A stretch of 64,000 nucleotides of DNA from Candidatus Aquiluna sp. IMCC13023 (GTDB lineage: Bacteria; Actinomycetota; Actinomycetes; Actinomycetales; Microbacteriaceae): positions 124,001-188,000 of the forward strand of contig NZ_AJKR01000002.1 in the NCBI RefSeq assembly GCF_000257665.1, given 5' to 3'. The position numbers were made by a program, and so were the translations under genes. Shown here one piece after another: positions 1 through 64,000 of this stretch. The notes beneath the pieces are model-generated. The model searched no databases, was not told the DNA's origin, and saw nothing but the letters and a program-made list of their open reading frames with translations. Position 1 is the stretch's first letter. Each line of letters begins with the position of its first letter.

Positions 1-1
1 T

Positions 2-481
2 GACCAAGGTGCGAAGTACGACGGAGACGGGAAGTTGGTTTCCTGGTGGACCGATACGGACCTAAAGGCCTTTGAGCAGCGAACTAAATCTCTCATCGAT
101 CAGTACAACGAGCTGAGTCCGATTCAGCTTGATGACAGCAACAAGGTAAACGGCGAGCTCACCATCGGTGAGAATATCGGAGACTTGGGCGGTCTTGGTA
201 TTGCGTGGAAGGCATACCTAATATCACTCGATGGCAAAGAACCACCGACCATCGACGGCGTGACTGCGGCAGAAAGATTCCTTTTCTCTTGGGCTCAGTG
301 CTGGCGAGGTATCAGCCGCGATGAAATTGCCATTCAGCGTTTGGCGACCGACCCACACTCACCGGCCGAATTCAGGTGTAACCAAGTTGTCAAAAACTTG
401 GACATCTTCCACCAGACATTCCAGACCACTGAATTAGACGCAATGTGGCTTGCACCAGAAGACCGAGTGGTTATCTGGTGA
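2..481 (+). CDS. M13 family (neprilysin/PepO-like) metallopeptidase, C-terminal part
   Basis: Only the last 159 codons lie in the window; the frame is open from base 2, so the gene begins upstream. The segment begins DQGAKYDGDGKLVSWW, typical of M13 peptidases just after the HExxH helix. GENIGDLGGL carries the glutamate of the ExxxD motif that supplies the third zinc ligand, and DPHSPAEFRCN is the conserved block with the substrate-binding arginine near the C terminus. Family members are zinc endopeptidases cutting oligopeptides; bacterial forms may be cytoplasmic or secreted, which cannot be judged without the N terminus. The stop overlaps the next start (GTGA), so the thioesterase is probably cotranscribed. 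Assignment is secure; substrate unknown. Confidence 0.93.
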   Translation, partial: DQGAKYDGDGKLVSWWTDTDLKAFEQRTKSLIDQYNELSPIQLDDSNKVNGELTIGENIGDLGGLGIAWKAYLISLDGKEPPTIDGVTAAERFLFSWAQCWRGISRDEIAIQRLATDPHSPAEFRCNQVVKNLDIFHQTFQTTELDAMWLAPEDRVVIW

Positions 482-1029
482 AGCTCTGGTTTCGAATCCT
501 CTTCATCAAGCTGACTTGGCGCCGCAGATCAAAGGTGACCATCGACGAAGTTTCGTCGGTAAGTCTTCGAGTGATGCCAACTGACCTAGATGTCTATAAC
601 CACATGAACAACGGCGTATTTTTGACGCTTATGGACCTTGGTCGATACGACCAGGGGCTAAGAACTGGCATTTGGCAGATTTGGAACAAAAAAGGTTGGT
701 ACCCGATAGTTGTCAACTCAACCATCAGTTACCGAAAGTCTCTTGAGCCCTGGCAGAAGTTCGACCTAGAAACCAAAGTGGTCGGTTGGGACGACATCGC
801 GGTCTACATCGAACAGCGATTTGTTCGAAACGGTGAGATCTATGCCAAGGCGATTATGCGCGGAAGGTTCCTGAAGCGCTCTTGGGGCACTTTAACCCCG
901 CAGGAAGTCATGGATGGTTCCGGTGGCTGGCCCGGAGATCGACCCGAGTTACCAAAGTGGATCGCCAGATGGGCGAAGGACACAGCATTACCCAAGGGTA
1001 AAGAACCAGCTCCCAGCACTTGGGACTAG
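478..1029 (+). CDS. Acyl-CoA thioesterase-like hotdog protein (4HBT/THEM6 type)
   Basis: A 183-residue protein starting at GTG 478, which overlaps the preceding stop as GTGA; an earlier possible start at 445 lies inside the peptidase gene and is less likely. After a short basic, hydrophobic N terminus it reads MPTDLDVYNHMNNGVFLTLM, a version of the hotdog thioesterase signature (DxxxHxNN). The remainder fits a single hotdog domain, with QRFVRNGEIYAKAIMRGRF as a late strand pair. Proteins of this type hydrolyse acyl-CoA or other acyl thioesters in the cytoplasm or at the membrane. The substrate cannot be inferred. It ends next to the convergent GNAT gene with a 4-base overlap. Confidence 0.82.
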   Translation: MKLWFRILFIKLTWRRRSKVTIDEVSSVSLRVMPTDLDVYNHMNNGVFLTLMDLGRYDQGLRTGIWQIWNKKGWYPIVVNSTISYRKSLEPWQKFDLETKVVGWDDIAVYIEQRFVRNGEIYAKAIMRGRFLKRSWGTLTPQEVMDGSGGWPGDRPELPKWIARWAKDTALPKGKEPAPSTWD

Positions 1030-1355
1030 TTAGCTCCCGGCCACCGGCAAGAAGCAACTGCTTCTTCGATGGTTCCCTTTAGTAGGTCGTGGGTCTCGGG
1101 ATGTTTCTCCATGTACTTGACCACGTAGGAACAGACCGGAACAACTTTTTTGTCTCCAGCTTCTCTAAGTTCTTGAAGCGATTCGCGAACCAAAATGGCA
1201 GCTAGGTTTTTACCTTGATGTTCTGGGTTCACTTCGGTGTGGACCAAGTGGATCTCGTCGTCATTGATTACGTAGTCCATCAGCCCGACTCGAGAAGAAT
1301 CCAAGAAAATTTCAAAGCGGTGGTTATCGCTATCGTGCACTACCTGTGTGCTCAT
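1026..1355 (-). CDS. Small GNAT-family N-acetyltransferase (NATD1/YjdJ type)
   Basis: A 109-residue protein. The start at 1355 (MSTQVVHDSDNHRFEIF) is preferred over an upstream one because homologues of this type begin just before the first strand. The acetyl-CoA binding region is HTEVNPEHQGKNLAAILV, a variant of the Q/RxxGxG/A motif with GKN in place of GxG. The end, VVPVCSYVVKYMEKHPE, is characteristic of the small single-domain GNATs often annotated YjdJ/NATD1. Substrate unknown. The gene is divergent from the DNA methyltransferase, with only about 20 bases between the two starts, so they share a compact promoter region. Confidence 0.85.
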   Translation of the reverse strand: MSTQVVHDSDNHRFEIFLDSSRVGLMDYVINDDEIHLVHTEVNPEHQGKNLAAILVRESLQELREAGDKKVVPVCSYVVKYMEKHPETHDLLKGTIEEAVASCRWPGAN

Positions 1356-1374
1356 GATGTTAATCTTTCTTCTT

Positions 1375-2214
1375 ATGGCTATTAACGAGGTTATCAATGG
1401 GGAGAACCTCGCCGCACTTAAATCTATGGCGGATGAATCCTTTCAACTGATTTACATCGACCCTCCCTTCAACACGGGGCGCTCTCAGGTAAGGACGAAC
1501 CGCAGCTCTATCTCGAGTATGACCGGGAACCTAGGGTTTCAGGGCAAGAGATACGAGCAGGTAGTCAAATCGGTTCTGTCTTACGATGATGACTTTGCTG
1601 ACTACTGGGCATTTCTAGAACCCAGGCTCATAGAGGCTTATCGGTTACTCAATGAAACAGGAACGATCTATCTGCATCTTGACTATCGAGAGGCCCACTA
1701 CGCAAAAGTTTTGATGGATGCACTATTTGGCAGAGAGTGCTTTCTCAATGAAATCATCTGGGCCTACGACTACGGCGGAAAGTCAAAGAGCAGGTGGCCG
1801 GCAAAACACGACACCATTTTGGTTTATGTGAAAAACCCAACCAAGTACTTTTTTGATAGCGCCACCGTTGATCGTGAGCCATACATGGCTCCCGGTCTAG
1901 TGACTCCAGAGAAGGTTGCTCGGGGGAAGCTCCCCACCGATGTCTGGTGGCACACGATCGTCTCTCCCACGGGAAAAGAGAAGACTGGCTACCCAACTCA
2001 AAAGCCACTCGGCATTCTCAGGAGAATAATTAGTGCCAGCTCAAGACCGGGCGATCGGGTGCTCGATTTTTTTGCAGGTTCTGGGACTACCGCTCAAGCG
2101 GCTTTTGAATTGAAAAGAAACTTTGTCGTGGTGGATCAAAACCCAGAGTCGATTGAAGTAATCACTAGCCGACTCAATGCCCTTGGCGTTGAGTACGTCC
2201 TTCAAGTGAAATAA
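1375..2214 (+). CDS. Orphan site-specific DNA methyltransferase (N6-adenine/N4-cytosine, beta-type order)
   Basis: A 279-residue protein from ATG 1375 (ATGs at 1354 and 1357 are alternatives). The catalytic motif IV is IYIDPPFNTGR near residues 27-36, followed by a target-recognition region, then YPTQKP (motif X) and VLDFFAGSGTTAQAA (motif I, SAM binding) near residue 229. The order IV-TRD-X-I is that of beta-class amino-methyltransferases such as HinfI/CcrM relatives. No restriction endonuclease is adjacent, so it is probably a solitary epigenetic or housekeeping methylase; the recognition sequence cannot be read from the sequence. No clear Shine-Dalgarno precedes the start. Its last ~40 bases overlap the convergent permease gene. 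Confidence 0.9.
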   Translation: MAINEVINGENLAALKSMADESFQLIYIDPPFNTGRSQVRTNRSSISSMTGNLGFQGKRYEQVVKSVLSYDDDFADYWAFLEPRLIEAYRLLNETGTIYLHLDYREAHYAKVLMDALFGRECFLNEIIWAYDYGGKSKSRWPAKHDTILVYVKNPTKYFFDSATVDREPYMAPGLVTPEKVARGKLPTDVWWHTIVSPTGKEKTGYPTQKPLGILRRIISASSRPGDRVLDFFAGSGTTAQAAFELKRNFVVVDQNPESIEVITSRLNALGVEYVLQVK

Positions 2215-3580
2215 CCCAGACGACTACAAGGGCAACGGCAATAAATAGGCTCGCGGCAGCCATCGCCATTCCCAAGTTTTCTGCCCCCGGCCTTGAAATC
2301 AATCTGAACATAACAAGCGGTAATGTCGCTTGTGATCCGTAGGCAAGAAAGCTCGCCGCCCCAAATTCACCGAGCGAGCCCAGGGCAACAAAAGCTGCAG
2401 CAACACTGAGTGGCTTTCGAATAAGTGGCCCCTCGACTTCAGAGAACATCCGCCAACCAAAGGCTCCGTCCAGTTGGGCAGCATCCCTAATCTCCATGGA
2501 GACTGATTGCCTCGCCGGTCTCAGTACCTGATAACTAAGAGGAATTAGGAACAGGCTTTGAACAATGGGGACCAGTAGCCAAGTGCCACTTAGTGCAGAG
2601 GGTAGGTAACCGCTCAGAATCAAAAAAACCAAACCGAAGACGACTGGTGAAATACCGATCGGCAGCAAAACCAAGTAGCTGGTTCGCTTTCGGCCTGCGG
2701 CAAACCAAGCAACTGGTAGCGCAATCAATGCCGCAACTATCAAGTTTCGAAGACTGTTCAGTGCTGCCTCGGCAATTGAAATATTCAAAAGCTTCCTGCT
2801 ACCTCGACCGGCAAGGTTTGCAAAATTCTCAACTAGCCCGGGCCCGTAAGTTATGGCTCTCACGAAAACCCCTGCAAACACAATCACGATTGCCGCTAAC
2901 AGCAGTGCTCCTAGTAAGCCACCAAGCTTGGATCCGGTCGAGGCAGTTTCCTGCTCACCAAATAGTGGAGCCGGCTCTGCACCGATTGATCTTGCTAGAT
3001 AGAAAAAGCAAAGAGTCAGTGCTGTTTGTAATAGCGCAAGAGTGAGTGCGAAGTTCAGGTCCAGGTCTCTTAGTGCCGCAGTCGCTATTTCGGTTTCCAG
3101 GGTGTCGACTTTGCCTGCGCCCAGTGTCAGCACAAGCCCGTAACTTGTTGCGCTGTAGAGGGCGACCAACAAACCCGCGGATAGCATCCCGGCAAGCTGC
3201 TGCGGTAGTTCGATGGCAAAACGCTTTCTGACACTACTTGCCCCATCAAGAGATGCGGCCTCGAGTTGGTCGGCGGGTACTTGATTTGCCGAAACAACCC
3301 TTGCCATGAATCCCGCGTTCATCAAAACATGAGCTCCAATGATCCAAAGTATTCCAGTAACGGAATTGAAGGTATTGGGCTGAAGGGGTAGAAGCGTGAT
3401 GCCAATTAGAAACGGCGGCAGCAAAAATGGAACGAGCAAAAACGATGAAACAAGTTGCCTTGTCCTGCGGCCCGTGCCTGCTAGCCAGTTCCCGATTGGA
3501 TAACCCAGGATTGTTGCAACCACCGAACTGAATAGTGCAATCAGTGCGGTGGTTGCAAACAGTTCCAAGTTAGTTGTCAA
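2174..3580 (-). CDS. ABC transporter permease, thiamine/iron ThiP-FbpB type (two fused permease domains)
   Basis: A 468-residue polytopic protein with about 12 predicted membrane helices, made of two fused permease halves as in ThiP and ferric-ion permeases. Each half has the EAA-type loop: AASLDGASSVRKRFAIELP in the first and AAQLDGAFGWRMFSEVEGP in the second. Its start overlaps the end of the upstream binding-protein gene by 11 bases, so translation is coupled. The pair follows a TPP riboswitch, which points to thiamine or a thiamine precursor as substrate. The expected ATPase (ThiQ) does not follow; the gene instead ends inside the convergent methyltransferase gene, so the ATPase must be elsewhere or shared. 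Confidence 0.88.
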   Translation of the reverse strand: MTTNLELFATTALIALFSSVVATILGYPIGNWLAGTGRRTRQLVSSFLLVPFLLPPFLIGITLLPLQPNTFNSVTGILWIIGAHVLMNAGFMARVVSANQVPADQLEAASLDGASSVRKRFAIELPQQLAGMLSAGLLVALYSATSYGLVLTLGAGKVDTLETEIATAALRDLDLNFALTLALLQTALTLCFFYLARSIGAEPAPLFGEQETASTGSKLGGLLGALLLAAIVIVFAGVFVRAITYGPGLVENFANLAGRGSRKLLNISIAEAALNSLRNLIVAALIALPVAWFAAGRKRTSYLVLLPIGISPVVFGLVFLILSGYLPSALSGTWLLVPIVQSLFLIPLSYQVLRPARQSVSMEIRDAAQLDGAFGWRMFSEVEGPLIRKPLSVAAAFVALGSLGEFGAASFLAYGSQATLPLVMFRLISRPGAENLGMAMAAASLFIAVALVVVWVISLEGRTQRQGH

Positions 3581-4523
3581 ATACGTCCGACCAATCGGTC
3601 AACCACTGGTCACGATTTGCATTTATGTCTAAGCCCTCACCCAGCAAGCTATCTGCAGGCTGAGCAAACTTTGCCCAAGCTTCTGGAACCTCGATGGCTT
3701 CGTTAATTGGATAGACATACATGTTTTCCGGAACCGAAGCCTGGAAGCTATCGCCAAGCAGGAAGTCGACAATTGCCTTGGCGCCAGGGTTGTTGTCGGC
3801 ATTGTTTAGGACACCGGCGTATTCAATCTGCCTGAAGCATTCGGTTCTAAGTGCAGCTGAGCCCGGGGTGCCGTCTTCTTTAACTTCGGCTGAGGGCGAC
3901 GATGCGTAGCTCAGGACAATCGGTCGGTCACCACCGTATCTGGTGAAATCAACGAAGTAGGCATCTTCCCAGCTACCAGCCACCTTGAGATCGTTGTCTC
4001 TTAGTGAGCGCCAGTAAGCAAAGACCTCAGCGCTGGTGTCAAAGCCGGCGTGTGTGGTTGCCAGAAATGCTAGCCCTGGAGAAGAGAAGTTTGGGTTGGT
4101 CACAACGACAAGACTCTTGTATTGCTCTTGACCTAGTTCACGCCAAGAAGTCGGAGGGGCAATTGAACTCTCGGCAAACCAGTCGAGGTCATAGTTGAAG
4201 CAAACATCCGAGTAGTCGATTGCTTGCATTTCACCGGCAACAATGTTGTTGTCGGTAGCCACCCCAGCGAAGGTGTTATCAATGCCAAAGAACGCGTCTG
4301 CAACAGGCGCGTTGGTAGTTAGCACTAGTTGGTTTGTTAGTGACCCGGTGTCACCGAGCCTGATTATCTCTAGTTCGTATCCGGTTTCGCTCTCGAACTC
4401 GGCCACGAGCTCATCGCTAATGACAAAAGAGTCATGGGCTGCGAGGCGAACAAGGGTTATGTCTTGAGCGCTGCAACCGGTTAGGGCTAAAGCGCTGATT
4501 GCTACTATTGCTAGTTTTTTCAT
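3570..4523 (-). CDS. Thiamine-type ABC transporter substrate-binding lipoprotein (ThiB/TbpA-like)
   Basis: A 317-residue lipoprotein. The N terminus MKKLAIVAISALALTGCSAQ has a signal peptide with lipobox LTGC, so the mature protein is anchored outside the membrane. The body follows the ThiB/iron-binding protein family: ELVAEFESETGYELEIIRLG, then VADAFFGIDNTFAG, and a C-terminal MYVYPINEAIEVPEAWAKFA. It would deliver thiamine (or TPP or a breakdown product) to the permease encoded downstream. Control by the TPP riboswitch just upstream supports this over an iron-binding role. Overlap with the permease start indicates an operon. Confidence 0.9.
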   Translation of the reverse strand: MKKLAIVAISALALTGCSAQDITLVRLAAHDSFVISDELVAEFESETGYELEIIRLGDTGSLTNQLVLTTNAPVADAFFGIDNTFAGVATDNNIVAGEMQAIDYSDVCFNYDLDWFAESSIAPPTSWRELGQEQYKSLVVVTNPNFSSPGLAFLATTHAGFDTSAEVFAYWRSLRDNDLKVAGSWEDAYFVDFTRYGGDRPIVLSYASSPSAEVKEDGTPGSAALRTECFRQIEYAGVLNNADNNPGAKAIVDFLLGDSFQASVPENMYVYPINEAIEVPEAWAKFAQPADSLLGEGLDINANRDQWLTDWSDVFDN

Positions 4524-4561
4524 TTTTCGTGCCTTTTGGTGTTAAGTAGGCACGGGTTAGA

Positions 4562-4660
4562 GGTCTCTACCTACGCTGGCATTACCCAGATCAGGTTTGA
4601 CGGTCGAAGACTCTATTTCTAGTCTTCCTCTCAGTCCGGTTTACCGAACTCCCGTGGTGT
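4562..4660 (-). promoter_or_regulatory. TPP (thiamine pyrophosphate) riboswitch, THI box
   Basis: Read on the minus strand, this leader contains the conserved THI-box elements in order: a 5' stem, CTGAGAGG, then ACCTGATCTGGGTAAT and GCCAGCGTAGG, followed by the closing stem. The binding-protein start lies about 40 bases downstream. The distance leaves room for either ribosome-binding-site sequestration or a short terminator; the spacing and the absence of an obvious U-tract favour translational control (inference). It marks the transporter pair as thiamine-repressed. Confidence 0.96.
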
Positions 4661-4685
4661 TACAAGAAAAGCCTAACCGATAAAG

Positions 4686-6368
4686 CTACTTGGTCGAGCC
4701 GGCCGCATCTGCAACTTCTTGCGAGGCGCTCTTTTCGCGGAGCGGCACCTCCTTGATAAACCAGCTAATAACAAAGGCTGCCCCGACAAAGAAGATTGCA
4801 ACCAAGAACACAGTGAGCGATGACTCAACAAAGCCGATTCTGAAGGGCAGCGTCAGCCTGTCATCCGCACCTATCAAGAAGGACGAATCAAGTGTTATCT
4901 GGCTCGCGCCAGATGGTCCACTCTGGAGGATGTCGATAATCGCATCGTTGTTTGGGTCTGCCAATACCTGAGGGTCGCTAGTCGCGCTAGCGATTCCTTC
5001 ACGAACGTCCGTGCGCCTGAAGGCGGTGGTGATTTTGTCTCCAACCTGACCAAACAGGATTGACATAAACACCGCGACACCGAAGGTGCCACCCATTTGC
5101 CTAAAGAAAGTTGCTGAACTTGTAGCAACACCAATGTCTCTTGCGGCAACCGAATTCTGGCTCGCAACCATTGTGGTCTGCATCAGCTGACCGAGGCCGA
5201 GGCCGATCATCACCATACCTATTGAGATAACCCAAATTGGGGTTGAGGCATCCATCATCAAAAGCATGAACAGGTATCCCAAGAACAACACGGCGGTTCC
5301 GGTGTTGAAGAAGATCCGGTACTTGCCGGTTTTAGAGGTAATTCGTCCGGAACTAATAGTTGCGGTCATCATTCCGGCAACCATTGGGAGCATCAAGAAG
5401 CCGGCTTCAGTTGGGCTTGCACCGTAGACAACCTGAATTATCAAGGGCAGCACAATCATTCCACCGAACATTCCAACACCAATAATGAAACCGAGGATCT
5501 GGGTTCTTGCGAAGGTTGGCTCCTTGAATAGATAAAGAGGGATTAGCGCAGCTGAACCCATCTTCTTTTCAATCAGTATGAAACTGACGATGCCAAAGAC
5601 TCCAGTGACATACATTGCTATCGCCATCGGGCTAGACCAGCCCCACTCGCGACCCTGCTCGGCGATCAGCAAGAATGGGACGACCGCCAACACGATTGTC
5701 ACCGCCCCCCACCAGTCGATCTTCTGAGGTCTTGGGTTATGCGGGATGTGTAGGAACGTCACAACCATGAATAGTGAGACGGCACCAATTGGAATGTTCA
5801 TCAAGAAAATCCAGCGCCAGCCGTCAATAAATAGAATCTCTCCGGCTCCTGCAAGTGCTCCACCAACAACCGGGCCCAGCACAGAAGAAGTGCCAAAGAC
5901 TGCCAGGAACATGCCCTGGTACTTTGCTCTTTCTTTTGGCGGAACAATGTCGGCGACGATTGTGAGAGCAAGCGAGAACAGCCCTCCAGCACCCATTCCC
6001 TGAAGCGCGCGGAAACCTGCTAGTTCAGCCATTGAGGTTGCAAAGCCGGCGGTAACCGAACCAACGATGAAGATCACGATCGCAATCATGAACAAGGGCC
6101 TTCGACCGAAAATGTCGCCGAGTTTGCCATAGATGGGGGTAGTGACGGTTGAGGTTATTAGGTAGGCCGTGGTTGCCCAGGCTTGAAGCGAAAGACCAGA
6201 AAGATCATCGGCGATCGTCCGCATCGCGGCACCAACCACAGATTGGTCAAGGGCTGCCAAAAACATTCCGGACATTAGCCCGATAAGAACTATCCAAATT
6301 TGCCTAGGAGTCATGGTGCCAGATTGGGCTGCCTTTTTTGCGGCATCCCGAGAGGTGTTCGTGGCCAA
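4686..6368 (-). CDS. MFS multidrug exporter, DHA2 (EmrB/QacA) 14-TM family
   Basis: A 560-residue protein with about 14 membrane helices. It has the MFS loop motif GKLGDIFGRRPLF after helix 2, motif C-like GSSVLGPVVGGALAG in helix 5, and the DHA2 N-terminal segment MFLAALDQSVVGAAMRTIADDL. A soluble insert near residues 435-490 lies between the last helix pairs, as is common in actinobacterial members. Such proteins export lipophilic drugs or cell-envelope intermediates by proton antiport. No regulator is adjacent; the riboswitch-controlled thiamine pair lies downstream on the same strand. Substrate not predictable. Confidence 0.92.
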   Translation of the reverse strand: MATNTSRDAAKKAAQSGTMTPRQIWIVLIGLMSGMFLAALDQSVVGAAMRTIADDLSGLSLQAWATTAYLITSTVTTPIYGKLGDIFGRRPLFMIAIVIFIVGSVTAGFATSMAELAGFRALQGMGAGGLFSLALTIVADIVPPKERAKYQGMFLAVFGTSSVLGPVVGGALAGAGEILFIDGWRWIFLMNIPIGAVSLFMVVTFLHIPHNPRPQKIDWWGAVTIVLAVVPFLLIAEQGREWGWSSPMAIAMYVTGVFGIVSFILIEKKMGSAALIPLYLFKEPTFARTQILGFIIGVGMFGGMIVLPLIIQVVYGASPTEAGFLMLPMVAGMMTATISSGRITSKTGKYRIFFNTGTAVLFLGYLFMLLMMDASTPIWVISIGMVMIGLGLGQLMQTTMVASQNSVAARDIGVATSSATFFRQMGGTFGVAVFMSILFGQVGDKITTAFRRTDVREGIASATSDPQVLADPNNDAIIDILQSGPSGASQITLDSSFLIGADDRLTLPFRIGFVESSLTVFLVAIFFVGAAFVISWFIKEVPLREKSASQEVADAAGSTK

Positions 6369-6395
6369 TTGTTCTCCTGGATTTAGGGTTTAGAG

Positions 6396-7235
6396 ATGCC
6401 CAAGTCTACGCCTCTGAAACGGAGTCCCCTATTTATTTTTGGGCCTCCGGTTCTTTTATCAATTGTGGGCGTTGGTTTAGTCGTTCAATCTGGCAGTTTT
6501 GCAAGCCCAAAGCTTGAAATGGTCAACGAGCAAATCACAATCAATGCTGCCGAAGGCCTAGTGCCTCCAACTCTTGGGCTAACCGATTACATCTACCCGC
6601 GGCTAACGATTGATTCGGCTAACCAGCCTTTGGTGGTTGTGAACAAACTACGGGCACTAGACCCGATCGACTTTGCGCCTCCGAGCCTGACCGCCATGCC
6701 CTCCAGTGAGTCTTTAGACAACTCAAGAGAATTGGTGTTGGCTCCTTCGGCGGCCCATGCGCTTGTCCTGATGGCAGAGCAAATGCACGCCGAAGGCTAC
6801 GGTCAGCTGTTTGTGAACTCCGCTTATCGAACCTATGACTATCAAGTAGAACTGTTTGAATCAAAGACCCGTCAGTACGGTTTGGCGGGAGCACTTGTGA
6901 GAAGCGCAAAGGCCGGTCACTCAGAGCACCAAACCGGCTTGGCGGTTGATGTTTCTGTGCCGGCTCAGGGCTGCGCAATAATGACCTGCTTTGGAGAAAC
7001 TGTTGGAGGTAAGTGGGTAGCCGCCAACTCCTGGCGCTTTGGTTTCATTGTTCGCTACGAAGAAGAAACGACAGCTATCACCGGGTACAGCTACGAACCT
7101 TGGCATCTGCGATTCGTGGGCGAAGAGTTAGCTACTGAGTATTCCAAAAACGGAATACATACTCTTGAAGAGTTCTGGTCTTTGCCAGCCGCTGAGTTTT
7201 ACCCCGAGGAAGTTGTTGAATCCAAGATCGATTGA
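6396..7235 (+). CDS. D-alanyl-D-alanine carboxypeptidase, VanY/M15B family, membrane-anchored
   Basis: A 279-residue protein. Residues 10-30 (PLFIFGPPVLLSIVGVGLVV) form a signal anchor that puts the enzyme outside the membrane. The M15B core is clear: VNSAYRTYDYQVELF, then GHSEHQTGLAVDVS (His and Asp zinc ligands) and EPWHLRFVG (catalytic Glu and third ligand His). It would trim the terminal D-Ala from peptidoglycan stem peptides and so influence wall cross-linking. It is a single gene between a divergent MFS exporter and a convergent membrane protein. No van resistance genes are nearby, so a housekeeping wall role is likelier than glycopeptide resistance. Confidence 0.92.
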   Translation: MPKSTPLKRSPLFIFGPPVLLSIVGVGLVVQSGSFASPKLEMVNEQITINAAEGLVPPTLGLTDYIYPRLTIDSANQPLVVVNKLRALDPIDFAPPSLTAMPSSESLDNSRELVLAPSAAHALVLMAEQMHAEGYGQLFVNSAYRTYDYQVELFESKTRQYGLAGALVRSAKAGHSEHQTGLAVDVSVPAQGCAIMTCFGETVGGKWVAANSWRFGFIVRYEEETTAITGYSYEPWHLRFVGEELATEYSKNGIHTLEEFWSLPAAEFYPEEVVESKID

Positions 7236-7238
7236 TGC

Positions 7239-7637
7239 TCAACCAATCTGGGGGTTACGCCTTGCCAGGAACACCAGGTATGCAGAAGAAAACCCAAAAC
7301 CTATTAGTGCGTAGAGAATTACGAACCAGGTAACGCCGGTTGGAATCAAGAGTGTCATGACACCCAACCCAAAAGCTCCAACCATCATGACCCTGGCAGC
7401 CCATAAAACACCATTGGTGCTTCCCGCCTGAGCGATTACAAACATCAAACCCCCGAGGGTGAGTATTGTCACGCCAGATAGCTGCATCGACCAATCGAGG
7501 TTCAAAGATCCGGGCATTCCAAGAAGATCAGTGAACACACGCGGTGCCAAGAACAGCACCAGAGAACTAATTGCGAAGACTAGAGCGCCCAATCGAAGCA
7601 CGCCCCGCAGTCTTTGAACATCACCTCTTTTATTCAT
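7239..7637 (-). CDS. Four-helix membrane protein of unknown function
   Basis: A 132-residue protein with four hydrophobic segments, approximately residues 13-33, 48-68, 77-97 and 103-123, separated by short loops. The N terminus is basic (MNKRGDVQRLRGVLRLG), which places it in the cytoplasm. No catalytic or binding motif is recognisable. It converges on the carboxypeptidase gene with a 3-base gap and is divergent from pheA, so it is a monocistronic unit. The reading frame and even hydropathy pattern make it a credible gene, but no function can be assigned. Confidence 0.75.
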   Translation of the reverse strand: MNKRGDVQRLRGVLRLGALVFAISSLVLFLAPRVFTDLLGMPGSLNLDWSMQLSGVTILTLGGLMFVIAQAGSTNGVLWAARVMMVGAFGLGVMTLLIPTGVTWFVILYALIGFGFSSAYLVFLARRNPQIG

Positions 7638-7688
7638 AAACGCATCGTATTGCTATCGGAGGTTTCTTGCCTGCCCTAATCTTGAAGC

Positions 7689-8618
7689 ATGTCTAAAGAC
7701 ACCAAGATTGCGTACCTGGGACCAGCCGGAACATTCACCGAGATGGCGGCAAAGATGCTGCCCGGGGCAGCCAGTGCTGAACTGGTTCCGATGGCAAGTG
7801 TTACCGAGGCGATCGACGCTGTTTTGGCAGGGTCAGCAGATCGAGCAGTAGCACCAATTGAGAACTCACTCGAGGGCGGCGTCAGTGCCACCAGCGATGC
7901 TCTTGCGACAATTGTGGGGGCTCAGATCTACGGTGAGTACTTGGTTCCCGTGAAATTTGACCTGATGGTTAGGTCAGGAACTGTCATTGCGGACATTCAA
8001 GAAATACTCACCCATCCGGTTGCGTACGCCCAATCCAGGAAGTGGCTGAGCCAAAATCTGAAGTCCCACACCCACATACCGGCTGCATCAACCGCAGCTG
8101 CTGCTAAAGCGCTGGCCGACGGCTCAACCGCTCACGCCGTAATCGCAGCAACGGGGGCTGCTGACATTTACGGCCTCGAGATAATCGCGAGCGACATCGG
8201 CGAAAACCAAGATGCTCAGACCAGGTTCTACGAAATCGGTAAAGCTGGAACGCCTCCAGCAAAGACTGGCCAGGACAAAACCAGCGTTGTGGTTGAGCTG
8301 CCGGATGATCGTCCCGGTGGGCTACTAGAAATGCTTGAGCAGTTCGCGGCCAGGGGTATCAACCTTTCAAGAATTGAGTCCAGGCCAGTTGGCGATCGCT
8401 TCGGCAGGTATCGCTTCAACATCGATGTTGAGGGTCACTTGGATGACGAGGCAATCGGTGAGGCCTTGATGGGCCTACACAGGTTCAGCCCCAAGGTCGT
8501 TTTTCTAGGTTCTTATCCAAGAGCGGACCACTCCGACTCTGTTCACCTCGGCAATAACGCAAACCCGGATTACCAGTCGGCCCAAACCTGGCTTCAAAAG
8601 CTTCGGGACACCCGCTAA
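7689..8618 (+). CDS. pheA: Prephenate dehydratase
   Basis: A 309-residue monofunctional enzyme converting prephenate to phenylpyruvate, the committed step to phenylalanine. The catalytic domain (about residues 7-190) has GPAGTFTEMAA, APIENSLEGGVS and the TRF motif (TRFYEIGK). The C-terminal ACT regulatory domain (about 205-285) has TSVVVELPDDRPGGLLEML and the phenylalanine-binding ESRP motif, so feedback inhibition by phenylalanine is expected. Its length matches actinobacterial homologues. serS follows with a 38-base gap, an arrangement common in Actinobacteria. Confidence 0.96.
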   Translation: MSKDTKIAYLGPAGTFTEMAAKMLPGAASAELVPMASVTEAIDAVLAGSADRAVAPIENSLEGGVSATSDALATIVGAQIYGEYLVPVKFDLMVRSGTVIADIQEILTHPVAYAQSRKWLSQNLKSHTHIPAASTAAAAKALADGSTAHAVIAATGAADIYGLEIIASDIGENQDAQTRFYEIGKAGTPPAKTGQDKTSVVVELPDDRPGGLLEMLEQFAARGINLSRIESRPVGDRFGRYRFNIDVEGHLDDEAIGEALMGLHRFSPKVVFLGSYPRADHSDSVHLGNNANPDYQSAQTWLQKLRDTR

Positions 8619-8656
8619 TCCCAAGCAACGCTTAGCTAGCAGGTAGGCTTGAACCC

Positions 8657-9922
8657 GTGATTGACATCAACTTACTTCGGGAAAACCCTCAGGCAATTAG
8701 GGATTCTCAGGCTGCTCGAGGCGCCGATGAGGCTCTCGTTGATTTAGCCGCGAAGCTTGCGGAACAGAAAAAAGTTGCGCTGCAGCAGTTCGAAGCTATG
8801 AGGGCAAAGCAGAATGCCCACGGCAAGCTAGTTGCTCAAGCCCCCAAGGAAGAAAAGGCAGAGCTAGTCGCTCAGGCCCAAGAGATGTCTAGCGATGTGA
8901 AAAAACTTGAGGCTGAGGCAAACTTTGCCGACCAGGAGCTAATGGTCGTTCTTCACAAAATCGAGAATGTTGTTCTTGAAGGTGTACCAGCTGGATCCGA
9001 AGAAAACTTTGTGGTTATCAAAGAGGTTGGCAAGAAGCCCGAGTTCTCTTTTGAAGCGAAGGACCACGTTTCTCTTGGCGAATCACTAGATGTCATAGAC
9101 ATCGAGCGCGGCGCCAAGGTTTCTGGCTCCAGGTTCTATTTTTTGAAGGGCCTTGGAGCAAGGCTAGAACTTGCTCTGATGCAGCTCGCCCTTGATCAAG
9201 CCAGCGAAGCTGGCTTCACCGCTTTGATAACTCCGACTTTGGTAAAGCCCGAGATCATGCAGGGCACTGGCTTTTTGGGAGAGCATTCCGCCGAGGTTTA
9301 CTACCTTCCCGCCGATGATTTGTATCTAACTGGCACAAGCGAAGTTGCCCTTGCCGGTTATCACAGCGGCGAGATCCTTGACGATCTAACAACTCCGATG
9401 CGCTATGCCGGCTGGTCGACTTGTTACCGCAGGGAAGCTGGGAGCCACGGCAAGGACACCCGAGGCATTCTTCGGGTACACCAGTTCAACAAGCTTGAAA
9501 TGTTCTCTTACTGCAAACCCGAAGACGCTGAAGCCGAGCACGCTAAGTTACTCGAGTGGCAAGAGCAGATGCTTCAGAAATGTGAATTGCCCTATCGGGT
9601 TATTGATGTGGCAGCCGGAGATCTTGGTTCAAGCGCGGCAAGGAAGTACGACATAGAGGCTTGGGTTCCAACCCAAGGCGGCTACCGCGAATTGACTTCA
9701 ACTTCAAACTGCACGACCTATCAAGCCAGAAGACTAAACACTCGCTACCGCGATCAAGACGGCAAACCAGCCGTCGCAGCGACGCTGAACGGCACTCTTG
9801 CAACTACCAGATGGTTGGTTGCAATCCTGGAGAACCACCAGCAGGCGGACGGATCAGTTTTGATCCCAGCTGCGCTTCGCGGGTATCTCGGTGGCGTTGA
9901 GAAGATTGGGACTAAGAACTAG
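8657..9922 (+). CDS. serS: Seryl-tRNA synthetase
   Basis: A 421-residue class II aminoacyl-tRNA synthetase starting at GTG 8657 ([18 protein letters not shown]). Residues 28-105 form the antiparallel coiled-coil arm that binds the long variable arm of tRNA-Ser. Motif 2 is [20 protein letters not shown] and motif 3 is [18 protein letters not shown]; the serine-specificity loop [13 protein letters not shown] lies between them. It charges the two tRNA-Ser genes found downstream as well as others. Its stop is immediately followed by the HAD start, so the two are cotranscribed. Confidence 0.97.
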
Positions 9923-10753
9923 ATGGCTGAAGATAACAAATGGTTGATCGGCATTGACATAGACGGCACCCTGGTTCACGATGACGGTTACCTCTCAGAG
10001 AGTGTGCTTGCTCAAATAAACCGAGTACGCGATTTAGGTCACCATGTCTTTGTCGCAACCGGCAGAGCGGCATCAAACGCCTACCCGGTTATCAAGCAGT
10101 TGGGTATCGACACCGGGCACGCGGTCTGTTCTAACGGGGCAGTGACTATCAAGCTCGATGCTGCTCACCCCAAGGGCTTTTCAATCCACGATATAAAGAC
10201 TTTTGATCCGGCAGATGTTCTAGCAAGGCTCATTGACACTGTTCCGAATGCGCACTTCGCTGTGGAGGACCTAGACGGTGGTTATCGGTTTAATAAACCC
10301 TTCCCAAGCTATGCGCTTGGGGACCAGAACGTTGAAACTCCCCTGGAAGAGCTCCTTCACCACCCAGTTAGCCGAGTCGTTGTATTGTCACCGGATCACG
10401 ACGTCGATCAGTTTCTAAAGATCATGGACGAGGTTGGCTTGCAGTCCGTGAGCTACGCCATTGGTTACACGGCTTGGTTAGACATTGCCCCAAAGGGCAT
10501 TGACAAAGGTCACGCTCTGAACCAGCTAAGAGACAACTACAACCACACCTCTAATCGTGTTGCTGTCATTGGTGATGGCAGGAACGACATTGAAATGTTC
10601 CAGTGGGCCCAGAGTCTCGGGGGCCATGCTTTTGCAATGGGTCAGGCGCCGGAAGAAGTAAAGATGGCTGCAAGTGCAGTCACGGCCTCCGTTACTGAAG
10701 ACGGGGTCGCTCAAGTGCTGATGTCGCTCGAGGGACTTGAGTTTATTCAATAA
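9923..10753 (+). CDS. HAD-superfamily phosphatase, Cof/SupH type
   Basis: A 276-residue protein whose ATG follows the serS stop directly. Motif I is GIDIDGTLV, with the nucleophile D12 and acid/base D14. Motif II is FVATGRA, the motif III lysine precedes HALNQL, and motif IV is GDGRNDIEMF. The C2-type cap between residues about 85 and 195 places it in the Cof subfamily of sugar-phosphate or flavin phosphatases. The neighbouring serS is a conserved association in Actinobacteria but does not reveal the substrate. Confidence 0.9.
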   Translation: MAEDNKWLIGIDIDGTLVHDDGYLSESVLAQINRVRDLGHHVFVATGRAASNAYPVIKQLGIDTGHAVCSNGAVTIKLDAAHPKGFSIHDIKTFDPADVLARLIDTVPNAHFAVEDLDGGYRFNKPFPSYALGDQNVETPLEELLHHPVSRVVVLSPDHDVDQFLKIMDEVGLQSVSYAIGYTAWLDIAPKGIDKGHALNQLRDNYNHTSNRVAVIGDGRNDIEMFQWAQSLGGHAFAMGQAPEEVKMAASAVTASVTEDGVAQVLMSLEGLEFIQ

Positions 10754-10770
10754 CCGCTAAACTCTTCCGC

Positions 10771-10858
10771 GGAGGCCTGTCCGAGCGGCCGATGGAGCTG
10801 GTCTTGAAAACCAGTGGGCAGAAATGTCTCGTGGGTTCGAATCCCACGGCCTCCGCCA
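10771..10858 (+). tRNA. tRNA-Ser (anticodon TGA)
   Basis: The acceptor arms GGAGGCC and GGCCTCC pair fully, with discriminator G and an encoded CCA at 10856-10858. The anticodon loop CTTGAAA sits in stem CTGGT/ACCAG, giving TGA, which reads UCA and related serine codons. A long variable arm (about 20 bases) and T-loop GGTTCGAATCC are present, as expected for tRNA-Ser. It lies directly downstream of serS and the HAD gene. Confidence 0.97.
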
Positions 10859-10870
10859 TGAAAGCTTAGA

Positions 10871-10905
10871 AGCCAGTCTCAACTCTTGTTGACACTGGCT
10901 TTTTT
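10871..10905 (+). terminator. Rho-independent terminator after tRNA-Ser
   Basis: AGCCAGT and ACTGGCT form the outer stem and TCAAC/GTTGA extend it, with one mismatch between. A T-run (TTTTTTGTTT) follows on the plus strand. It lies 13 bases after the tRNA and would end its transcript. Confidence 0.88.
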
Positions 10906-11033
10906 GTTTACCCAGAAAATCAGAGCACAACCAGGTAGCGGGATAGATGTGAATTTGATTGGAATTTCGGCGAGCATCCTCGTGATTCGAGTAGTCTCGG
11001 AGCTGTAAACAAGACCTTCTGGAAAAGACCTAA

Positions 11034-12272
11034 GTGACTGATTCCGATTACGAGTTCCTAGAGGACTCAAAACCCAAGAGACGTGGCTGGCTAAAGGCCA
11101 TTGTCTGGGTATTGATTGCCCTGATTTCGGGGACGGTGGCAACGGTAGCTGGCGGCTATTTCTACATAACCGGTCAGCTAAGCGCTTCGGGCATTGAGGT
11201 TTACTCAACGGACGGCAGTAGCTTCGATCTTCCAACCCCAGCCGACATAAACGGTCCGATTAATATGCTTGTGATTGGCTCTGACACCAGGGTTGATCAG
11301 GGCTCAACTTCCTACGGGCCAGTTGGATCGGCGCTCGCGGACGTCATAATTTTGGTTCACATTTCCCAAGACCGTAAAAATGCTGTTGCCATGAGCATCC
11401 CGAGAGACCTAATGGTCTCGGTTCCAGAGTGCCCAGATCCAAAAGGCGGAGAAGCTTTCCCGGCCAAGGAATTTACTCAAATCAATTCCACAATGACCAA
11501 GGCGGGCCCTGCCTGCACGTTGCTTGCTGTTCAAGAGCTAACCGGAGTCGCGATTCCGTATTTGGCAATGATTGATTTCAAGGGTGTAATTGCAATGAGC
11601 CAAGCAATCGGTGGGGTGGATGTTTGCGTCGCGAACACAATCGATGACAGCTATACGGATCTCTATCTAGAGGCTGGCGATCACACGCTTATTGGTGATG
11701 AGGCCTTAGCATTCCTTCGAACCCGTCACGGCGTTGGTGATGGCTCTGATTTGTCCAGAATTTCAAACCAGCAGGTTTTTCTGACCTCAATGATCAGAAA
11801 GCTCAAAGACGAAGGCGCACTTGCTAACCCGTTTAAAATGTTCCAGCTTGGAACTGCCGCTCTTTCAAACATGACGCTTTCCAACAGCCTGACCGACCTT
11901 GGAGTTATCTACGGGCTTGCCAGGCAGGTCAACAACGTCGACCTAGACAAAATAACTTTTATTCAACTTCCGGTTTATGACCTAGAAGGCGAATACGCAG
12001 GCAGGGTTGCAGCCTCTCCCGAGCGCGCTCAAGAGCTCTTTAACCTAATAAAGAGTGACCAGCCGCTTGTGTTAGCAGAAGCCAATCCAGGCACGGGTGC
12101 GGTGATTGCTGAAGACCCAGCCACGGCCACTGCAACTCCATCTGCAACTCAAACTCCAACACCGACCACTAACCCAGACGGCACCGAGCAGCCGGTTGAT
12201 GGAACATCAACCACTGATCTACCAGACTGGGTAAAGGGAACCAACGCCGCAACAACTAGCTGCTCTAACTAG
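11034..12272 (+). CDS. LytR-CpsA-Psr (LCP) family cell-wall polymer ligase
   Basis: A 412-residue type II membrane protein starting at GTG 11034. Residues 20-44 are the signal anchor (WLKAIVWVLIALISGTVATV). The LCP domain covers about residues 75-260 with NMLVIGSDTR, ADVIILVHISQDRKNAVAMS, SIPRDLMVSVP and the late FLRTRHGVGDGSDLSR arginine cluster that contacts the polyprenyl pyrophosphate. The tail, about residues 345-412, is Thr/Pro/Ala-rich and likely unstructured. LCP enzymes attach teichoic acids, arabinogalactan or capsule to peptidoglycan. In this window a candidate substrate is the surface polysaccharide encoded after 41 kb, but that link is inference. Confidence 0.93.
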   Translation: MTDSDYEFLEDSKPKRRGWLKAIVWVLIALISGTVATVAGGYFYITGQLSASGIEVYSTDGSSFDLPTPADINGPINMLVIGSDTRVDQGSTSYGPVGSALADVIILVHISQDRKNAVAMSIPRDLMVSVPECPDPKGGEAFPAKEFTQINSTMTKAGPACTLLAVQELTGVAIPYLAMIDFKGVIAMSQAIGGVDVCVANTIDDSYTDLYLEAGDHTLIGDEALAFLRTRHGVGDGSDLSRISNQQVFLTSMIRKLKDEGALANPFKMFQLGTAALSNMTLSNSLTDLGVIYGLARQVNNVDLDKITFIQLPVYDLEGEYAGRVAASPERAQELFNLIKSDQPLVLAEANPGTGAVIAEDPATATATPSATQTPTPTTNPDGTEQPVDGTSTTDLPDWVKGTNAATTSCSN

Positions 12273-12326
12273 CCTGACCTCAAGTTTGGGATAGTGACCA
12301 GTATCTTGTAAGCTTTGCTAGCAAAT

Positions 12327-12420
12327 GGAGACGTCGCATAGCCCGGTCTAGTGCGCCCGCCTGCTAAGTGGGTAGGGGACCAAAATCCCCTCGAGGGTTC
12401 GAATCCCTCCGTCTCCGCCA
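12327..12420 (+). tRNA. tRNA-Ser (anticodon GCT)
   Basis: The acceptor GGAGACG pairs with CGTCTCC, discriminator G, and CCA is encoded at 12418-12420. The anticodon loop is CTGCTAA, giving GCT, which reads AGC and AGU. A long variable arm with GGGGA/TCCCC pairing and the T-arm GAGGGTTCGAATCCCTC confirm a serine tRNA. It stands alone between the LCP gene and the accessory DUF3494 gene. Confidence 0.96.
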
Positions 12421-12471
12421 GTTGCATGTTAGAGAAAGAACCAAAGTACTAAATGGGCTGGGCCTCCCCTC

Positions 12472-12517
12472 ATTTGACTCTTTAGAGACAGTATATTTGA
12501 CTCTTTAGAGACAGTAT
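12472..12517 (+). repeat. Perfect 23-bp tandem direct repeat in the tRNA-Ser/DUF3494 gap
   Basis: ATTTGACTCTTTAGAGACAG plus TAT occurs twice head to tail with no mismatch. The unit itself contains CTCTTTAGAG, a short palindrome. The surrounding 12421-12714 gap has no gene; it holds this repeat and the promoter region of the DUF3494 gene. The repeat could be a duplicated regulator site or a slippage product. Confidence 0.85.
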
Positions 12518-12714
12518 CGATAAGTACCGAATAATTACAGGTCTCCTCGCAAAAAGCAGCGATTGGACACCCGCATATATACAATGACCGGTCTTTGGGG
12601 AGTGGATTTCGCCCTCGGGGCTTGGCTTGAACTAGGGTCCTTCATAAGAAGCAAATAACAGCTTCATATGTTGGCTGTTGATTTGACAAAAAATTTGAGA
12701 ACGAGAGGCATGAA

Positions 12715-13608
12715 ATGAAAAAAAGAAATAGATCGCTGATCGGAGTTCTAGCGAGCGTTGGGATTCTAGCGAGCGCAGGGCTGTCGGCCTCTGCCGAAGC
12801 AACGAACACCTTCTCGCTGCTTGCAGGCGGTGGCATTACGACCGGAGCCCTAAATGGTCTCTCCGGCGATATCGGTGCTGGAGGAGCAGTAACCACTGGA
12901 GCCGGTACTACGGTCGAGGGAAATCTTTATGCTAACGACGCAATAACCACTGGTGCCGGTACTTCGGTCACAGGAAGTCTTTTTGCTGGTGACGCAATAA
13001 CTACTGGAGCCGGAACTCATGTCTCTGGAACGTTCATAGCAGGATCGGCGATAGTTTTGGGTGCCGGCACAAGTGGCGTTCATCCGCCACTTCGTGGTGC
13101 AGACACCATTGCAATGGGCAACGCCGACGCCGACGACATCAATTTGAGTTCGTACACAATACAAATGGACAATTCCACTGAAGAACTGGCAGAGCTCAAG
13201 GCTCTACCGGCCGATGAGGAAACAACCGACAGGGAGCTTGGAGCCAAGACCCTGTCTGTCAACGAAAATGGTACCTTCGTTTACACTTCTGAGACATTCT
13301 TTACTCTGAGTGGGACGCTGACACTTTCTGGCAATGGAACTTTCATTATTAGAACCCCAAAGTACATCTCTGCTTCTGCAGGTGGATCGGTAGTTCTCGC
13401 GGATGGAGCGCTAGCCGAAAACGTCTTCTTCGTCACGGGGAGTTACTTTTCCGCGGGAGCAGGAGCAGACCTGTACGGAAATATAATGGCGACTAGCTAC
13501 GCGACACTGGGTGCAGGCTCCAAGTTTGGGGGAAACATCTTCTCGAAGGATGGTTACATCACCCTGGGTGCGAATGTGGATGAAAAGACCGGCACCATCA
13601 CCTGGTAG
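12715..13608 (+). CDS. Secreted ice-binding-like protein (DUF3494 family)
   Basis: A 297-residue protein with a Sec signal peptide (about residues 1-29, ending LSASAEA). The start is ATG 12715, preceded by GAGAGGC; an ATG six bases earlier is closed by TGA. The body shows the DUF3494 beta-solenoid pattern: repeated TTGAGTxVxGxLxAxDAI turns in the first half, then NVFFVTGSYFSAGAGA and GAGSKFGGNIFSKDGYITLG at the end. Family members bind ice or act as secreted adhesins; the ice-binding surface here cannot be confirmed by eye. The GAGT repeats in the N-terminal half are denser than in classic members. It is isolated in an accessory patch after tRNA-Ser. Confidence 0.85.
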   Translation: MKKRNRSLIGVLASVGILASAGLSASAEATNTFSLLAGGGITTGALNGLSGDIGAGGAVTTGAGTTVEGNLYANDAITTGAGTSVTGSLFAGDAITTGAGTHVSGTFIAGSAIVLGAGTSGVHPPLRGADTIAMGNADADDINLSSYTIQMDNSTEELAELKALPADEETTDRELGAKTLSVNENGTFVYTSETFFTLSGTLTLSGNGTFIIRTPKYISASAGGSVVLADGALAENVFFVTGSYFSAGAGADLYGNIMATSYATLGAGSKFGGNIFSKDGYITLGANVDEKTGTITW

Positions 13609-13640
13609 GCGAAGCGAAACTTCGCAACAAATCCGATTTA

Positions 13641-13675
13641 GAAATTGGGAGGCCCCGGCCTCTCAATTTCTATTT
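13641..13675 (+). terminator. Hairpin terminator after the DUF3494 gene
   Basis: GAAATTG-GGAGGCC and GGCCTCTCAATTTC form a long stem with a 2-base loop and one bulge, followed by TATTTAAG. It lies 33 bases after the stop codon. Confidence 0.75.
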
Positions 13676-13695
13676 AAGGCACTAACTGTCAATTC

Positions 13696-14115
13696 GTGTT
13701 CTCGTTTTCTTTGCACTCTTTTGCAACCGCAGGCTCTCGACCCGCAGCGTTAGTTGGGTTGCTAGTTCCCGACAAAGGCCCAGGGCTCTTCGAGACCACT
13801 CAGGCTCTTTATGCTGACCTTGCAAGCGGTCGCATCAGCGTCGTAGTAGACACCTTCCCATCTGGACAGGCCGCATTGACGAACACACCTGTTGAGGGTG
13901 CCGTATTCAATGTTCCAGCTCCAGATGACCGCGTTGTCTCAACCACCAAGCCAGGGCAGACTAACTTCCCTGTGAACCTAAACAACCCTGGACTACAAGA
14001 AGCCATAAACGACAACCTAGACACACTTCGTGAGTCTGGCGTTTTGGGCGAAATTGCTGAAAAGTGGGGCTTCTCACCAACAGCCGTAGCCGAGACAGTA
14101 CCGAACCTTCTATAG
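13696..14115 (+). pseudogene. Truncated amino-acid-type ABC solute-binding protein (SBP family 3), C-terminal remnant
   Basis: The reading frame has 139 codons, but only from about VGLLVPDKGPGLFETT does it resemble the family-3 solute-binding fold. It then gives TQALYADLASGRISVVVDTF, matching the hinge-proximal segment that marks the ligand pocket, and PGLQEAINDNLDTLRESG plus LGEIAEKWGF, the classic C-terminal helices. The N-terminal lobe and signal peptide are absent, and the first ~16 codons look like non-coding sequence. No permease or ATPase is adjacent. The best reading is a 5'-deleted relic left after a rearrangement beside tRNA-Ser; a functional short protein is unlikely. Confidence 0.75.
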
Positions 14116-14126
14116 GTTGCTAAACC

Positions 14127-14158
14127 AGAAAGCCCCGGTGTAAACACCGGGGCTTTCT
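14127..14158 (+). terminator. Strong bidirectional hairpin terminator
   Basis: AGAAAGCCCCGGTG and CACCGGGGCTTTCT form a perfect 14-bp stem with a TAAA loop. It follows the solute-binding remnant and also faces the end of the minus-strand lipoprotein gene. Confidence 0.9.
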
Positions 14159-14233
14159 GTATGCCCTGACAAAAAACTGTGCGGGGCGAATCCTGAAGTA
14201 ATTCTTGGCGCGGTTATCTAATCAATAATCGAA

Positions 14234-14818
14234 TTAGCTGTCGACATCACCCAGTAGGTAGGCAGAAAGCGACGAGGCAGGGCCTGACTGCCCTCCATGC
14301 CTACCCTGAAAAACGGATGTGGCATCTGTACCGCAAATGCTCATAATTGCCCCAGCACCGCCCGGATGCCTTGAGATCCAGGCGGTTAGGTCATATGCCT
14401 TGCCTGAGATAGCAGCCCAGCAACTCGAGGTCGAGTTGTTCTTTGCAATGTTCGCCATTGAATACTTGGATTCGACTGGCTCCGGCTCTGGGGCAGGAGC
14501 CGGGTCTTGGGTTTGTGAGGGGGCTTGAGTTTCAACCGGTTCGGCTTTTTGGGTTGCTGGCGGAGCTTTGGTAGCGGATGGCTGCACTGACTGAGTGGTA
14601 GCTGGCGCGCTTTCTTCCGGCTCAGTTTCTGTTTCCAGCATCGAAGTTTCAGCTTCTTCTGCATCGAGCTCAGTCTCTGATTCTTCAGTGACCTCAGACG
14701 GTGACTCTGTCGCAACCTCGACTGGTTGGCTTTGGGTGCTCGAAATAGGGTCGCTGGTATCGACGGCTGTGCAACCGGTTAGAAGGCCGGCAACTAGTAG
14801 CAAACCAAGAAGTTTCAT
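14234..14818 (-). CDS. Surface lipoprotein with C-terminal cytochrome b5-like heme domain
   Basis: A 194-residue lipoprotein with signal MKLLGLLLVAGLLTGC (lipobox LTGC). Residues 20-118 are an acidic Ser/Thr/Glu then Pro/Ala/Gln-rich linker. The C-terminal ~75 residues are a cytochrome b5-like domain: YSMANIAKNNSTSSCWAAIS, then the core heme motif AWISRHPGGAGAIMSICGTD with the first axial His, and RHGGQSGP supplying the second. The long linker would let the heme domain reach away from the membrane. A role in extracellular electron transfer or heme handling is plausible but unproven; no partner reductase is encoded nearby. Confidence 0.88.
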   Translation of the reverse strand: MKLLGLLLVAGLLTGCTAVDTSDPISSTQSQPVEVATESPSEVTEESETELDAEEAETSMLETETEPEESAPATTQSVQPSATKAPPATQKAEPVETQAPSQTQDPAPAPEPEPVESKYSMANIAKNNSTSSCWAAISGKAYDLTAWISRHPGGAGAIMSICGTDATSVFQGRHGGQSGPASSLSAYLLGDVDS

Positions 14819-14950
14819 GGAACCAGTTTCTCCTTATCTAGTGCTGACAAAGTTAGATGGTTGAGGCGATTGCTTTTCCATTTATCCACTGATGAACTGA
14901 AACGCCCGTGTTTTTCTTCCCCGAAATAAGTTAGACTTTGGAACTTACCA

Positions 14951-15023
14951 GCGCTTGTGGCTCAACGGATAGAGCATCTGACTACGGATCAGAAGGTTGG
15001 GGGTTCGAGTCCCTCCAAGCGCA
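14951..15023 (+). tRNA. tRNA-Arg (anticodon ACG)
   Basis: The acceptor GCGCTTG pairs with CAAGCGC, discriminator A, with no encoded CCA. The anticodon loop CTACGGA in stem TCTGA/TCAGA gives ACG, the main arginine tRNA for CGN codons after inosine modification. T-arm GGGGGTTCGAGTCCCTC is normal. Its 3' half and terminator recur downstream (22188-22268 almost exactly; degenerate at 16.1, 21.9 and 33.6 kb), which marks it as an integration target. Confidence 0.97.
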
Positions 15024-15061
15024 CTGAAACCCAAGAAGCCTTCACAACTTCTTGGGCTTCT
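14981..15061 (+). repeat. Putative attachment-site repeat, left copy (tRNA-Arg 3' half plus terminator)
   Basis: These 81 bases run from the anticodon loop of tRNA-Arg through its terminator and match 22188-22268 at 79 of 81 positions by direct comparison (differences: GCGCA/GCACA and ACCCA/ACCAA). Tyrosine recombinases typically integrate in the 3' half of tRNA genes and leave such a direct repeat. No integrase gene lies between the copies. Confidence 0.85.
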
Positions 15062-15064
15062 TCA
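15029..15064 (+). terminator. tRNA-Arg terminator
   Basis: CCCAAGAAG and CTTCTTGGG form a 9-bp stem around a short loop, followed by CTTCTTC. The minus-strand membrane-protein gene ends inside this hairpin (stop at 15042), so its last codons come from the repeat. Confidence 0.85.
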
Positions 15065-16007
15065 TTTCTGGGAGCGACAGCCTTCGCTTGTGGCTATTGC
15101 TACGGACTCTTTGGGATAGGGCCGAGACAAGTAAGCCAACAATTAAAGACAACACCAATCCGGCGATAGTCGACACGTGCACAATGCTTTGACCCATGAG
15201 TGCCTGCACGTAAGTGAATGCAATGAAAAGACCGTAACTCATTCCAAGCCCAGTAATGATCGCTAGACGCGCATACTGGCTTGCTATTGCAACCGAAACA
15301 ATAAGAGCGAAGGCAGGCAGTACCTGCAAAGCATGTAATCCTAGGAAATGTGAGACGCGCAGGTCTCCCGCGATAGTTGACCAACCGAAGAAGGGCAGGC
15401 CAGTGCCGCCATCCGCTGCACCGACTGTATGGGCCCCCGCAATACCCGCCCAAGTTTCTGGTTGGATTTGCTGAGCCTGCGGGGGTGTCATAGTAAACGC
15501 AATACCCATGCCGGCTAGCCCAAGCCCAAGAGCCCATCGGACTGCCAGGCGTAAGTCTGCCGACATTCTCGGGGCATTCCACAAGCTAGCTCCCAAGATA
15601 AATGTGGCCCCCCAAACAGCCGAAATCGCCGTGGCCATCACTGACCACATGACTATGTGAAAGGGTGTGGACACATTGAAGTGACTGGTTGTGCCAAGGG
15701 CTGCAAGCCCAATAATCACTACTAATTCCACAACCAGCAGCGCGCCAATGAGGTTGCCCATCCAACGTGCAAGTTTCTGTTGTTTATCCACATAGCCATA
15801 AAGCCAGGAGAACGTTGCAGAGTAGAGAGTCGAGGAGATTAGGAACTTGAGAGGTTTCTCCCACAGGGGCACCCCAAGAAGTTCTCGCGGGTCAGCGGCA
15901 TACAACACGAGCACTATAAGAGTGCAAACAAGGCTCAGTGCTGCCGTCCAATTCAAGCCGCGATGGGCGAACAAGTTTTGCCACCGCACTACATCTATCG
16001 CGTTCAC
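15042..16007 (-). CDS. Polytopic membrane protein of unknown function
   Basis: A 321-residue protein with about eight or nine hydrophobic segments. A recognisable conserved-looking block lies around residues 195-235: GAHTVGAADGGTGLPFFGWS followed by GDLRVSHFLGLHALQVLP. The His-rich helix HFLGLHALQ suggests a metal, heme or proton site but no family can be named with certainty. The last residues (PEMKKPKKL) are encoded by the tRNA-Arg terminator repeat, so the 3' end was probably set by the integration junction. It is divergent from, and separated by a tRNA relic from, the two-component genes. Confidence 0.8.
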   Translation of the reverse strand: MNAIDVVRWQNLFAHRGLNWTAALSLVCTLIVLVLYAADPRELLGVPLWEKPLKFLISSTLYSATFSWLYGYVDKQQKLARWMGNLIGALLVVELVVIIGLAALGTTSHFNVSTPFHIVMWSVMATAISAVWGATFILGASLWNAPRMSADLRLAVRWALGLGLAGMGIAFTMTPPQAQQIQPETWAGIAGAHTVGAADGGTGLPFFGWSTIAGDLRVSHFLGLHALQVLPAFALIVSVAIASQYARLAIITGLGMSYGLFIAFTYVQALMGQSIVHVSTIAGLVLSLIVGLLVSALSQRVRSNSHKRRLSLPEMKKPKKL

Positions 16008-16106
16008 ATCACAAGGCTATCAAGGGTCCTCGCTCAGGCTCTCTCTGAAAACCCTTGTTTAGCCCCTGTTGAATAACTTGTTATTCACGCAGTCGCAGCT
16101 TAGAAA

Positions 16107-16180
16107 GGCGGGGGCTCGATGCCCTCCATGCGCAATCAATCTCGGGATGCACTTCACGGCATCTTGGGTTATTTGTTCTC
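16107..16180 (+). repeat. Degenerate tRNA-Arg 3' end plus terminator relic
   Basis: GGGGGCTCGATGCCCTCCAT and GCGCA correspond to the tRNA T-arm and acceptor with 21 of 25 bases matching. Then follows GGGATGC ACTTCACG GCATCTTGGG, a decayed version of the terminator hairpin and its TTCAC loop. It lies inside the 16008-16247 gap, which holds no gene. It is probably an older integration scar. Confidence 0.6.
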
Positions 16181-16247
16181 GTTAGGTTTTGCTGTGAGTT
16201 TTTGGCTTTGGGCTTCATGCCGATACTTGGGTTCGCGCAGTGCCTTG

Positions 16248-17879
16248 CTAAAGATCAATAATCGATCTGGTGCCAGTCGCAGTCTCAACTAGTTCTGGGG
16301 GATTGAGTGAGATTGAATTTAGCCAAGATGCGCCGATTCCATTAGTGGGTGTCGCAGACAGTCGCCCATTGGTTTCGATTATGAGCTGGTCGGCATTGCT
16401 CGGGGCAAAGTGGAATGTGATTTTGGTGGCTTGCAGGTGCCTAACAGAGTTCGAAATTGATTCTTCAATCACCTGAACGAGCAAGGGGGCCATCGAGTGT
16501 CGGCTGAAAGTCTCGGGGCTGAAGTTTATCTCCACGTCAGCTATCCCGCGCCATGCAGCAATTGAACCAAAGGCTCTTGACGCCGGGTCAAGCGTGGAGT
16601 TTTCAAAGTCTTCGCTGACAGACTTGTTGATCCAAGCCCCCAGCTGTTCCCAGGCAGCCTTGGCGTCGGTTGGGTTTTGGGATTCCGAGGCGGCCTGCAG
16701 CTGCAGAGAGAGAACTGTCAATTCGGATTGCAGTGAGTTGTGAATGAATCCTGCAAGATTTTCATCACCAGTCACGGGAGCGCTAGCATTTTGTTTCTCT
16801 AGTTCCTCAACAAGTGCCACCCTGCTCTTGCGCAAGACAGCCAGGCTGGCATCAAAGACGATCGTGACGCCCAGCCAAAGCGGAGCGACAAGGGTAAACG
16901 GGTTCATGGGGAACAAGGCAGACGTGTAGCCAGCCAATTGCACCAGTAGGTCGTCCACGAAAATCGGAATGGTTGAAATTGCAACCAGAAAGACAATGTT
17001 GAATAGTGCGGCCCTGGAAGGAGCTCGATCTTGGTTTTTTGGCCGGAAGGCAATCGAAAATAGGGCGACGAGAGGAAGGACGAGGCTGGCTAGCAATACC
17101 CGCTCGATGCTAAAGACAGAAATTAGGCCTAATAAAAACATGGCCTCGATCGCAAGGACTCGCCCAAGCGAGTAGTCCAGGTCAATGATTGCCTGTTTCG
17201 AAACCTCGGAGAACCTTGCCTTAGGAGCACTTACTCTGCTGTCCATCCAGATTTTGTGGCTCATCGGCCTGACGAATTGTTCAGACTCGGTGCGAACGGC
17301 CTTAGCCGCCATGCTGAGATTATCTGCGGTTGCATCCCGTCCATTTACTAACTTCCCAAGTGACTGCAGGACGCGAGTGAGTTCGTCCATTGCCAGCTGG
17401 TTTGGGGTTGCCGGTGAAAGTGGATCAATATTTCTAGGAGCGCCGGCTGCAACTTGGTTTCTGAGTGCCCTATATTTGGTATTGAAGGCCGCACCCTCAT
17501 GAACTAGGTAGGTCGCGGCACTAAACCAAAAGCCAGTAAATAGTGCGGAGCTCAAAAGTCGACTGGCCATATCCACGGGATCGACAAGCCCGAAAGGTCC
17601 GTCGAAGATAACCATCAAAACCCCCCGAACGCTGCCGATAAACAGCCCAAAGACAGCAAGCTGTATTAATGACAATCGGTGACCGGTCAGCGCAAGCATT
17701 TTTATCGCAACGAGGGTAACTAGCCCTAGTACTCCGACCTGCAACACACCAAACCCAATGCCGGTTGGGATTTCCGCAGCGCTTGGCACGTAGGCAAGAG
17801 GCGTTGCAAGTATCGGCATGATTGCAAATAGCAGGAAGCCTCGAAGGCTTAGGTCGACCCTTATTGATAACCAGGTCAC
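16248..17879 (-). CDS. Membrane sensor histidine kinase with degenerate ATP-binding domain
   Basis: A 543-residue protein. Several hydrophobic segments lie in residues 12-125 and 240-345, giving a polytopic sensor without a large external loop. The putative phosphoacceptor helix is ENLAGFIHNSLQSELTVLSL with H380. The catalytic region has an N-box-like EESISNSVRH (E472-E473, N477), but the G1 box is unusual (ETNGRLSATP) and only NGIGASWL resembles the G2/lid region. The usual DxGxG is missing. The partner response regulator lies immediately upstream and overlaps by 4 bases (ATGA). It may be a weak kinase, a phosphatase or a degenerate sensor. Confidence 0.78.
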   Translation of the reverse strand: MTWLSIRVDLSLRGFLLFAIMPILATPLAYVPSAAEIPTGIGFGVLQVGVLGLVTLVAIKMLALTGHRLSLIQLAVFGLFIGSVRGVLMVIFDGPFGLVDPVDMASRLLSSALFTGFWFSAATYLVHEGAAFNTKYRALRNQVAAGAPRNIDPLSPATPNQLAMDELTRVLQSLGKLVNGRDATADNLSMAAKAVRTESEQFVRPMSHKIWMDSRVSAPKARFSEVSKQAIIDLDYSLGRVLAIEAMFLLGLISVFSIERVLLASLVLPLVALFSIAFRPKNQDRAPSRAALFNIVFLVAISTIPIFVDDLLVQLAGYTSALFPMNPFTLVAPLWLGVTIVFDASLAVLRKSRVALVEELEKQNASAPVTGDENLAGFIHNSLQSELTVLSLQLQAASESQNPTDAKAAWEQLGAWINKSVSEDFENSTLDPASRAFGSIAAWRGIADVEINFSPETFSRHSMAPLLVQVIEESISNSVRHLQATKITFHFAPSNADQLIIETNGRLSATPTNGIGASWLNSISLNPPELVETATGTRSIIDL

Positions 17880-18514
17880 TGTGTCTCCGGAAGCTGCTGT
17901 CCGGTGCGATGCGAGAACTCTCTAACCAGTTGAACCCGAAGGTTGATGGTTGGGTCCAGTTCAATGTCTAATTGCGAAGCGATTCTTTTTATTACGTGCT
18001 CAACGGCGCTTTCAGAAACATCAAGGGTTTCGGCAATTTTTGAATTCTTCATACCTTGGGAAACTAGGCGCCAGACACGCATTTGATTATCCGTGAGAGT
18101 GCGTTCGTCAACCTGGTCTCGTTTGATTGACAGTGGCGCGTGCTTGGATCGCAAAATAGCCGTCACTATCTCACGAACTCCTGAAATCTTCGATTTTGTT
18201 AGATATATGGACCCGGCTGGAAGCTCGGATTGAGACTCCAACAGACGAGGATCTGAAAAGCTGGTGAGAAAAATTAGGCCAATCTGCGGGTTTATTGCTC
18301 GCAGCGAGACGGCAATGTCAATGCCGGTGGGGCCAGGACCTAGGTATAGGTCCAACACAGCCACATCAACCAGTTCATTCTTTACCGCTTCAATTGCCTC
18401 CCCAGCCCGTGATGTGGCGACAACCACGTGCAAACCGGCTGATTCAAAGGAGACCAAAGACAAAGAGCGCAGGTAGCTGTCGTCTTCGACTATCAGAACG
18501 TTTGCTAGGGACAT
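17876..18514 (-). CDS. NarL/LuxR-family response regulator
   Basis: A 212-residue protein. The receiver domain (1-125) has the acid pair ED D11-D12, phosphoacceptor D55 in VAVLDLYLG, the switch residue in FLTSFSD and the conserved Lys in IYLTKSKI. The C-terminal LuxR-type helix-turn-helix (about 138-195) reads LTDNQMRVWRLVSQGMKNSK and VSESAVEHVIKRI. It is first in the operon with the kinase. It is divergent from the BspA-like surface-protein gene 125 bases away, so that gene is a natural candidate target (inference). Confidence 0.92.
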   Translation of the reverse strand: MSLANVLIVEDDSYLRSLSLVSFESAGLHVVVATSRAGEAIEAVKNELVDVAVLDLYLGPGPTGIDIAVSLRAINPQIGLIFLTSFSDPRLLESQSELPAGSIYLTKSKISGVREIVTAILRSKHAPLSIKRDQVDERTLTDNQMRVWRLVSQGMKNSKIAETLDVSESAVEHVIKRIASQLDIELDPTINLRVQLVREFSHRTGQQLPETQ

Positions 18515-18638
18515 AGCTTTAGTATCGGCCGTTTTTTGACAAATCGCACCTTGAACGTGGGGTAAACCTCCACCTAATTGTTTATTCAGTCAGTTGAGCC
18601 CTAAATTCGCATTAATTAGTTACTTAAAGGGAGCTCTT

Positions 18639-21600
18639 ATGTTGCTGAAATCGAAGAAATTGTCACTAATCGCTGTGCTGGCCTTACTGGGCGCAACCCT
18701 AGTTGCACCGCCAGCGTGGGCTGCTAATATCGTGCCCTGCTCAGCCGGCGGCTCGTTCGAGATCATCGGTGATGGGGTCTATCGTGGCACTAGTTGTGCG
18801 GGGCATGCAGAGATCCCGAACGGCATAACTAACATCGCCTCGTTCCTAAATGCCAAATCGTTAACCTCAATAACCTTCCCAAACAGCCTTAGAACAATCG
18901 AATCCTTTGCCTTCGATCGAGCTGGTCTCGAGACAGTAACTTTTGCAGCTGGAAGTTCTCTAAAATCAATTGGCGCGTTTGCCTTCGACCGCACCGCTCT
19001 ACGATCAATAACCATCCCAAGCAGCGTGACTTCAATCGGGAACTATGCGTTCACTAGATCAACTTCTCTTAAAACAGTAACTTTCGCAGGCAATGCACCA
19101 GGGACTGTTGGCACTGAAGTCTTCTCTCAGGTTTCTGCTGATGCAGTTGTGAACATTGGTGGTAGTGCCGAAGGGTTCGGTTCGGGGACTACGTGGAAGG
19201 GCCTAACGCTTGTTAGAGGCTTCGCACAGGGGCCTATTGACTGCAGCATAAGAGGCACGTTCACGGTCACGGAAAATGTGGTTACCGGAAACTCAAGTTG
19301 CGAAGGGGCGGCAGTAATCCCGGAAACCGTCACTTCGATCGGAAGAAATGCGTTCGATGACGCCATCTTTCTGACCTCAATAACCATCCCAAACAGCGTC
19401 ACTTCAATCGAAGAATCGGCGTTTGCAGGAGCCGTGAGGTTAGTAACGGTAACCATCCCAAACAGCGTCACTTCAATCGAAAAATATGCGTTCTACCGCA
19501 ACGCGGGTCTTAAGACAGTAACTTTCGCAGCTGGAAGTGCTCTACGATCAATCGGCGCCGGTGCGTTTTATCGCGCCGATTCGTTGACATCAATAACCAT
19601 CCCAGGCCGCGTCACTTCAATCGAAGCCCGGGCGTTCATGTTGTCCCCTTTTCTTGCGACAGTAACTTTCGCAGCTGGAAGTGCTCTACGATCAATTGGC
19701 GCTGGTGCGTTCGAATGGACAAACTTGGATTCGATAACCATCCCAAACAGCGTCACCTCAATCGGGAACTATGCGTTCTACAACAACTCGTCTCTTAACA
19801 CAGTAACTTTCGCAGCTGGAAGTGCTCTACGATCAATTGGCGCTGGTGCGTTCGAAAACGCCACCAAACTTGGGTCAATAACCATCCCAAACAGCGTCAC
19901 CTCAATCGGGAACTATGCGTTCGAAGACTCCACCTCACTAACCTCGGTTACCTTTGAGACTGGCAGTGAGCTGAAGTCAATCGGAAAAGCTGCGTTCTAC
20001 GGCGTCACCAAACTAGGATCAATAATCATCCCAAACAGCGTGACTTCAATCGGCGACTTTGCGTTCTACAAAGCCACCTCACTAACCTCGCTTACCTTTG
20101 AGACTGGCAGTGAGCTGAAGTCAATCGGCATGCGTGCGTTCGAAAACGCCACCAAACTCGGGTCAATAACCATCCCAAACAGCGTCACCTCAATCGGGAA
20201 CTATGCGTTCAAAAACGCCACCTCACTAACCTCGGTTACCTTTGAGACTGGCAGTGAGCTGAAGTCAATCGGACAAGAAGCGTTCTACGGCGTCACCAAA
20301 CTTGGGTCAATAACCATCCCAAACAGCGTGACTTCAATCGGACAAGAAGCGTTCAAAAACTGCACCTCACTAACCTCGGTGACCTTTGAAGGGAAAGCAC
20401 CAACGACTGTTGGCACTGACGCCTTCAGTTCAGTAGGCAATGATGCGGTGGCGAACATTGGTTCTGCTGCCACCGGCTTCGGCGAAGCGACCACATGGAA
20501 CGGCCTAACAATTGTTCAAGCTGCAGAAATCAGTTCTGTGGACTGTAGCGCGGGCGGCTCGTTCACAATCACGGACAATGTGGTTACTGGAAGCACAGAC
20601 TGCGCGGGGACAGCAATAATCCCGAACAGCGTCACTTCAATCGGCAACTTTGCTTTCTCCAACGCCACCGCACTAACTTCGGTGACCTTTGAGGCCGGCA
20701 GTGTGCTCACTTCAATCGGCGACGCTGCGTTCGTAAACGCCACCTCACTAACCTCAATAACCATCCCGGACAGCGTCATTTCAATCGGCGACGCTGCGTT
20801 CGTAAACGCCACCTCACTAACCTCAATAACCATCCCGGACAGCGTCATTTCAATCGGCGTAGGTGCGTTCTCCGGCGCCACCTCACTAACCTCAATAACC
20901 ATCCCGGACAGCGTCACTTCAATCGGCGAAGAAGCGTTCGAAAACGCCACGTCACTGGCCTCCGTGACCTTTGAGGGCAATGCACCGGGGTCTGTTGGCA
21001 GCAGAGCCTTCGGCAATGTAGGTGCTGATGCGGTGGCGAACATTGGTTCTGCTGCCACCGGCTTCGGCGAAGCGACCACATGGAACGGCCTAACAATTGT
21101 TAGAGCCGAAGACACGACTCTTCCAACAGTTACTCCGGTCACCGGAGAAACCAATGCCGGTGCAACTCTGGTGATCAAGGGTACGAACATGGATCGAATT
21201 ACTGAAGTAAAAATTGGAGGCACAGTCGCTCCGATCACTGCCAGGACCACAACCTCCGTTACGGTCACCGTGCCTGCGGGCCTAGCCGTTGGAGACTACA
21301 CAATTTCGCTTACAACAGATGAAGCGACTTTGCTGGCCGGAGGTGTGGCCAAAGTTGTGGCCTTGGCTCCTCCAACAGCTACTCCTGTATCTGGAGACAC
21401 CAATGCAGGTGCAACTCTGGTGATCAAAGGTACGAACATGGATCGAATTACTGAAGTAAAAATTGGAGGCACAGTCGCTCCGATCACTGCCAGGACCACA
21501 ACCTCCGTTACTGTCACCGTGCCTGCGGGCCTAGCCGTTGGAGACTACACAATTTCGCTTACGACGGATGACGCGACTTTGCTGGCTGGAGGTGTGGCCC

Positions 21601-21860
21601 AAGTTGTTGCCGGTGAGGTCAAGGCTGCTACAAACCAAAAAGTAAATGCAGGATCCTTCAATACTTATGTTGCTGTTTATGCCAAGGGCTACAAAGGGCA
21701 AACACTGGTTTGGAAGATCGCTGGTAAGTGGTTCAGTACTATTCTCACCGAGGACTACCAGGTGTTCCAAAGAAAGACAATCGCAGTTGGATTGGAAGTC
21801 AAAGTTGACCTATTTATTGACGGAGAGAGACTGCTAGCAAAGAAGGTGCTCACCAGGTAG
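18639..21860 (+). CDS. Giant BspA-like leucine-rich-repeat surface protein with two IPT/TIG domains
   Basis: A 1073-residue secreted protein from ATG 18639 (preceded by AAAGGGAG; a TTG 45 bases upstream is less likely). Signal peptide: about residues 1-29, ending PPAWA-A. The body is built of BspA-type LRR_5 units, roughly SxTSIGxxAFxxxTxLTSVTF, grouped in three blocks that each begin with CS-GGSF/T...GxxxC and end with a GLTIVR-type strand. Two near-identical IPT/TIG domains follow (about 830-990). The last ~75 residues, KVNAGSFNTYVAVYAKGYKG onward, also end the 38-kb surface protein. There is no LPXTG or SLH motif, so this tail is a candidate attachment or export domain. Relatives act in adhesion. 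Confidence 0.88.
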   Translation: MLLKSKKLSLIAVLALLGATLVAPPAWAANIVPCSAGGSFEIIGDGVYRGTSCAGHAEIPNGITNIASFLNAKSLTSITFPNSLRTIESFAFDRAGLETVTFAAGSSLKSIGAFAFDRTALRSITIPSSVTSIGNYAFTRSTSLKTVTFAGNAPGTVGTEVFSQVSADAVVNIGGSAEGFGSGTTWKGLTLVRGFAQGPIDCSIRGTFTVTENVVTGNSSCEGAAVIPETVTSIGRNAFDDAIFLTSITIPNSVTSIEESAFAGAVRLVTVTIPNSVTSIEKYAFYRNAGLKTVTFAAGSALRSIGAGAFYRADSLTSITIPGRVTSIEARAFMLSPFLATVTFAAGSALRSIGAGAFEWTNLDSITIPNSVTSIGNYAFYNNSSLNTVTFAAGSALRSIGAGAFENATKLGSITIPNSVTSIGNYAFEDSTSLTSVTFETGSELKSIGKAAFYGVTKLGSIIIPNSVTSIGDFAFYKATSLTSLTFETGSELKSIGMRAFENATKLGSITIPNSVTSIGNYAFKNATSLTSVTFETGSELKSIGQEAFYGVTKLGSITIPNSVTSIGQEAFKNCTSLTSVTFEGKAPTTVGTDAFSSVGNDAVANIGSAATGFGEATTWNGLTIVQAAEISSVDCSAGGSFTITDNVVTGSTDCAGTAIIPNSVTSIGNFAFSNATALTSVTFEAGSVLTSIGDAAFVNATSLTSITIPDSVISIGDAAFVNATSLTSITIPDSVISIGVGAFSGATSLTSITIPDSVTSIGEEAFENATSLASVTFEGNAPGSVGSRAFGNVGADAVANIGSAATGFGEATTWNGLTIVRAEDTTLPTVTPVTGETNAGATLVIKGTNMDRITEVKIGGTVAPITARTTTSVTVTVPAGLAVGDYTISLTTDEATLLAGGVAKVVALAPPTATPVSGDTNAGATLVIKGTNMDRITEVKIGGTVAPITARTTTSVTVTVPAGLAVGDYTISLTTDDATLLAGGVAQVVAGEVKAATNQKVNAGSFNTYVAVYAKGYKGQTLVWKIAGKWFSTILTEDYQVFQRKTIAVGLEVKVDLFIDGERLLAKKVLTR
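20711..20986 (+). repeat. Four tandem 69-bp LRR units
   Basis: The phrase TTCAATCGGCG starts at 20711, 20780, 20849 and 20918, exactly 69 bases (23 codons) apart. Units 1 and 2 are nearly identical at the base level (encoding SIGDAAFVNATSLTSITIPD). Such identity implies recent duplication and makes the array prone to copy-number change. Confidence 0.9.
21123..21620 (+). repeat. Tandem 249-bp duplication encoding two IPT/TIG domains
   Basis: CCAACAG begins units at 21123 and 21372, a 249-base (83-codon) period. Most of the unit is identical, including GGTACGAACATGGATCGAAT. The encoded block TNAGATLVIKGTNMDRITEV is an IPT/TIG immunoglobulin-like domain. The duplication looks recent. Confidence 0.9.
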
Positions 21861-21894
21861 TTAGCTTCGGCAGACAGTCCGCGCAACAGGCGGT

Positions 21895-21965
21895 CGGAAG
21901 TTCGACCTCTTTCAAGTGCAAAGAAACCCAAGATGTCTTTCACGACATCTTGGGTTTCTTCATTT
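21895..21965 (+). repeat. tRNA-Arg 3' relic plus hairpin terminator after the BspA-like gene
   Basis: GGTCGGAAGTTCGACCTCTT then TCAAGTGCA resembles the tRNA-Arg T-arm and acceptor (about 25 of 35 bases with the following spacer). AAGAAACCCAAGATGTC, loop TTTCAC, GACATCTTGGGTTTCTT forms a strong terminator, with the same TTCAC loop and TTTCTTCATTT tail as the tRNA-Arg terminator. It now serves the surface-protein gene. Confidence 0.65.
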
Positions 21966-22187
21966 CCTCTATTTGTCGGTGATGTCAGCTCTTGGCAACA
22001 ACTTTTGGTAACAGTGAGCTCGCCGATAAGTGGCTAGTTGTCTTGGAGCTTCTCAACTGCATTCCGTTTAGATTCCGTTCAACGGGCGGAAAGGGGCAGG
22101 AATGGGCATATCTGCACAGGGTGACTTGACCAATAAAATACTGGGATACAGTGCCACTGGCCCTCCATTTAGACGTACTGCAACATA

Positions 22188-22268
22188 ACTACGGATCAGA
22201 AGGTTGGGGGTTCGAGTCCCTCCAAGCACACTGAAACCAAAGAAGCCTTCACAACTTCTTGGGCTTCT
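22188..22268 (+). repeat. Putative attachment-site repeat, right copy (tRNA-Arg 3' half plus terminator)
   Basis: It matches 14981-15061 at 79 of 81 bases, in the same orientation and without indels. The 5' half of the tRNA is absent, so this is not a functional gene. Together the copies bound 7.2 kb. The flanking gap 21966-22384 holds nothing else recognisable. Confidence 0.88.
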
Positions 22269-22384
22269 AAATATATTTGGTATTCGCCTCACCGGGCTTT
22301 GGGCTCATTAGGGCAATGGGAACTAGGGGCCATGACCGAGTGGTTTGTATCTCGAGAGCGTCCTAGAACCACTGGCTAGATGGC

Positions 22385-22927
22385 CTAATGTCCAGGGCCC
22401 GCGATTAATCTTGCTAGTTCGATAGCGCTTTCTACGGACGCCTCGCTTGGGCTCAGTTTGCAATTAAGGAATGCTCCGTCATAAACGAGCATCAACTTTG
22501 AAACCTTTTTTTGGTCACCCTTTACTGAGGATGCGAAATAGTTCATGATCAGTCCACGGTAGAGATCGACCTCATCACGAACCGCCTTGGATTCAGGCAT
22601 TTCTACAAGTGCATTGGAAAATGGGCAACCATAGAATTCGCCATTTTCTAAAGTCAGTTTGAGCAGTGAAAACGGTGCTTCAACGGACTTCTTCGCTTCT
22701 GGGTCGAGTTGCTCAAGGGCTTCGGCAAATTGTTCACGAATTCTGCGCAAGTAAGTCACGACAATTTCCTCTTTGCTCGCAAAGTTGTTGTACATGGTCG
22801 CCTTGGCTACGCCAGCATCAGCGATAATTCGATCGATTCCAGTGTTATTTATGCCGCGTTTATAAAACAGAGCGGAGGCCGTATTCAGGATGCGGTTTTT
22901 GGCAGAAACAATCGACTTATTTTCCAT
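22385..22927 (-). CDS. TetR/AcrR-family transcriptional repressor of the sulfur/redox locus
   Basis: A 180-residue regulator. The N-terminal TetR helix-turn-helix (about residues 8-55) reads NRILNTASALFYKRGINNTG then AKATMYNNFASKEE. The C-terminal ligand domain has one Cys in the segment EFYGCPFSNALVE and another near the end (FLNCKLS), which might respond to sulfur or redox species (inference). It is divergent from the membrane-protein/glutaredoxin genes. The intergenic region has a sigma70-like promoter with two AGACAG/CTGTCT palindromes, and the same palindromes recur before the rhodanese operon at 24.15 kb. It is therefore probably autoregulated and controls both units. Confidence 0.9.
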   Translation of the reverse strand: MENKSIVSAKNRILNTASALFYKRGINNTGIDRIIADAGVAKATMYNNFASKEEIVVTYLRRIREQFAEALEQLDPEAKKSVEAPFSLLKLTLENGEFYGCPFSNALVEMPESKAVRDEVDLYRGLIMNYFASSVKGDQKKVSKLMLVYDGAFLNCKLSPSEASVESAIELARLIAGPGH

Positions 22928-22931
22928 TGCT

Positions 22932-22983
22932 TGACATTACCAGACAAGTCTGTATGGTAGACGCAGTAGACAGACCTGTCTAT
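22932..22983 (+). promoter_or_regulatory. Promoter with two TetR-type operators (first copy)
   Basis: TTGACA (22932) and TATGGT (22954) are 16 bases apart. Operator 1, CAGACAAGTCTG (22942-22953), sits in the spacer. Operator 2, TAGACAGACCTGTCTA (22968-22983), sits just after the -10 with perfect 7-bp arms. Binding at either site would block polymerase. The arrangement repeats at 24.15 kb. Confidence 0.8.
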
Positions 22984-23000
22984 CAGCAAAGGAAGCAAAA

Positions 23001-23320
23001 ATGTCGATCAAAAATAAGCTCACAGCTGGCCTATTTGGAGAATCTTAGGCCTAGTTATTCATTTGATGATGTCGATTGCAACACGCATTGGTTTTATTCT
23101 GGTTATCGGAAACGTAGCCTTCAAATCCAATGGCGCGACCGTTCTATGGAGCATGGCTTACGCCGTTGCTTGGTGGGTAATGGGAGTGCTAATCGCCATG
23201 CCATTGATGTTTGGTCAGGTGCTGTTTGCCCTTGACGCCACGACGCTTTTGTCCCTAATGGGCCACGTTATTTACGGCCTAATTATGGCCTTTGTTGCAA
23301 AAAAGATAATCACTAAATAG
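23001..23320 (+). pseudogene. Small three-helix membrane protein, frameshifted
   Basis: Translation from ATG 23001 gives MSIKNKLTAGLFG then hits TAG. If one G is restored in GGAGAATC (around 23038), the frame continues as GILGLVIHLMMSIATRIGFI and runs through to 23320, giving a protein of about 106 residues with three hydrophobic helices. The downstream part alone, from TTG 23063, is still open. It is the first gene after the TetR operator and is followed by the glutaredoxin gene. Either it is a recent pseudogene or the base was lost in assembly. No family name can be assigned. Confidence 0.7.
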
Positions 23321-23337
23321 AAAGAGAAGGAAGAAAA

Positions 23338-23559
23338 ATGGTTACTGTTTACAGCCAGCCTGGCTGCAGTTCATGCGAGGCAACTAAGGCATATTTGGTT
23401 ACAAATCACGTCAAATTTACTGACAAAAATATTCGCGAGGATGCTGAAGGTCGTCGTGAGTTTGACGCCCTTGGCTATCAAGGGACTCCTGTCGTTGTTG
23501 CCGGAGACGAGCACTGGACCGGGCATGACCCAGTCAAGCTAGCGTCGCTAATTAGCTAG
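23338..23559 (+). CDS. Glutaredoxin-like redox protein (NrdH/mycoredoxin type)
   Basis: A 73-residue thioredoxin-fold protein with an N-terminal active site CSSC (residues 10-13, in YSQPGCSSCEATKAYL) and the cis-proline loop GYQGTPVVVAG. The length and motif fit actinobacterial NrdH-redoxin or mycoredoxin; without nrdE/F neighbours a general disulfide or persulfide reductase role is likelier. A good Shine-Dalgarno (GAGAAGGAAG) precedes it. It belongs to the TetR-controlled unit and fits sulfur handling together with the rhodanese and CcdA-like proteins downstream. Confidence 0.9.
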   Translation: MVTVYSQPGCSSCEATKAYLVTNHVKFTDKNIREDAEGRREFDALGYQGTPVVVAGDEHWTGHDPVKLASLIS

Positions 23560-23716
23560 CAGAATTGGAATATGCTTGGGTAGAAGCCCCACTTCGACTG
23601 TTGCAGCACCATTGCTCAAGATCCTGTTGCGTGACTGTGGCCCCGGCTTCGCAAAAAGACCCCACTCGAGCGGTTTTCAATTGAGAACCGAAGGTCGTAA
23701 CCTCAAGCGCCGAATC

Positions 23717-23747
23717 AACCGAGTCACCAGACACTAGTGACTCGGTT
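23717..23747 (+). terminator. Perfect 11-bp hairpin, terminator-like
   Basis: AACCGAGTCAC and GTGACTCGGTT pair perfectly around a 9-base loop, followed by TTGCGGTGTTTCTC. It lies in the 23560-23795 gap, which has no convincing gene, and probably ends the glutaredoxin transcript; it is also stable on the other strand. Confidence 0.65.
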
Positions 23748-23795
23748 GCGGTGTTTCTCGCGTAAGCGATTGTTGACTCTTGAAAGAGTGTATAG

Positions 23796-23990
23796 ATGGA
23801 GCTATTCAGCGAGTTAACCTGCCCCAACTGTGGTCAGATAGAAACTCATGAGATGCCAACACAGTGGTGCCAACACGCCTGGATCTGTGTTTCTTGCTCC
23901 TTTAGAGTCACCCCTAAGACCGGGGACTGTTGTGTTTACTGCTCATATGGTTCCGTAATTTGTCCTGTAAGACAACAAGAGCAGAGCTGA
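23796..23990 (+). CDS. Small Cys-rich protein (GDCCVYCSYG family)
   Basis: A 64-residue protein with nine cysteines. CPNCG (9-13) and CVSC (about 32-35) form a zinc-ribbon-like pair, and GDCCVYCSYGSVICP near the end is a signature seen in small proteins often located beside heavy-metal or redox genes. GAAAGAG lies just before the ATG. The conserved Cys spacing makes it a real gene despite its size. A metal or sulfur-carrier role is plausible; none is established by the sequence. The gap to the next gene (23991-24349) carries the second regulated promoter. Confidence 0.8.
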   Translation: MELFSELTCPNCGQIETHEMPTQWCQHAWICVSCSFRVTPKTGDCCVYCSYGSVICPVRQQEQS

Positions 23991-24147
23991 CCTGCACTCA
24001 AAGATGTGGCGTGCCGGCTAACGACAACTTTGTAGATCGCAGACGGGTGTTTCGTGATTGTTGCTAGTGACCTACCGGCGCTCTCCATCACCTGCAATAA
24101 CAGCAGTTCCTTGGCCTCGGCAGGGGGATACGGTGAAATATCCATAC

Positions 24148-24197
24148 TTGACAGTGGCAGACAGACCTGTATAGTTTTTAGTAGACAGAGCGGTCTC
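24148..24197 (+). promoter_or_regulatory. Promoter with TetR-type operators (second copy), before the rhodanese operon
   Basis: TTGACA (24148) and TATAGT (24170) are 16 bases apart. ACAGACCTGT (24161-24170) lies in the spacer and TAGACAGAGCGGTCTC (24182-24197) just downstream. The layout matches the operators at 22932-22983, so the TetR protein likely controls both units. The leader to the ATG at 24350 is about 170 bases and shows no further element. Confidence 0.78.
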
Positions 24198-24349
24198 TTG
24201 AGTCACAACTACAGGCACTGCTGTGAAGAGCGGTCATAAGAAAACGGGTGAATGTTGCCGTTTGTTACTCGCTCACTTTGACCTTGCGACAGCAGACCTT
24301 AGCTTTGATTTATCTCATTCAGACAACCAACAGAGGAACAGGAATATCC

Positions 24350-25333
24350 ATGATCAAAGGCATTAGAAAATTCTCGACTATCGGTGCAGCTTCTCTGTTG
24401 GCAGTGTCCCTAGTTGGCTGCGCGGAAGCAGGCTCTGGCCCAGATTCGTCCGGAAATAAAGTTGAAGCAGAGGCTGCTCTATTTGATCCCGGAGTTACCA
24501 CCGTGACCACAACTGAGGGATTGGTTTCAACCGACTGGCTAGAGCAAAACCTTGATGATCCAGACTTGGTGGTCCTTCAAATTGCTAACGAAGAGGGGCT
24601 ATACGAGCGCGGCCACATTCCTGAAGCTCAAAAGCTCGACTGGTACTCGGGTCTCACCGGCGGTGAGAGCAGAGGAATCATCGACGCAGCAAGCTTCCAA
24701 GCAATTACGTCATCGCTAGGAATCAATCAGGATTCAAAGGTCATTGTCTATGGCGAAACCCATCAGCTGTTTGCGACTTGGGCAGTCTGGGTGCTCAAGA
24801 TTTATGGCTTCAATAATGTTCGACTCTTGGATGGCGGATGGTCAAAGTGGCAGGCAGAGGGCAAGCAGGTCTCCCTCGCACAACCAACTGTTGAACTAGG
24901 TGACTTTGTGCCAACCGAAGCAAATCTTGAACTTAGGGCCTTCATCGAAGAGGTGGTTGCAACGGCTTCGGCTGGACCAGACACCAACTCCATCATTGTG
25001 GATAACCGCTCTCTCGAGTCCTACGTTGGCGAGGAGACCTCTGGCGCCAAGTTTGATGGCCACGTGGCCTCAGCGGAGAACTTGTTCTCCTTTGCTCTTT
25101 TCAACGAAGACGTTAGCTACCTTCAACCGGCAGAGATTGCCGCTGCATACCAAGCAATTGGTGCGACAGCCGACAAGGAGGTCATTCTCTATTGCGGCAC
25201 CGGACTGTTGGCAAGTGCTTCATGGTTCGCGCTTACCCAGATTCTTGGTTATGAAGATGTCAAAAACTATGACGGCTCGTGGACAGAGTATGGCAACGCC
25301 GAGAACGTTCCAATCGAGAATGCTGTTTCCTAA
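24350..25333 (+). CDS. Secreted rhodanese-type sulfurtransferase lipoprotein
   Basis: A 327-residue protein from ATG 24350; upstream in-frame starts give no signal peptide at the N terminus. The signal KFSTIGAASLLAVSLVGCAE has lipobox LVGC, so the enzyme is tethered outside the cell. Two rhodanese domains follow. The first has VIVYGETHQLFATWAVWVLK with no catalytic Cys. The second has VILYCGTGLLASASWFAL with the active Cys that forms the persulfide. This matches thiosulfate:cyanide or mercaptopyruvate sulfurtransferases. Its stop overlaps the YeeE-type transporter start (TAATG), suggesting that it processes or passes sulfur to that transporter. Confidence 0.9.
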   Translation: MIKGIRKFSTIGAASLLAVSLVGCAEAGSGPDSSGNKVEAEAALFDPGVTTVTTTEGLVSTDWLEQNLDDPDLVVLQIANEEGLYERGHIPEAQKLDWYSGLTGGESRGIIDAASFQAITSSLGINQDSKVIVYGETHQLFATWAVWVLKIYGFNNVRLLDGGWSKWQAEGKQVSLAQPTVELGDFVPTEANLELRAFIEEVVATASAGPDTNSIIVDNRSLESYVGEETSGAKFDGHVASAENLFSFALFNEDVSYLQPAEIAAAYQAIGATADKEVILYCGTGLLASASWFALTQILGYEDVKNYDGSWTEYGNAENVPIENAVS

Positions 25334-26574
25334 TGTCACAATTTGTGATGCCAAACCCGCCCTCGGGCGAAACCGCCCAGGAGCGGGTTTGGACTACAGC
25401 GGATAGCATCCGTTCCGCTGTTGCACTGGCTCTGATAGCTGGGCTGATTCTTTTGGCCAACTACATAGGTGAGCTGGAAGACTTTGGATCCGATGCTTCG
25501 GTGTCGCTCCTAATGGGTTTGGCCTTGGGTGTTGCATTTGAACGAGGTAGGTTCTGTTTTTTCTGCATCTGGCGAGATGCTATTGATCGCAACTACAACT
25601 CTGGCTTGACCTCGATCTACACTGCGCTTGCAGTTGGATCAATCGGCTACACGGTCCTGTTTGCCCTTTTCACTCCAAATCCGGAGGGAACATTGCCACC
25701 AGCAGCTCACATTGCACCGGTTGGTTGGCCACTGGTGCTGGCTGCATTTGTGTTCGGCATCGGTATGGCTTTGTCTGGAGCTTGCATCTCGGGACACATC
25801 TATCGGTTAGCAGAAGGCTCCCTCAGAGCAATCACCGGTCTGGTCGGGACAGTGATTGGTTTCATGGTGGCTTTTGTTACCTGGAACCCCCTCTATGAAG
25901 CCGGGATTCAAGATGCGCCAACAATCTGGTTACCAAACTACTTTGGCTACACCGGATCGCTTCTGATCACACTTGCGGTTCTGTTGGGCCTCACCATCTT
26001 TGCCCTAAAGCGCTCCGATCCAAAAGAGCAAAAGCGAATTGCACAACCAACAACTAATCTGGCGCAATTGCGTGAAAATCTGGTTCGAAAAAGGTGGTCA
26101 CCCTGGCTTACCGGAACCATTGTCGGATCAGTTGGGGTTGTTGCCTATCTTCGAGTTGAGCCGCTGGGCACGACAAGACAGCTGAATTCCTGGTCTCAAG
26201 ACCTGGCGGGTTCGCTCGGCATCAAGCCGGAGTCTCTGGCTGGCATGGACACCTTGGCAGGTTGCATTGGCGTTATCGGTGAGGTCGTCACCAATAACGG
26301 CTGGATAATCCTTGGGCTATTTGTGGCAGCACTTGCCTCGGCAATCAGCGGCAATCGCTTTAAGTTCGAATCCATCAATGTAAAAAATGGAGCCACTGCC
26401 CTTCTCGGTGGAGTGATGCTCGGCTGGGGAGCATTCACGGCCCTTGGCTGCACCGTCGGAGTTTTGCTATCTGGCATTCAGGGCTTCGCACTTTCGGGCT
26501 GGGTGTTCTTTTTGTTTAGCTTCTTGGGAGTCTTTGTGGGCATCAAACTAAAGCTGAACAAGATCGGACAGTAG
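25333..26574 (+). CDS. YeeE/YedE-family sulfur (thiosulfate) transporter
   Basis: A 413-residue membrane protein, start ATG 25333 overlapping the preceding stop. It has about ten hydrophobic segments and the Cys-containing motifs that define the family: GVAFERGRFCFFCIWRDA, ALSGACISGHIYRLAEG and TALGCTVGVLLSGIQGFA. In the E. coli relative TsuA, such Cys residues relay thiosulfate across the membrane. The neighbouring secreted rhodanese, TlpA-like and CcdA-like proteins fit uptake or sulfur relay with redox maintenance. Thiosulfate as substrate is an inference from family knowledge. Confidence 0.9.
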   Translation: MSQFVMPNPPSGETAQERVWTTADSIRSAVALALIAGLILLANYIGELEDFGSDASVSLLMGLALGVAFERGRFCFFCIWRDAIDRNYNSGLTSIYTALAVGSIGYTVLFALFTPNPEGTLPPAAHIAPVGWPLVLAAFVFGIGMALSGACISGHIYRLAEGSLRAITGLVGTVIGFMVAFVTWNPLYEAGIQDAPTIWLPNYFGYTGSLLITLAVLLGLTIFALKRSDPKEQKRIAQPTTNLAQLRENLVRKRWSPWLTGTIVGSVGVVAYLRVEPLGTTRQLNSWSQDLAGSLGIKPESLAGMDTLAGCIGVIGEVVTNNGWIILGLFVAALASAISGNRFKFESINVKNGATALLGGVMLGWGAFTALGCTVGVLLSGIQGFALSGWVFFLFSFLGVFVGIKLKLNKIGQ

Positions 26575-26577
26575 AAC

Positions 26578-27066
26578 ATGAAAAAGGCATTCCCTGCTGC
26601 AATTCTGTTGCTGATTCTTGGACTTACCGGCTGCGCCAGCGCGTCGGGGGAGTCTGGGTATCAGCCCCAGCTTGAATTTGAAGCGCAGACTGTGGCGGGT
26701 GAGAAATTCGCATCAAGCTCTTTTTCCGGCAAAGACACCCTGATCTGGTTTTGGACTCCGTGGTGCGCGATCTGTGCTCAGGAATCTGCTGACATCAAAG
26801 AGCTTCAGACGGCAAATCCTGAGGTTCAATTCATCGGGATTGCCGGCTATGGCACCCGTGGTGAAATGCAGGACTTCGTTGAGCGCACCGGTACCGACCA
26901 GCTAGTGCATCTGGCGGACACCAACGGTGAGTTGTGGGCGAACTTTCAAGTACCTCTGCAGCCCTCGATTGTGGTTCTGAATCAAGATGGAGCAGCTCAG
27001 CTTCACATAGGACCCGCAACCAGAGAAGTAGCTCAACAGCTACTAGATAGCATTTTGGAAAACTAA
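26578..27066 (+). CDS. TlpA/ResA-like thioredoxin-fold lipoprotein
   Basis: A 162-residue lipoprotein (signal MKKAFPAAILLLILGLTGC, lipobox LTGC). The redoxin domain has WFWTPWCAICAQESADIK with the CAIC active site and a cis-Pro loop QVPLQPSIVVLNQDG. It is a membrane-anchored extracytoplasmic disulfide reductase or oxidase. Its stop overlaps the CcdA-like start (TAATG), so the two form the classic electron path: cytoplasmic thioredoxin to CcdA to TlpA. Here the likely client is the cysteines of the rhodanese or the transporter rather than apocytochrome c. Confidence 0.92.
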   Translation: MKKAFPAAILLLILGLTGCASASGESGYQPQLEFEAQTVAGEKFASSSFSGKDTLIWFWTPWCAICAQESADIKELQTANPEVQFIGIAGYGTRGEMQDFVERTGTDQLVHLADTNGELWANFQVPLQPSIVVLNQDGAAQLHIGPATREVAQQLLDSILEN

Positions 27067-27926
27067 TGCAGTCGCTGCTGGCCATCTCCTTATTAGCCGG
27101 CATGCTGGCCGCGTTCAACCCTTGCGGGTTTGCGATGCTGCCTGCCTACCTTGGGGTGCAAATCCTCAAGCAAACAACCGATGAAAAAGGTAACTACCTT
27201 CGGGCTCTGAAATTTAGCTTCGGCATGGGCGCAGGGTTACTTTTGACTTTCACCGCCTTCGGGCTATTAGTCATCCCATTTGCAAGCTCCATTGAGGCCT
27301 ACCTGCCCTGGGTCACGTTGGCGGTTGCGCTGCTACTAGCAGTTACTGGAGTAGCAATTCTTGCTGGTAAGTCGGTGGGGTTGACCAAGCTGTTTCGGCC
27401 TTCAATTGCACCGAAGTCAAGCCTGCTCTCGCAGGTTGGCTATGGCGTCACATATGCTCTGGCATCGCTGTCCTGCACCATCGGACCATTCTTAGCCGTC
27501 ACTGCGACGGCAATCAGGTCAAGCTCCTGGGTCGAAATCCTCATTACATTCGCGGCCTATGGGTTTGGAATGAGTGCCATGGTCTTGTTGCTTGCTCTTC
27601 TTACGGCCTCATCGAGCCAAAAGGCCATCGCCTGGTTAAGGCGCAAAGGGAAACTACTGGAGCAGCTGATTGCCGGTTTCCTGATTGTGGTTGCGATCTA
27701 CTTATTTGCTTACGGCGTCTTTGAGCTGCAGGTGGCAGCCGGCAACCTGCAGCCAAACGTCGTTATCTCAACGGCCATAGATCTGCAGAGCTATGTCAGC
27801 AGGTTTGTCTATGGAGTTGGGCCATTCTGGGTAATTGTTGGGGTTGTTCTACTCTCGGCATTCACGGTTTGGGGATTCCGAAAGTCAAATAGGTCTGGTC
27901 CTAAGTCAGAATTACCAACGAAGTAG
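27066..27926 (+). CDS. CcdA/DsbD-like transmembrane thiol-disulfide transporter
   Basis: A 286-residue membrane protein with six or seven helices. The two redox cysteines are in FNPCGFAMLPAYLGV (helix 1) and ASLSCTIGPFLAV (helix 4), the CcdA pattern. It passes reducing equivalents from the cytoplasm to the TlpA-like lipoprotein encoded just upstream with overlapping codons. It ends the TetR-regulated operon. A short gap (27927-27986) without features separates it from the convergent photolyase-like gene. Confidence 0.92.
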   Translation: MQSLLAISLLAGMLAAFNPCGFAMLPAYLGVQILKQTTDEKGNYLRALKFSFGMGAGLLLTFTAFGLLVIPFASSIEAYLPWVTLAVALLLAVTGVAILAGKSVGLTKLFRPSIAPKSSLLSQVGYGVTYALASLSCTIGPFLAVTATAIRSSSWVEILITFAAYGFGMSAMVLLLALLTASSSQKAIAWLRRKGKLLEQLIAGFLIVVAIYLFAYGVFELQVAAGNLQPNVVISTAIDLQSYVSRFVYGVGPFWVIVGVVLLSAFTVWGFRKSNRSGPKSELPTK

Positions 27927-27986
27927 TCAGGTTGGGTTGATGGTTCGACTAGAGCTTGGGGCAGTCATATCGAACGAACTCGCGAT

Positions 27987-29180
27987 TTAGCGCAGTTTCC
28001 CCCGCCAGGCGCTGAATGATTTTACCGAGCCTGAGTGTGGGAGTTTTAGCCAAGGGTATGGGTGGACCTCGGCAAGGGTTTGGAATTTCCCAAAACTTGG
28101 AACTGGTGCGTGAGTAACCGCGACTTTATTTGCTTTAGCGAATTCAACTGGGTCACCAAGATAAACCGATAAGTCTCTTCTGGTAGCTAGATCTTGAAGT
28201 GTCTCCAGGTAAAAATAGATGCGCTTAGAAGAGAGCTGCAATTTGGCTAGCGCTTGCTCGTTGAAGACGAAAGCCACTGGAAGATCTGGGTTAGCAGCCA
28301 TTGCTGGATCACTATCTCCCAAGGATTCAATCGTGAGTAGCACTAGGTCGGGTTTGTTGACTTGAACCGGAACACGCGGGCCGGTTGTTATTTCAGGGCT
28401 TGGGTCAAAGCTAAGCAAGGGATCAGTGGCTACCGGAGACAGCTCGCGATCGGCCGGAAACTTCTCTATTGGGCAGGCGGATTTCAGAGCGCAGGAGCCG
28501 CAGAGTTCTGGCGCACGCTTCTGGACTTGCCAGCGGGCAAAGCCGTAGGGCTTTCCGTTTCCGGAACCCACGGTCCACTGCCACCCAAGCAAGTTCGCAG
28601 CTCTGGAGCCATCAATTAGTTCTTGGTGCATGCGCTCTTGTCCGTGAAGCCAACCCTTGCCGTTGCGCACACTCCAGTGAGAGGCCAACCACATTCTGGT
28701 TTGGTTCACTAACCAACCATCTTGATGTAGCTCATCGAGCGCAAAGTCCACGCAAGCCATTCCTTCGGGCCAACCATCGCCCGGGGCATCCCAGGTTTGT
28801 TCAAACCTCAAATTGCTAAATAGCTTCTTGCCGATGCGTGCGTAGAGATGCCGGGCGTATTCCTGCCATAACAGCTCGTCTCGATACTTATCTCTGTCAT
28901 ACTGCGGTGCTTTGCCGGCCACATCCCAAAGCGTCGAGAGCGAAATAATGTTGTGACGAACATAGGGAGACATAACCGTTGCGCCCCGGCTGTCTAACGG
29001 CAGCACCTCAGAGCGATCTTTGGCATAGCCACGTAGTTGAAGATTTGAGAGCGCCAAATTAGCTGCTGTCTGGCCACCTGGAATCGAACTTCTTCCACCG
29101 CCAGAATGCAATCCAGTAAAGACTTCACCTACTAGCTGTTCGGCATCGGTGGTGATATCAAATTGCTTCAATTGGGCCAA
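27987..29180 (-). CDS. Circularly permuted photolyase/cryptochrome-like flavoprotein
   Basis: A 397-residue protein starting at TTG 29180. Residues 25-230 are the FAD-binding half of photolyases: GATVMSPYVRHNIISLSTLW, YRDELLWQEYARHLYARIG, DGWLVNQTRMWLASHW and GSRAANLLGWQWTVGSGNGK. Normally the alpha/beta antenna domain precedes this; here it follows, at about 278-365: PDLVLLTIESLGDSD, LPVAFVFNEQALAKLQ, KRIYFYLETLQDLA and LSVYLGDPVEF. Between them is a Cys cluster, C227-GS-C230 and C236 in CALKSACP. The order is therefore permuted relative to the standard family. Role as DNA repair enzyme or light sensor is open. A fragment of a second copy lies at 54.8 kb. Confidence 0.85.
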   Translation of the reverse strand: MAQLKQFDITTDAEQLVGEVFTGLHSGGGRSSIPGGQTAANLALSNLQLRGYAKDRSEVLPLDSRGATVMSPYVRHNIISLSTLWDVAGKAPQYDRDKYRDELLWQEYARHLYARIGKKLFSNLRFEQTWDAPGDGWPEGMACVDFALDELHQDGWLVNQTRMWLASHWSVRNGKGWLHGQERMHQELIDGSRAANLLGWQWTVGSGNGKPYGFARWQVQKRAPELCGSCALKSACPIEKFPADRELSPVATDPLLSFDPSPEITTGPRVPVQVNKPDLVLLTIESLGDSDPAMAANPDLPVAFVFNEQALAKLQLSSKRIYFYLETLQDLATRRDLSVYLGDPVEFAKANKVAVTHAPVPSFGKFQTLAEVHPYPWLKLPHSGSVKSFSAWRGKLR

Positions 29181-29268
29181 ACTCCTCTAGTTTGAGTGAC
29201 ATAAGTTTATGCGGGAGTGCTTCAGTATTTTGAGAAACAGCCTGAGATAAAGCGCTTATTCTTGTTTC

Positions 29269-29922
29269 ATGGACTCTCTCGACCGACACGAAGACTATGG
29301 CAAAGAAGCACTAGACGAAACTGACTTATTGGCTGACCCAATCGAGCAGTTCAAGATCTGGCTCGTTGATGCCGAGGCTGAAAAAATTTATGAGCCAAAC
29401 GCATTTGTGCTTGGCACCATCAATGAGCAGAACACGCCGAGTGCCAGAACCGTGTTGCTAAAAGGTGTTGATGAGCACGGGTTTTTCTTCTTCACTAATT
29501 TTGATTCGCGCAAAGGCCAAGCCATTGATAAAAACCCTGCGGTGAGCGGGGTATTTGGCTGGTACTCAATGTATCGACAGGTTCTAGTAGAGGGTGTTGC
29601 CAAGACCGTGCCGGGTCAAGATTCGGATGAGTATTTCCACTCTCGACCACAAGAGTCTCAAGTGGCCGCATGGTCCAGTCAGCAATCACAACCAATCGAA
29701 AACCGCGATGCACTCGATGCGCAGTTCCATGCTGCGCTAGAGCGATTCAAGGAAGACGAAGTGCCGAGACCTGATTACTGGGGTGGCTATCGCATTGTTC
29801 CGACCAGGATCGAATTCTGGAAGGGGCGCTCAAACCGAATGCACGATCGAATCGCTTTTTCAAGAACTATCGATAAAGCTGGCATACCTAGTCAGTGGCA
29901 GATTCAGCGCCTACAGCCCTAG
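29269..29922 (+). CDS. pdxH: Pyridoxamine/pyridoxine 5'-phosphate oxidase
   Basis: A 217-residue FMN enzyme that makes pyridoxal 5'-phosphate. FMN-contacting segments are visible: PSARTVLLKGVDEHGFFFFT, NFDSRKGQAIDKNP and SQVAAWSSQQSQPI. The C-terminal PLP-site block is YWGGYRIVPTRIEFWKGRSN followed by RMHDR. Length and order are typical. It is divergent from the photolyase-like gene and converges on the ABC exporter gene. A stand-alone pdxH suggests B6 salvage, or de novo synthesis of the precursor by genes elsewhere. Confidence 0.95.
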   Translation: MDSLDRHEDYGKEALDETDLLADPIEQFKIWLVDAEAEKIYEPNAFVLGTINEQNTPSARTVLLKGVDEHGFFFFTNFDSRKGQAIDKNPAVSGVFGWYSMYRQVLVEGVAKTVPGQDSDEYFHSRPQESQVAAWSSQQSQPIENRDALDAQFHAALERFKEDEVPRPDYWGGYRIVPTRIEFWKGRSNRMHDRIAFSRTIDKAGIPSQWQIQRLQP

Positions 29923-29932
29923 GAGTATCTGA

Positions 29933-31741
29933 CTAAGCGTTCTTGAACTGCTCGTTGACTAATTTCGAGTAGAGACCATTGTTCTTTAGTAGCTCGGTGT
30001 GAGTTCCGCGCTCAACTACTTCACCTCCGCTAATAACAAAGATGACATCGGCATTGATTACGGTCGAAAGCCGGTGAGCAATTGCAATGGTGGTTCGGTT
30101 GCGGGTAACAGCATCCAGGGTCTCCTGAACAATGCGCTCGCTTTGGGTGTCCATTGAGCTTGTGGCTTCATCGAGAATCAAAACCGGTGGGTCTTTTAGC
30201 AGCACTCGTGCAATTGCAATTCGCTGCTTCTCACCGCCGCTTAGTCGGTAACCACGCTCACCGACCACGGTTTCGTAGCCTTCCGGGAAGCTAGAAATAG
30301 TCTCGTGAATGTTTGCGGCCTTGGCCGCAGTAATAATCTCCTCTGTGGTTGCATCGGGTTTGGCATAGGCCAGGTTCTCCCGAATGGTTGCGTGAAAAAG
30401 ATAGGTCTCTTGGTTCACAATTCCAACCTGATCAATCAAGTCGGTTTGCGCAAGATCTCGCACATCAACTCCTGCAAACAACACCTGACCCTCGCTGGCG
30501 GCATAGAGCCTAGGAATCAAGTAGCTGATCGTAGTTTTACCAGAACCCGAAGGCCCCACTAGAGCTGCATACTGACCCTTTTGAACCTTGATGCTTACCT
30601 TCTTTAGAGTCGCCACCTCATTATCAGAGCCCGGATAGCTAAATGTGACATCGCGAAGCTCCACAGACCCAAGGTTCTCAGGATTTAGTTTTTCTGGATT
30701 TTTTGGGTCGTTGATGGCTGGAGTCAGATCGATATATTCAAAGATTCTTGCAAACAAGGCCTCGCTGGTTTGTAGGTCCAGCACCACTCGCATCAGTCCA
30801 ATCAATGGAAAGAGCAATCTTGCCTGAACGGTGGTGAAAGCCACCACGGTTCCAATCGACACCACGCTACCCTCGGTTATCAACCAACCGGCAACTAGAT
30901 AAATGATTGCCGGAATAGCGGAGAAGAAAATCTGGACCATGGCAAAAAACCACTGGCCGCTCATGGTCTGTCGAACCTGCAGGCCAATCTGCACTTTATT
31001 TTCAGCCGCGTAGCGATCGACTTCTATTTGCTGGCGACCAAAACTCTTTGCCAGCAAGATTCCGCTAACCCCAAGCGACTCTTGGGTAATGGCTGTCATT
31101 TCACTTAAAGATTCTTGAGTCTTACCGGCAATCTTTGCCCGCACTTGACCCACTCGGCGCTGGGCAATCACCATCAAAGGCATTATCACTGCGGCAACTA
31201 AGGTCAGCTGCCAACTAAGTAGCAGCATCGCCACGAAGGCGGCTATCACGGTCACGGTATTGCCCAGCACGCTAGAAACAGTGTTGCTCAAAACGTTTGC
31301 CACGCCACCAACGTCGTTTTGCAAACGCGACTGGATGGTTCCAGTTTTAGTCATGGTGAAAAAAGCTAACTCCATGGACTGCAGGTGTGAGAAGAGCCGA
31401 TCACGAAGCTGCCCCATAACCTCGTTACCAACCCTGGCTGTTAGGTAGGTCTGCCAAACACCTATGGCTGCCGCAGCAATAAAGATGACAATCATCAGGC
31501 TCACCAATTGAGCAAGCACCGTCATATTTGGTGGCCCAGCCGGTGGAAAGAGGCCTTCGTTAAACGTGCGCTCAATCAGTAGCGGTGGGATAACAGAGAG
31601 GCCGGCGCCAAGTAGAACCAAAACGATTGTGCCGATTAGTGCCCCACGGTGGTTAGTAAACAACTCTGCAATGCGACCAAGCAAATTTTCAACCTTGGGT
31701 GCCGCAGCGTTTTCCGCTTTACGCTTTTCGGTGTCAACCAT
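29933..31741 (-). CDS. ABC exporter, fused permease-ATPase (MsbA/LmrA type)
   Basis: About 602 residues from ATG 31741, which has AGGGGG six bases upstream; ATG 31771 is an alternative. Six membrane helices occupy the first ~300 residues. The ATPase has Walker A GPSGSGKTT, signature RLSGGEKQR, Walker B PVLILDEATSS and the His switch AIAHRLST. It works as a homodimer or with an unseen partner, exporting lipids, peptides or drugs. It lies convergent to pdxH with an 11-base gap and divergent from the nucleoside hydrolase. Substrate unknown. Confidence 0.92.
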   Translation of the reverse strand: MVDTEKRKAENAAAPKVENLLGRIAELFTNHRGALIGTIVLVLLGAGLSVIPPLLIERTFNEGLFPPAGPPNMTVLAQLVSLMIVIFIAAAAIGVWQTYLTARVGNEVMGQLRDRLFSHLQSMELAFFTMTKTGTIQSRLQNDVGGVANVLSNTVSSVLGNTVTVIAAFVAMLLLSWQLTLVAAVIMPLMVIAQRRVGQVRAKIAGKTQESLSEMTAITQESLGVSGILLAKSFGRQQIEVDRYAAENKVQIGLQVRQTMSGQWFFAMVQIFFSAIPAIIYLVAGWLITEGSVVSIGTVVAFTTVQARLLFPLIGLMRVVLDLQTSEALFARIFEYIDLTPAINDPKNPEKLNPENLGSVELRDVTFSYPGSDNEVATLKKVSIKVQKGQYAALVGPSGSGKTTISYLIPRLYAASEGQVLFAGVDVRDLAQTDLIDQVGIVNQETYLFHATIRENLAYAKPDATTEEIITAAKAANIHETISSFPEGYETVVGERGYRLSGGEKQRIAIARVLLKDPPVLILDEATSSMDTQSERIVQETLDAVTRNRTTIAIAHRLSTVINADVIFVISGGEVVERGTHTELLKNNGLYSKLVNEQFKNA

Positions 31742-31948
31742 AAAGCCCCCTGGGCCAGAAGTTTTTTTCATGAAACAAGAGTACTTCAGCCTCGCAGCGA
31801 GTATTTTGCCGGAAAGCTGAAGGCGTAAATACCAAGCCAGGGCCACCGTCTTGCCAAGCTGCGGAAGCGCTGACTATGTCTGCATTTGGAATCTTCTGGC
31901 CGACCTCCTATACGCTTCAACAAGACCGACAAAAAAGGCGCAAATAAA

Positions 31949-32884
31949 TTGACCGTAAGCATAATTCTTGATGTTGACACAGGCGTTGATGATGCCTTTG
32001 CCATTCTCTACGCAACCCGCAATCCTGAGATAACGGTCCTCGGTATCACTTGTGTCGACGGGAACACCAGTCTGAAAAATGTCTGCAAAAACACGCTTCA
32101 GGTGTTGGACATGGCTGGAGCCTCCAGCATCCCAGTTGCCGCAGGTGCCAATGAGCCACTCATGGGCACAGCCGGCGATCTCGGCGACGCAAGCCACGTC
32201 CACGGCGGCGACGGGCTGGCCGGGCTTTCTAGCCCTGGTAGTTCAAGGGCCTTAGACAGCAGGCACGCAGTCGAGCTAATCAGAGACCTCATTGAGGGCT
32301 CCAAAGACCCGGTCGCACTTGTGCCAATTGGGCCGCTTACAAACATTGCGCTTTTTATATCCACTTACCCTGAAACTGCCAAAAAGCTCGAACGAATCGT
32401 TTTAATGGGCGGTTCTGCCTCAGGTGGGAACGTGACTGCTGCGGCAGAGTTTAATGTTTGGCATGACCCGGAAGCCGCACACATTGTTTTTAATAGTGGG
32501 CTTCGTCTGACGATGTATGGCCTTGATGTTTTCTACGACCTGAAGGTTGACCAAGAACATGTAAAAACACTCCGGGAAGTCGGCTCCGTTTCGGCCAACT
32601 TTGCTGCCGACTTGATTGAGTTCCGGTTGCAATCTTTGGGTTCTGAGATGTGCCTCGGAGACTACGGTGCCGTCGCAAGCCTGCTGCATCCAGAGCTAGT
32701 AGAGAGCAGCGTCATGAACGTGGTTGTTGATACTTCTCAGGGCCCTGGAAGAGGACAAACAATTTGTGATGCTCGCCCAGAGGCGCCCGAGCTTTACGAT
32801 TTCAGAGCAGGCAAGGAATGCACGGTTATTTTGAAGGTCGATGCGGATGCAATGGTCAAGTTGTGGATGGAGCAGATCAGGTAG
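31949..32884 (+). CDS. Inosine-uridine preferring nucleoside hydrolase family protein
   Basis: About 311 residues. No ATG is available at the N terminus; TTG 31949 places IILDVDTGVDDAFAILYATR, the calcium-binding Asp motif, next to the start. Further markers are VPIGPLTNIALFI, IVLMGGSASGGNVTAAAEFN (catalytic loop) and the late GLDV segment with Asp. The family cleaves ribonucleosides to base and ribose for salvage. A longer TTG start at 31886 is possible but adds non-conserved residues. It stands alone between the ABC exporter and PsiE-like genes. Confidence 0.87.
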   Translation: MTVSIILDVDTGVDDAFAILYATRNPEITVLGITCVDGNTSLKNVCKNTLQVLDMAGASSIPVAAGANEPLMGTAGDLGDASHVHGGDGLAGLSSPGSSRALDSRHAVELIRDLIEGSKDPVALVPIGPLTNIALFISTYPETAKKLERIVLMGGSASGGNVTAAAEFNVWHDPEAAHIVFNSGLRLTMYGLDVFYDLKVDQEHVKTLREVGSVSANFAADLIEFRLQSLGSEMCLGDYGAVASLLHPELVESSVMNVVVDTSQGPGRGQTICDARPEAPELYDFRAGKECTVILKVDADAMVKLWMEQIR

Positions 32885-32891
32885 CTAGGAG

Positions 32892-33380
32892 CTATTTTTT
32901 GAGTGCCTGTGCTTTTGAGGGCAGTGACTCTGCGACCTTGGCTAAGAATATGGCCAGCACCAGCGCAACAACTATTCCGGAGCTAATGGTCAACTCAATC
33001 ACCGCTCGGTCAAATTCTTCTCTGGACTTGCCTGAGCCCAGGGTCATGTAGGCACCGACGGTGAGGATGTGCCTCACCGCAGCGATGATGCCGATAATCA
33101 AGAAGTTCTGCAGCTGGAAGACACCATCGGTGTAGCGGGCAATGACGGTTCTTAAGATTTCCAAAATAATGATGATGAACAAAATGTCATTGATTGATTG
33201 AATCATGCCGGTTGGGAAGAAGGGAGTGGTGGTGAAGACCCTGATAACCGAGTAGATGAGTGCTGCGACAGCGATCCCGAAAAGGAAAAACCCGAGAACT
33301 ACGTGGAAGACCTCTTCCATAATCTCGACAAGGCGAGCAGGAACGAGGCTCTTTTTTTCTATCTCTGTGTCATTGTCCAT
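32892..33380 (-). CDS. PsiE-like membrane protein (phosphate-starvation-inducible E family)
   Basis: A 162-residue protein with four hydrophobic helices at about 24-48, 62-80, 92-112 and 128-150. The segment NDILFIIIILEILRTVIARY and the pattern of small charged loops fit the PsiE family. The function of this family is not established; in enterobacteria the gene responds to phosphate starvation and cAMP-CRP. It is convergent with the nucleoside hydrolase gene. No Pho box was identified. Confidence 0.8.
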   Translation of the reverse strand: MDNDTEIEKKSLVPARLVEIMEEVFHVVLGFFLFGIAVAALIYSVIRVFTTTPFFPTGMIQSINDILFIIIILEILRTVIARYTDGVFQLQNFLIIGIIAAVRHILTVGAYMTLGSGKSREEFDRAVIELTISSGIVVALVLAIFLAKVAESLPSKAQALKK

Positions 33381-33579
33381 AATTCTAAAATCCTACAACA
33401 GCTGTTTTTCTTCCCAGTTCGACAAGTTCTTTTCAGGCTTCTTTGGAGCTCGAGGCCTGTCTTGTCCTGTCTTGTCTTGTGTTGTGCGCCTAGCCCATGC
33501 CCGAGTTACAGCACTTGACCGAGATAATCTCGAGGGATAGGGTCGAAATTGTTACACAGCGTTTGGTTGACGATTTAGG
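33381..33579. other. Gene-free gap with CTTGT-type simple repeat
   Basis: The gap contains a short imperfect pentanucleotide run (CTGTCTTGTCCTGTCTTGTC and on, 33457-33486) and no credible gene. It leads into the tRNA-Arg relic. Confidence 0.6.
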
Positions 33580-33660
33580 GTCAGATTAGATGGATTCGAC
33601 ACCCTCCAAGCGCACTGAGGCCCACGATGCTTTTCACGACATCGTGGGTTTCTTCATTTA
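33580..33660 (+). repeat. Degenerate tRNA-Arg 3' end plus terminator relic (distal copy)
   Basis: GGATTCGACACCCTCCAAGC and GCACTGAGGCCCA match the tRNA-Arg T-arm, acceptor and spacer at 28 of 33 bases, including 17 identical bases CCCTCCAAGCGCACTGA. A hairpin follows (CCCACGATG, loop with TTCAC, CATCGTGGG) with the same TTTCTTCATTT tail as the tRNA terminator. The rest of the tRNA is missing. It is likely the outer scar of an older integration at 14951. Confidence 0.78.
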
Positions 33661-33750
33661 GTGAAAGCTTCGGAAAACTGAACTCCGGCTGGCAGGTAGC
33701 GGGGAGTTGCAGGGCGAGGGAAATTCTCAAGACTCCTTTGGGGCAATGAA

Positions 33751-33784
33751 AAACCCGGCCCTAGAGAGATCCAGGGCCGGGTTT
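33751..33784 (-). terminator. Terminator of the carbonic anhydrase gene
   Basis: AAACCCGGCCCT and AGGGCCGGGTTT form a perfect 12-bp stem with a 10-base loop; on the minus strand TTTTTCATT follows. It lies 25 bases after the stop codon. Confidence 0.92.
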
Positions 33785-33808
33785 GCATTTCAACTTTGGT
33801 CTTTGACC

Positions 33809-34297
33809 CTACTTAACTTCTTCTAGTAGTCCAGTGGCAACATCGAAGATGAAACCCCTGACTGCATCGGTGTGAGGGATAAAGGGTGAAGCTTTTATCC
33901 TGGCTATGCTCTGTCGGACATCGCTTGCGATGTCACTGAAAGACTCCGCTGCCCACTCTGGCTTCAAGCCGGTTTCGGCTCGTATTCCTTCTTTGAACTC
34001 ATCGTCTGTGAAGGTGAGCATGCCACAGTCGGTGTGGTGAATGAGAATTATTTCTTTGGTGCCAAGTAGGCGCTGGCTAATAGCCAAAGACCTGATCTCA
34101 TCGGCTGTCACAACGCCTCCGGCATTGCGAATAACGTGTGATTGACCTTCTTCAAGACCTAAAACGCCATAAACGTTGATTCTTGCATCCATGCAAGCCA
34201 ATACCGCAATGTTCTTGGCCGGAGGAAGTGGAAGGGGGCCAGAGAACGTGGCGGCGTACGCCTTGTTGTTCTCTAGGAGTTCATCGGTGAATGACAT
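33809..34297 (-). CDS. Beta-class carbonic anhydrase
   Basis: A 162-residue zinc enzyme interconverting CO2 and bicarbonate. Zinc ligands and the catalytic dyad are visible: C35-M-D37-A-R39 in AVLACMDARI, and H88-TD-C91 in LIHHTDCGML. The length matches the compact plant-type/Mycobacterium Rv1284-like beta-CAs. It would supply bicarbonate to carboxylases. It is monocistronic with its own terminator. The upstream gap (34298-34647) separates it from the divergent epimerase gene. Confidence 0.94.
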   Translation of the reverse strand: MSFTDELLENNKAYAATFSGPLPLPPAKNIAVLACMDARINVYGVLGLEEGQSHVIRNAGGVVTADEIRSLAISQRLLGTKEIILIHHTDCGMLTFTDDEFKEGIRAETGLKPEWAAESFSDIASDVRQSIARIKASPFIPHTDAVRGFIFDVATGLLEEVK

Positions 34298-34647
34298 CTG
34301 GTCCTTTTTTTAGCTGTTAGCACTCCGGCGGTCGCCGGCGCCTCTTGGTTTCTAACAATTACAACGCAAATTCTTGCGGACCATTCCTTTGTTGCGAACA
34401 GTTACTTTTTTTTGAGTGGCAGCGGAGTCGGTGATATGTCTGGAATTAGGGCACGCAAATACTTAAGAGCACGTATCAATAATGAAAGTGCCTGTTTGCC
34501 TGAAGCTCAAGGAGTGTTTTAGAACGACGGCAGTATCGCCAGTCTTTCAGTAGTTGTCTTTTCTATGAACTTCGTGTAATTCCCGACAAAGACGAAGGCT
34601 GTATTATTGGGGAACGAAGACTGTTCTAATCAGGGCCTAGAGAGAAA
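34298..34647. other. 350-bp intergenic region, no gene seen
   Basis: No ORF of note, RNA gene or repeat is recognised. It must hold the divergent promoters of the carbonic anhydrase and epimerase genes; no clear consensus boxes were identified. Confidence 0.5.
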
Positions 34648-35661
34648 ATGACAAAAAGGGTTGTAATTACTGGTGTGGCCGGCTTTTTGGGGTCCCACCT
34701 CGCGGACCGTTTTTTGCAGGAGGGCTGGGAGGTTGCCGGCATCGACAACCTTATTGGCGGGTATCTTGACAATGTCCCAAGTGGCGTTGAGTTTCATAAT
34801 CTTGACCTAACCGAAGCCACCTTGGAGCTGGATGAAGCCTTTGTGGGAGCTGAACTTGTGGTCCATGCGGCGTGCACGGCTTATGAGGGGTTGTCTGTTT
34901 TTTCACCTAGCCTGGTGGTTGACAACACAGTTATGGCGACGGTCAATACGCTTGGTTCCTCTATTCGCGCAGGAGTAAGCAAGGTGGTCTATATGTCCTC
35001 GATGGCTCGTTACGGAGACCACGGGGATCAGCAATTTAGCGAAGAGATGGAGACCAAACCCCAGGATCCGTATGGAATAGCCAAGGTAGCTTCAGAGGGC
35101 TTGGTTAAGAACCTCTGTGATACGCATGGTCTGGATTGGGTCATTTTGGTCCCACACAACATCATCGGCCCTAGGCAAAAATATGACGATCCTTATAGGA
35201 ATGTTGCCTCCATCATGATTAATAGGATGCTTCAGGAGAACCAGCCAATAATCTACGGAGATGGTAGTCAACGCCGCTGCTTCAGCTTTGTTACTGACGT
35301 TGTCGAACCGCTTTATGTGGCCTGCAATTCATCTCTCGCTCACGGCGAAGTCATCAACATTGGACCCGATGAGGAAACGGTGACCATCAATGAGCTGGCA
35401 GAACGGTTGTCACGCATCATTGAGTTCGACCTTAAGCCGCAGTACATGCCCGGAAGGCCTAACGAGGTCCCAATTGCTGAATGCAGCTCAAATAAGGCTC
35501 GTAAGTTTCTCGATTACCGCACTCAAGTTAAGTTAGAAGAGGGACTCGTGGAAATGGTTGACTGGATCAGAATCCGAGGCCCAAAACCCTTCGACTACCA
35601 TCTTCCTGTGGAGATAATTAATGAAAGAACTCCAGAAACCTGGACCAAGAAGCTCATCTAA
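34648..35661 (+). CDS. NAD-dependent sugar-nucleotide epimerase/dehydratase (extended SDR)
   Basis: A 337-residue protein. The Rossmann motif is ITGVAGFLGSHLADRF (GxxGxxG), the catalytic segment is VVYMSSMARYG followed by DPYGIAK (YxxxK), and late motifs include LVPHNIIGPRQKYDDPYR and QRRCFSFVTDVVEPL, all typical of UDP-glucose 4-epimerase and related enzymes. The exact sugar cannot be decided. It likely feeds surface-glycan synthesis, which dominates the region after 41 kb. GAGAGA precedes the ATG. Confidence 0.87.
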   Translation: MTKRVVITGVAGFLGSHLADRFLQEGWEVAGIDNLIGGYLDNVPSGVEFHNLDLTEATLELDEAFVGAELVVHAACTAYEGLSVFSPSLVVDNTVMATVNTLGSSIRAGVSKVVYMSSMARYGDHGDQQFSEEMETKPQDPYGIAKVASEGLVKNLCDTHGLDWVILVPHNIIGPRQKYDDPYRNVASIMINRMLQENQPIIYGDGSQRRCFSFVTDVVEPLYVACNSSLAHGEVINIGPDEETVTINELAERLSRIIEFDLKPQYMPGRPNEVPIAECSSNKARKFLDYRTQVKLEEGLVEMVDWIRIRGPKPFDYHLPVEIINERTPETWTKKLI

Positions 35662-35942
35662 CACTGATTGTTCTGTAAAAAGACTGATTTGGACAACCTT
35701 GCCAGCCAGGCCTTGGAGTCAAAAACCATCAAGAATAAGACTGCGGTCATGGGGGAACTGGCGCTCAGGCCCAAGGCCGAATCTTTGTTTTTAACCTCGG
35801 CTCCCACTCACAAAATACAACTTCGAAGCAATCAGCAATGTCAGCCCAAATACTAGGGCTGGGTCGGTTAGTCAGGTAGGCCGGAAAGGCGAATGCACCT
35901 AACGATAAATCCCGTTTACGCGAAAAAGTTTGCAGCCCCATG

Positions 35943-35963
35943 AAACGCAAAACGTTTGCGTTT
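35943..35963. promoter_or_regulatory. 9-bp inverted repeat in the gap before the sigma-fusion gene
   Basis: AAACGCAAA-ACG-TTTGCGTTT has perfect 9-base arms and a 3-base centre. It lies 125 bases upstream of the sigma-fusion start in the 35662-36087 gap, which has no credible gene. It could be an operator (LacI-like symmetry) or a small terminator for the epimerase transcript, although the T-run after it is short. Confidence 0.55.
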
Positions 35964-36087
35964 TGAATCATTGCTAATTGTGTATGCCGATAGCCAAGAA
36001 AGCGGGAGAGGCTGCAGTTTTAGCGGATCTTGAAACCGACCCAAAATTGATAGACACATTTTCTGCGGGAGGGAATAAGCTGAAGCG

Positions 36088-37632
36088 GTGCGTGAGAAAA
36101 AAAGTAAAAATAAAGCCCGTGACTTTAAAGAGTCCCAGGTTCCTTCAGATGCGACCGGCCAACAAGATCCGCTAGAGCGACTTCTGGATAGTGAATCCGA
36201 TGAAGAGTTCGGTGATGCTGTAATTCTTGAGCACCTTGATGAGAACTCCCAGCCACTTATTCTTCGTGACTGGACTGCAAAAGACTTCGCGAACATTTAT
36301 GTTCGCTTCTACCCACATGTGCTTCGCCAAGCAAAGCGTTACCTAACTAATCACTCCCAGGCCGAAGAGGTAACCCAGGATGCGTTCCTGTATCTGATGA
36401 CTTCGCTTCCTGAGGTTGATAGTGAAGTTGGCGTTCTGAAGCTTTTGAAGTGGAAGACCAGGCTTATAGCCCTTGATGTAATCAAGGCCAATAGCGGAGC
36501 AAAATTTGCTCCGCTTGATGACCAACTAGAACTCTCAGTTGATGACTCAGAGATGAGCCTTGAACTTGAGCGAGCAGATGATGCAGCCATCGTTTCACTT
36601 GCTCTAGCAAAACTTGAACCACGTCAACGTGAAGCACTAATTGCATCTCTATATGAGGAGAAGGCAACAAGTGAAGTTGCAAGCCAACTTGGGCTCAACG
36701 AAAACGCCACGAGGCAGCTTGTGTTTAGAGCTAAGTCTGCCTTCAAGAAGGCGCTTGTTGGCGAGGCTGAGACTCGTGGCCTTTCAGTGTCTGAGATTCT
36801 TTCTGTTGCCGCCCGCAAGGCATCACAGGATGCCGGTAAGTACATTTCTGCTGCCTCTGCGCTGTTGTTAGTTCTTGCCGTGTCAATTGGGATCTTGCCA
36901 AACCTTGGCAACAGCGATCAGCAACTAGTTGCTGAGGGATCAGCTGTCACCGAATCCGAGCCAGCTCCTGTGGCCAGTGCACAACAGGATACGGTTGTTC
37001 CTGATGATAACGCAGTTGAAGCTGTAGTTGAGCCAGCAGATCGGGCCGTGGTTAGCTCCGAGGCCACTGTGGCGGCACAGGTGGTCGCCATTGATTCAGT
37101 CGAAGATGCTGCACTCACCGCTGCTGGGAATGAGCCTGTAAACACCACTTCACAGGCAAACATTCAACTTACGTCGAGTGCCTCAAATGTAGATTACTCA
37201 CCGTTTGATCCTTGGCTGCTGGATGGCTTGATTGAAAAGAACACAATTGAGACCACTCTTCTTGCCGGCAATGGGGCGGTGAGTCCTGGAGCTCCTTCAC
37301 TTATTACCATGGTCAGTGATGATGGGGTTTGGGCAGATGTAACCTTCCAGCCTGCCTCCAAGAACCCTTTTCAGAGGATAGTTATGGGTCTCCTCGTGGG
37401 CGGTGAGCAGTACTTTGCCAACGTCTCCACTTCCGATTTCATGGTCTTGGGGAGTGATGCAAGTACAGAGAACTATGTGCTTGTTGGTTCAATTGGGGAG
37501 CTTCGCGACATTAGCGGAACCGGTTACCCCCGAACCAGGCTCGATGGTGCCAGCGTGAGAATTTCGCTGACCGTTGATTTTGCTTCCGGTGAAGTGACCA
37601 ACACCAGCTTTGCCCTGCAGGAGCGAAGCTAG
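36088..37632 (+). CDS. Sigma70-family (ECF-like) factor fused to a transmembrane segment and extracytoplasmic domain
   Basis: A 514-residue protein, start GTG 36088. Residues 66-135 resemble sigma region 2 (VRFYPHVLRQAKRYLTNHSQ, AEEVTQDAFLYLMTS). Residues 168-222 are region 4 with the helix-turn-helix (LEPRQREALIASLY, SEVASQLGLNENATRQLVFR). A single membrane helix follows (about 252-271, YISAASALLLVLAVSIGILP). The remaining ~240 residues would be outside: an acidic Ala/Val/Glu linker, then a globular-looking domain (about 370-514). No anti-sigma gene is adjacent. The domain order suggests a membrane-tethered sigma factor that may need proteolytic release. The downstream surface-protein gene is a possible target. 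Confidence 0.82.
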   Translation: MREKKSKNKARDFKESQVPSDATGQQDPLERLLDSESDEEFGDAVILEHLDENSQPLILRDWTAKDFANIYVRFYPHVLRQAKRYLTNHSQAEEVTQDAFLYLMTSLPEVDSEVGVLKLLKWKTRLIALDVIKANSGAKFAPLDDQLELSVDDSEMSLELERADDAAIVSLALAKLEPRQREALIASLYEEKATSEVASQLGLNENATRQLVFRAKSAFKKALVGEAETRGLSVSEILSVAARKASQDAGKYISAASALLLVLAVSIGILPNLGNSDQQLVAEGSAVTESEPAPVASAQQDTVVPDDNAVEAVVEPADRAVVSSEATVAAQVVAIDSVEDAALTAAGNEPVNTTSQANIQLTSSASNVDYSPFDPWLLDGLIEKNTIETTLLAGNGAVSPGAPSLITMVSDDGVWADVTFQPASKNPFQRIVMGLLVGGEQYFANVSTSDFMVLGSDASTENYVLVGSIGELRDISGTGYPRTRLDGASVRISLTVDFASGEVTNTSFALQERS

Positions 37633-38089
37633 CTCCGTTGGCATTTCTGTTATCGCTTTTGGTCCCGAAGAGCCCAACACTTCTTAGTTGCCTGTTGAGA
37701 CCCTAAGGCTCAGGTAATGTTTGGCAAGTTTGACTCCTCTACGCTGCGATAGACGAGCAGTATTCCAGAGCTATACCAAGCAGCTGGCTTTTCCGGACGT
37801 TCGAAAAGGCCGCAAGGGCGGGATGCGAATAGTTCTGTGCTGGAGTCCAATTGACATCGGCAAGACTCCTCATTCGAGCCTTATTCCATGCCAGTATCGG
37901 GCAAAAATATTTCAAGACTGCCCGGGCGGCCAAAAAAATAAAAAATGTTCTCAAAGGTCGTAACGAATGGACACGATGTCCGTTACCTTATAGATGTAAG
38001 GGTGTGCTATCTCCTGCTTGGTTGGTGGTACCTCATTCTTACAGCCTGTAACTAAGTGGTTATGGGCAAACCAAGAAAAAAGGAAAAAC
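37633..38089. other. Intergenic region upstream of the surface-protein gene
   Basis: No credible gene. An imperfect stem (GTAACG ... CGTTAC enclosing GGAC/GTCC, 37960-37986) lies about 110 bases before the ATG and could fold in the leader. An in-frame GTG at 38018 is less likely than ATG 38090 as start of the next gene. Confidence 0.45.
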
Positions 38090-40978
38090 ATGACAAAGAA
38101 AAGAAGCAAAGCAATAGCTTTTGTTTCTGCATTTGCCCTGGGACTAACTGGACTGACTGCCCTTCCGGCAGCTGCAGCAACCGGTGACGTTACCTTGGCT
38201 CCAAATGCAGGACTCAACTATGGCGCTTTCAGCACTGACTCATTCGCATTGAAGGCGGTTGTCACACCACTCGTAGATTCTGCCACCGTTGCTTTGAAAA
38301 TCAGCACAGATGCAGATACTCTCGACATCACTCTTGAGAGCGGATCCGTAGGCGGAACAGATGAGGACGACATAATCGTCATGGGCTTTGACGCTCTGGG
38401 TGTTCAGGTTGACTTGGACTCCATCGACGACACTACCAATACCTCATACGTTCTAAATGACGACCTAGGTACTCCAACAATCACCGCTGGTAAGTTCAGC
38501 ATTGATTTTGATGGTCTTGTACTCGACTCAATCGTTATCTACAACCTAGATGTAGCCGTCAGCACAACCGCTGGCATCACGATTAAAGCTCTTGATGCGG
38601 CTGCCACTGAGTACGGTTTTGGCGACGGCGATGAAGTTTCGGCAACTGTAACCACTTGGGTTGAGTCTGAAGCGACCCCTGACTACTCAACAGTGGACGC
38701 TACATATGCGTCTCCTGCACGGACCGTTACCTTCTACGACCCAGCAGGCGTTGCACCTCTCGCGACAATCGAGCGCACTGTGTCAAACGGTGGAGTATTC
38801 CGCGCGAACGACGACGGTGACATCACTCTGGCGGGTACATTAAGGTTCAGCCAGCCAGGCATCAACCTAGACCAGGTAGATGTGACTCAGTGGGATTACA
38901 AGATCGGTAGCTCGACTGATGCTGGTTTCGACGACGTTTCTACTGAAATCGCACTAGCTTCCGGCGACCTCGAGAAGGCCCCTGGCTTCACCAAGTTCGA
39001 CGACATGGGAGAATTCCAGTTCTTTTTGAACGACGAGTCCAACGTTGACCTGGACCTAGATCCAACCAGCGATTACGTTGTTTCGATCACCAATGATGAC
39101 GCCTCGGCTGTGTACTTCAGCTCAGCTGCATTCGTTCCTGCTTCTAACGCAGTGGACACTGCTAACTTCATCGAAGCAACTGTGGATGCAGATGTTAATT
39201 CAACATCTACTGGCTCAACGGACGTTGCATTTAACGTTCGCGCCGGAACAAAGGCTGTCGAATACACCGCTCAGATCATGAGCGCTAGTGCGACTGCATT
39301 AGAGATTCCAAGTGTGCTTGTTGCTGCAGTTGTGACTTCTGGTTCGTACATGTCAACCGGAGGCTCACTATCAGTTTCTGGATCAACAGACACGATCACA
39401 AAGGCAGGACGTTCGGTTATCTCCACTGGTTTCACTGACGCAGACGGACAATGGTCTGTGACTGTTACCAGCGCAAATGCTGATAAGAACGAAGATTATG
39501 TTGTCGAGTACTTCGTGCTTGATGGATCATCAGACACGTTCATCAACAAGCTAAGCGATAACTCAACAGCCGCTGACTACACCATTGATTATGCTGCGGG
39601 TACAGCTTCAACTATTACCGCAGATGAGTCAGTTGTTAGTGGGGCTAGCGTCACCGTGTCCTTCACTGTGACTGACGCATTCGAAGTTGGAACCAACATG
39701 TCAGGCACCAAGGCAGTTAGCGTTGAGCTAAATGGGGCTAATTCAGCCAAGCTTGCACTGGACGCCCCTGTTGCGGCAGACGGAACCGTCTCGTTCACCT
39801 TTGACAACTACGTTACCCAGGGGGCGGCAGACATTTTGACCGCCAAGGTTTACACTGGTTCAGCAACTTCTCCTTCTTACGTCGGATCAGTGTTGACTAC
39901 AGTTACCCTTTACAACCCTGCGGCATCGTCAGCAGTTCAGGTGCCGGCAACGGTTACAGGAACCATCACCTACGATGACTTCATCGCAGATGGTGCAAAA
40001 GCAACAACTGGAAATCCAAACCCAGGAAATGACATTTCAATTACTGGAACAATTGTCGACGCCAATGGAGCTGGAGTTCCAGCGGGCGTAGTTACTGTTT
40101 CAGCACCAGGAATGCAGATCCAGGAGTCTGGCGCTACCAAGTTCTACCAGGACGAGTTGACAATTAGCGCGAGCGCAGCGGGTGCATTCACCGTGTTGCT
40201 GAACGCACATGTTGTAAACACCACTGGCGTGAACGTTACCTTCACCACCCCTGCGGGAGTAGTCGGAACCACATCGGTAAAGACATACCTCCCAGCTTCT
40301 GGCGTGACCGGTAACAACTTGGTCTTTGCAGTTGAGGCTCCAGCTAACCTTGTTATGAACAAGACCTACGCTGTAGTCGCGTCACTGAAGGACAAGTGGG
40401 GCAACCCAATCAAGACCAGTGGTGCAACTTCTGGTCTAACCATCTCTGGTGCTGGTGCATTTATGGTGAATGGCGTTACCACGGACGTGACGAAGCAATT
40501 CGCTGCTGATGGAACAGTTACCACTTATGTTCGTTCAGCGAAGGACATTGCTGGACCAGGTACTTTGACTGCTGCCGTAGGCACAGCCGATTACACCTAC
40601 TGGAACGGAACAGCAGCAGCCACCCAGGCAATTGCTGTGACAGAGATCGCTACTGATGTTCTCACGACCGTTTGGGACGAGACAGCCTTTGTTAACGCTG
40701 TCACTTCGGTCCTAGAGGTTACAGAGACTGAAGTGGCATCTTCTTCTGGCGTCACCAAGGTAAACGCTGGTTCGTTCAAGGGCTACGTTGCTGTTTACGC
40801 TAAGGGCTACAAGGGCTCAAAGCTAAGTGCCAAGGTTGGTAAGGACTGGGTTATCGTTGACGACCTAGCCTCTAACTACGAGCGCATCGTCGAACTAGTA
40901 GGTCCGGGTGTAGACGTAACAGTCCGCATCTACATCGACAAGGTACTGGTTGACACAATCTCACTAACCACCAAGTAA
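38090..40978 (+). CDS. Large secreted surface (S-layer-like) protein
   Basis: A 962-residue protein from ATG 38090, with AAAAGGA upstream. Signal peptide: about residues 1-30 (AFVSAFALGLTGLTALPAAA-A). The mature part is acidic, Thr/Ser/Ala/Val-rich and nearly lacks Cys, with extended beta-rich, Ig-like segments (for example VVSGASVTVSFTVTDAFEVG and SITGTIVDANGAGVPAG, a Big-like strand pattern). The C-terminal ~75 residues, KVNAGSFKGYVAVYAKGYKG through TISLTTK, are shared with the BspA-like protein and with a fragment at 54.2 kb. No LPXTG or SLH is seen. The composition and size fit an S-layer or major adhesin; this is inference. Confidence 0.8.
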   Translation: MTKKRSKAIAFVSAFALGLTGLTALPAAAATGDVTLAPNAGLNYGAFSTDSFALKAVVTPLVDSATVALKISTDADTLDITLESGSVGGTDEDDIIVMGFDALGVQVDLDSIDDTTNTSYVLNDDLGTPTITAGKFSIDFDGLVLDSIVIYNLDVAVSTTAGITIKALDAAATEYGFGDGDEVSATVTTWVESEATPDYSTVDATYASPARTVTFYDPAGVAPLATIERTVSNGGVFRANDDGDITLAGTLRFSQPGINLDQVDVTQWDYKIGSSTDAGFDDVSTEIALASGDLEKAPGFTKFDDMGEFQFFLNDESNVDLDLDPTSDYVVSITNDDASAVYFSSAAFVPASNAVDTANFIEATVDADVNSTSTGSTDVAFNVRAGTKAVEYTAQIMSASATALEIPSVLVAAVVTSGSYMSTGGSLSVSGSTDTITKAGRSVISTGFTDADGQWSVTVTSANADKNEDYVVEYFVLDGSSDTFINKLSDNSTAADYTIDYAAGTASTITADESVVSGASVTVSFTVTDAFEVGTNMSGTKAVSVELNGANSAKLALDAPVAADGTVSFTFDNYVTQGAADILTAKVYTGSATSPSYVGSVLTTVTLYNPAASSAVQVPATVTGTITYDDFIADGAKATTGNPNPGNDISITGTIVDANGAGVPAGVVTVSAPGMQIQESGATKFYQDELTISASAAGAFTVLLNAHVVNTTGVNVTFTTPAGVVGTTSVKTYLPASGVTGNNLVFAVEAPANLVMNKTYAVVASLKDKWGNPIKTSGATSGLTISGAGAFMVNGVTTDVTKQFAADGTVTTYVRSAKDIAGPGTLTAAVGTADYTYWNGTAAATQAIAVTEIATDVLTTVWDETAFVNAVTSVLEVTETEVASSSGVTKVNAGSFKGYVAVYAKGYKGSKLSAKVGKDWVIVDDLASNYERIVELVGPGVDVTVRIYIDKVLVDTISLTTK

Positions 40979-40987
40979 GCAACAGTT

Positions 40988-41046
40988 ACTTAGTAGTTCA
41001 ATAACCACTAACCCCAGGCCTTCGGGCCTGGGGTTAGTCATTTAAG
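40988..41046 (+). terminator. Surface-protein terminator within a 59-bp repeat
   Basis: CTAACCCCAGGCC-TTCG-GGCCTGGGGTTAG (41008-41037) is a perfect 13-bp stem with a UUCG tetraloop. The 59-base block 40988-41046 recurs at 54401-54459 with 56 of 59 identical bases. The following gap to 41277 shows no gene. Confidence 0.9.
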
Positions 41047-41277
41047 CCCAGTCGCCTTTTCGGTCCGGGTGGAATTCACGGCAAATGCTTGCGTGGCTGA
41101 GCATGGTCACTATGTTTTGGCTCTGCGAATCTGATTGTTGCTCATCTCCAACTCGGTTGCGGTGAGTTGGATGCGCCTGGTCACTGAGATAGATTGTAAT
41201 CGCCGCACGCTTCGATAATGCATTATTGTGTGCATCGCTGAGTGGTGGCCAATTGACTAATTGAAGGAGAAGAGAAA

Positions 41278-41808
41278 TTGCGTAAGTGGATGTCTTTGGC
41301 CCTCACTAGTGTGTTGGCGCTTCTGGTGGGGACCGCAAACATGACATTCGCCATTAGGGATGGTACTTTGACCACTGCTATACCAAGTTTCAAAGCCTCG
41401 GCGATTATCCCAAACCGTCTCTGGATGGAAGCTCCGATGCAAGTGCTGCACACTTTTATGGGCGCAAATGGTTCCATGCTATTCGTGGGACAACCAGCCA
41501 GTGGCGGTCTTTCATTTCTGGATCGACTTCGTTTCAAGCTTGGTGATGAGCAGGTGGATTCCTCAAAATCACCCATAGATCTTCGGAGGATTTTCGGCGA
41601 TGAGGATCTCGCGATGCTATCCGAGTTTGTTCAAACTCTTTCTTACCGGTCGCTGCAGCCTTGCCCCCACAACCCAGCTGCTGATTGCGTGATTGCGGTT
41701 GGTTGGAATCGTGAGAGAACCAAAGAGGTTGACATGCGTTGGCTCGCGACGAGGATCAGCGAGGATACGTATCTCATTGTCGATGATTCGATTGTGAGGG
41801 TGGAGTGA
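41278..41808 (+). CDS. Secreted or membrane-anchored protein of unknown function, paired with a polytopic protein
   Basis: A 176-residue protein starting at TTG 41278, with AAGGAGAAGAG upstream. An N-terminal hydrophobic segment (MSLALTSVLALLVGTANMTF) is a signal peptide or anchor. The mature part contains two Cys (PCPHNPAADC) that may form a disulfide, and ends in a compact WLATRISEDTYLIVDD segment. No family is recognised. Its stop overlaps the start of the 495-residue membrane protein (GTGA), so the two are translated together and may form one envelope complex, perhaps in glycan synthesis given the surroundings. Confidence 0.7.
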   Translation: MRKWMSLALTSVLALLVGTANMTFAIRDGTLTTAIPSFKASAIIPNRLWMEAPMQVLHTFMGANGSMLFVGQPASGGLSFLDRLRFKLGDEQVDSSKSPIDLRRIFGDEDLAMLSEFVQTLSYRSLQPCPHNPAADCVIAVGWNRERTKEVDMRWLATRISEDTYLIVDDSIVRVE

Positions 41809-43292
41809 CTGTAGTTAGTATTAATTTCGAGGTGACCGCCGCCCTTGTAATGCTGTTTGCGGCAGGCTTAGCCATGTCCTCTGGGCCAATTATCGCCTAT
41901 GCCCATGCCTTGGTAGCGTTCGTATCGGTTTCGAGTGTTGCAGTGCTTCTGTCCCTTATTCTTGGTCCGGATGCAATCGGGCATGTCGCGCTAATCTTGT
42001 CATCTTTGCTACTGGTTCTAAGTCTTGTTCTGCACCACTCCCGAGGAATAGTTTTTAGGGTTAGAAATCTGGCTTTCTTGGGTTTGTTTGGGCTCGTAGT
42101 CTCGGTATCCCAAGTGGTGGCGAGGCAATTTGGATTGTCGTCTGTTGCCTTCACCGATGGCCACACAATAATCCAAATGGCCGAAGCCTTCCAGGCAGGG
42201 AGTTATGAGCCATTGGGCGGAGTCAAGGCACTAAAGCGAGGCTTTGCTTTGCCCGCCATGCAGTCTCTCGGCTTAAACGGCGAGTATGTCGTTGGGTTGA
42301 TGCCATTGTTTTTCTTGGCGGCAATCTTGGCAACCGGTTGGATTGTCTGGGTCCTTACCGGTAACAGGAAGACTGCCGTCGCCATTACCGCGATTCTCGT
42401 TCCAATTCTGCTGACAACAGAAGCACTCGCTCGGCATACCTTTCTGATGAATACACATTCCATCGCTTGGCTAATTACCGCAGTACTTCTTGGATACGCC
42501 GCAAGGGCAGCTAAGGAAGGACTCAGTAGGGCAGACTCCATTGGGGTGCTCATATCCTTCACGGCAGTGGGGTTTCTAAGATTTGATTATCTTCTGCTTT
42601 TTGCGGGCTTCACTTTCTTCTTCATATTGGTCAATGCCAGATCGCGTCCGGTGTTTGCCTTGTCCACCGTCTTTGTGCAAGTAATAGCGACACTTGGATG
42701 GACCAGCACGGTTGTCATTGACTTTCCGTTCTTTGGCCCCCTTGGCGCCTTTATAGTGCCGCTGGTGGCAATGGTGGGAGGCGGAGTGCTGGTTTGGATT
42801 ATCAGGCGCTATGGCAATGACCTAATGACCCAGAAGGCCTACCCGTTGTTTGTAACTGCCGGTGGTGCTGCGGTGCTCGTCATTGTGCTTACCAATACCT
42901 CAGCCTCACTGAAAAGCTTAGGCATTAACCTTTTCTTTGGAGAGGGGCTTTGGGGTTTCACTGTCGTATTCGTAATCCTTGTCACAGGGGCCTCATACTT
43001 TAGACCCAGGGTTTTAGACAAGGCGATCGCAAGGCAACTTGCTGGTATTGGTGCACTGACTGTCGTCCTCTATCTGTTCTCTAAATATGGGGACGGCGCG
43101 ACCTCCGGTTCATCATTGCCAGGCTTTTCACGGGTCGGCTTTGGGGATTCACTCAACCGGACCCTTGTCACTTGGGTTCCATTCCTGGTGTTGCCCCTAA
43201 TTCGATTGCTTGGTTTATGGGGCAGCAAGGGCACCGTGAAAGTATCCGCGTCTGGGCTCAACAAGCGCGAGAAGCCTATCCCGCAAGGTTGA
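41805..43292 (+). CDS. Polytopic membrane protein, possible glycan polymerase or lipid-linked glycosyltransferase
   Basis: A 495-residue protein, start GTG 41805, with about 12 hydrophobic helices. After the early helices comes a loop FTDGHTIIQMAEAFQAGSYE followed by KALKRGFALPAMQSL. The acidic D/E in an external loop after the first helices is reminiscent of GT-C enzymes, but no family can be asserted. A frameshifted fragment of its C terminus lies at 45246-45477 and a copy of its middle segment at 63520-63740, so related genes have existed here. It is probably part of the surface-glycan machinery. Confidence 0.7.
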   Translation: MTVVSINFEVTAALVMLFAAGLAMSSGPIIAYAHALVAFVSVSSVAVLLSLILGPDAIGHVALILSSLLLVLSLVLHHSRGIVFRVRNLAFLGLFGLVVSVSQVVARQFGLSSVAFTDGHTIIQMAEAFQAGSYEPLGGVKALKRGFALPAMQSLGLNGEYVVGLMPLFFLAAILATGWIVWVLTGNRKTAVAITAILVPILLTTEALARHTFLMNTHSIAWLITAVLLGYAARAAKEGLSRADSIGVLISFTAVGFLRFDYLLLFAGFTFFFILVNARSRPVFALSTVFVQVIATLGWTSTVVIDFPFFGPLGAFIVPLVAMVGGGVLVWIIRRYGNDLMTQKAYPLFVTAGGAAVLVIVLTNTSASLKSLGINLFFGEGLWGFTVVFVILVTGASYFRPRVLDKAIARQLAGIGALTVVLYLFSKYGDGATSGSSLPGFSRVGFGDSLNRTLVTWVPFLVLPLIRLLGLWGSKGTVKVSASGLNKREKPIPQG

Positions 43293-43298
43293 TGTTAA

Positions 43299-44400
43299 TT
43301 AGAGCTCCAGTTCGTCCAGGATTCTTGTAGCAGCTAGGCCCCATTCCTTATCATGGTCCATAGCTGACCAGCATTGATCAAAATCGGAGATGTTCTCTCT
43401 GAACTCTCGAAGTGCGCTCACCAGGCGTGTGGAATCACCAGCGGGGAAAATGATGCCATCACGACCCTCAGTAAATTCAGGGCCTGGGTCTACGCAGTCG
43501 CTGATTATTACTGGAACACGCATCCCTTTAGCGGTTGCAAGGGCGCCTGACCCAGTCGATTGAGGGTAGGGCAGCACCACAACGTCACACGAATCAAAAA
43601 TCGACTGTAGAAAAGATGTACTGACATATGACATCTCGCGGCTGATGTTTGGGTGCTTATTCGAAGCAGACCCTATTTTGTCAGCCAGGCTGTCGCTCCA
43701 CGATTCGCCCACAAAGTGAAAATGAAACTCACCGTCACTGACCTGTTTGGCAGCTTCATGAAGAGTGTCTATAACCTTGTATTCACGAATAAAGCCAAAG
43801 AAGAGAACCTTTATAGGGCCATTACTTTCTGATGGTTTGTAGTGCCGGCTATTTCGAGGTCGCTGGCTTGGATAGGGCGGGTGGTTTAAGATCGTGCAAT
43901 TGGCCTTTGGGTGAAAACTTTTGACTAGGTCGTATTCATTGTGACTCTGGACAAATACCTTTTTGAATTGGCGAATAACTAACCGGGACAATGCCCTTCC
44001 CAATGAGGGGGCACTGTGGGGGTAAACGTTATGGCAGAAGATAGCCGGAGTGACCCCTTTGAGCCTCAAGACTGTAGCGAGAAATACGACGTCCACCACG
44101 GGATTAAGACGATTTGAAACTCTTTAGGAGAGAGCGAGAGCAACCGAAGAAGGATCCCAATTTTGGTGAGACTTCGATCAGCGAATCTAGGTGGCTGGGT
44201 TTCCTGTTCGGTCTCAGTTTCAAACTGGTTATCACCTGGGTATAGAAAGTTTGGGTACAACTTTTTTGGCGTCCAAACTGCAGTTGCATGAAGTTTTTTA
44301 GGTTCTGGGCCAGGTGATATGAGTGAAGCGGTATGCCGCCTCGATGGGGTGGCATAGGAGATAGGAAAAGAAGCCTTGTTCCGTTCTGTTGATATCGGAT
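43299..44400 (-). pseudogene. Broken GT4-type glycosyltransferase (paralogue of 50946-52082)
   Basis: Three reading frames together align with the intact gene at 50946-52082: 44104-44400 gives MPPHRGGIPLHSYHLAQNLK (intact: LEGGIPLHSQYLARSLK); 44110-44280 gives TKIGILLRLLSLSPKEFQIV and LIPWW; 43299-44099 gives the rest, including KVLFFGFIREYKVIDTL and VPVIISDCVDPGPEF. Two frameshifts, near 44285 and 44095, separate them. The C-terminal part (266 codons) is still open but would lack the acceptor-binding lobe. It is a recently decayed duplicate. Confidence 0.85.
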
Positions 44401-44450
44401 CTCCCAGTACTTCGAATCGAGTAGCCCACCACCTCAGGTTATAAGTTTCA

Positions 44451-45227
44451 TCATGCAGCGACGCTTACGAATTTTTCGCCTGAACCCTTTACCACCGTTC
44501 GGTTTTGAGAAAAATCAGAGAATGTTTTCTTGCAACCGACTACATACCGTTCGTGTAACTCGGCGACAATGACTCGAATGCTCGATAGGTTCTCCCGGTC
44601 ATGCGTCAAGATTTCAAATTCTCCTCCCTCAATATCCATTTTGAGGAGGCCGATTTCTGCCACATCAACTCCCAAATCCGAAACCCGAAGAGCTGGTACT
44701 TCGTACATCCGGTTTGTAGATTCGGATCCTTTGTGGTTTTCAGATGTCGTGAAGCCCCACTCGCGGAGGCCTGGATTGTACAAACTGACAGTGGGTCTCT
44801 GGACCCCAACGAGCGCCCCGTGTATCACCTGAATTCGTCTGTGGCCGCTGACATTCTCTCTGAGGATTTCTATGTTGGACAATGAAGGCTCTACTGTAAT
44901 GACTTGCGACTTCGGAAACAGTTTGGAAAAGGCGATTGCGGCGGTACCAATGTACCCTCCTGCGTCAACAATCACGCCCTCAAATTCACGCGACAGAAAC
45001 GATGCGGGTAGGTCAAACTCTCCATTCAAGCTGGTTAGAGCAACCCTCAAGTCCGGACTGCCTTTGCGAATCGAAATCGCTTCACCATGTATCGTCATTC
45101 TCAAAATGCTGCCTTTTCGGGCCACCAAGTGCCGCAAGAATTGAACCGAACCGACAGTACGCCAAACTCGAATGTCCTTCGGAAAATAGGCGGCAATTCG
45201 CAAAAGTAGAATGTTCATTCCTCCCAC
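44451..45227 (-). CDS. FkbM-family SAM-dependent methyltransferase
   Basis: A 258-residue protein. The SAM site is EGVIVDAGGYIGTAAIAFSK (motif I), then VITVEPSLSNIEILREN (acidic loop) and IGLLKMDIEGGEFEIL, the hallmark of FkbM methyltransferases. These O-methylate hydroxyls of sugars or polyketides; in a polysaccharide locus a sugar O-methyltransferase is likely. Start GTG 45227; the ATG nine bases later lies directly on the Shine-Dalgarno and is less good. Orientation matches the broken glycosyltransferase downstream. Confidence 0.88.
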   Translation of the reverse strand: MGGMNILLLRIAAYFPKDIRVWRTVGSVQFLRHLVARKGSILRMTIHGEAISIRKGSPDLRVALTSLNGEFDLPASFLSREFEGVIVDAGGYIGTAAIAFSKLFPKSQVITVEPSLSNIEILRENVSGHRRIQVIHGALVGVQRPTVSLYNPGLREWGFTTSENHKGSESTNRMYEVPALRVSDLGVDVAEIGLLKMDIEGGEFEILTHDRENLSSIRVIVAELHERYVVGCKKTFSDFSQNRTVVKGSGEKFVSVAA

Positions 45228-45245
45228 TATACGAGCTTGCCCTAG

Positions 45246-45477
45246 CCGCCGGAGTGGCGCACTGCCTGTTTTCCTCTATCTGTTCTCTAAATATGGGGGC
45301 GGAGCGACCTCCGGTTCATCAATTCCAGGCTTTTTAGGAGTTGGTTTTGGAGATTCCCTTAATCGGACCCTTGTTACTTGAGTTCCATTCCTGGTGTTGC
45401 CCTTAATTCGATTGCTTGGATTAGGAGTTAGCAAGAGCGGCACAAAATCTTTTCCGTCTGGGCTCAACAAGCTTTAG
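45246..45477 (+). pseudogene. Fragment of the 41.8-kb polytopic membrane protein (C terminus)
   Basis: CTCTATCTGTTCTCTAAATA and the following ~200 bases match 43045-43276. Translated it reads LYLFSKYGGGATSGSSIPGF then GDSLNRTLVT, a TGA stop, and VPFLVLPLIRLLGLG. One base is missing near 45258 and one in-frame stop is present, so it cannot be functional. The 45478-45593 remainder of this gap holds nothing recognised. Confidence 0.87.
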
Positions 45478-45593
45478 TGGCGGGGGCTGCAGCAGTTCTC
45501 AAATGCCTGGAGTAATTGGCAGCGGCGTAAACATTCCGGCGCCTGTGTGCACGGGTTTTGGACGGCGGACTCTAGCGCTCGGGCCTAGGTTTA

Positions 45594-46754
45594 TTACGGC
45601 ACCAGTCCGGAGAGCATTTCCCGAGTTTGCATCGAGATTGCATCATCGGAACCGATGCCTCTCGAAAAGGCTAGGGCCTGCCGCGCCAATTCGGCGAGTT
45701 CCTTCGGCGAGGCCAAGAGTGACTGGAGTGCGGAAAGTATCGCTGCAGTGTTGTTGGGTTCGACGAAAAAGCAACCTATGGATTCATGGTGCTTTGAGAT
45801 CTCGCCGTAAGACGTCAGGCATGGAATCCCGAGTCGCAGGCTCTCCATCACCTTATTTGAGAATACAGAGTGAGCCTTCTGGGAGCAACCAAAACTCCCT
45901 AAACTCAGCCTATGGTTTTGTATTAGGGCGGGAACTTCATCGAACGGAATGTGATCAATGAAAGAGATGTTATTCCGGCGATGCCTATTTGCAATTGCCG
46001 GTGAGCTTTGTCCTGAACCGACAAAAGTGAACTTGTAGCCCGCCATTGCTTCCGAGGAAATAGCCTCCAGAATATACTCAATACCCATAACAGGCGCGAA
46101 TTTGCCGATGAAGACAACGTCGCGTTCTGGCTTCAAATTGGTCGAGGCACCAGGATCAAAGATTGCTGGAGGAGAGGGGAGGAGAATCACAGATTTCAAC
46201 AAGAGACTCGAATTCCCGTTGCAGAATCTCTCTAGGTTGGACTGAGTTTCGAAGATGACCTTATCCGCCGCGTTCAATGAAAAGCGATCGATCCTGTGCA
46301 GGAGCTTTGCTAGCCATGAGCTTGGATTAATCAATTTGCGATCTCCCACTAGCGTGTCGTGCAAAGAGACGTAGAAATCAATAACCAGTTCTCTTCGAAG
46401 CAATTTGGTCAAAGGTAACGCGATTAGCAAGTTGAGCTGGCTTGGATGGGCAAGAATGACTTTGCATTGTCTAGGAGTTGAAAAAATAGCCTTCGCAAAG
46501 TTGGTTGAACCTATAAAAAGGGCCTTAGTGAGAGTGCGAAGGTATCGCTTGTTTTCAAACAGTCGGTAGTCTAAACCGCTATCTGTTTCCCACGGCACTT
46601 CAATCACTGCGTCATACAAGGAATCGAGCAGTCGACTAATTTGTAGGGACCTGGAGTGGCTTTTATCCGTAACACCAAAAAACAGAGCACCAGCAGCAGA
46701 TGTGCTTAGGGGCCCACGAGCTTTCAGCAATTCATCCTCCGTTCCTGCATACAA
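45594..46754 (-). CDS. GT4-type glycosyltransferase
   Basis: A 386-residue protein with a GT-B fold pattern. The C-terminal half has PERDVVFIGKFAPVMGIEYI, YKFTFVGSGQSSP, ISFIDHIPFDEVPALI and the donor-site segment SNKVMESLRLGIPCLTS with its Glu, as in GT4 enzymes. It probably adds a sugar to the surface polysaccharide. The first start is TTG 46754, but the same frame stays open upstream to 46877 with protein-like sequence (GSAGDWYTTRRTVADPYLPH) and no start codon, so the 5' end may be truncated or misdefined. Confidence 0.8.
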   Translation of the reverse strand: MYAGTEDELLKARGPLSTSAAGALFFGVTDKSHSRSLQISRLLDSLYDAVIEVPWETDSGLDYRLFENKRYLRTLTKALFIGSTNFAKAIFSTPRQCKVILAHPSQLNLLIALPLTKLLRRELVIDFYVSLHDTLVGDRKLINPSSWLAKLLHRIDRFSLNAADKVIFETQSNLERFCNGNSSLLLKSVILLPSPPAIFDPGASTNLKPERDVVFIGKFAPVMGIEYILEAISSEAMAGYKFTFVGSGQSSPAIANRHRRNNISFIDHIPFDEVPALIQNHRLSLGSFGCSQKAHSVFSNKVMESLRLGIPCLTSYGEISKHHESIGCFFVEPNNTAAILSALQSLLASPKELAELARQALAFSRGIGSDDAISMQTREMLSGLVP

Positions 46755-46942
46755 GGTTATAGCCGAGCAGTGAGGCAGATACGGGTCGGCTACCGTGCGC
46801 CGCGTGGTGTACCAATCGCCTGCGCTCCCCGCCCAATACTTTACCCCTATGTGCCTGGTTGATTGACAAGGCCCCTCTTACTTGTGGCCAGGCCTTAGTT
46901 CATCTCATGGTTAACCTGCCAAATTAAAGACGGCCTTTATTT

Positions 46943-47710
46943 CTAGGGGACTGGGCCAACTACGAACGCTTTCGCCAACCGAAAAACTTTCCAATAATTC
47001 GTCGCAAAATTATCAACCAGATGGGGCTGGCTTTGGCCGAGAGCCCGCGCCAGAAGGAAAATTGGAGACCTGAGGATTTTCAACCATACTGGAGTGATTG
47101 ACCGGACCCTAATTGTAGGTAAGCCTGGCTTACTTAGGGTTTTGGGTTTAGGTCCTTCGCGGGGATCCCACTTTCTTGCCCACAAGTACAGGTCGAATGC
47201 CCATGGCTCATACTCTACCTGGAGCGGCCAGAGACTCAATGTCGTCACCGTAGTAAGCAGCTCGTCCTTGGTGATGTTTCGGTACCATGACAGCTCCCCG
47301 CTAGAAGTCCCAGGTGACTGAGACGGGGTGGTTCTTTCTGTGCCATGTTCGGGCCTTCCAGTGGAGGCGCAGGTGACTATGCATGTGCCGCCAGGCCTCA
47401 ATAGAGTGATCATTTTTTCTAACGTGAGGCTCCAGTTCGCGTCATGTTCGAACACCTCGGTTGCTATTACTAAGTCAAATGGTCCGAGTTCTTCTGATAC
47501 TTGGTGTCCGGGAGAAACTAGGTCGACTCCGGGTCCGCTTACAAGGTCCACCCCGACATACTCCTTTACTCCTTCAAAAAGTGCCCTAACCCCACCATTG
47601 ACGTTGTAGGAGCCAATTTCTAAAATCCTCATTGAGCTTCTGTCCTGGGGGACGATGTCATTTTGCTCCAGGACCTGACAAACAAACCGCATCTGTTCAG
47701 CATGGCTCAT
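46943..47710 (-). CDS. Class I SAM-dependent methyltransferase
   Basis: A 255-residue protein. Motif I is MRILEIGSYNVNGGVRALFE, followed by YVGVDLVSGPGVDLVSPGH, LGPFDLVIATEVFEHDANWS (motif II region) and LLRPGGTCIVTCASTGRPEH. This is the Methyltransf_11 type used in many secondary-metabolite and glycan loci. The C-terminal ~60 residues contain a possible amphipathic segment. It lies between a glycosyltransferase and a second methyltransferase on the same strand. The substrate is likely a sugar or glycan end group. Confidence 0.86.
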   Translation of the reverse strand: MSHAEQMRFVCQVLEQNDIVPQDRSSMRILEIGSYNVNGGVRALFEGVKEYVGVDLVSGPGVDLVSPGHQVSEELGPFDLVIATEVFEHDANWSLTLEKMITLLRPGGTCIVTCASTGRPEHGTERTTPSQSPGTSSGELSWYRNITKDELLTTVTTLSLWPLQVEYEPWAFDLYLWARKWDPREGPKPKTLSKPGLPTIRVRSITPVWLKILRSPIFLLARALGQSQPHLVDNFATNYWKVFRLAKAFVVGPVP

Positions 47711-47784
47711 TTCCGCACCTCACTCACTACTCCAATTTTATTCGGATAACTCATCCCACACCAAAACTGAGAGTGACGCTGTGC

Positions 47785-48600
47785 TCAGAAGTACTTTTTC
47801 AGGTCGCTGGGTCTCAACTTGAGGCTCAAGAGCCAAATCTTGCGCGCTTGTTTGAAGAAAGCCTTGGCCCCGGGAACTCGGTCCAGAAAAGCCAGTCTGT
47901 AGGCAATTCTGTCGATCCGGCCCGCAAGGGCAAGATCCGAGTACCTGTAGTCCAAAATGTACTGGGTTGAAAGGTTGTTTTCAATGGTTTTTGAATTCGA
48001 TGCGAGTCTGAATTTAGACTTTCGAAAGGCCACTATCCCGTCAAAAAACTCCATTGACCATATTCTCTTTTCTGCGTCTCGATTAATTAGGTCGCTTCTT
48101 CCATTGATGGAGTCAATTCGAGATCTGCAATAGTTTATGAAAGAGTACTTCCTGGGGCCAAATCCCTCCTGATAGGAGGTAACAGTGTCTTCAATTACCA
48201 GCAGACCCTCATCCGCCAACACATCTAGACCATACTCGACCGTATGAATCTGTTGGTCATATCTATGGCCTCCATCATCGAGAATTACATCAATTGGCCC
48301 TACTCGTCTCCCCAGGTTTTCCCAGAAAGACTTCTGGTTTTGGTCTCCTATGAAGACTTCAAACCCGTCTTTTTCCCACTTCTTTGCCTCGGGATTTAAG
48401 TCGACTCCAATAATTCGGGCTTGCTTTCCAAAAAAGTCTCGCCACATGAAGAGCGATCCCCCCTCGAGTATGCCAATTTCGACAAATGTGATCTTTTTTC
48501 CAACGTATGGTTCGAGTAAATGGTCGTAAACATGGAAGTAAGAAGTTATTTTTATGCTTCTGTGGGGTGATTTGAAAAACGATGCTTCACTGGAAGCCAT
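47785..48600 (-). CDS. SAM-dependent methyltransferase, Methyltransf_24/CmcI-like
   Basis: A 271-residue protein with ITFVEIGILEGGSLFMWRDF (motif I), ARIIGVDLNPEAKKW and PIDVILDDGGHRYDQQIHTV, in which DDGGH supplies a metal-binding Asp-His set seen in CmcI/macrocin-type O-methyltransferases. EGLLVIEDTVTSYQ follows. It is likely to methylate a sugar in the surface glycan. It is divergent from the UXS-like gene with a gap of about 160 bases that has no visible element. Confidence 0.88.
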   Translation of the reverse strand: MASSEASFFKSPHRSIKITSYFHVYDHLLEPYVGKKITFVEIGILEGGSLFMWRDFFGKQARIIGVDLNPEAKKWEKDGFEVFIGDQNQKSFWENLGRRVGPIDVILDDGGHRYDQQIHTVEYGLDVLADEGLLVIEDTVTSYQEGFGPRKYSFINYCRSRIDSINGRSDLINRDAEKRIWSMEFFDGIVAFRKSKFRLASNSKTIENNLSTQYILDYRYSDLALAGRIDRIAYRLAFLDRVPGAKAFFKQARKIWLLSLKLRPSDLKKYF

Positions 48601-48763
48601 GGTTGTCTACCTTTCCTCCCGTCTAGGGGATCACCACAAGGGCGACTGTATCGAGACGTCCCCCGCCATTTTACTGCAATCGTCTGGAGGGGTCGAATTG
48701 GAGCCACTCGCAGAGGCCCGTCAGTGGCGTGTTGTTGATGAGGTCTAGTAGTCTCGGGATGAA

Positions 48764-49714
48764 ATGAAAAAAATTATGGTCACCGGCGGCGCCGGATTTA
48801 TAGGATCTAATTTGATACGAAAGCTTCTTGGTCAAGGACATGCTGTTTTGGCAGTCGACAATTACTTTTCGGGTATTGAAAAAAACATCAGTGAATTTCT
48901 CGGTCATCCCAACTTTGCCTTTGTGCAGCATGACGTTATAGAGCCGCTTTACAGGGAAGTCGATGAAATTTACCACTTGGCGGCCCCGGCTTCACCCAAG
49001 TACTATCAACGAGACCCCATTTTTACATCCAAAACCATCCTTTTTGGAAGCCTGAATCAACTTGAACTGGCCACTAGTACTGGAGCAAAGGCTCTGTTCG
49101 CATCCACTAGTGAGGTTTACGGAGACCCTGCCGAACACCCACAGCGAGAGTCTTACTGGGGCAATGTAAACCCAATTGGCCCGAGAGCCTGTTATGACGA
49201 GTCCAAACGGGCCATGGAGACATTAGCCTTCGACTACTTCAGGCAATATGGCACTCGTGTCAAGGTGGTGAGAATATTCAATACCTTTGGACCGGGCATG
49301 GCCATCGAAGATGGCCGGGTCGTCAGCAACTTGATAGTTCAGGCCCTGCGCGGTGAACCCCTCACCATCTTTGGTGACGGCAGCCAGACCCGAAGCTTGT
49401 GTTTCGTAGATGATTTAGTTAGAGGGCTAATGGCCATGATGGGTACGGATGATGATTTTGTGGGGCCAGTGAACCTGGGCAGTGGCCACGAGTTGTCTAT
49501 TTCTCAATTGGCGGAGATCGTTCTAGAGCTGTGCGGTTCCTCCTCCGAATTGGAGTACCGACCGCTTCCCCAAGACGATCCAAAGCAGAGACGCGCAGAC
49601 ACGTCGCTTGCCACTTCCAAGCTTAACTGGACCCCTTCCACTGATTTGACCCTGGGTCTGGCGAAGACAATTCGGTATTTTGAGGCTGAGCTGGCGGTCC
49701 GCAGTCTCAAATAG
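48764..49714 (+). CDS. UDP-glucuronate decarboxylase-like extended SDR (UXS type)
   Basis: A 316-residue protein. TGGAGFIGSNLIRKLL is the NAD motif. DEIYHLAAPASPKYYQRDP, ASTSEVYGDPAEHPQ and GPRACYDESKRAME (YxxxK) are diagnostic of UDP-xylose synthase, as are FNTFGPGM and SLCFVDDLVRG. It would convert UDP-glucuronate to UDP-xylose for the surface polysaccharide. A UDP-glucose dehydrogenase is not in the window. The next gap (49715-49897) shows nothing recognised. Confidence 0.9.
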   Translation: MKKIMVTGGAGFIGSNLIRKLLGQGHAVLAVDNYFSGIEKNISEFLGHPNFAFVQHDVIEPLYREVDEIYHLAAPASPKYYQRDPIFTSKTILFGSLNQLELATSTGAKALFASTSEVYGDPAEHPQRESYWGNVNPIGPRACYDESKRAMETLAFDYFRQYGTRVKVVRIFNTFGPGMAIEDGRVVSNLIVQALRGEPLTIFGDGSQTRSLCFVDDLVRGLMAMMGTDDDFVGPVNLGSGHELSISQLAEIVLELCGSSSELEYRPLPQDDPKQRRADTSLATSKLNWTPSTDLTLGLAKTIRYFEAELAVRSLK

Positions 49715-49897
49715 GGATCCGAATGTGCCAACAATCCCTTTCTTGCCTCTGCACGTCCAGTTTTGAGCGCCTACGTACTTCAGGCACGGAGAATGGACAT
49801 CACCGCAAGCCGCAAGCGTCCGAAAGAGCTGGCGACTTACTAGACTGGTTGAATAAGGGGTCAGCCTGGGAAAACGATTAATCCCGAAAGGACTAAC

Positions 49898-50923
49898 GTG
49901 AGCCAAGGTCAATTGTCGTCAGATCAAATTGCAAACTTGAGCGGAAAGCTTCCCAGGGCAAGCAAGGCCGTCGTTTGGGCGGGAGATAAGAAGTTCTTGC
50001 CCTTGATTGAGGTCTCGATGAGCACCTTCGTGAAGACTCTTGAGCTGGATGCATTTGCGGAGAATGTGACTCTTTGTCTGATTCATGACGGAGTGAGCCG
50101 GGAGTCACTTGAAACACTTGAGCAAGGCTTGCAACTTCCCGGCAACCTGAAATTCTCCGGCTTGGAAATACCAAGGAACTTTCCAGAGGTGCATCCGGCA
50201 AGCACCTATCCATCAATCTCCTATGCTCGGCTACTTATCCCCTCTGTTTTTGCGAATTATGAGACAGTCCTATATCTGGACGCGGACACATGGATATTGC
50301 AGGATCTGAGCCCTTTACTTCTGAATGAGCTGCCAGATGGACACACAATAGGAGCGGCGCTAGATCTCAATATGGCTAATCACGTCTTGTGGAGGTCCCC
50401 CACCCCAAGCAAGACGGAAACTCGCACCGCAGACGAGTATCTATGGGAAAAACTTGGGATCGACAGTGCTGATGCATATTTTAATGCTGGGGTTCTTGTC
50501 TTCCACCCAAATCAAATGAACGTTGCCTCATTTGATGATTTTTGGGTGGAGCGGGTTCAAAATTATCCCTACTGGTTCTCTGATCAGGACGCTCTTAATT
50601 CCTATGTCAGGGGCCAATTCGCCCGACTCGACGGGTCCTGGAATTTTCAATCGCACAGCAGTTGGCCTAAATCCCCGGAGAAAGGAGCCGCTAAAGTCTC
50701 GCACGTTAGCGGTCATTTCCGCCCTTGGAACATCTATCTAGGAGAATTTTACGAGCAATATCATCAGCTGGTAATTAGTGCCTCGGAAAGGCATGGGTCA
50801 AGGGACTTCTACGCTGCTAATCCAGTGACAATGGCCATTAGAACAATATTAGTTTTTGGGCTTAGGTCAATGCCCGTGTCTCTTAGACGCCTAGTAAGGT
50901 GGGCCGCAAGGCGGACAAAGTAG
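49898..50923 (+). CDS. GT8-family glycosyltransferase (LgtC/glycogenin-like)
   Basis: A 341-residue protein, start GTG 49898 with AAAGGA six bases upstream. The DxD metal motif is TVLYLDADTWILQDLSPLL, preceded by PSISYARLLIPSVF, which is typical of GT8. YFNAGVLVFHPNQ and FSDQDALNSYVRGQF are the acceptor and QDxLN-like motifs, and KVSHVSGHFRPW is the late His motif. GT8 enzymes are retaining alpha-galactosyl or glucosyl transferases in LPS and capsule loci. It faces the convergent GT4 gene. Confidence 0.9.
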   Translation: MSQGQLSSDQIANLSGKLPRASKAVVWAGDKKFLPLIEVSMSTFVKTLELDAFAENVTLCLIHDGVSRESLETLEQGLQLPGNLKFSGLEIPRNFPEVHPASTYPSISYARLLIPSVFANYETVLYLDADTWILQDLSPLLLNELPDGHTIGAALDLNMANHVLWRSPTPSKTETRTADEYLWEKLGIDSADAYFNAGVLVFHPNQMNVASFDDFWVERVQNYPYWFSDQDALNSYVRGQFARLDGSWNFQSHSSWPKSPEKGAAKVSHVSGHFRPWNIYLGEFYEQYHQLVISASERHGSRDFYAANPVTMAIRTILVFGLRSMPVSLRRLVRWAARRTK

Positions 50924-50945
50924 CTGAACTGTGGTTCTGGCTAAC

Positions 50946-52082
50946 TTAGTCGCATCTACCCGAACTTGAATGGACCAGGTTGTCAATCAGTTTGCGTGCC
51001 ATTGCGGACCATTCGTCGTCCGGCTTAACATCGGCCCAGCAGTTCTCGAAGTAATCGCGATTGGTGCGAAACTCCTCCAGAGATGAGGCCAAATGAGCTG
51101 AATCGCCCGAGGTGAAAATTTGACCATCTCGACCTGGGGAAAATGCGCTGCCGGGGTCCACGGAGTCACTGATAATCACCGGGACTCTCATTCCTTTGGC
51201 CATCGCCAAAACACCGGAGCCTGTTGCCTTGGAGTAGGGCAAAACTAGCAGGTCACTCGCATCAAAAATTTTTGCCAGGGAAGATTGGCTTACGTAAGAA
51301 AGATCGTATGTGATGTTTTGTTGCCTTTGTGACGCAGTCCGAATTGACTCCGCAACATCGCGATCCCGGGCTTCTCCTACAAAATGAAAATGGAATTTCT
51401 CTGAGCTGACCTGCGCTGCCGCGGTAAGCAGTGTCTCTATGCCCTTGTACTCGCGAATGTAACCAAAGAAGAGGACCTTTAAAGGGTCACTACTTTCTGG
51501 TGGCTTGGAATTGCCAAGTACAGAGGGTCTAGGACTTGGATAGGCCGGGTGACTCAAGATTGTGCAAACAGACTTCGGGTGAAAACTTCTGATTAGGCCA
51601 AATTCGGCCTCAGTCTGCACGAATATATTTGTGAATTGCCGAATGGTAAACCTGGACAATGCCCTTTCCCATGAGCGACCATTTTTTGGGTAAACGTCAT
51701 GGCAGAATAGTGCCACAGGGACCCCTTTGGCTTTCATTATTATGGCGATGCCGGCTGTGGGAATCGACCAGCGAACTCGCCACCACGGTATTAGGACCGC
51801 TCCATAGCCCCTAGGCTCGAGCGATATGATCCGGAAAAGGATTCTCATTTTGGAGAGACCTCCGTCAGCGAGGCCAGAAAAGCCAGTTTCACTTTTGGAG
51901 TCATTGTCAAATCGACTCTTACCTCGGTAAGGGAAGTCTGGAAACGACTTTAGAGGCGCCCAAACCTCGGTTGCATGAAGCCCTTTCAGGCTCCGTGCCA
52001 GGTATTGGGAATGCAGAGGGATCCCCCCTTCCAGCGGAGGTAGCGGGGCTATGAAAAGAATTTTCTTCAACATTGGAGTCAC
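50946..52082 (-). CDS. GT4-family glycosyltransferase (intact paralogue of 43299-44400)
   Basis: A 378-residue GT-B enzyme. N-terminal donor/acceptor loop: LFIAPLPPLEGGIPLHSQYL. C-terminal half: LKVLFFGYIREYKGIETLL, KFHFHFVGEARDRD, LAKIFDASDLLVLPYSKAT and KGMRVPVIISDSVDPGS, the GT4 nucleotide-sugar site. It forms a minus-strand unit with the flippase-like and GT2 genes. The frameshifted copy at 43.3 kb shows that this gene family has been duplicated locally. Confidence 0.9.
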   Translation of the reverse strand: MTPMLKKILFIAPLPPLEGGIPLHSQYLARSLKGLHATEVWAPLKSFPDFPYRGKSRFDNDSKSETGFSGLADGGLSKMRILFRIISLEPRGYGAVLIPWWRVRWSIPTAGIAIIMKAKGVPVALFCHDVYPKNGRSWERALSRFTIRQFTNIFVQTEAEFGLIRSFHPKSVCTILSHPAYPSPRPSVLGNSKPPESSDPLKVLFFGYIREYKGIETLLTAAAQVSSEKFHFHFVGEARDRDVAESIRTASQRQQNITYDLSYVSQSSLAKIFDASDLLVLPYSKATGSGVLAMAKGMRVPVIISDSVDPGSAFSPGRDGQIFTSGDSAHLASSLEEFRTNRDYFENCWADVKPDDEWSAMARKLIDNLVHSSSGRCD

Positions 52083-52105
52083 CTTGGTCCCTTAAATTGG
52101 CCTGC

Positions 52106-53038
52106 TTAGCCCTTCCGAATGAGCATCAAAATCTCATAAATAATCCCCACTACAGCCCCCGAGAATATCCCCATAATAAAAATCGAGCTCGAAAGGGCTG
52201 CCACATCAGCTGGAATCCCCATTAAAACAAGAAGGGCTATCGAGCCCAACTCCCCCGCTGCCACGGCGGGGATCGGAAGTGGAACAGTCGAAATCAGAAA
52301 AGCAATTGCACGCGCTAAGAGAAATATCGCCGGTTCCATTGGCCAGAGCGCGTAGCCAACTGCTAAAACACCGGCTGCTCCGAGCACAGAGATAATCAGG
52401 GTGTATGACGCAACGATTCGCGCACCGTTTTCTATTTTTACGTCTTTGAAATTTGGCATTTTGGCAAGGTAGCTGAAAGCTCGGCGGGGCAGGCGTCTGT
52501 AGATGGGTTTGAACGCGCGAGGGAAAAGGACACCAAATAAAAGGCTCAGGACCATGCCGCCCCCTAAGGACCAGACCAGCACCTGACTCAAAGTTTGGCC
52601 CAGAACCTCTTCGCCCAGCACAAGAGTCGCAGTCAGCCCAAATGTAGCCGACCATAGAAAAGTAAACACTCTTTCCTGAATTAGATACCAAAGTGCGTGG
52701 CCAGGGCTATGCCTACTGGCAAGCCGTTTTAGCTTCAATGCAGAACCAAGTACGGCTGGAGTGACAAAGGCAGCCATGTGTGATCTGTAGTTGAGGGACA
52801 ACTGAGTAGAAAACAGGGCCGCGAAGCCTTGCCTGCGAAAGAACTGAGTCGACGCGACAGCTGATACCTGAACACACATATGGAAAATAAGTATCGACAC
52901 AATCGACAATCCCAATAAATAGGTGTTGAGTAAAACATCCCTTTGACTGACTAGTATCCAGATTGCTGCGACTATCAGCCCAAAGGTAAAGACCCGAGAG
53001 CTCAAAACATACAACCTGTGCAATCCTGCGGACTTCAT
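52106..53038 (-). CDS. Flippase-like (UPF0104/lysylphosphatidylglycerol synthase TM-type) membrane protein
   Basis: A 310-residue protein with seven or eight hydrophobic segments. Segments such as LNYRSHMAAFVTPAVLGSAL and LISTVPLPIPAVAAGELGSIA (with an invariant-looking PxPxxxGxxE) match the lysylphosphatidylglycerol synthetase TM / dolichol-P-mannose-associated family. Such proteins often sit beside GT2 polyprenyl-phosphate glycosyltransferases, as here. A role in lipid or glycan translocation is plausible but not shown. Confidence 0.8.
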   Translation of the reverse strand: MKSAGLHRLYVLSSRVFTFGLIVAAIWILVSQRDVLLNTYLLGLSIVSILIFHMCVQVSAVASTQFFRRQGFAALFSTQLSLNYRSHMAAFVTPAVLGSALKLKRLASRHSPGHALWYLIQERVFTFLWSATFGLTATLVLGEEVLGQTLSQVLVWSLGGGMVLSLLFGVLFPRAFKPIYRRLPRRAFSYLAKMPNFKDVKIENGARIVASYTLIISVLGAAGVLAVGYALWPMEPAIFLLARAIAFLISTVPLPIPAVAAGELGSIALLVLMGIPADVAALSSSIFIMGIFSGAVVGIIYEILMLIRKG

Positions 53039-53065
53039 TCACTGAGCCTATCTATTGAGCCCCGC

Positions 53066-54115
53066 CTAGATGCGGCCTCTAATGTGTCTTAGGTTCTGAG
53101 CTTCAGGGGGGGTACCGCTTTTCACGATCACCGCTCCGTGAAACTCGAGAACCTCTTTTATGTCTCGACTTCCGGATAGTCGCAACATGGATGACTGCTC
53201 TTCGTAGAGCTGTCGGTGCACCCTAGATAATTCGGCAACCAGCCCCAGCACCATAAAAAGCACTGCTGTTGAGATCATTAGTGAACCAAGAAGCAGCGAT
53301 TGTAGGTGGCTACCTGCGGCTCCTGTCCCAACCAGAACTAGATACCTGATCATTGGAATGCTACCGCCGACGAAAAGAACAAATGCCAGCCAAGAAAAGA
53401 TTTTCAGGGGCTGATACATCAAGAAGCCTTTGAGGATGGCAGAGCCAGAGTTCTTGATGTGCTGAAAAGAAGACTTGAAGAGCCTCGAGGGCCGTTGCAC
53501 GACCTTTGCGCCAGTAAAGATACTTACTATCGGTAGGCGTTTGTTGCCACCTTGAATTATTGACTCCATTGCATAGCTAAAGCGGGTGGTGATGAAAATG
53601 TTTGCGATTGCGACGCGCGTGTACGCCCTGAATCCCGATGCTGCATCAGGAATTCGAGTACCTACAACAGAGCTAACTACTCTGGAGCCGAGTTTCTGTA
53701 GCACCCTCTTAGCAAAATTGAAGTGGTTGAGTTTCCACGTGCCCCTGTCGCCAATGACTATCTCGGCCTCGCCGGAGAGAATCGGACCAATTAGTTCCCC
53801 GATTTTTTCTTGGTTGTATTGGTTGTCGCCGTCTGTGTTGACGAGAATGTCGAAGCCTGTAGACAGGGAGAACTCTTGTCCCAGTCGAAACGAATCTGCA
53901 AGCCCTCTGGTTCTCGATTTCTTGAGGATGAAGTCAGCACCATTTGCCTCCGCAATCTCAATAGTTCGATCGGTTGAAGCATCATCAATAACAACTATCT
54001 TGATCTCCGAGACGCCATCAATTTGCCTTGGGATGCTTTTCAGGACCGCCGCGATGTCTTTTTCTTCGTTCAAGCAGGGTATTTGAATGAGCAGTCTTAC
54101 TTTCTTAGCTCCCAT
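53066..54115 (-). CDS. GT2 glycosyltransferase, polyprenyl-phosphate-mannose synthase-like
   Basis: A 349-residue protein from ATG 54115, preceded by GGAGGAAA; the longer frame is rejected because that Shine-Dalgarno lies inside it. The GT2 domain has IQIPCLNEEKDIAAVL, VVIDDASTDRTIEIAE and DILVNTDGDNQY (DxD), with EIVIGDRG. Two C-terminal membrane helices (about 255-310) anchor it. Family members transfer a sugar to polyprenyl phosphate. Together with the adjacent flippase-like protein it could supply lipid-linked sugars for the envelope. Confidence 0.9.
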   Translation of the reverse strand: MGAKKVRLLIQIPCLNEEKDIAAVLKSIPRQIDGVSEIKIVVIDDASTDRTIEIAEANGADFILKKSRTRGLADSFRLGQEFSLSTGFDILVNTDGDNQYNQEKIGELIGPILSGEAEIVIGDRGTWKLNHFNFAKRVLQKLGSRVVSSVVGTRIPDAASGFRAYTRVAIANIFITTRFSYAMESIIQGGNKRLPIVSIFTGAKVVQRPSRLFKSSFQHIKNSGSAILKGFLMYQPLKIFSWLAFVLFVGGSIPMIRYLVLVGTGAAGSHLQSLLLGSLMISTAVLFMVLGLVAELSRVHRQLYEEQSSMLRLSGSRDIKEVLEFHGAVIVKSGTPPEAQNLRHIRGRI

Positions 54116-54164
54116 GCAAATTTCCTCCCAATTGGCTTCCCGGCCTGGTTCCAAGCTTAGCCCC

Positions 54165-54392
54165 AGCGCCCAGGTAGGCGCGCATGTCGCATTCGGGTAT
54201 TGGTTGCTTTATGCAAAGAGCTATGAAGGCAAGAGAATGAGCGCAATCGTTGCTGGTAAGTGGATCCACGTTGACTCACTTGCATCTGACTTCGAGCGTG
54301 TAGTTCGCTACACCGTAGCTGGATACGACATTGTTACCACCATCGGCATTGATGGTGTGAAGGTGGAGACATTCGAGTTAAGCACCAAGTAG
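54165..54392 (+). pseudogene. Isolated C-terminal fragment of a surface protein
   Basis: The frame encodes VGAHVAFGYWLLYAKSYEGK, MSAIVAGKWIHVDSLASDFE and VKVETFELSTK-stop, homologous to the last ~75 residues of the surface protein at 38.1-41.0 kb and, more weakly, of the BspA-like protein. No signal peptide or start is present. It is followed by the same 59-bp terminator block. It is the stump of a former surface-protein gene whose body was deleted or replaced by the GT2 gene. Confidence 0.85.
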
Positions 54393-54400
54393 TCATTACT

Positions 54401-54459
54401 ACTTAGTAGCTCAATAACCACTAACCCCGGGCCTTCGGGGCTGGGGTTAGTCATTTAAG
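54401..54459 (+). repeat. Second copy of the 59-bp surface-protein terminator block
   Basis: It matches 40988-41046 at 56 of 59 bases, same orientation. The stem CTAACCCC/GGGGTTAG with UUCG loop survives with one mismatch. The following 54460-54777 stretch shows no gene. Confidence 0.88.
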
Positions 54460-54777
54460 GTCAGTCCTCTGGCTAGCTAACGCACGGTTCTATAAAGATT
54501 CCCGCTTCGCGGAGTAAAGAGAGAAACCGTCCGGGGTCTACTTACTTGAGGATGCCCCGTCCCTGACATTTTTAGCTAGAAAGAATTTTTTAAAGAATCC
54601 GGATTCCTAGTTGACTACGTTTGCGTATTTCGGTCTAAAGCAGGTCTGAAGAATAATAACTTCGTGGTTTGAAGAAATTACACTTAGGCCCTGGGTTTGA
54701 CCCAGCGTGAATGAGGACACGTGCCCAACGTTCTGACTCAAACTTTGGCGCAGTCCTCTCTGACTAAGTTGGGATCT

Positions 54778-54880
54778 GGTGCAATTCTCCACGCCAGGCA
54801 CTGAATGACCTCACCAAACCGGAGCATAGGTGTTTTAACCACGGGTAAGTAAGGACTTTACAGAACTGTTCAAGCTTCTC
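54778..54880 (-). pseudogene. 3' fragment of a photolyase-like gene
   Basis: On the minus strand the frame reads YPWLKHLCSGLVRSFSAWRG, matching YPWLKLPHSGSVKSFSAWRG at the end of the permuted photolyase (27987-29180), with FCKV in place of FQTLAEVH just before. Nothing of the remaining gene is present. It lies directly downstream of the Wzt-type ATPase gene. Confidence 0.75.
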
Positions 54881-54962
54881 TCTGGCTGTAACCTCCGGCC
54901 TGGTCATTCTCGATCGCAGTCGGCCTGCTGTCATTTCTGCTTTTCTTGACAAGAGTGCTCCT

Positions 54963-55640
54963 TCATCGATTATTTTCGAAATATTCATCCAAACTCGCGA
55001 CTTCCCTGGCGCCACCGCCCTCCATTAGCAGGAATCTGTTGCAGGAATCCTCAAGGAGCCTCTTGGAATGGGAGGCGAGTACCAGTATTTTTGCACCGTT
55101 TACGAAGGATGAAAGCCTTTGTTTTGCAAGAGTCTCGAAATCTTGGTCTCCGACACCAAGCCACTCGTCCATTACCAGAATTTCTGGAGGAACTGCAGTG
55201 GCGAGACAAAACAGGAGCTTCATTCTCATGCCGGAGTTGTAGGAGTCGATTGGCTCATCGATAAATGCGGATAGCCCGCCAAATTCAATTGCATCCTGAA
55301 GCGTGGCCATTGCCAGCGCTTTCGGGCGACCCATTAGCCTGCTTCGAAACAGGATATATTCGCGACCAGTCGACCTGCCGTTTAGGTGCGACCCAAGATC
55401 CAACAGCGAACTGATCTCTCCGGTCACGTCTCGACCGCCTCGAGTAGGCGGATAAACGCCTGAGATCAGCCTCAGCAAGGTGGTCTTACCTGATCCATTT
55501 AGGCCTAAAATTCCTAGACGATCCCCCTGGCTGAGAGTCAAATTTATATTTTGCAGCGCTATTACAGGCTCCACATTGCGCCTCAGTTTTCGAGGAAACT
55601 CCACCCATGCATTTGTTAGCTCTAAAGATGTCATACCCAA
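54963..55640 (-). CDS. Polysaccharide ABC exporter ATPase (Wzt-like)
   Basis: A 225-residue ATPase. Walker A is GILGLNGSGKTTLLRLIS, the signature is the Wzt-type IDSYNSGMRMKLLF instead of LSGGQ, and Walker B is PEILVMDEWLGVGDQDF. The C-terminal carbohydrate-recognition domain of long Wzt proteins is absent, as in exporters of teichoic acid or capsule type. Its start overlaps the permease stop by 10 bases. With the permease it would flip the lipid-linked polysaccharide built by the neighbouring transferases. Confidence 0.92.
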   Translation of the reverse strand: MGMTSLELTNAWVEFPRKLRRNVEPVIALQNINLTLSQGDRLGILGLNGSGKTTLLRLISGVYPPTRGGRDVTGEISSLLDLGSHLNGRSTGREYILFRSRLMGRPKALAMATLQDAIEFGGLSAFIDEPIDSYNSGMRMKLLFCLATAVPPEILVMDEWLGVGDQDFETLAKQRLSSFVNGAKILVLASHSKRLLEDSCNRFLLMEGGGAREVASLDEYFENNR

Positions 55641-56482
55641 TAAACCAATTTGTCGCGAACTTTAGCCATGACTAATGCCCCCACGCCGACGGCAACAATC
55701 GCCCCAAGAACTGCGAGCGAATAGTTAAGGACCGTGGGGACCTCAGACATAAGGGGCAGCCTAATTATCTGTAAGTAGTGATAGAGAGGGTTTAGCCCGA
55801 TTATGAGGTTTGCTCCCTCAGTCTTTATGCTGTCAGGCTGCCAAACAATTGGTAGAACAAAGAACATTGCTGACATAAGAGAGGATATAAGTTGCCCGAA
55901 GTCTTTACGCTTGCTAACAAGGGGTCCCAAAATCATACCTAGCCCAGTTAGGAAAACTCCAGAAATCAGGAGGCCCGGAACAACCAAGAGCAATGCAAAA
56001 GTCACGGGCACTTTATAGACGAGCATAACTACCAACACAACCACGAGGTTCTGAAGGAAAATTAGTAATTGCTTGGTCACTACCCTGACTACGAAGCTCT
56101 CGAGAATGATGGGAATCGAGAGCATGAGGCGCTTTGAATTGTCAAACGCCATGGCGCCGTTGTTTATGCTGGAAGAGATCATGAGCCAGCTTGCCCATCC
56201 CGTTGCTAGCCAAGGGAGGTAATCATCTTGACGCGTATTTAGGACTATTGCGAACACATAGCCGATCAAGATGACCCTTATTGCTAGCGTAATTGTTGGC
56301 CATAATGGGCCGAGAATACTCCCAATACCTATGAGCTTGTAATCCCGCGAGCCCAATATCCAGCCCTGCCTAAGGACAGGAACGAATTTCATCCTACTAA
56401 AAGGCACGAGGGCTCCATTTCCCGCAGGCACTCGCCCAGCTTGAGAATCAAATCGAGTGAGATTCGACTGCAAAAAACTCAT
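55631..56482 (-). CDS. Polysaccharide ABC exporter permease (Wzm-like, ABC-2 type)
   Basis: A 283-residue protein with six helices. The start ATG 56482 has GGAGGG three bases upstream. The early amphipathic segment WILGSRDYKLIGIGSILGPL, with LGPLWPTI, is typical of the ABC-2 export permeases (TagG/Wzm), as is VLPIVWQPDSIKTEGANLII before the last helices. It is translationally coupled to the ATPase and to a small upstream frame (ATGA overlap). Confidence 0.92.
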   Translation of the reverse strand: MSFLQSNLTRFDSQAGRVPAGNGALVPFSRMKFVPVLRQGWILGSRDYKLIGIGSILGPLWPTITLAIRVILIGYVFAIVLNTRQDDYLPWLATGWASWLMISSSINNGAMAFDNSKRLMLSIPIILESFVVRVVTKQLLIFLQNLVVVLVVMLVYKVPVTFALLLVVPGLLISGVFLTGLGMILGPLVSKRKDFGQLISSLMSAMFFVLPIVWQPDSIKTEGANLIIGLNPLYHYLQIIRLPLMSEVPTVLNYSLAVLGAIVAVGVGALVMAKVRDKLVYWV

Positions 56483-56775
56483 ACCCTCCGGAGTTTCGCA
56501 ATACCACCGGTGTTTAAATCCCTCTTAATCTTACCAAGGAGTGAAGTCAGCTCTCCAAATATTTTCGGCGCAGTGGTCCAGATTTGCCTTCGGACGCCCA
56601 TGTCCTATTTAATTCCGCCGGCCTTGGTCGATAGTTGAATCGAATAACCTAACTTCGGTGCGGGCCATTCGATATCCCAGGAGTTAGTAAGTCTAGGTCG
56701 GCGAAATTTCATGATTTTGCCCATGAACTTTGAGTGCCGAGAAATGAGTTCTGTGTCAATAGTCATACGCTCCAT
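56479..56775 (-). pseudogene. Short frame with in-frame TAG, coupled to the ABC permease
   Basis: From ATG 56775 (or ATG 56766, with GGAG upstream) the frame encodes MERMTIDTELISRHSKFMGK and on to STKAGGIK, stops at TAG (56605-56607), then resumes in the same frame with MGVRRQIWTTAPKIFGELTS and ends in an ATGA overlap with the permease start. The protein-like content and coupling suggest a real gene of about 97 codons broken by one nonsense change, or the relic of a longer one. Not recognised. Confidence 0.5.
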
Positions 56776-57245
56776 CGGTTGCAAATCATAGCGCTGGGGC
56801 CGGGTTCACGCGACCAAAGAGCCCAAGTGTCCAGTGATGGTGTGGACCGTAGGCGCGGACCGCCGTTTGTCAGTAGGTCAATATCTCAAGTTGATTTGTG
56901 TGATTACTGCATACCCGTCGTAGTCTTAATCTAGTATTTCCAATACAGCAAATTCATTGATTGCAAACTTGTGCTTCCTGTAGCCAGAGTCGAAGTTTTT
57001 GGAATTCCGGTCCAAAGCAATGTTCTACCCCCTTCAGCCTTGCCCGAGACTAGATGCGGTGAGAAGTTTTTGCGGCTTCGCGTGACAGACAGAGACAAGC
57101 AAATACTCGAATACTCATTCGACGCAATAGCCCAGTTTCGTAAGTGCGAGTCTGGGCTATTTTGCATGAGAGAGAAGAGAAGAGCTTGTAGTGGTTCCGG
57201 TACCAGACCCATGCACCTGGGCAGACGCTGAAAAGTTTGTTACCT
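56776..57245. other. Gap with a hairpin, no convincing gene
   Basis: The only clear structure is AATAGCCCAG ... CTGGGCTATT (57126-57161), a 10-bp stem followed by TTTGC on the plus strand, terminator-like. Frames on either strand here look non-coding. Confidence 0.5.
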
Positions 57246-58304
57246 TTAGCTCAATCTTTCAATTGCCCTTATCACCAATCTGACAACTGGCTCTGGTACA
57301 CGTGCGACCAATCTCCTCGCTAATCTCAACAGATTTTCTTCTGGTGTAGAAAAATCGCCAACTTCTTGCTTTTTTAAACCCCTATTCACCTGGAGAGCTT
57401 GGCCGAGAGCGACCCGTGAACCGTACCCTAATTGGCTAGTTGTGGAAGGGAGTTTATAGTAGTGGCCCGCACGAGCGGAGCCTCCGGTAGGCCTGTCATC
57501 TACGGCCCTAATTCTTCGATCAGCGAAGAAAAATACTTTCTCCAAGTCATCATTGCGAAGCGCATGGCCCTGATGTAGCACTCTGACTTCGGACTTGGAG
57601 CAGTTTTTCCATAGCGTGTAGGCGTCTGCAGGCAGCACTTCCACATCTCCGTCCTCTCCGTACGAAAGGTCGAATCCAGACACTGTCGTCATTACAAGTC
57701 CTGAGAAGACCAGAGCTTTGTAGTTTTCGGGGTCCGGACAGGCAAGTGCCCTTGCCGGCAGAGAGCCGTTGAAATAATGGCGTCCTGCTAGATGCGCTCG
57801 CCTGACAAGACTGAGCCCGCCCAAGAAATCAGCACTGGTAGCAGCGAAGGGTCCGGACTTCAGCCAAAGTGGGCGGGTGGTCTCAATCGGAGCCACCGCA
57901 ACATTCTTGTCAGGGTCTCGATATAGCTCCTTAAACGCTCCGCTTTCCACTAAACCATCAAGGTCCACGCATAACCCACCAACCTCGGATAGCCCCTTAT
58001 CTTCTTCTAGCATCGCCGCTGCCGCATAAAGTCCACTTATTGAAACTGTGTTTGCAGGCGGAATCACCAGCACGTAGTCAGTATCGAGTTCAACGAGATT
58101 GTCTAGTTTTTTATCTCTTGAACGAATACTGACTCCTTCCCATTCAGGTCCCAGAAGGTGAGATTCACGCACCATGAAATCGGGCGCGAGAACTACGATT
58201 TCTATGTTTGGAAGACCACACAATCGGATCGAGGAAACTAAATTTCGTGATGCCTCGACGGTGTTGGAAATTGCCAAGACAGAAATTGATGGCTTGGACA
58301 TCAT
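57246..58304 (-). CDS. Glycosyltransferase-like protein of the polysaccharide cluster
   Basis: A 352-residue protein. The N-terminal half resembles a divergent GT2/GT-A Rossmann fold: PSISVLAISNTVEASRNLVS, NIEIVVLAPDF, LVELDTDYVLVIPPANTVS and LGGLSLVRRAHL, the last like the usual acceptor segment. The strict DxD is lacking (DTDY/CVDLDG are the nearest). The remaining part is not recognised. Its start overlaps the stop of the upstream sulfotransferase-like gene by 4 bases (ATGA), forming an operon with it and a GT2 gene. Confidence 0.65.
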   Translation of the reverse strand: MMSKPSISVLAISNTVEASRNLVSSIRLCGLPNIEIVVLAPDFMVRESHLLGPEWEGVSIRSRDKKLDNLVELDTDYVLVIPPANTVSISGLYAAAAMLEEDKGLSEVGGLCVDLDGLVESGAFKELYRDPDKNVAVAPIETTRPLWLKSGPFAATSADFLGGLSLVRRAHLAGRHYFNGSLPARALACPDPENYKALVFSGLVMTTVSGFDLSYGEDGDVEVLPADAYTLWKNCSKSEVRVLHQGHALRNDDLEKVFFFADRRIRAVDDRPTGGSARAGHYYKLPSTTSQLGYGSRVALGQALQVNRGLKKQEVGDFSTPEENLLRLARRLVARVPEPVVRLVIRAIERLS

Positions 58305-59071
58305 GATTGGTATCCAAAAAATTCAAAGTCAGCAGAAAATCTCGCTTCGATTCTGGCTTTCAAGTCGCCTGAAAGAGCCAAGGATTCTTCAGAAGCTTTC
58401 GCGGAGTTAACTCGATAACCATCAGGCACTTCAAGCTGCGGTTTGCCAACCAATTCGCTCAAATCCGACAGGAAAGAGTCCAGCTGTTCTAATTTTCCGA
58501 CCAGGCTGTACTCTACGTCTTCCGTTGCTGCAAAATAAACTTGAGGAGAGTAGTGCTGGTCTAGCTCCCAGGAAGGGGTTGAGACCACGTACTCCGCGAG
58601 TTCCTGAAATGAAATCCCTTTTGAAACCGCTTCGACAGGGTCCGCAGCGCAGCTCCCAAGTTTCCATCCGAGAATTTGCTGCCGAATTGCGACCCAGCCT
58701 CCGGAGTAGTCAGAGTTATAACTTTCGAGGTTGTGCACTTTTACTCTCGATCTATAGGCGGATTCAAGTCGCAAAATCGGGTTTCTTCCGATGACAACCT
58801 TAGGGATTGATGGGTCAGAAAAAATCGCTGAAATTTCTCTCAAATTCGATGTGCGTGCGTTCAGAGAGTCTCTCTTCCTGGGCACATGCGGATTTGTGGT
58901 TGGGGGCTGGAATTCCTTTCCTTGATCTAGGCAGGACATGTAATGTTTCAAAAAGCTGCTGCCATTTTTTCGTATGAAGCAGACTGCAACTCCCAGATTC
59001 TTGAAGTAGGCGTAGTCTGAGGTCGGGGTCGGGTCCATAGCAATGCGATTTAAGATATTTTCAAACCTCAT
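58301..59071 (-). CDS. Sulfotransferase family 2-like protein
   Basis: A 256-residue protein. VAVCFIRKNGSSFLKHYM occupies the place of the 5'-phosphosulfate-binding loop, and VVIGRNPILRLESAYRSRV is the 3'-phosphate motif (RxPxxRLxSxYxS) of PAPS-dependent carbohydrate sulfotransferases. C-terminal LKARIEARFSADFEFFGY matches the family end. It would sulfate a sugar of the exported glycan. Coupled by 4-base overlaps to both neighbours. Confidence 0.82.
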   Translation of the reverse strand: MRFENILNRIAMDPTPTSDYAYFKNLGVAVCFIRKNGSSFLKHYMSCLDQGKEFQPPTTNPHVPRKRDSLNARTSNLREISAIFSDPSIPKVVIGRNPILRLESAYRSRVKVHNLESYNSDYSGGWVAIRQQILGWKLGSCAADPVEAVSKGISFQELAEYVVSTPSWELDQHYSPQVYFAATEDVEYSLVGKLEQLDSFLSDLSELVGKPQLEVPDGYRVNSAKASEESLALSGDLKARIEARFSADFEFFGYQS

Positions 59072-60612
59072 GATTCGCCGCCTGAAGGCTTTGAGTCAAA
59101 AATTATCTTTCTATCTCTGTAGCGCAGAACAGCGTGCCTGCCATCGACTGCCCTCGAACGGATTCGTTCACCATGGATCTCGAAAGAACTAAGCTCAAGA
59201 TCGTCAAAGAAGTAGAACCAAAACTCGGAACGCATTCTAAGCTTCCGGAATCGACTGTCCTGCACTCGCACGTTCCTGACCTTCAACGCGTTGGTTCGGG
59301 CCACCCGTCCAATCTTCATTGAGCTCAGTCTGAGGTAAAAGTCCAGATGCTCGGACTCTATCTTGAGGCGTTCGGACCATGAAGCACCGCGGCCAAAAAC
59401 CAACTCTCGCCTAAACAGGGCAAAATTATCCACTACGTCGCAATCCTCGAAATAGGTGCTTGGATTAGAATAAATTTTCCTCCTTGGCCCATCCTCAAGC
59501 CTGAGCAAGCGTACATTTGGACGACCGGAGAGCATTTTCAAAGCGTACCCTTGAGACCTCTCCCTGTTTCTGGGAGTATTCCAGCTAGGTACATCCAGTA
59601 AATTACCCCCGAGTACGGCAATGTCTTGGTTTTGGTCCAAAATTTGCAAAGCCGCGGATAGTCGGCAGCGTTCGTCAATTTGAAAGTCGTCATCCATTAG
59701 GAAAACCAATTCTCTTTGGCAGTTCGCTACGCCTAAGTTTCTTGAGGCAGAGAGGCCGGCATCCCAATCCGTGTGAATTACAGTCGCATTGAATCGATGA
59801 CCCAGCAATGACCACCGCAGGGTTCTTGGCCCCTGGACGACAACGGTAACTCCAATTTCATTCCCCAACACTGACCTGATGGATTTGAGCAACTCTCGAA
59901 CAGACCGATACCGGTGAGTTGTAACTGCTACAACCTCTACATCTGAAAGTGATAATGGTTTGGTCGCAGTTGGTCCATAGCCATTCTGCGGTGTCGTGAT
60001 TGCTGAGAGCTCACGAAGCATTGCACCCGCAGGGGTCGTTGATTTCGATAGGTAATCGAACGGAGAAACCAAAGACCCTATTTCGACCAAATCCCAGTCA
60101 ACGCTCAAAATGTCACCGGGAACTGGTTGATAAGTTGTCAAGTCGAAAGTGTCGCTGGCTCGGAAAACCCAGGAATGGTCACTTTTACTTGGCCCATTAG
60201 AGCCTGAGGTGCTAAGAACTATTCGGCGGAGCGGGCCTTGATGACTCGCTTCACGATTGGAATTGGTTGCTTTAGTCCTGACTGCCGAAGCGTTTATCAC
60301 AAACCCAACCGACTCATCAAGGGTGTCAGACCATAGTTCAGCAAGGGACAAATCGCCCAATGCTCCCAAGTGTTTTATCAAGTGAGCCAGTGGGAGATGT
60401 TTAGTGTGCAGGCCGACAACTAGACGCTTATCGCTCGCATGGCTTGCATCTTCCATAGCTTTGTAAATGTCGTTCGGAATTGGCTCCTCTGGGTCGCGTT
60501 CACCGTCCGGAGAAACCCTAGTTGGCAGGAGGCTAAAGAATGAAACCGACTTCGACTGGGATCCTGTGGAGAGCCACCGAACCTGTAGGGTTTTAGCAGC
60601 AGCGCGTCTCAA
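59068..60612 (-). CDS. GT2-family glycosyltransferase with N-terminal extension
   Basis: A 514-residue protein, first start TTG 60612. Residues 1-210 are not recognised. From about 225 it is a GT2 domain: VEVVAVTTHRYRSVRELLKS, FNATVIHTDWDAGLSASRNL, CQRELVFLMDDDFQID (DDD metal site), IAVLGGNLLDVP and CDVVDNFALFRRELVFG. This resembles the galactosaminyl or chondroitin-synthase-type transferases. It is first in the minus operon with the sulfotransferase-like gene. Its start region touches the divergent sulfotransferase gene, so the promoter region is extremely compressed or within the ORF. Confidence 0.8.
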   Translation of the reverse strand: MRRAAAKTLQVRWLSTGSQSKSVSFFSLLPTRVSPDGERDPEEPIPNDIYKAMEDASHASDKRLVVGLHTKHLPLAHLIKHLGALGDLSLAELWSDTLDESVGFVINASAVRTKATNSNREASHQGPLRRIVLSTSGSNGPSKSDHSWVFRASDTFDLTTYQPVPGDILSVDWDLVEIGSLVSPFDYLSKSTTPAGAMLRELSAITTPQNGYGPTATKPLSLSDVEVVAVTTHRYRSVRELLKSIRSVLGNEIGVTVVVQGPRTLRWSLLGHRFNATVIHTDWDAGLSASRNLGVANCQRELVFLMDDDFQIDERCRLSAALQILDQNQDIAVLGGNLLDVPSWNTPRNRERSQGYALKMLSGRPNVRLLRLEDGPRRKIYSNPSTYFEDCDVVDNFALFRRELVFGRGASWSERLKIESEHLDFYLRLSSMKIGRVARTNALKVRNVRVQDSRFRKLRMRSEFWFYFFDDLELSSFEIHGERIRSRAVDGRHAVLRYRDRKIIFDSKPSGGES

Positions 60613-61490
60613 TGACTGATTGTAAATGCGCCCCCCCTGGGAAAAGAAAGTACTTTGTTATGTGGGCACTTAGGACCGTTGCCACGAGTATACCAATACA
60701 CAGGTTGGCTTTAGAAATTTTCGTCAGCCCAAAAGTACTCTCGACCTCACTCAAACAACTAGCTTTTGAGATTGATTTCGATCAAGAGTTCGAACCCTCA
60801 TTGTTTCCAAATTCGAAGATTGTCCACATTCACGACCTATATCCCACAAAATCTTTTCCTGGTGTGCCCCGCACTGCTACATATTCAACAAGTGGATTCG
60901 TGCCCGATCTGGTTGACCGAATGGCGCAGTTATACCGAAACCAGGTCATCAGAAAAAATGAAAAGAAGTTAGCACAATGGTCGGGGGCAAACCAGTGGAG
61001 AAAGGTTCCGAGAGCTCAATATTTGAAAATTGGCTTCGTGAGGGATCCGCTCGAGCGCCTGGCATCGGTATACCGAAACCGGGTCATCAGAAAACACGAC
61101 AAAGAGTTAGCTCAATGGTCGATGGTGTCTCAGCTTGGAATCGATCCAAACCCTAGCTTCGAGCACTTTGTTGAGAACCTGACTGCTTACCAAAAGGCCC
61201 TGCCCACGATTATGCACCACAGTGCTCCTCAAATTACTTACTTGGGATTGGGGGCACAATTCTATGATCACCTGTACTTGGACAAGGAGAGTCAAGACTT
61301 CGAACTTTACCTGACTAAATTGCTCGGACGACCGACCACTCTTACCCGCTCACAGACAAGTGACCGGAACATTCCATTAGGTATTAACTCGAAAGTTATC
61401 GAGAGGGTTCGCGAGATTTACAGACTGGACTATGAAGTGTTCGGCGAGGTCCTGAGCCGCAAAACCCATCAAACTCCTCCCAATAGGTGA
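60612..61490 (+). CDS. Sulfotransferase-like protein with internal duplication
   Basis: A 292-residue protein. The 3'-phosphate motif is KIGFVRDPLERLASVYRNRV. The N-terminal YFVMWALRTVATSIPIHRLA sits where the 5'-phosphosulfate loop should be but lacks the usual GST/GTT. A segment of about 23 residues is duplicated: YRNQVIRKNEKKLAQWS (60931-60981) and YRNRVIRKHDKELAQWS (61066-61116). End: YRLDYEVFGEVL. Start ATG 60612 overlaps the divergent GT2 start. Its stop overlaps the next gene as GTGA. Activity is uncertain. Confidence 0.7.
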   Translation: MTDCKCAPPGKRKYFVMWALRTVATSIPIHRLALEIFVSPKVLSTSLKQLAFEIDFDQEFEPSLFPNSKIVHIHDLYPTKSFPGVPRTATYSTSGFVPDLVDRMAQLYRNQVIRKNEKKLAQWSGANQWRKVPRAQYLKIGFVRDPLERLASVYRNRVIRKHDKELAQWSMVSQLGIDPNPSFEHFVENLTAYQKALPTIMHHSAPQITYLGLGAQFYDHLYLDKESQDFELYLTKLLGRPTTLTRSQTSDRNIPLGINSKVIERVREIYRLDYEVFGEVLSRKTHQTPPNR

Positions 61491-62482
61491 ATAAGTCGGC
61501 CATGAGACTAATACTGCACATAGGCAAAGCTAAGACTGGCACCACGAGTCTCCAAAGCTTCCTCTACTCGAACAGGAGTCACTTAGAGGCTCAGGGGTTC
61601 AGGCTGCTGGATTCGGCAGGTTCGCCTAATAACGTGGGACTGGCAGTTGTCTTTTCAACGGCAGGGCCTTCGGCCGCTAGTTACTGGCACCGGGAAAGGG
61701 GCATTAGGAGCGAAGCAGAGAAACGCAAATTCCTCCAAGAGACACGCTTTATGGAAGAAATTATCAGGGAAATAAGAGCCAGCCCGGCGCATTGTCACAC
61801 ACTTATCTTGACATCGGAACAGCTTTGGGAGCGCCTGCGTGGTGAGGAAATAGAACAATTTGCCCAGTGGTGCCGCATCAATTTCACCGAGTGCCAAGTG
61901 GTGTTATACCTGAGGGATCAGGTTGAACTTGCAACATCACGATGGAGCATGCAGGTAAAAGCTGGCAACCATCTATCACTGCGCCGGTCGGTAAGTAAAC
62001 TTTTGAGCATATCTCCGAGTGCTGACTCTGACCGGCTGAAACAATGGAGTCAATTTTTCGGGAAAATTCCCTCAGTAAATATTTATCGTGGATCCGGCGC
62101 CTGGGACGTTAGAAGCCACTTCGCCGAGAAATTTATGCCCAAGGTGGAGGGTCTAGCATTTCCACCGACTTCGGACAACAGGAGCTATGGGAAAGTCTCA
62201 ATACATATCGTCCGACTCGTGAATGCCCTTTTTCTAGCCTGGACCTGGAAAGCCGAAGGCAAACAACCGTACATAAAAGCAAGAGCAAGGCTTAGATCAC
62301 GCCTCCTAGCATTTCTGCGCCCCGTCATCGAACTAGACAAGTCGAGGCTAAGACTTTCCAGAAAGAGAGCCTCGATGGTTCGCGAACACTTCCGGGAGGC
62401 AAATTCTGAAATGTCTAGGATTTACCTGAATGGGGATCATCTCACGGCGCCACCAGAGCCCCGGAATCTTGAGCAGCGTTGA
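61487..62482 (+). CDS. PAPS-dependent sulfotransferase-like protein
   Basis: A 331-residue protein, start GTG 61487 overlapping the preceding stop (ATG 61502 is an alternative). The N terminus LILHIGKAKTGTTSLQSFLY is a strong 5'-phosphosulfate-binding loop. TLILTSEQLWERL and CQVVLYLRDQVELATSRWSM carry the equivalent of the 3'-phosphate site (R...S). The C-terminal segment with many Arg is less typical. It is coupled to both neighbours. Likely glycan sulfation. Confidence 0.82.
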   Translation: MNKSAMRLILHIGKAKTGTTSLQSFLYSNRSHLEAQGFRLLDSAGSPNNVGLAVVFSTAGPSAASYWHRERGIRSEAEKRKFLQETRFMEEIIREIRASPAHCHTLILTSEQLWERLRGEEIEQFAQWCRINFTECQVVLYLRDQVELATSRWSMQVKAGNHLSLRRSVSKLLSISPSADSDRLKQWSQFFGKIPSVNIYRGSGAWDVRSHFAEKFMPKVEGLAFPPTSDNRSYGKVSIHIVRLVNALFLAWTWKAEGKQPYIKARARLRSRLLAFLRPVIELDKSRLRLSRKRASMVREHFREANSEMSRIYLNGDHLTAPPEPRNLEQR

Positions 62483-63336
62483 GACGCCAGTCATTCATTC
62501 TGGGCTTGGGCGCCCAAAAAGCAGGATCAACTTGGCTCTTCGAATATCTTTCCACCCACCCTCAGGCGAACATGGGCGGCTGGAAGGAGTTTGGCTTCTG
62601 GGACACTCTTTTTCTGGAAGACCAAACCCGGAGGCTTGGTTACCAGGAGCGACTACGTAAGCTCGAAAAAAGCGGCATTCGAAAATTCGAACCAAGCAAT
62701 AAGGCGATGCGAAAAAACCTGACCACGGCGTTGCGGCTCATGGGGACTCCGGATGAATATTTTCCGCACTTTGCCTCTCTGGCAGAGCAATCGTCTGGCA
62801 CGGTGCTTGTTGGAGACATCACACCGAGCTATGCACGGCTTAAAGCAAGTCATCTTCAGGTCATAAAGACACGGGTCGAGGACGCAGGCTTCGATTTGAA
62901 GCCGGTGTTCATCGTGCGTGAACCGCTATCTCGTCTTAGATCGGCATACGCGATGGAGCTCCGGCGTACTCCCGGATTTGAATCCCCGATGACCTTCGAG
63001 GATTTTGCAGTTTCTGAGTCGGCTGCCATAAGGACAAAGTACGAAGACACTGTGACCGCATTGGATTCAATTTTTGCGCCGGGAGGGGTTTACTACGCGG
63101 CCTACGAATCATTTTTTACGAAAGATAAACTCAGCGAGCTTTGTTCATTCTTGAAAATTGACTACAAAGAACCCAACTTCGAAAAAAAGATCAATCCCGC
63201 CATGCATTTATTTGACGTCAATTCAGCTTTCGAATCGACCATACGCAAGTCCTACGAATCGACTTATGAGTTTTTATACAATCGCTTCCCGGACTGGAAC
63301 CTTAGGCAGCTCTGGGGTATCGAAAAGGGACCGTGA
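62479..63336 (+). CDS. PAPS-dependent sulfotransferase-like protein
   Basis: A 285-residue protein, start TTG 62479 overlapping the previous stop. The 5'-phosphosulfate loop is LGLGAQKAGSTWLFEYLSTH, and the 3'-phosphate motif PVFIVREPLSRLRSAYAMEL. VGDITPSYA is another family hallmark. It belongs to the heparan-type (NDST-like) sulfotransferase group seen in cyanobacteria and Actinobacteria. It ends the plus-strand run of three sulfotransferase-like genes. Confidence 0.88.
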   Translation: MRRQSFILGLGAQKAGSTWLFEYLSTHPQANMGGWKEFGFWDTLFLEDQTRRLGYQERLRKLEKSGIRKFEPSNKAMRKNLTTALRLMGTPDEYFPHFASLAEQSSGTVLVGDITPSYARLKASHLQVIKTRVEDAGFDLKPVFIVREPLSRLRSAYAMELRRTPGFESPMTFEDFAVSESAAIRTKYEDTVTALDSIFAPGGVYYAAYESFFTKDKLSELCSFLKIDYKEPNFEKKINPAMHLFDVNSAFESTIRKSYESTYEFLYNRFPDWNLRQLWGIEKGP

Positions 63337-63342
63337 TCACCA

Positions 63343-63843
63343 TTGAGTTACTTGTTACATGGGTCAGGCGAGGAACTTGAAGACACTTCCTTGATTACAG
63401 ATGAGTCCATATTGAGCCAGGAAAAAAAACTTAGTCATTTGGATTCCGACCCTCTCCCCATAATCGCATTATTTGTGAGTTTTCTCACCGCCAGGCCTGC
63501 AGCGATGTCGTTAAATGCCAGAAGGTGTGCCGCTTTGGTTTTGCTTGCCATCATTGTCGTTTCATCGAAGGCCCTGTCTCGCGTACTTAGGATTTCATCC
63601 ACAGGCTTTACGGACGGGATCGAGGTCCTGCTGGTAGCTGAGTCTTTTCAGGTGGGAAACGAATCTGCAGCTTCTGGAGCCAGGGCCCTAAAAAGAGTAG
63701 TTACCCTTCCTGCCATGGAATCTCTTGCGTCTGGCGGAGGGGTGTTTGTGAGAGGCTCTCTCGAAAGTTTGAGTTACACAAAAGCGGACTGGGAAAACCC
63801 AGGCTTCATTGCCGCATCTAGCAAGGACTTAATTATCCAATGA
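63343..63843 (+). pseudogene. Truncated relative of the 41.8-kb polytopic membrane protein
   Basis: The 166-codon frame (start TTG) contains GFTDGIEVLLVAESFQVGNE and ARALKRVVTLPAMESL, matching AFTDGHTIIQMAEAFQAGSY and VKALKRGFALPAMQSL of the protein at 41805-43292. Upstream of this the sequence is polar and unlike the intact N terminus, and the C-terminal two thirds are missing. It runs 11 bases into the convergent TauE-type gene. Confidence 0.75.
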
Positions 63844-64000
63844 CCCCAAAGAGCTTGAGTGTCAACCCAGCGGCAGTTAGCACCAAAACCCCACCCAATG
63901 TCTTTCTGAGCAGAACAGCGTTTATCTTTTCAGATAGCAAAGAGCCGAAGATCGCACCTGGGACAGAGCCAAGCAGCAACAAAACAAGGAGTCGCCAGTC
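63833..64000 (-). CDS. TauE/SafE (TSUP, DUF81) family permease, C-terminal part
   Basis: Only the last 55 codons are in the window, and the gene continues past base 64000. The segment reads LLLLLGSVPGAIFGSLLSEK and LRKTLGGVLVLTAAGLTLKL, the PG-x-GS loop and final helix of TSUP permeases, which export sulfite, sulfoacetate or other organic anions. The frame stops 11 bases inside the convergent relic. Sulfite export next to sulfotransferase genes is suggestive but not demonstrated. Confidence 0.83.
   Translation of the reverse strand, partial: DWRLLVLLLLGSVPGAIFGSLLSEKINAVLLRKTLGGVLVLTAAGLTLKLFGVIG

What the first reader, a model, noticed from the sequence alone, without database searches (positions are those of the whole stretch)
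27987..29180. Circularly permuted photolyase/cryptochrome-like flavoprotein with a Cys cluster
FAD-domain motifs fill residues 25-230, and the alpha/beta antenna-type domain, normally N-terminal, follows at 278-365. Between them lie C227, C230 and C236. I know no named photolyase class with this order, so it may define a new architecture, possibly with an iron-sulfur or zinc site at the domain joint. A sunlit freshwater habitat would give it relevance.
Basis: partly seen in the sequence, partly recalled or inferred. Interest (0 to 1): 0.8.

Follow-up and report, generated by a model that had tools for sequence, protein, structure and literature searches.

The report
Inverted photolyase with iron-sulfur cysteines
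The gene encodes a DNA-repair-type flavoprotein whose two domains stand in the opposite order from textbook photolyases and which carries four invariant cysteines for a probable iron-sulfur cluster; the inverted layout is already in print, but this actinobacterial lineage looks uncharacterised.

Summary
[quoted passage not shown] Profile comparison shows the latter to be a relative of the canonical N-terminal antenna domain (E 5.5e-5 directly; through Deinococcus relatives 1.2e-9 and 2.3e-13; the two comparisons with class I photolyases beat 40 of 40 shuffles each). The claim of a new architecture fails. NewPHL photolyases have an inverted topology (2020; seen only through a citing paper), and picocyanobacterial Phr4/5/6 (2022) have this order, the four cysteines at matching spacing (85,3,6 against 84,3,6) and UV phenotypes. 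Rhodoluna lacicola CPF2 is probably an actinobacterial member (inferred). New here: distribution (20 of 296 sampled Actinomycetota genomes, four Deinococcus plasmids, one Myxococcota MAG), profile evidence for the domain swap, and an active-site argument: the position of the His essential in (6-4) enzymes is Asn in 77 of 77, as in CPD photolyases. I favour CPD repair over the published (6-4) guess; this is inference, and the published UV data partly oppose it.

The parts
27987..29180 (-). whole gene, 397 aa plus stop
   Evidence: relatives
28461..29129 (-). N-terminal FAD/catalytic domain, residues about 18-240
28875..28877 (-). E102, aligned with the glutamate of class I CPD photolyases (E. 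coli Glu274, number recalled)
   Evidence: 77 of 77; alignment
28752..28754 (-). C143, first predicted Fe-S ligand
   Evidence: 77 of 77 and 35 of 35; aligned with the FeS-BCP Cys
28692..28706 (-). N159-Q160-T161-R162-M163, lesion-facing motif of CPD type
   Evidence: N159 77 of 77 and 35 of 35; M163 77 of 77 and 30 of 35
28575..28583 (-). W200-Q201-W202, FAD-proximal Trp motif
   Evidence: W200 and W202 77 of 77
28545..28547 (-). Y212 of KPY, aligned with PhrB Tyr424
   Evidence: 77 of 77; alignment; Tyr424 role from passages of PMC4619345
28473..28502 (-). C227, C230 and C236, remaining predicted Fe-S ligands (CxxCx5C)
   Evidence: 77 of 77 and 35 of 35
28389..28460 (-). linker, residues 241-264
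   Evidence: between the domains; split point used
27990..28388 (-). C-terminal antenna-type alpha/beta domain, residues 265-397

Best explanation
An inverted photolyase: an N-terminal FAD domain of class I-like sequence carrying a [4Fe-4S] cluster on C143/C227/C230/C236, followed by an antenna-type alpha/beta domain that is N-terminal in ordinary photolyases. Proposed mechanism: blue light excites reduced FAD, FAD gives an electron to a UV lesion, most likely a cyclobutane pyrimidine dimer, the ring splits and the electron returns; W200 and W177, perhaps with W137, reduce FAD; the cluster is mainly structural, holding the lid over the lesion pocket. Shown: domain order, homology of both domains, invariance and matching of the four Cys. 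Inferred: FAD and Fe-S occupancy, light dependence, lesion type, any antenna chromophore.
For: FAD part against class I photolyases: hhalign E 6.5e-22; against FeS-BCPs: E 1.6e-8 with four Cys on four Cys. C-domain against class I: E 5.5e-5 on residues 4-82 of an N-terminal domain, score 38.6 against at most 22.1 in 40 shuffles. Deinococcus C-domain against class I: E 1.2e-9 over 6-154 including the linker, 67.9 against at most 24.8 in 40 shuffles; against the window family: E 2.3e-13 (no shuffles). Two canonical photolyases carry a match to residues 276-352 and 264-351 on the N-terminal side of their FAD matches, in the same ORF (E 3.8e-4, 5.0e-4). Model pLDDT 95.4, pTM 0.93. N159, E102, W105, R162 and W202 77 of 77. 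PhrB His366 is essential for (6-4) repair (PMC4619345, passages); its aligned position here is N159.
Against: RS9916 phr4/phr5, same order and cysteines, is read by its authors as (6-4): its loss lowered survival after UV-C, not UV-B, and in E. coli its UV-C protection did not differ between light and dark, which fits neither a simple CPD photolyase nor photorepair at all. PhrB Tyr430, needed for efficient repair, is Q218 in the alignment. M163 is L in 4 and T in 1 of 35 further loci. Foldseek with the C-domain model gave no hit at E<=0.001 (best 0.011, class II photolyase). A cryptochrome-type signalling role is not excluded.
Confidence: 0.55

Rival explanations
1. A (6-4) photolyase with inverted order, as PMC9426592 proposes for Phr4/5 and Phr6.
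For: Four Fe-S Cys as in FeS-BCPs; Y212 aligned with PhrB Tyr424, essential for lesion binding; UV-C-biased phenotype of phr4/phr5.
Against: The position of the essential His366 is Asn in 77 of 77 and 35 of 35. The same genome already has a separate PF04244 FeS-BCP-type gene.
Confidence: 0.2
2. A cryptochrome-like light sensor rather than a repair enzyme.
For: R. lacicola cpf2, probably an ortholog, is listed among putative light sensors with light/dark-patterned transcripts (PMC8591293, passages).
Against: In that paper cpf2 shares its expression group with the photolyase phrB; the authors' favoured sensor is CryB; the catalytic residues listed here are invariant.
Confidence: 0.2
3. A zinc or other metal site instead of [4Fe-4S].
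For: Four cysteines alone could bind zinc (general knowledge).
Against: One-to-one profile alignment with the four Cys of FeS-BCPs; in Cc(6-4)PL the corresponding Cys bind [4Fe-4S] (PMC12082625, passages).
Confidence: 0.05

Closest known systems
Phr4/Phr5 and Phr6 of Synechococcus/Cyanobium (PMC9426592)
   Same: FAD domain first and photolyase domain last; four Fe-S Cys with spacing 85,3,6 (here 84,3,6); some members split in two genes, as in Deinococcus QL22 (258-aa and 174-aa reading frames overlapping by 4 bases).
   Different: Other phylum; sequences not fetched, so kinship is by order and spacing alone.
NewPHL / SPL / Phr7 (Emmerich 2020 and Xu 2021, neither held here; described in PMC13274461 and PMC9426592 passages)
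   Same: Inverted domain topology; only two of the classical Trp triad positions fixed here, and D. shibae NewPHL is said to have a Trp dyad (PMC8948257, passage).
   Different: Phr7 is said to lack the Fe-S Cys. Five alphaproteobacterial inverted proteins that I take to be of this type (not tested against D. shibae NewPHL) lack the CxxC motif, and their C-domain profile is not significantly similar to this family's (E 0.069) or to class I (E 0.015).
FeS-BCP / prokaryotic (6-4) photolyases (PhrB, CryB)
   Same: Four Fe-S Cys and KPY motif; Foldseek hits PhrB 4dja E 3.2e-4.
   Different: Opposite domain order; Asn instead of the essential His; FAD domain far closer to class I (E 6.5e-22 against 1.6e-8).
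Class I CPD photolyases
   Same: FAD core and active-site motifs; antenna-domain homology.
   Different: Opposite domain order; an Fe-S segment follows the WQW region in place of the class I C-terminal part.
Rhodoluna lacicola CPF2 (rhola_00011000)
   Same: R. lacicola has phrB, cryB and cpf2; the window genome has a class I photolyase, a PF04244 gene and this one.
   Different: Its sequence was not fetched; orthology is inferred.

Membership tests
Photolyase/cryptochrome superfamily | FAD_binding_7 domain | tested here: met
   E 1.4e-9, above the gathering score
Inverted Fe-S photolyases (Phr4/5, Phr6) | FAD domain N-terminal, antenna-type domain C-terminal | tested here: met
Inverted Fe-S photolyases (Phr4/5, Phr6) | four Cys at spacing about 85,3,6 | tested here: met
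   84,3,6; positions of RS9916 Phr4 read from PMC9426592
Inverted Fe-S photolyases (Phr4/5, Phr6) | sequence clade with the cyanobacterial proteins | not tested
NewPHL | inverted topology | tested here: met
   as above
NewPHL | no Fe-S cysteines (as stated for Phr7) | tested here: not met
   four invariant Cys
NewPHL | repair of CPDs in single-stranded DNA | not testable with these tools
   needs an assay
FeS-BCP / prokaryotic (6-4) photolyase | four Fe-S Cys | tested here: met
FeS-BCP / prokaryotic (6-4) photolyase | His at the PhrB His366 position | tested here: not met
   N159 in 77 of 77
FeS-BCP / prokaryotic (6-4) photolyase | N-terminal DPRP domain (PF04244) | tested here: not met
   no PF04244 in the Pfam scan up to E 1
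Class I CPD photolyase | N-terminal antenna domain (PF00875) before the FAD domain | tested here: not met
   no PF00875 hit up to E 1; order inverted
Class I CPD photolyase | Glu, Asn, Arg-Met and WQW active-site motif (recalled) | tested here: met

The most novel reading that the evidence does not exclude
An inverted photolyase lineage that carries an Fe-S cluster yet repairs CPDs, breaking the equation of Fe-S cluster with (6-4) specificity, and showing that the antenna domain can work from the far end of the chain or as a separate subunit (split pair in Deinococcus QL22).
Probability: 0.35. Interest if true: 0.6.

Novelty: new member of a known kind. Interest (0 to 1): 0.42.

Why it matters
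The role of the [4Fe-4S] cluster in photolyases is called unknown or still elusive (PMC12082625, abstract and passages). A small, inverted, naturally divergent family with a CPD-like active site separates the cluster from the (6-4) active site, and natural split and fused forms let the role of the antenna-type domain be tested. Freshwater actinobacteria respond to light through an unidentified sensor (PMC8591293, passages), and this gene is one of a few candidates.

Tried and rejected
A new architecture: rejected, prior art in PMC9426592 and PMC13274461.

Viral origin: the viral-contig scan matched 39 stretches and none encodes a relative; 8 phage records match only the FAD part, at under 60% identity and under 80% coverage.

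A single origin of all inverted proteins: neither shown nor rejected. On a 49-row tree of FAD domains (19 of the 77 family rows, 4 Deinococcus, 6 inverted without Fe-S, 11 class I, 9 FeS-BCP) the backbone is unresolved and long branches meet; holding the 29 inverted rows together gives p-AU 0.39, the 23 with Fe-S 0.41. Rows dropped: only 9 of 30 class I candidate loci passed my motif filter, and Halobaculum was left out for lacking the WxW motif.

Counting motifs by regular expression missed 7 of 35 loci (an earlier pattern missed 21); replaced by alignment, 35 of 35.

8-HDF as antenna pigment: F0 synthase CofH was not found in the window's genome, so 8-HDF is unlikely unless imported; lumazine synthase is present but is nearly universal, so it says nothing.

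Promoter/terminator scan found nothing above shuffles.

Conserved operon: pdxH is next to the gene in only 5 of the 80 loci (L001-L004, L007), some of which have short flanks.

Full report
What is there. The ORF at 27987-29180 lies on the minus strand and encodes 397 aa. The window belongs to a 1.36-Mb genome in 6 contigs, 99.5% complete. The nearest named relatives are an uncultured Microbacteriaceae MAG and an uncultured Aquiluna MAG, both 95% identical, and the pdxH and ABC genes beside it are kept in L001-L004, so it is an Aquiluna-like freshwater actinobacterium (inference). Upstream on the other strand is pdxH; downstream on the other strand are a CcdA-like gene, a redoxin, a YeeE/YedE-like transporter and a rhodanese-like gene (names by my reading of the sequence).

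Domain order. Pfam finds only FAD_binding_7, and PDB sequence matches cover about 28-224. The AlphaFold model (77 sequences, pLDDT 95.4, pTM 0.93) shows an all-helical N-terminal part and an alpha/beta C-terminal part. Foldseek aligns only about 190-255 columns of it to photolyases and cryptochromes (the 50 rows listed; best 2j07, E 2.0e-6), as expected if order prevents a full-length sequential match. Three sequence tests tie the C-terminal domain to the canonical N-terminal antenna domain. First, hhalign of 77 C-domains against 9 class I photolyases aligns residues 4-82 of the latter, E 5.5e-5, probability only 66%; 40 shuffles reach a score of 22.1 against 38.6. Second, the C-domain of three Deinococcus relatives aligns with the whole class I antenna domain and linker (6-154), E 1.2e-9, 67.9 against at most 24.8 in 40 shuffles, and with the window family's C-domain, E 2.3e-13. 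Third, in the phylum search two ordinary photolyase ORFs (G247, G129) carry a weak match to residues 276-352 and 264-351 on the N-terminal side of their FAD match (E 3.8e-4, 5.0e-4). Structure is weaker evidence: the C-domain model alone (pLDDT 87.1) has no Foldseek hit at E<=0.001; 10 of the first 15 rows, including the top three (E 0.011-0.032), are class II photolyase structures.

Cysteines. C143, C227, C230 and C236 are invariant in 77 of 77 sequences and 35 of 35 further loci. Profile alignment with nine FeS-BCPs, one from the same genome, puts four Cys on four Cys (E 1.6e-8). In Cc(6-4)PL the corresponding set C349, C437, C440, C453 binds [4Fe-4S] (PMC12082625, passages). Mutating PhrB's ligands gave insoluble or unexpressed protein (PMC4619345, passages), so a structural role is the cautious reading.

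Active site. The FAD domain is closer to class I (E 6.5e-22) than to FeS-BCP (E 1.6e-8). E102, W105, N159, R162, M163, N196, W200 and W202 are invariant in 77 of 77; M163 is replaced in 5 of 35 further loci. PhrB His366, essential for (6-4) repair, aligns with N159. Y212 aligns with Tyr424, essential for lesion binding in PhrB, but Tyr430 aligns with Q218. The outer Trp of the classical triad is not kept (W130 in 38 of 77), while W200 and W177 are (77 of 77) and W137 is in 76 of 77. This points to CPD repair. Against it stand the UV-C-biased and, in E. coli, light-independent effects reported for phr4/phr5 (PMC9426592).

Distribution. In 296 Actinomycetota genomes 68 match the profile at E<=1e-3, mostly over the FAD part of ordinary photolyases; 20 (own genome included) match at full length with E below 1e-160. 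In the family sample 16 of 199 have it, one with two copies. Named loci include Cryobacterium, Klenkia, Modestobacter, Patulibacter, Nocardioides, Acidimicrobiia MAGs and one Myxococcota MAG. Of 122 plasmid records with a match, 3, all Deinococcus, cover at least 80% of the query; a fourth, Deinococcus QL22, has the two domains in two reading frames overlapping by four bases. All four Deinococcus proteins carry a C..C...CP motif and an upstream C.

Known or new. Inverted topology is published for NewPHLs (PMC13274461, passages; the original by Emmerich et al. 2020 is not held, and its content is recalled) and, with the Fe-S cysteines, for Phr4/5/6 (PMC9426592). R. lacicola CPF2 is called an uncharacterised cryptochrome-photolyase family protein (PMC8591293, passages). 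My searches (open-licence papers only) showed no paper describing actinobacterial or Deinococcus members with this architecture. Verdict: a real, widespread, little-studied family; a new member of a known kind.

Noticed in passing
window 54745-54847, minus strand: 103 bp with 72% DNA identity (E 2e-9) to the 3' end of the photolyase gene and about 31 bases past its stop: a relic of a second copy's end, beside ABC-transporter and glycan genes.
   Followed up: partly
L008, L010, L011, L012, L013, L024, L061, L068, L075; L109:1749-2693: A FAD/NAD(P)-binding oxidoreductase (renalase-like by my reading) lies near the family gene in 9 of 80 loci, and a distant homolog lies next to the inverted photolyase of Asticcacaulis.
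   Followed up: partly
L108:3010-4301: Deinococcus sp. QL22 plasmid: FAD domain (258 codons with stop) and antenna-type domain (174 codons with stop) in two reading frames overlapping by 4 bases, parallel to phr4/phr5.
   Followed up: partly
L109, L164, L165, L166, L167, L171: Inverted FAD-first proteins without the CxxC motif in Alphaproteobacteria and one Bacteroidota plasmid, the five alphaproteobacterial ones probably NewPHL; DUF3429 or AarF/UbiB-kinase genes recur beside four of them.
   Followed up: partly
G325 C1:818381-819565 and C1:843964-845136: Two full-length copies of the family in one genome, 65% identical to the window protein each.
   Followed up: no
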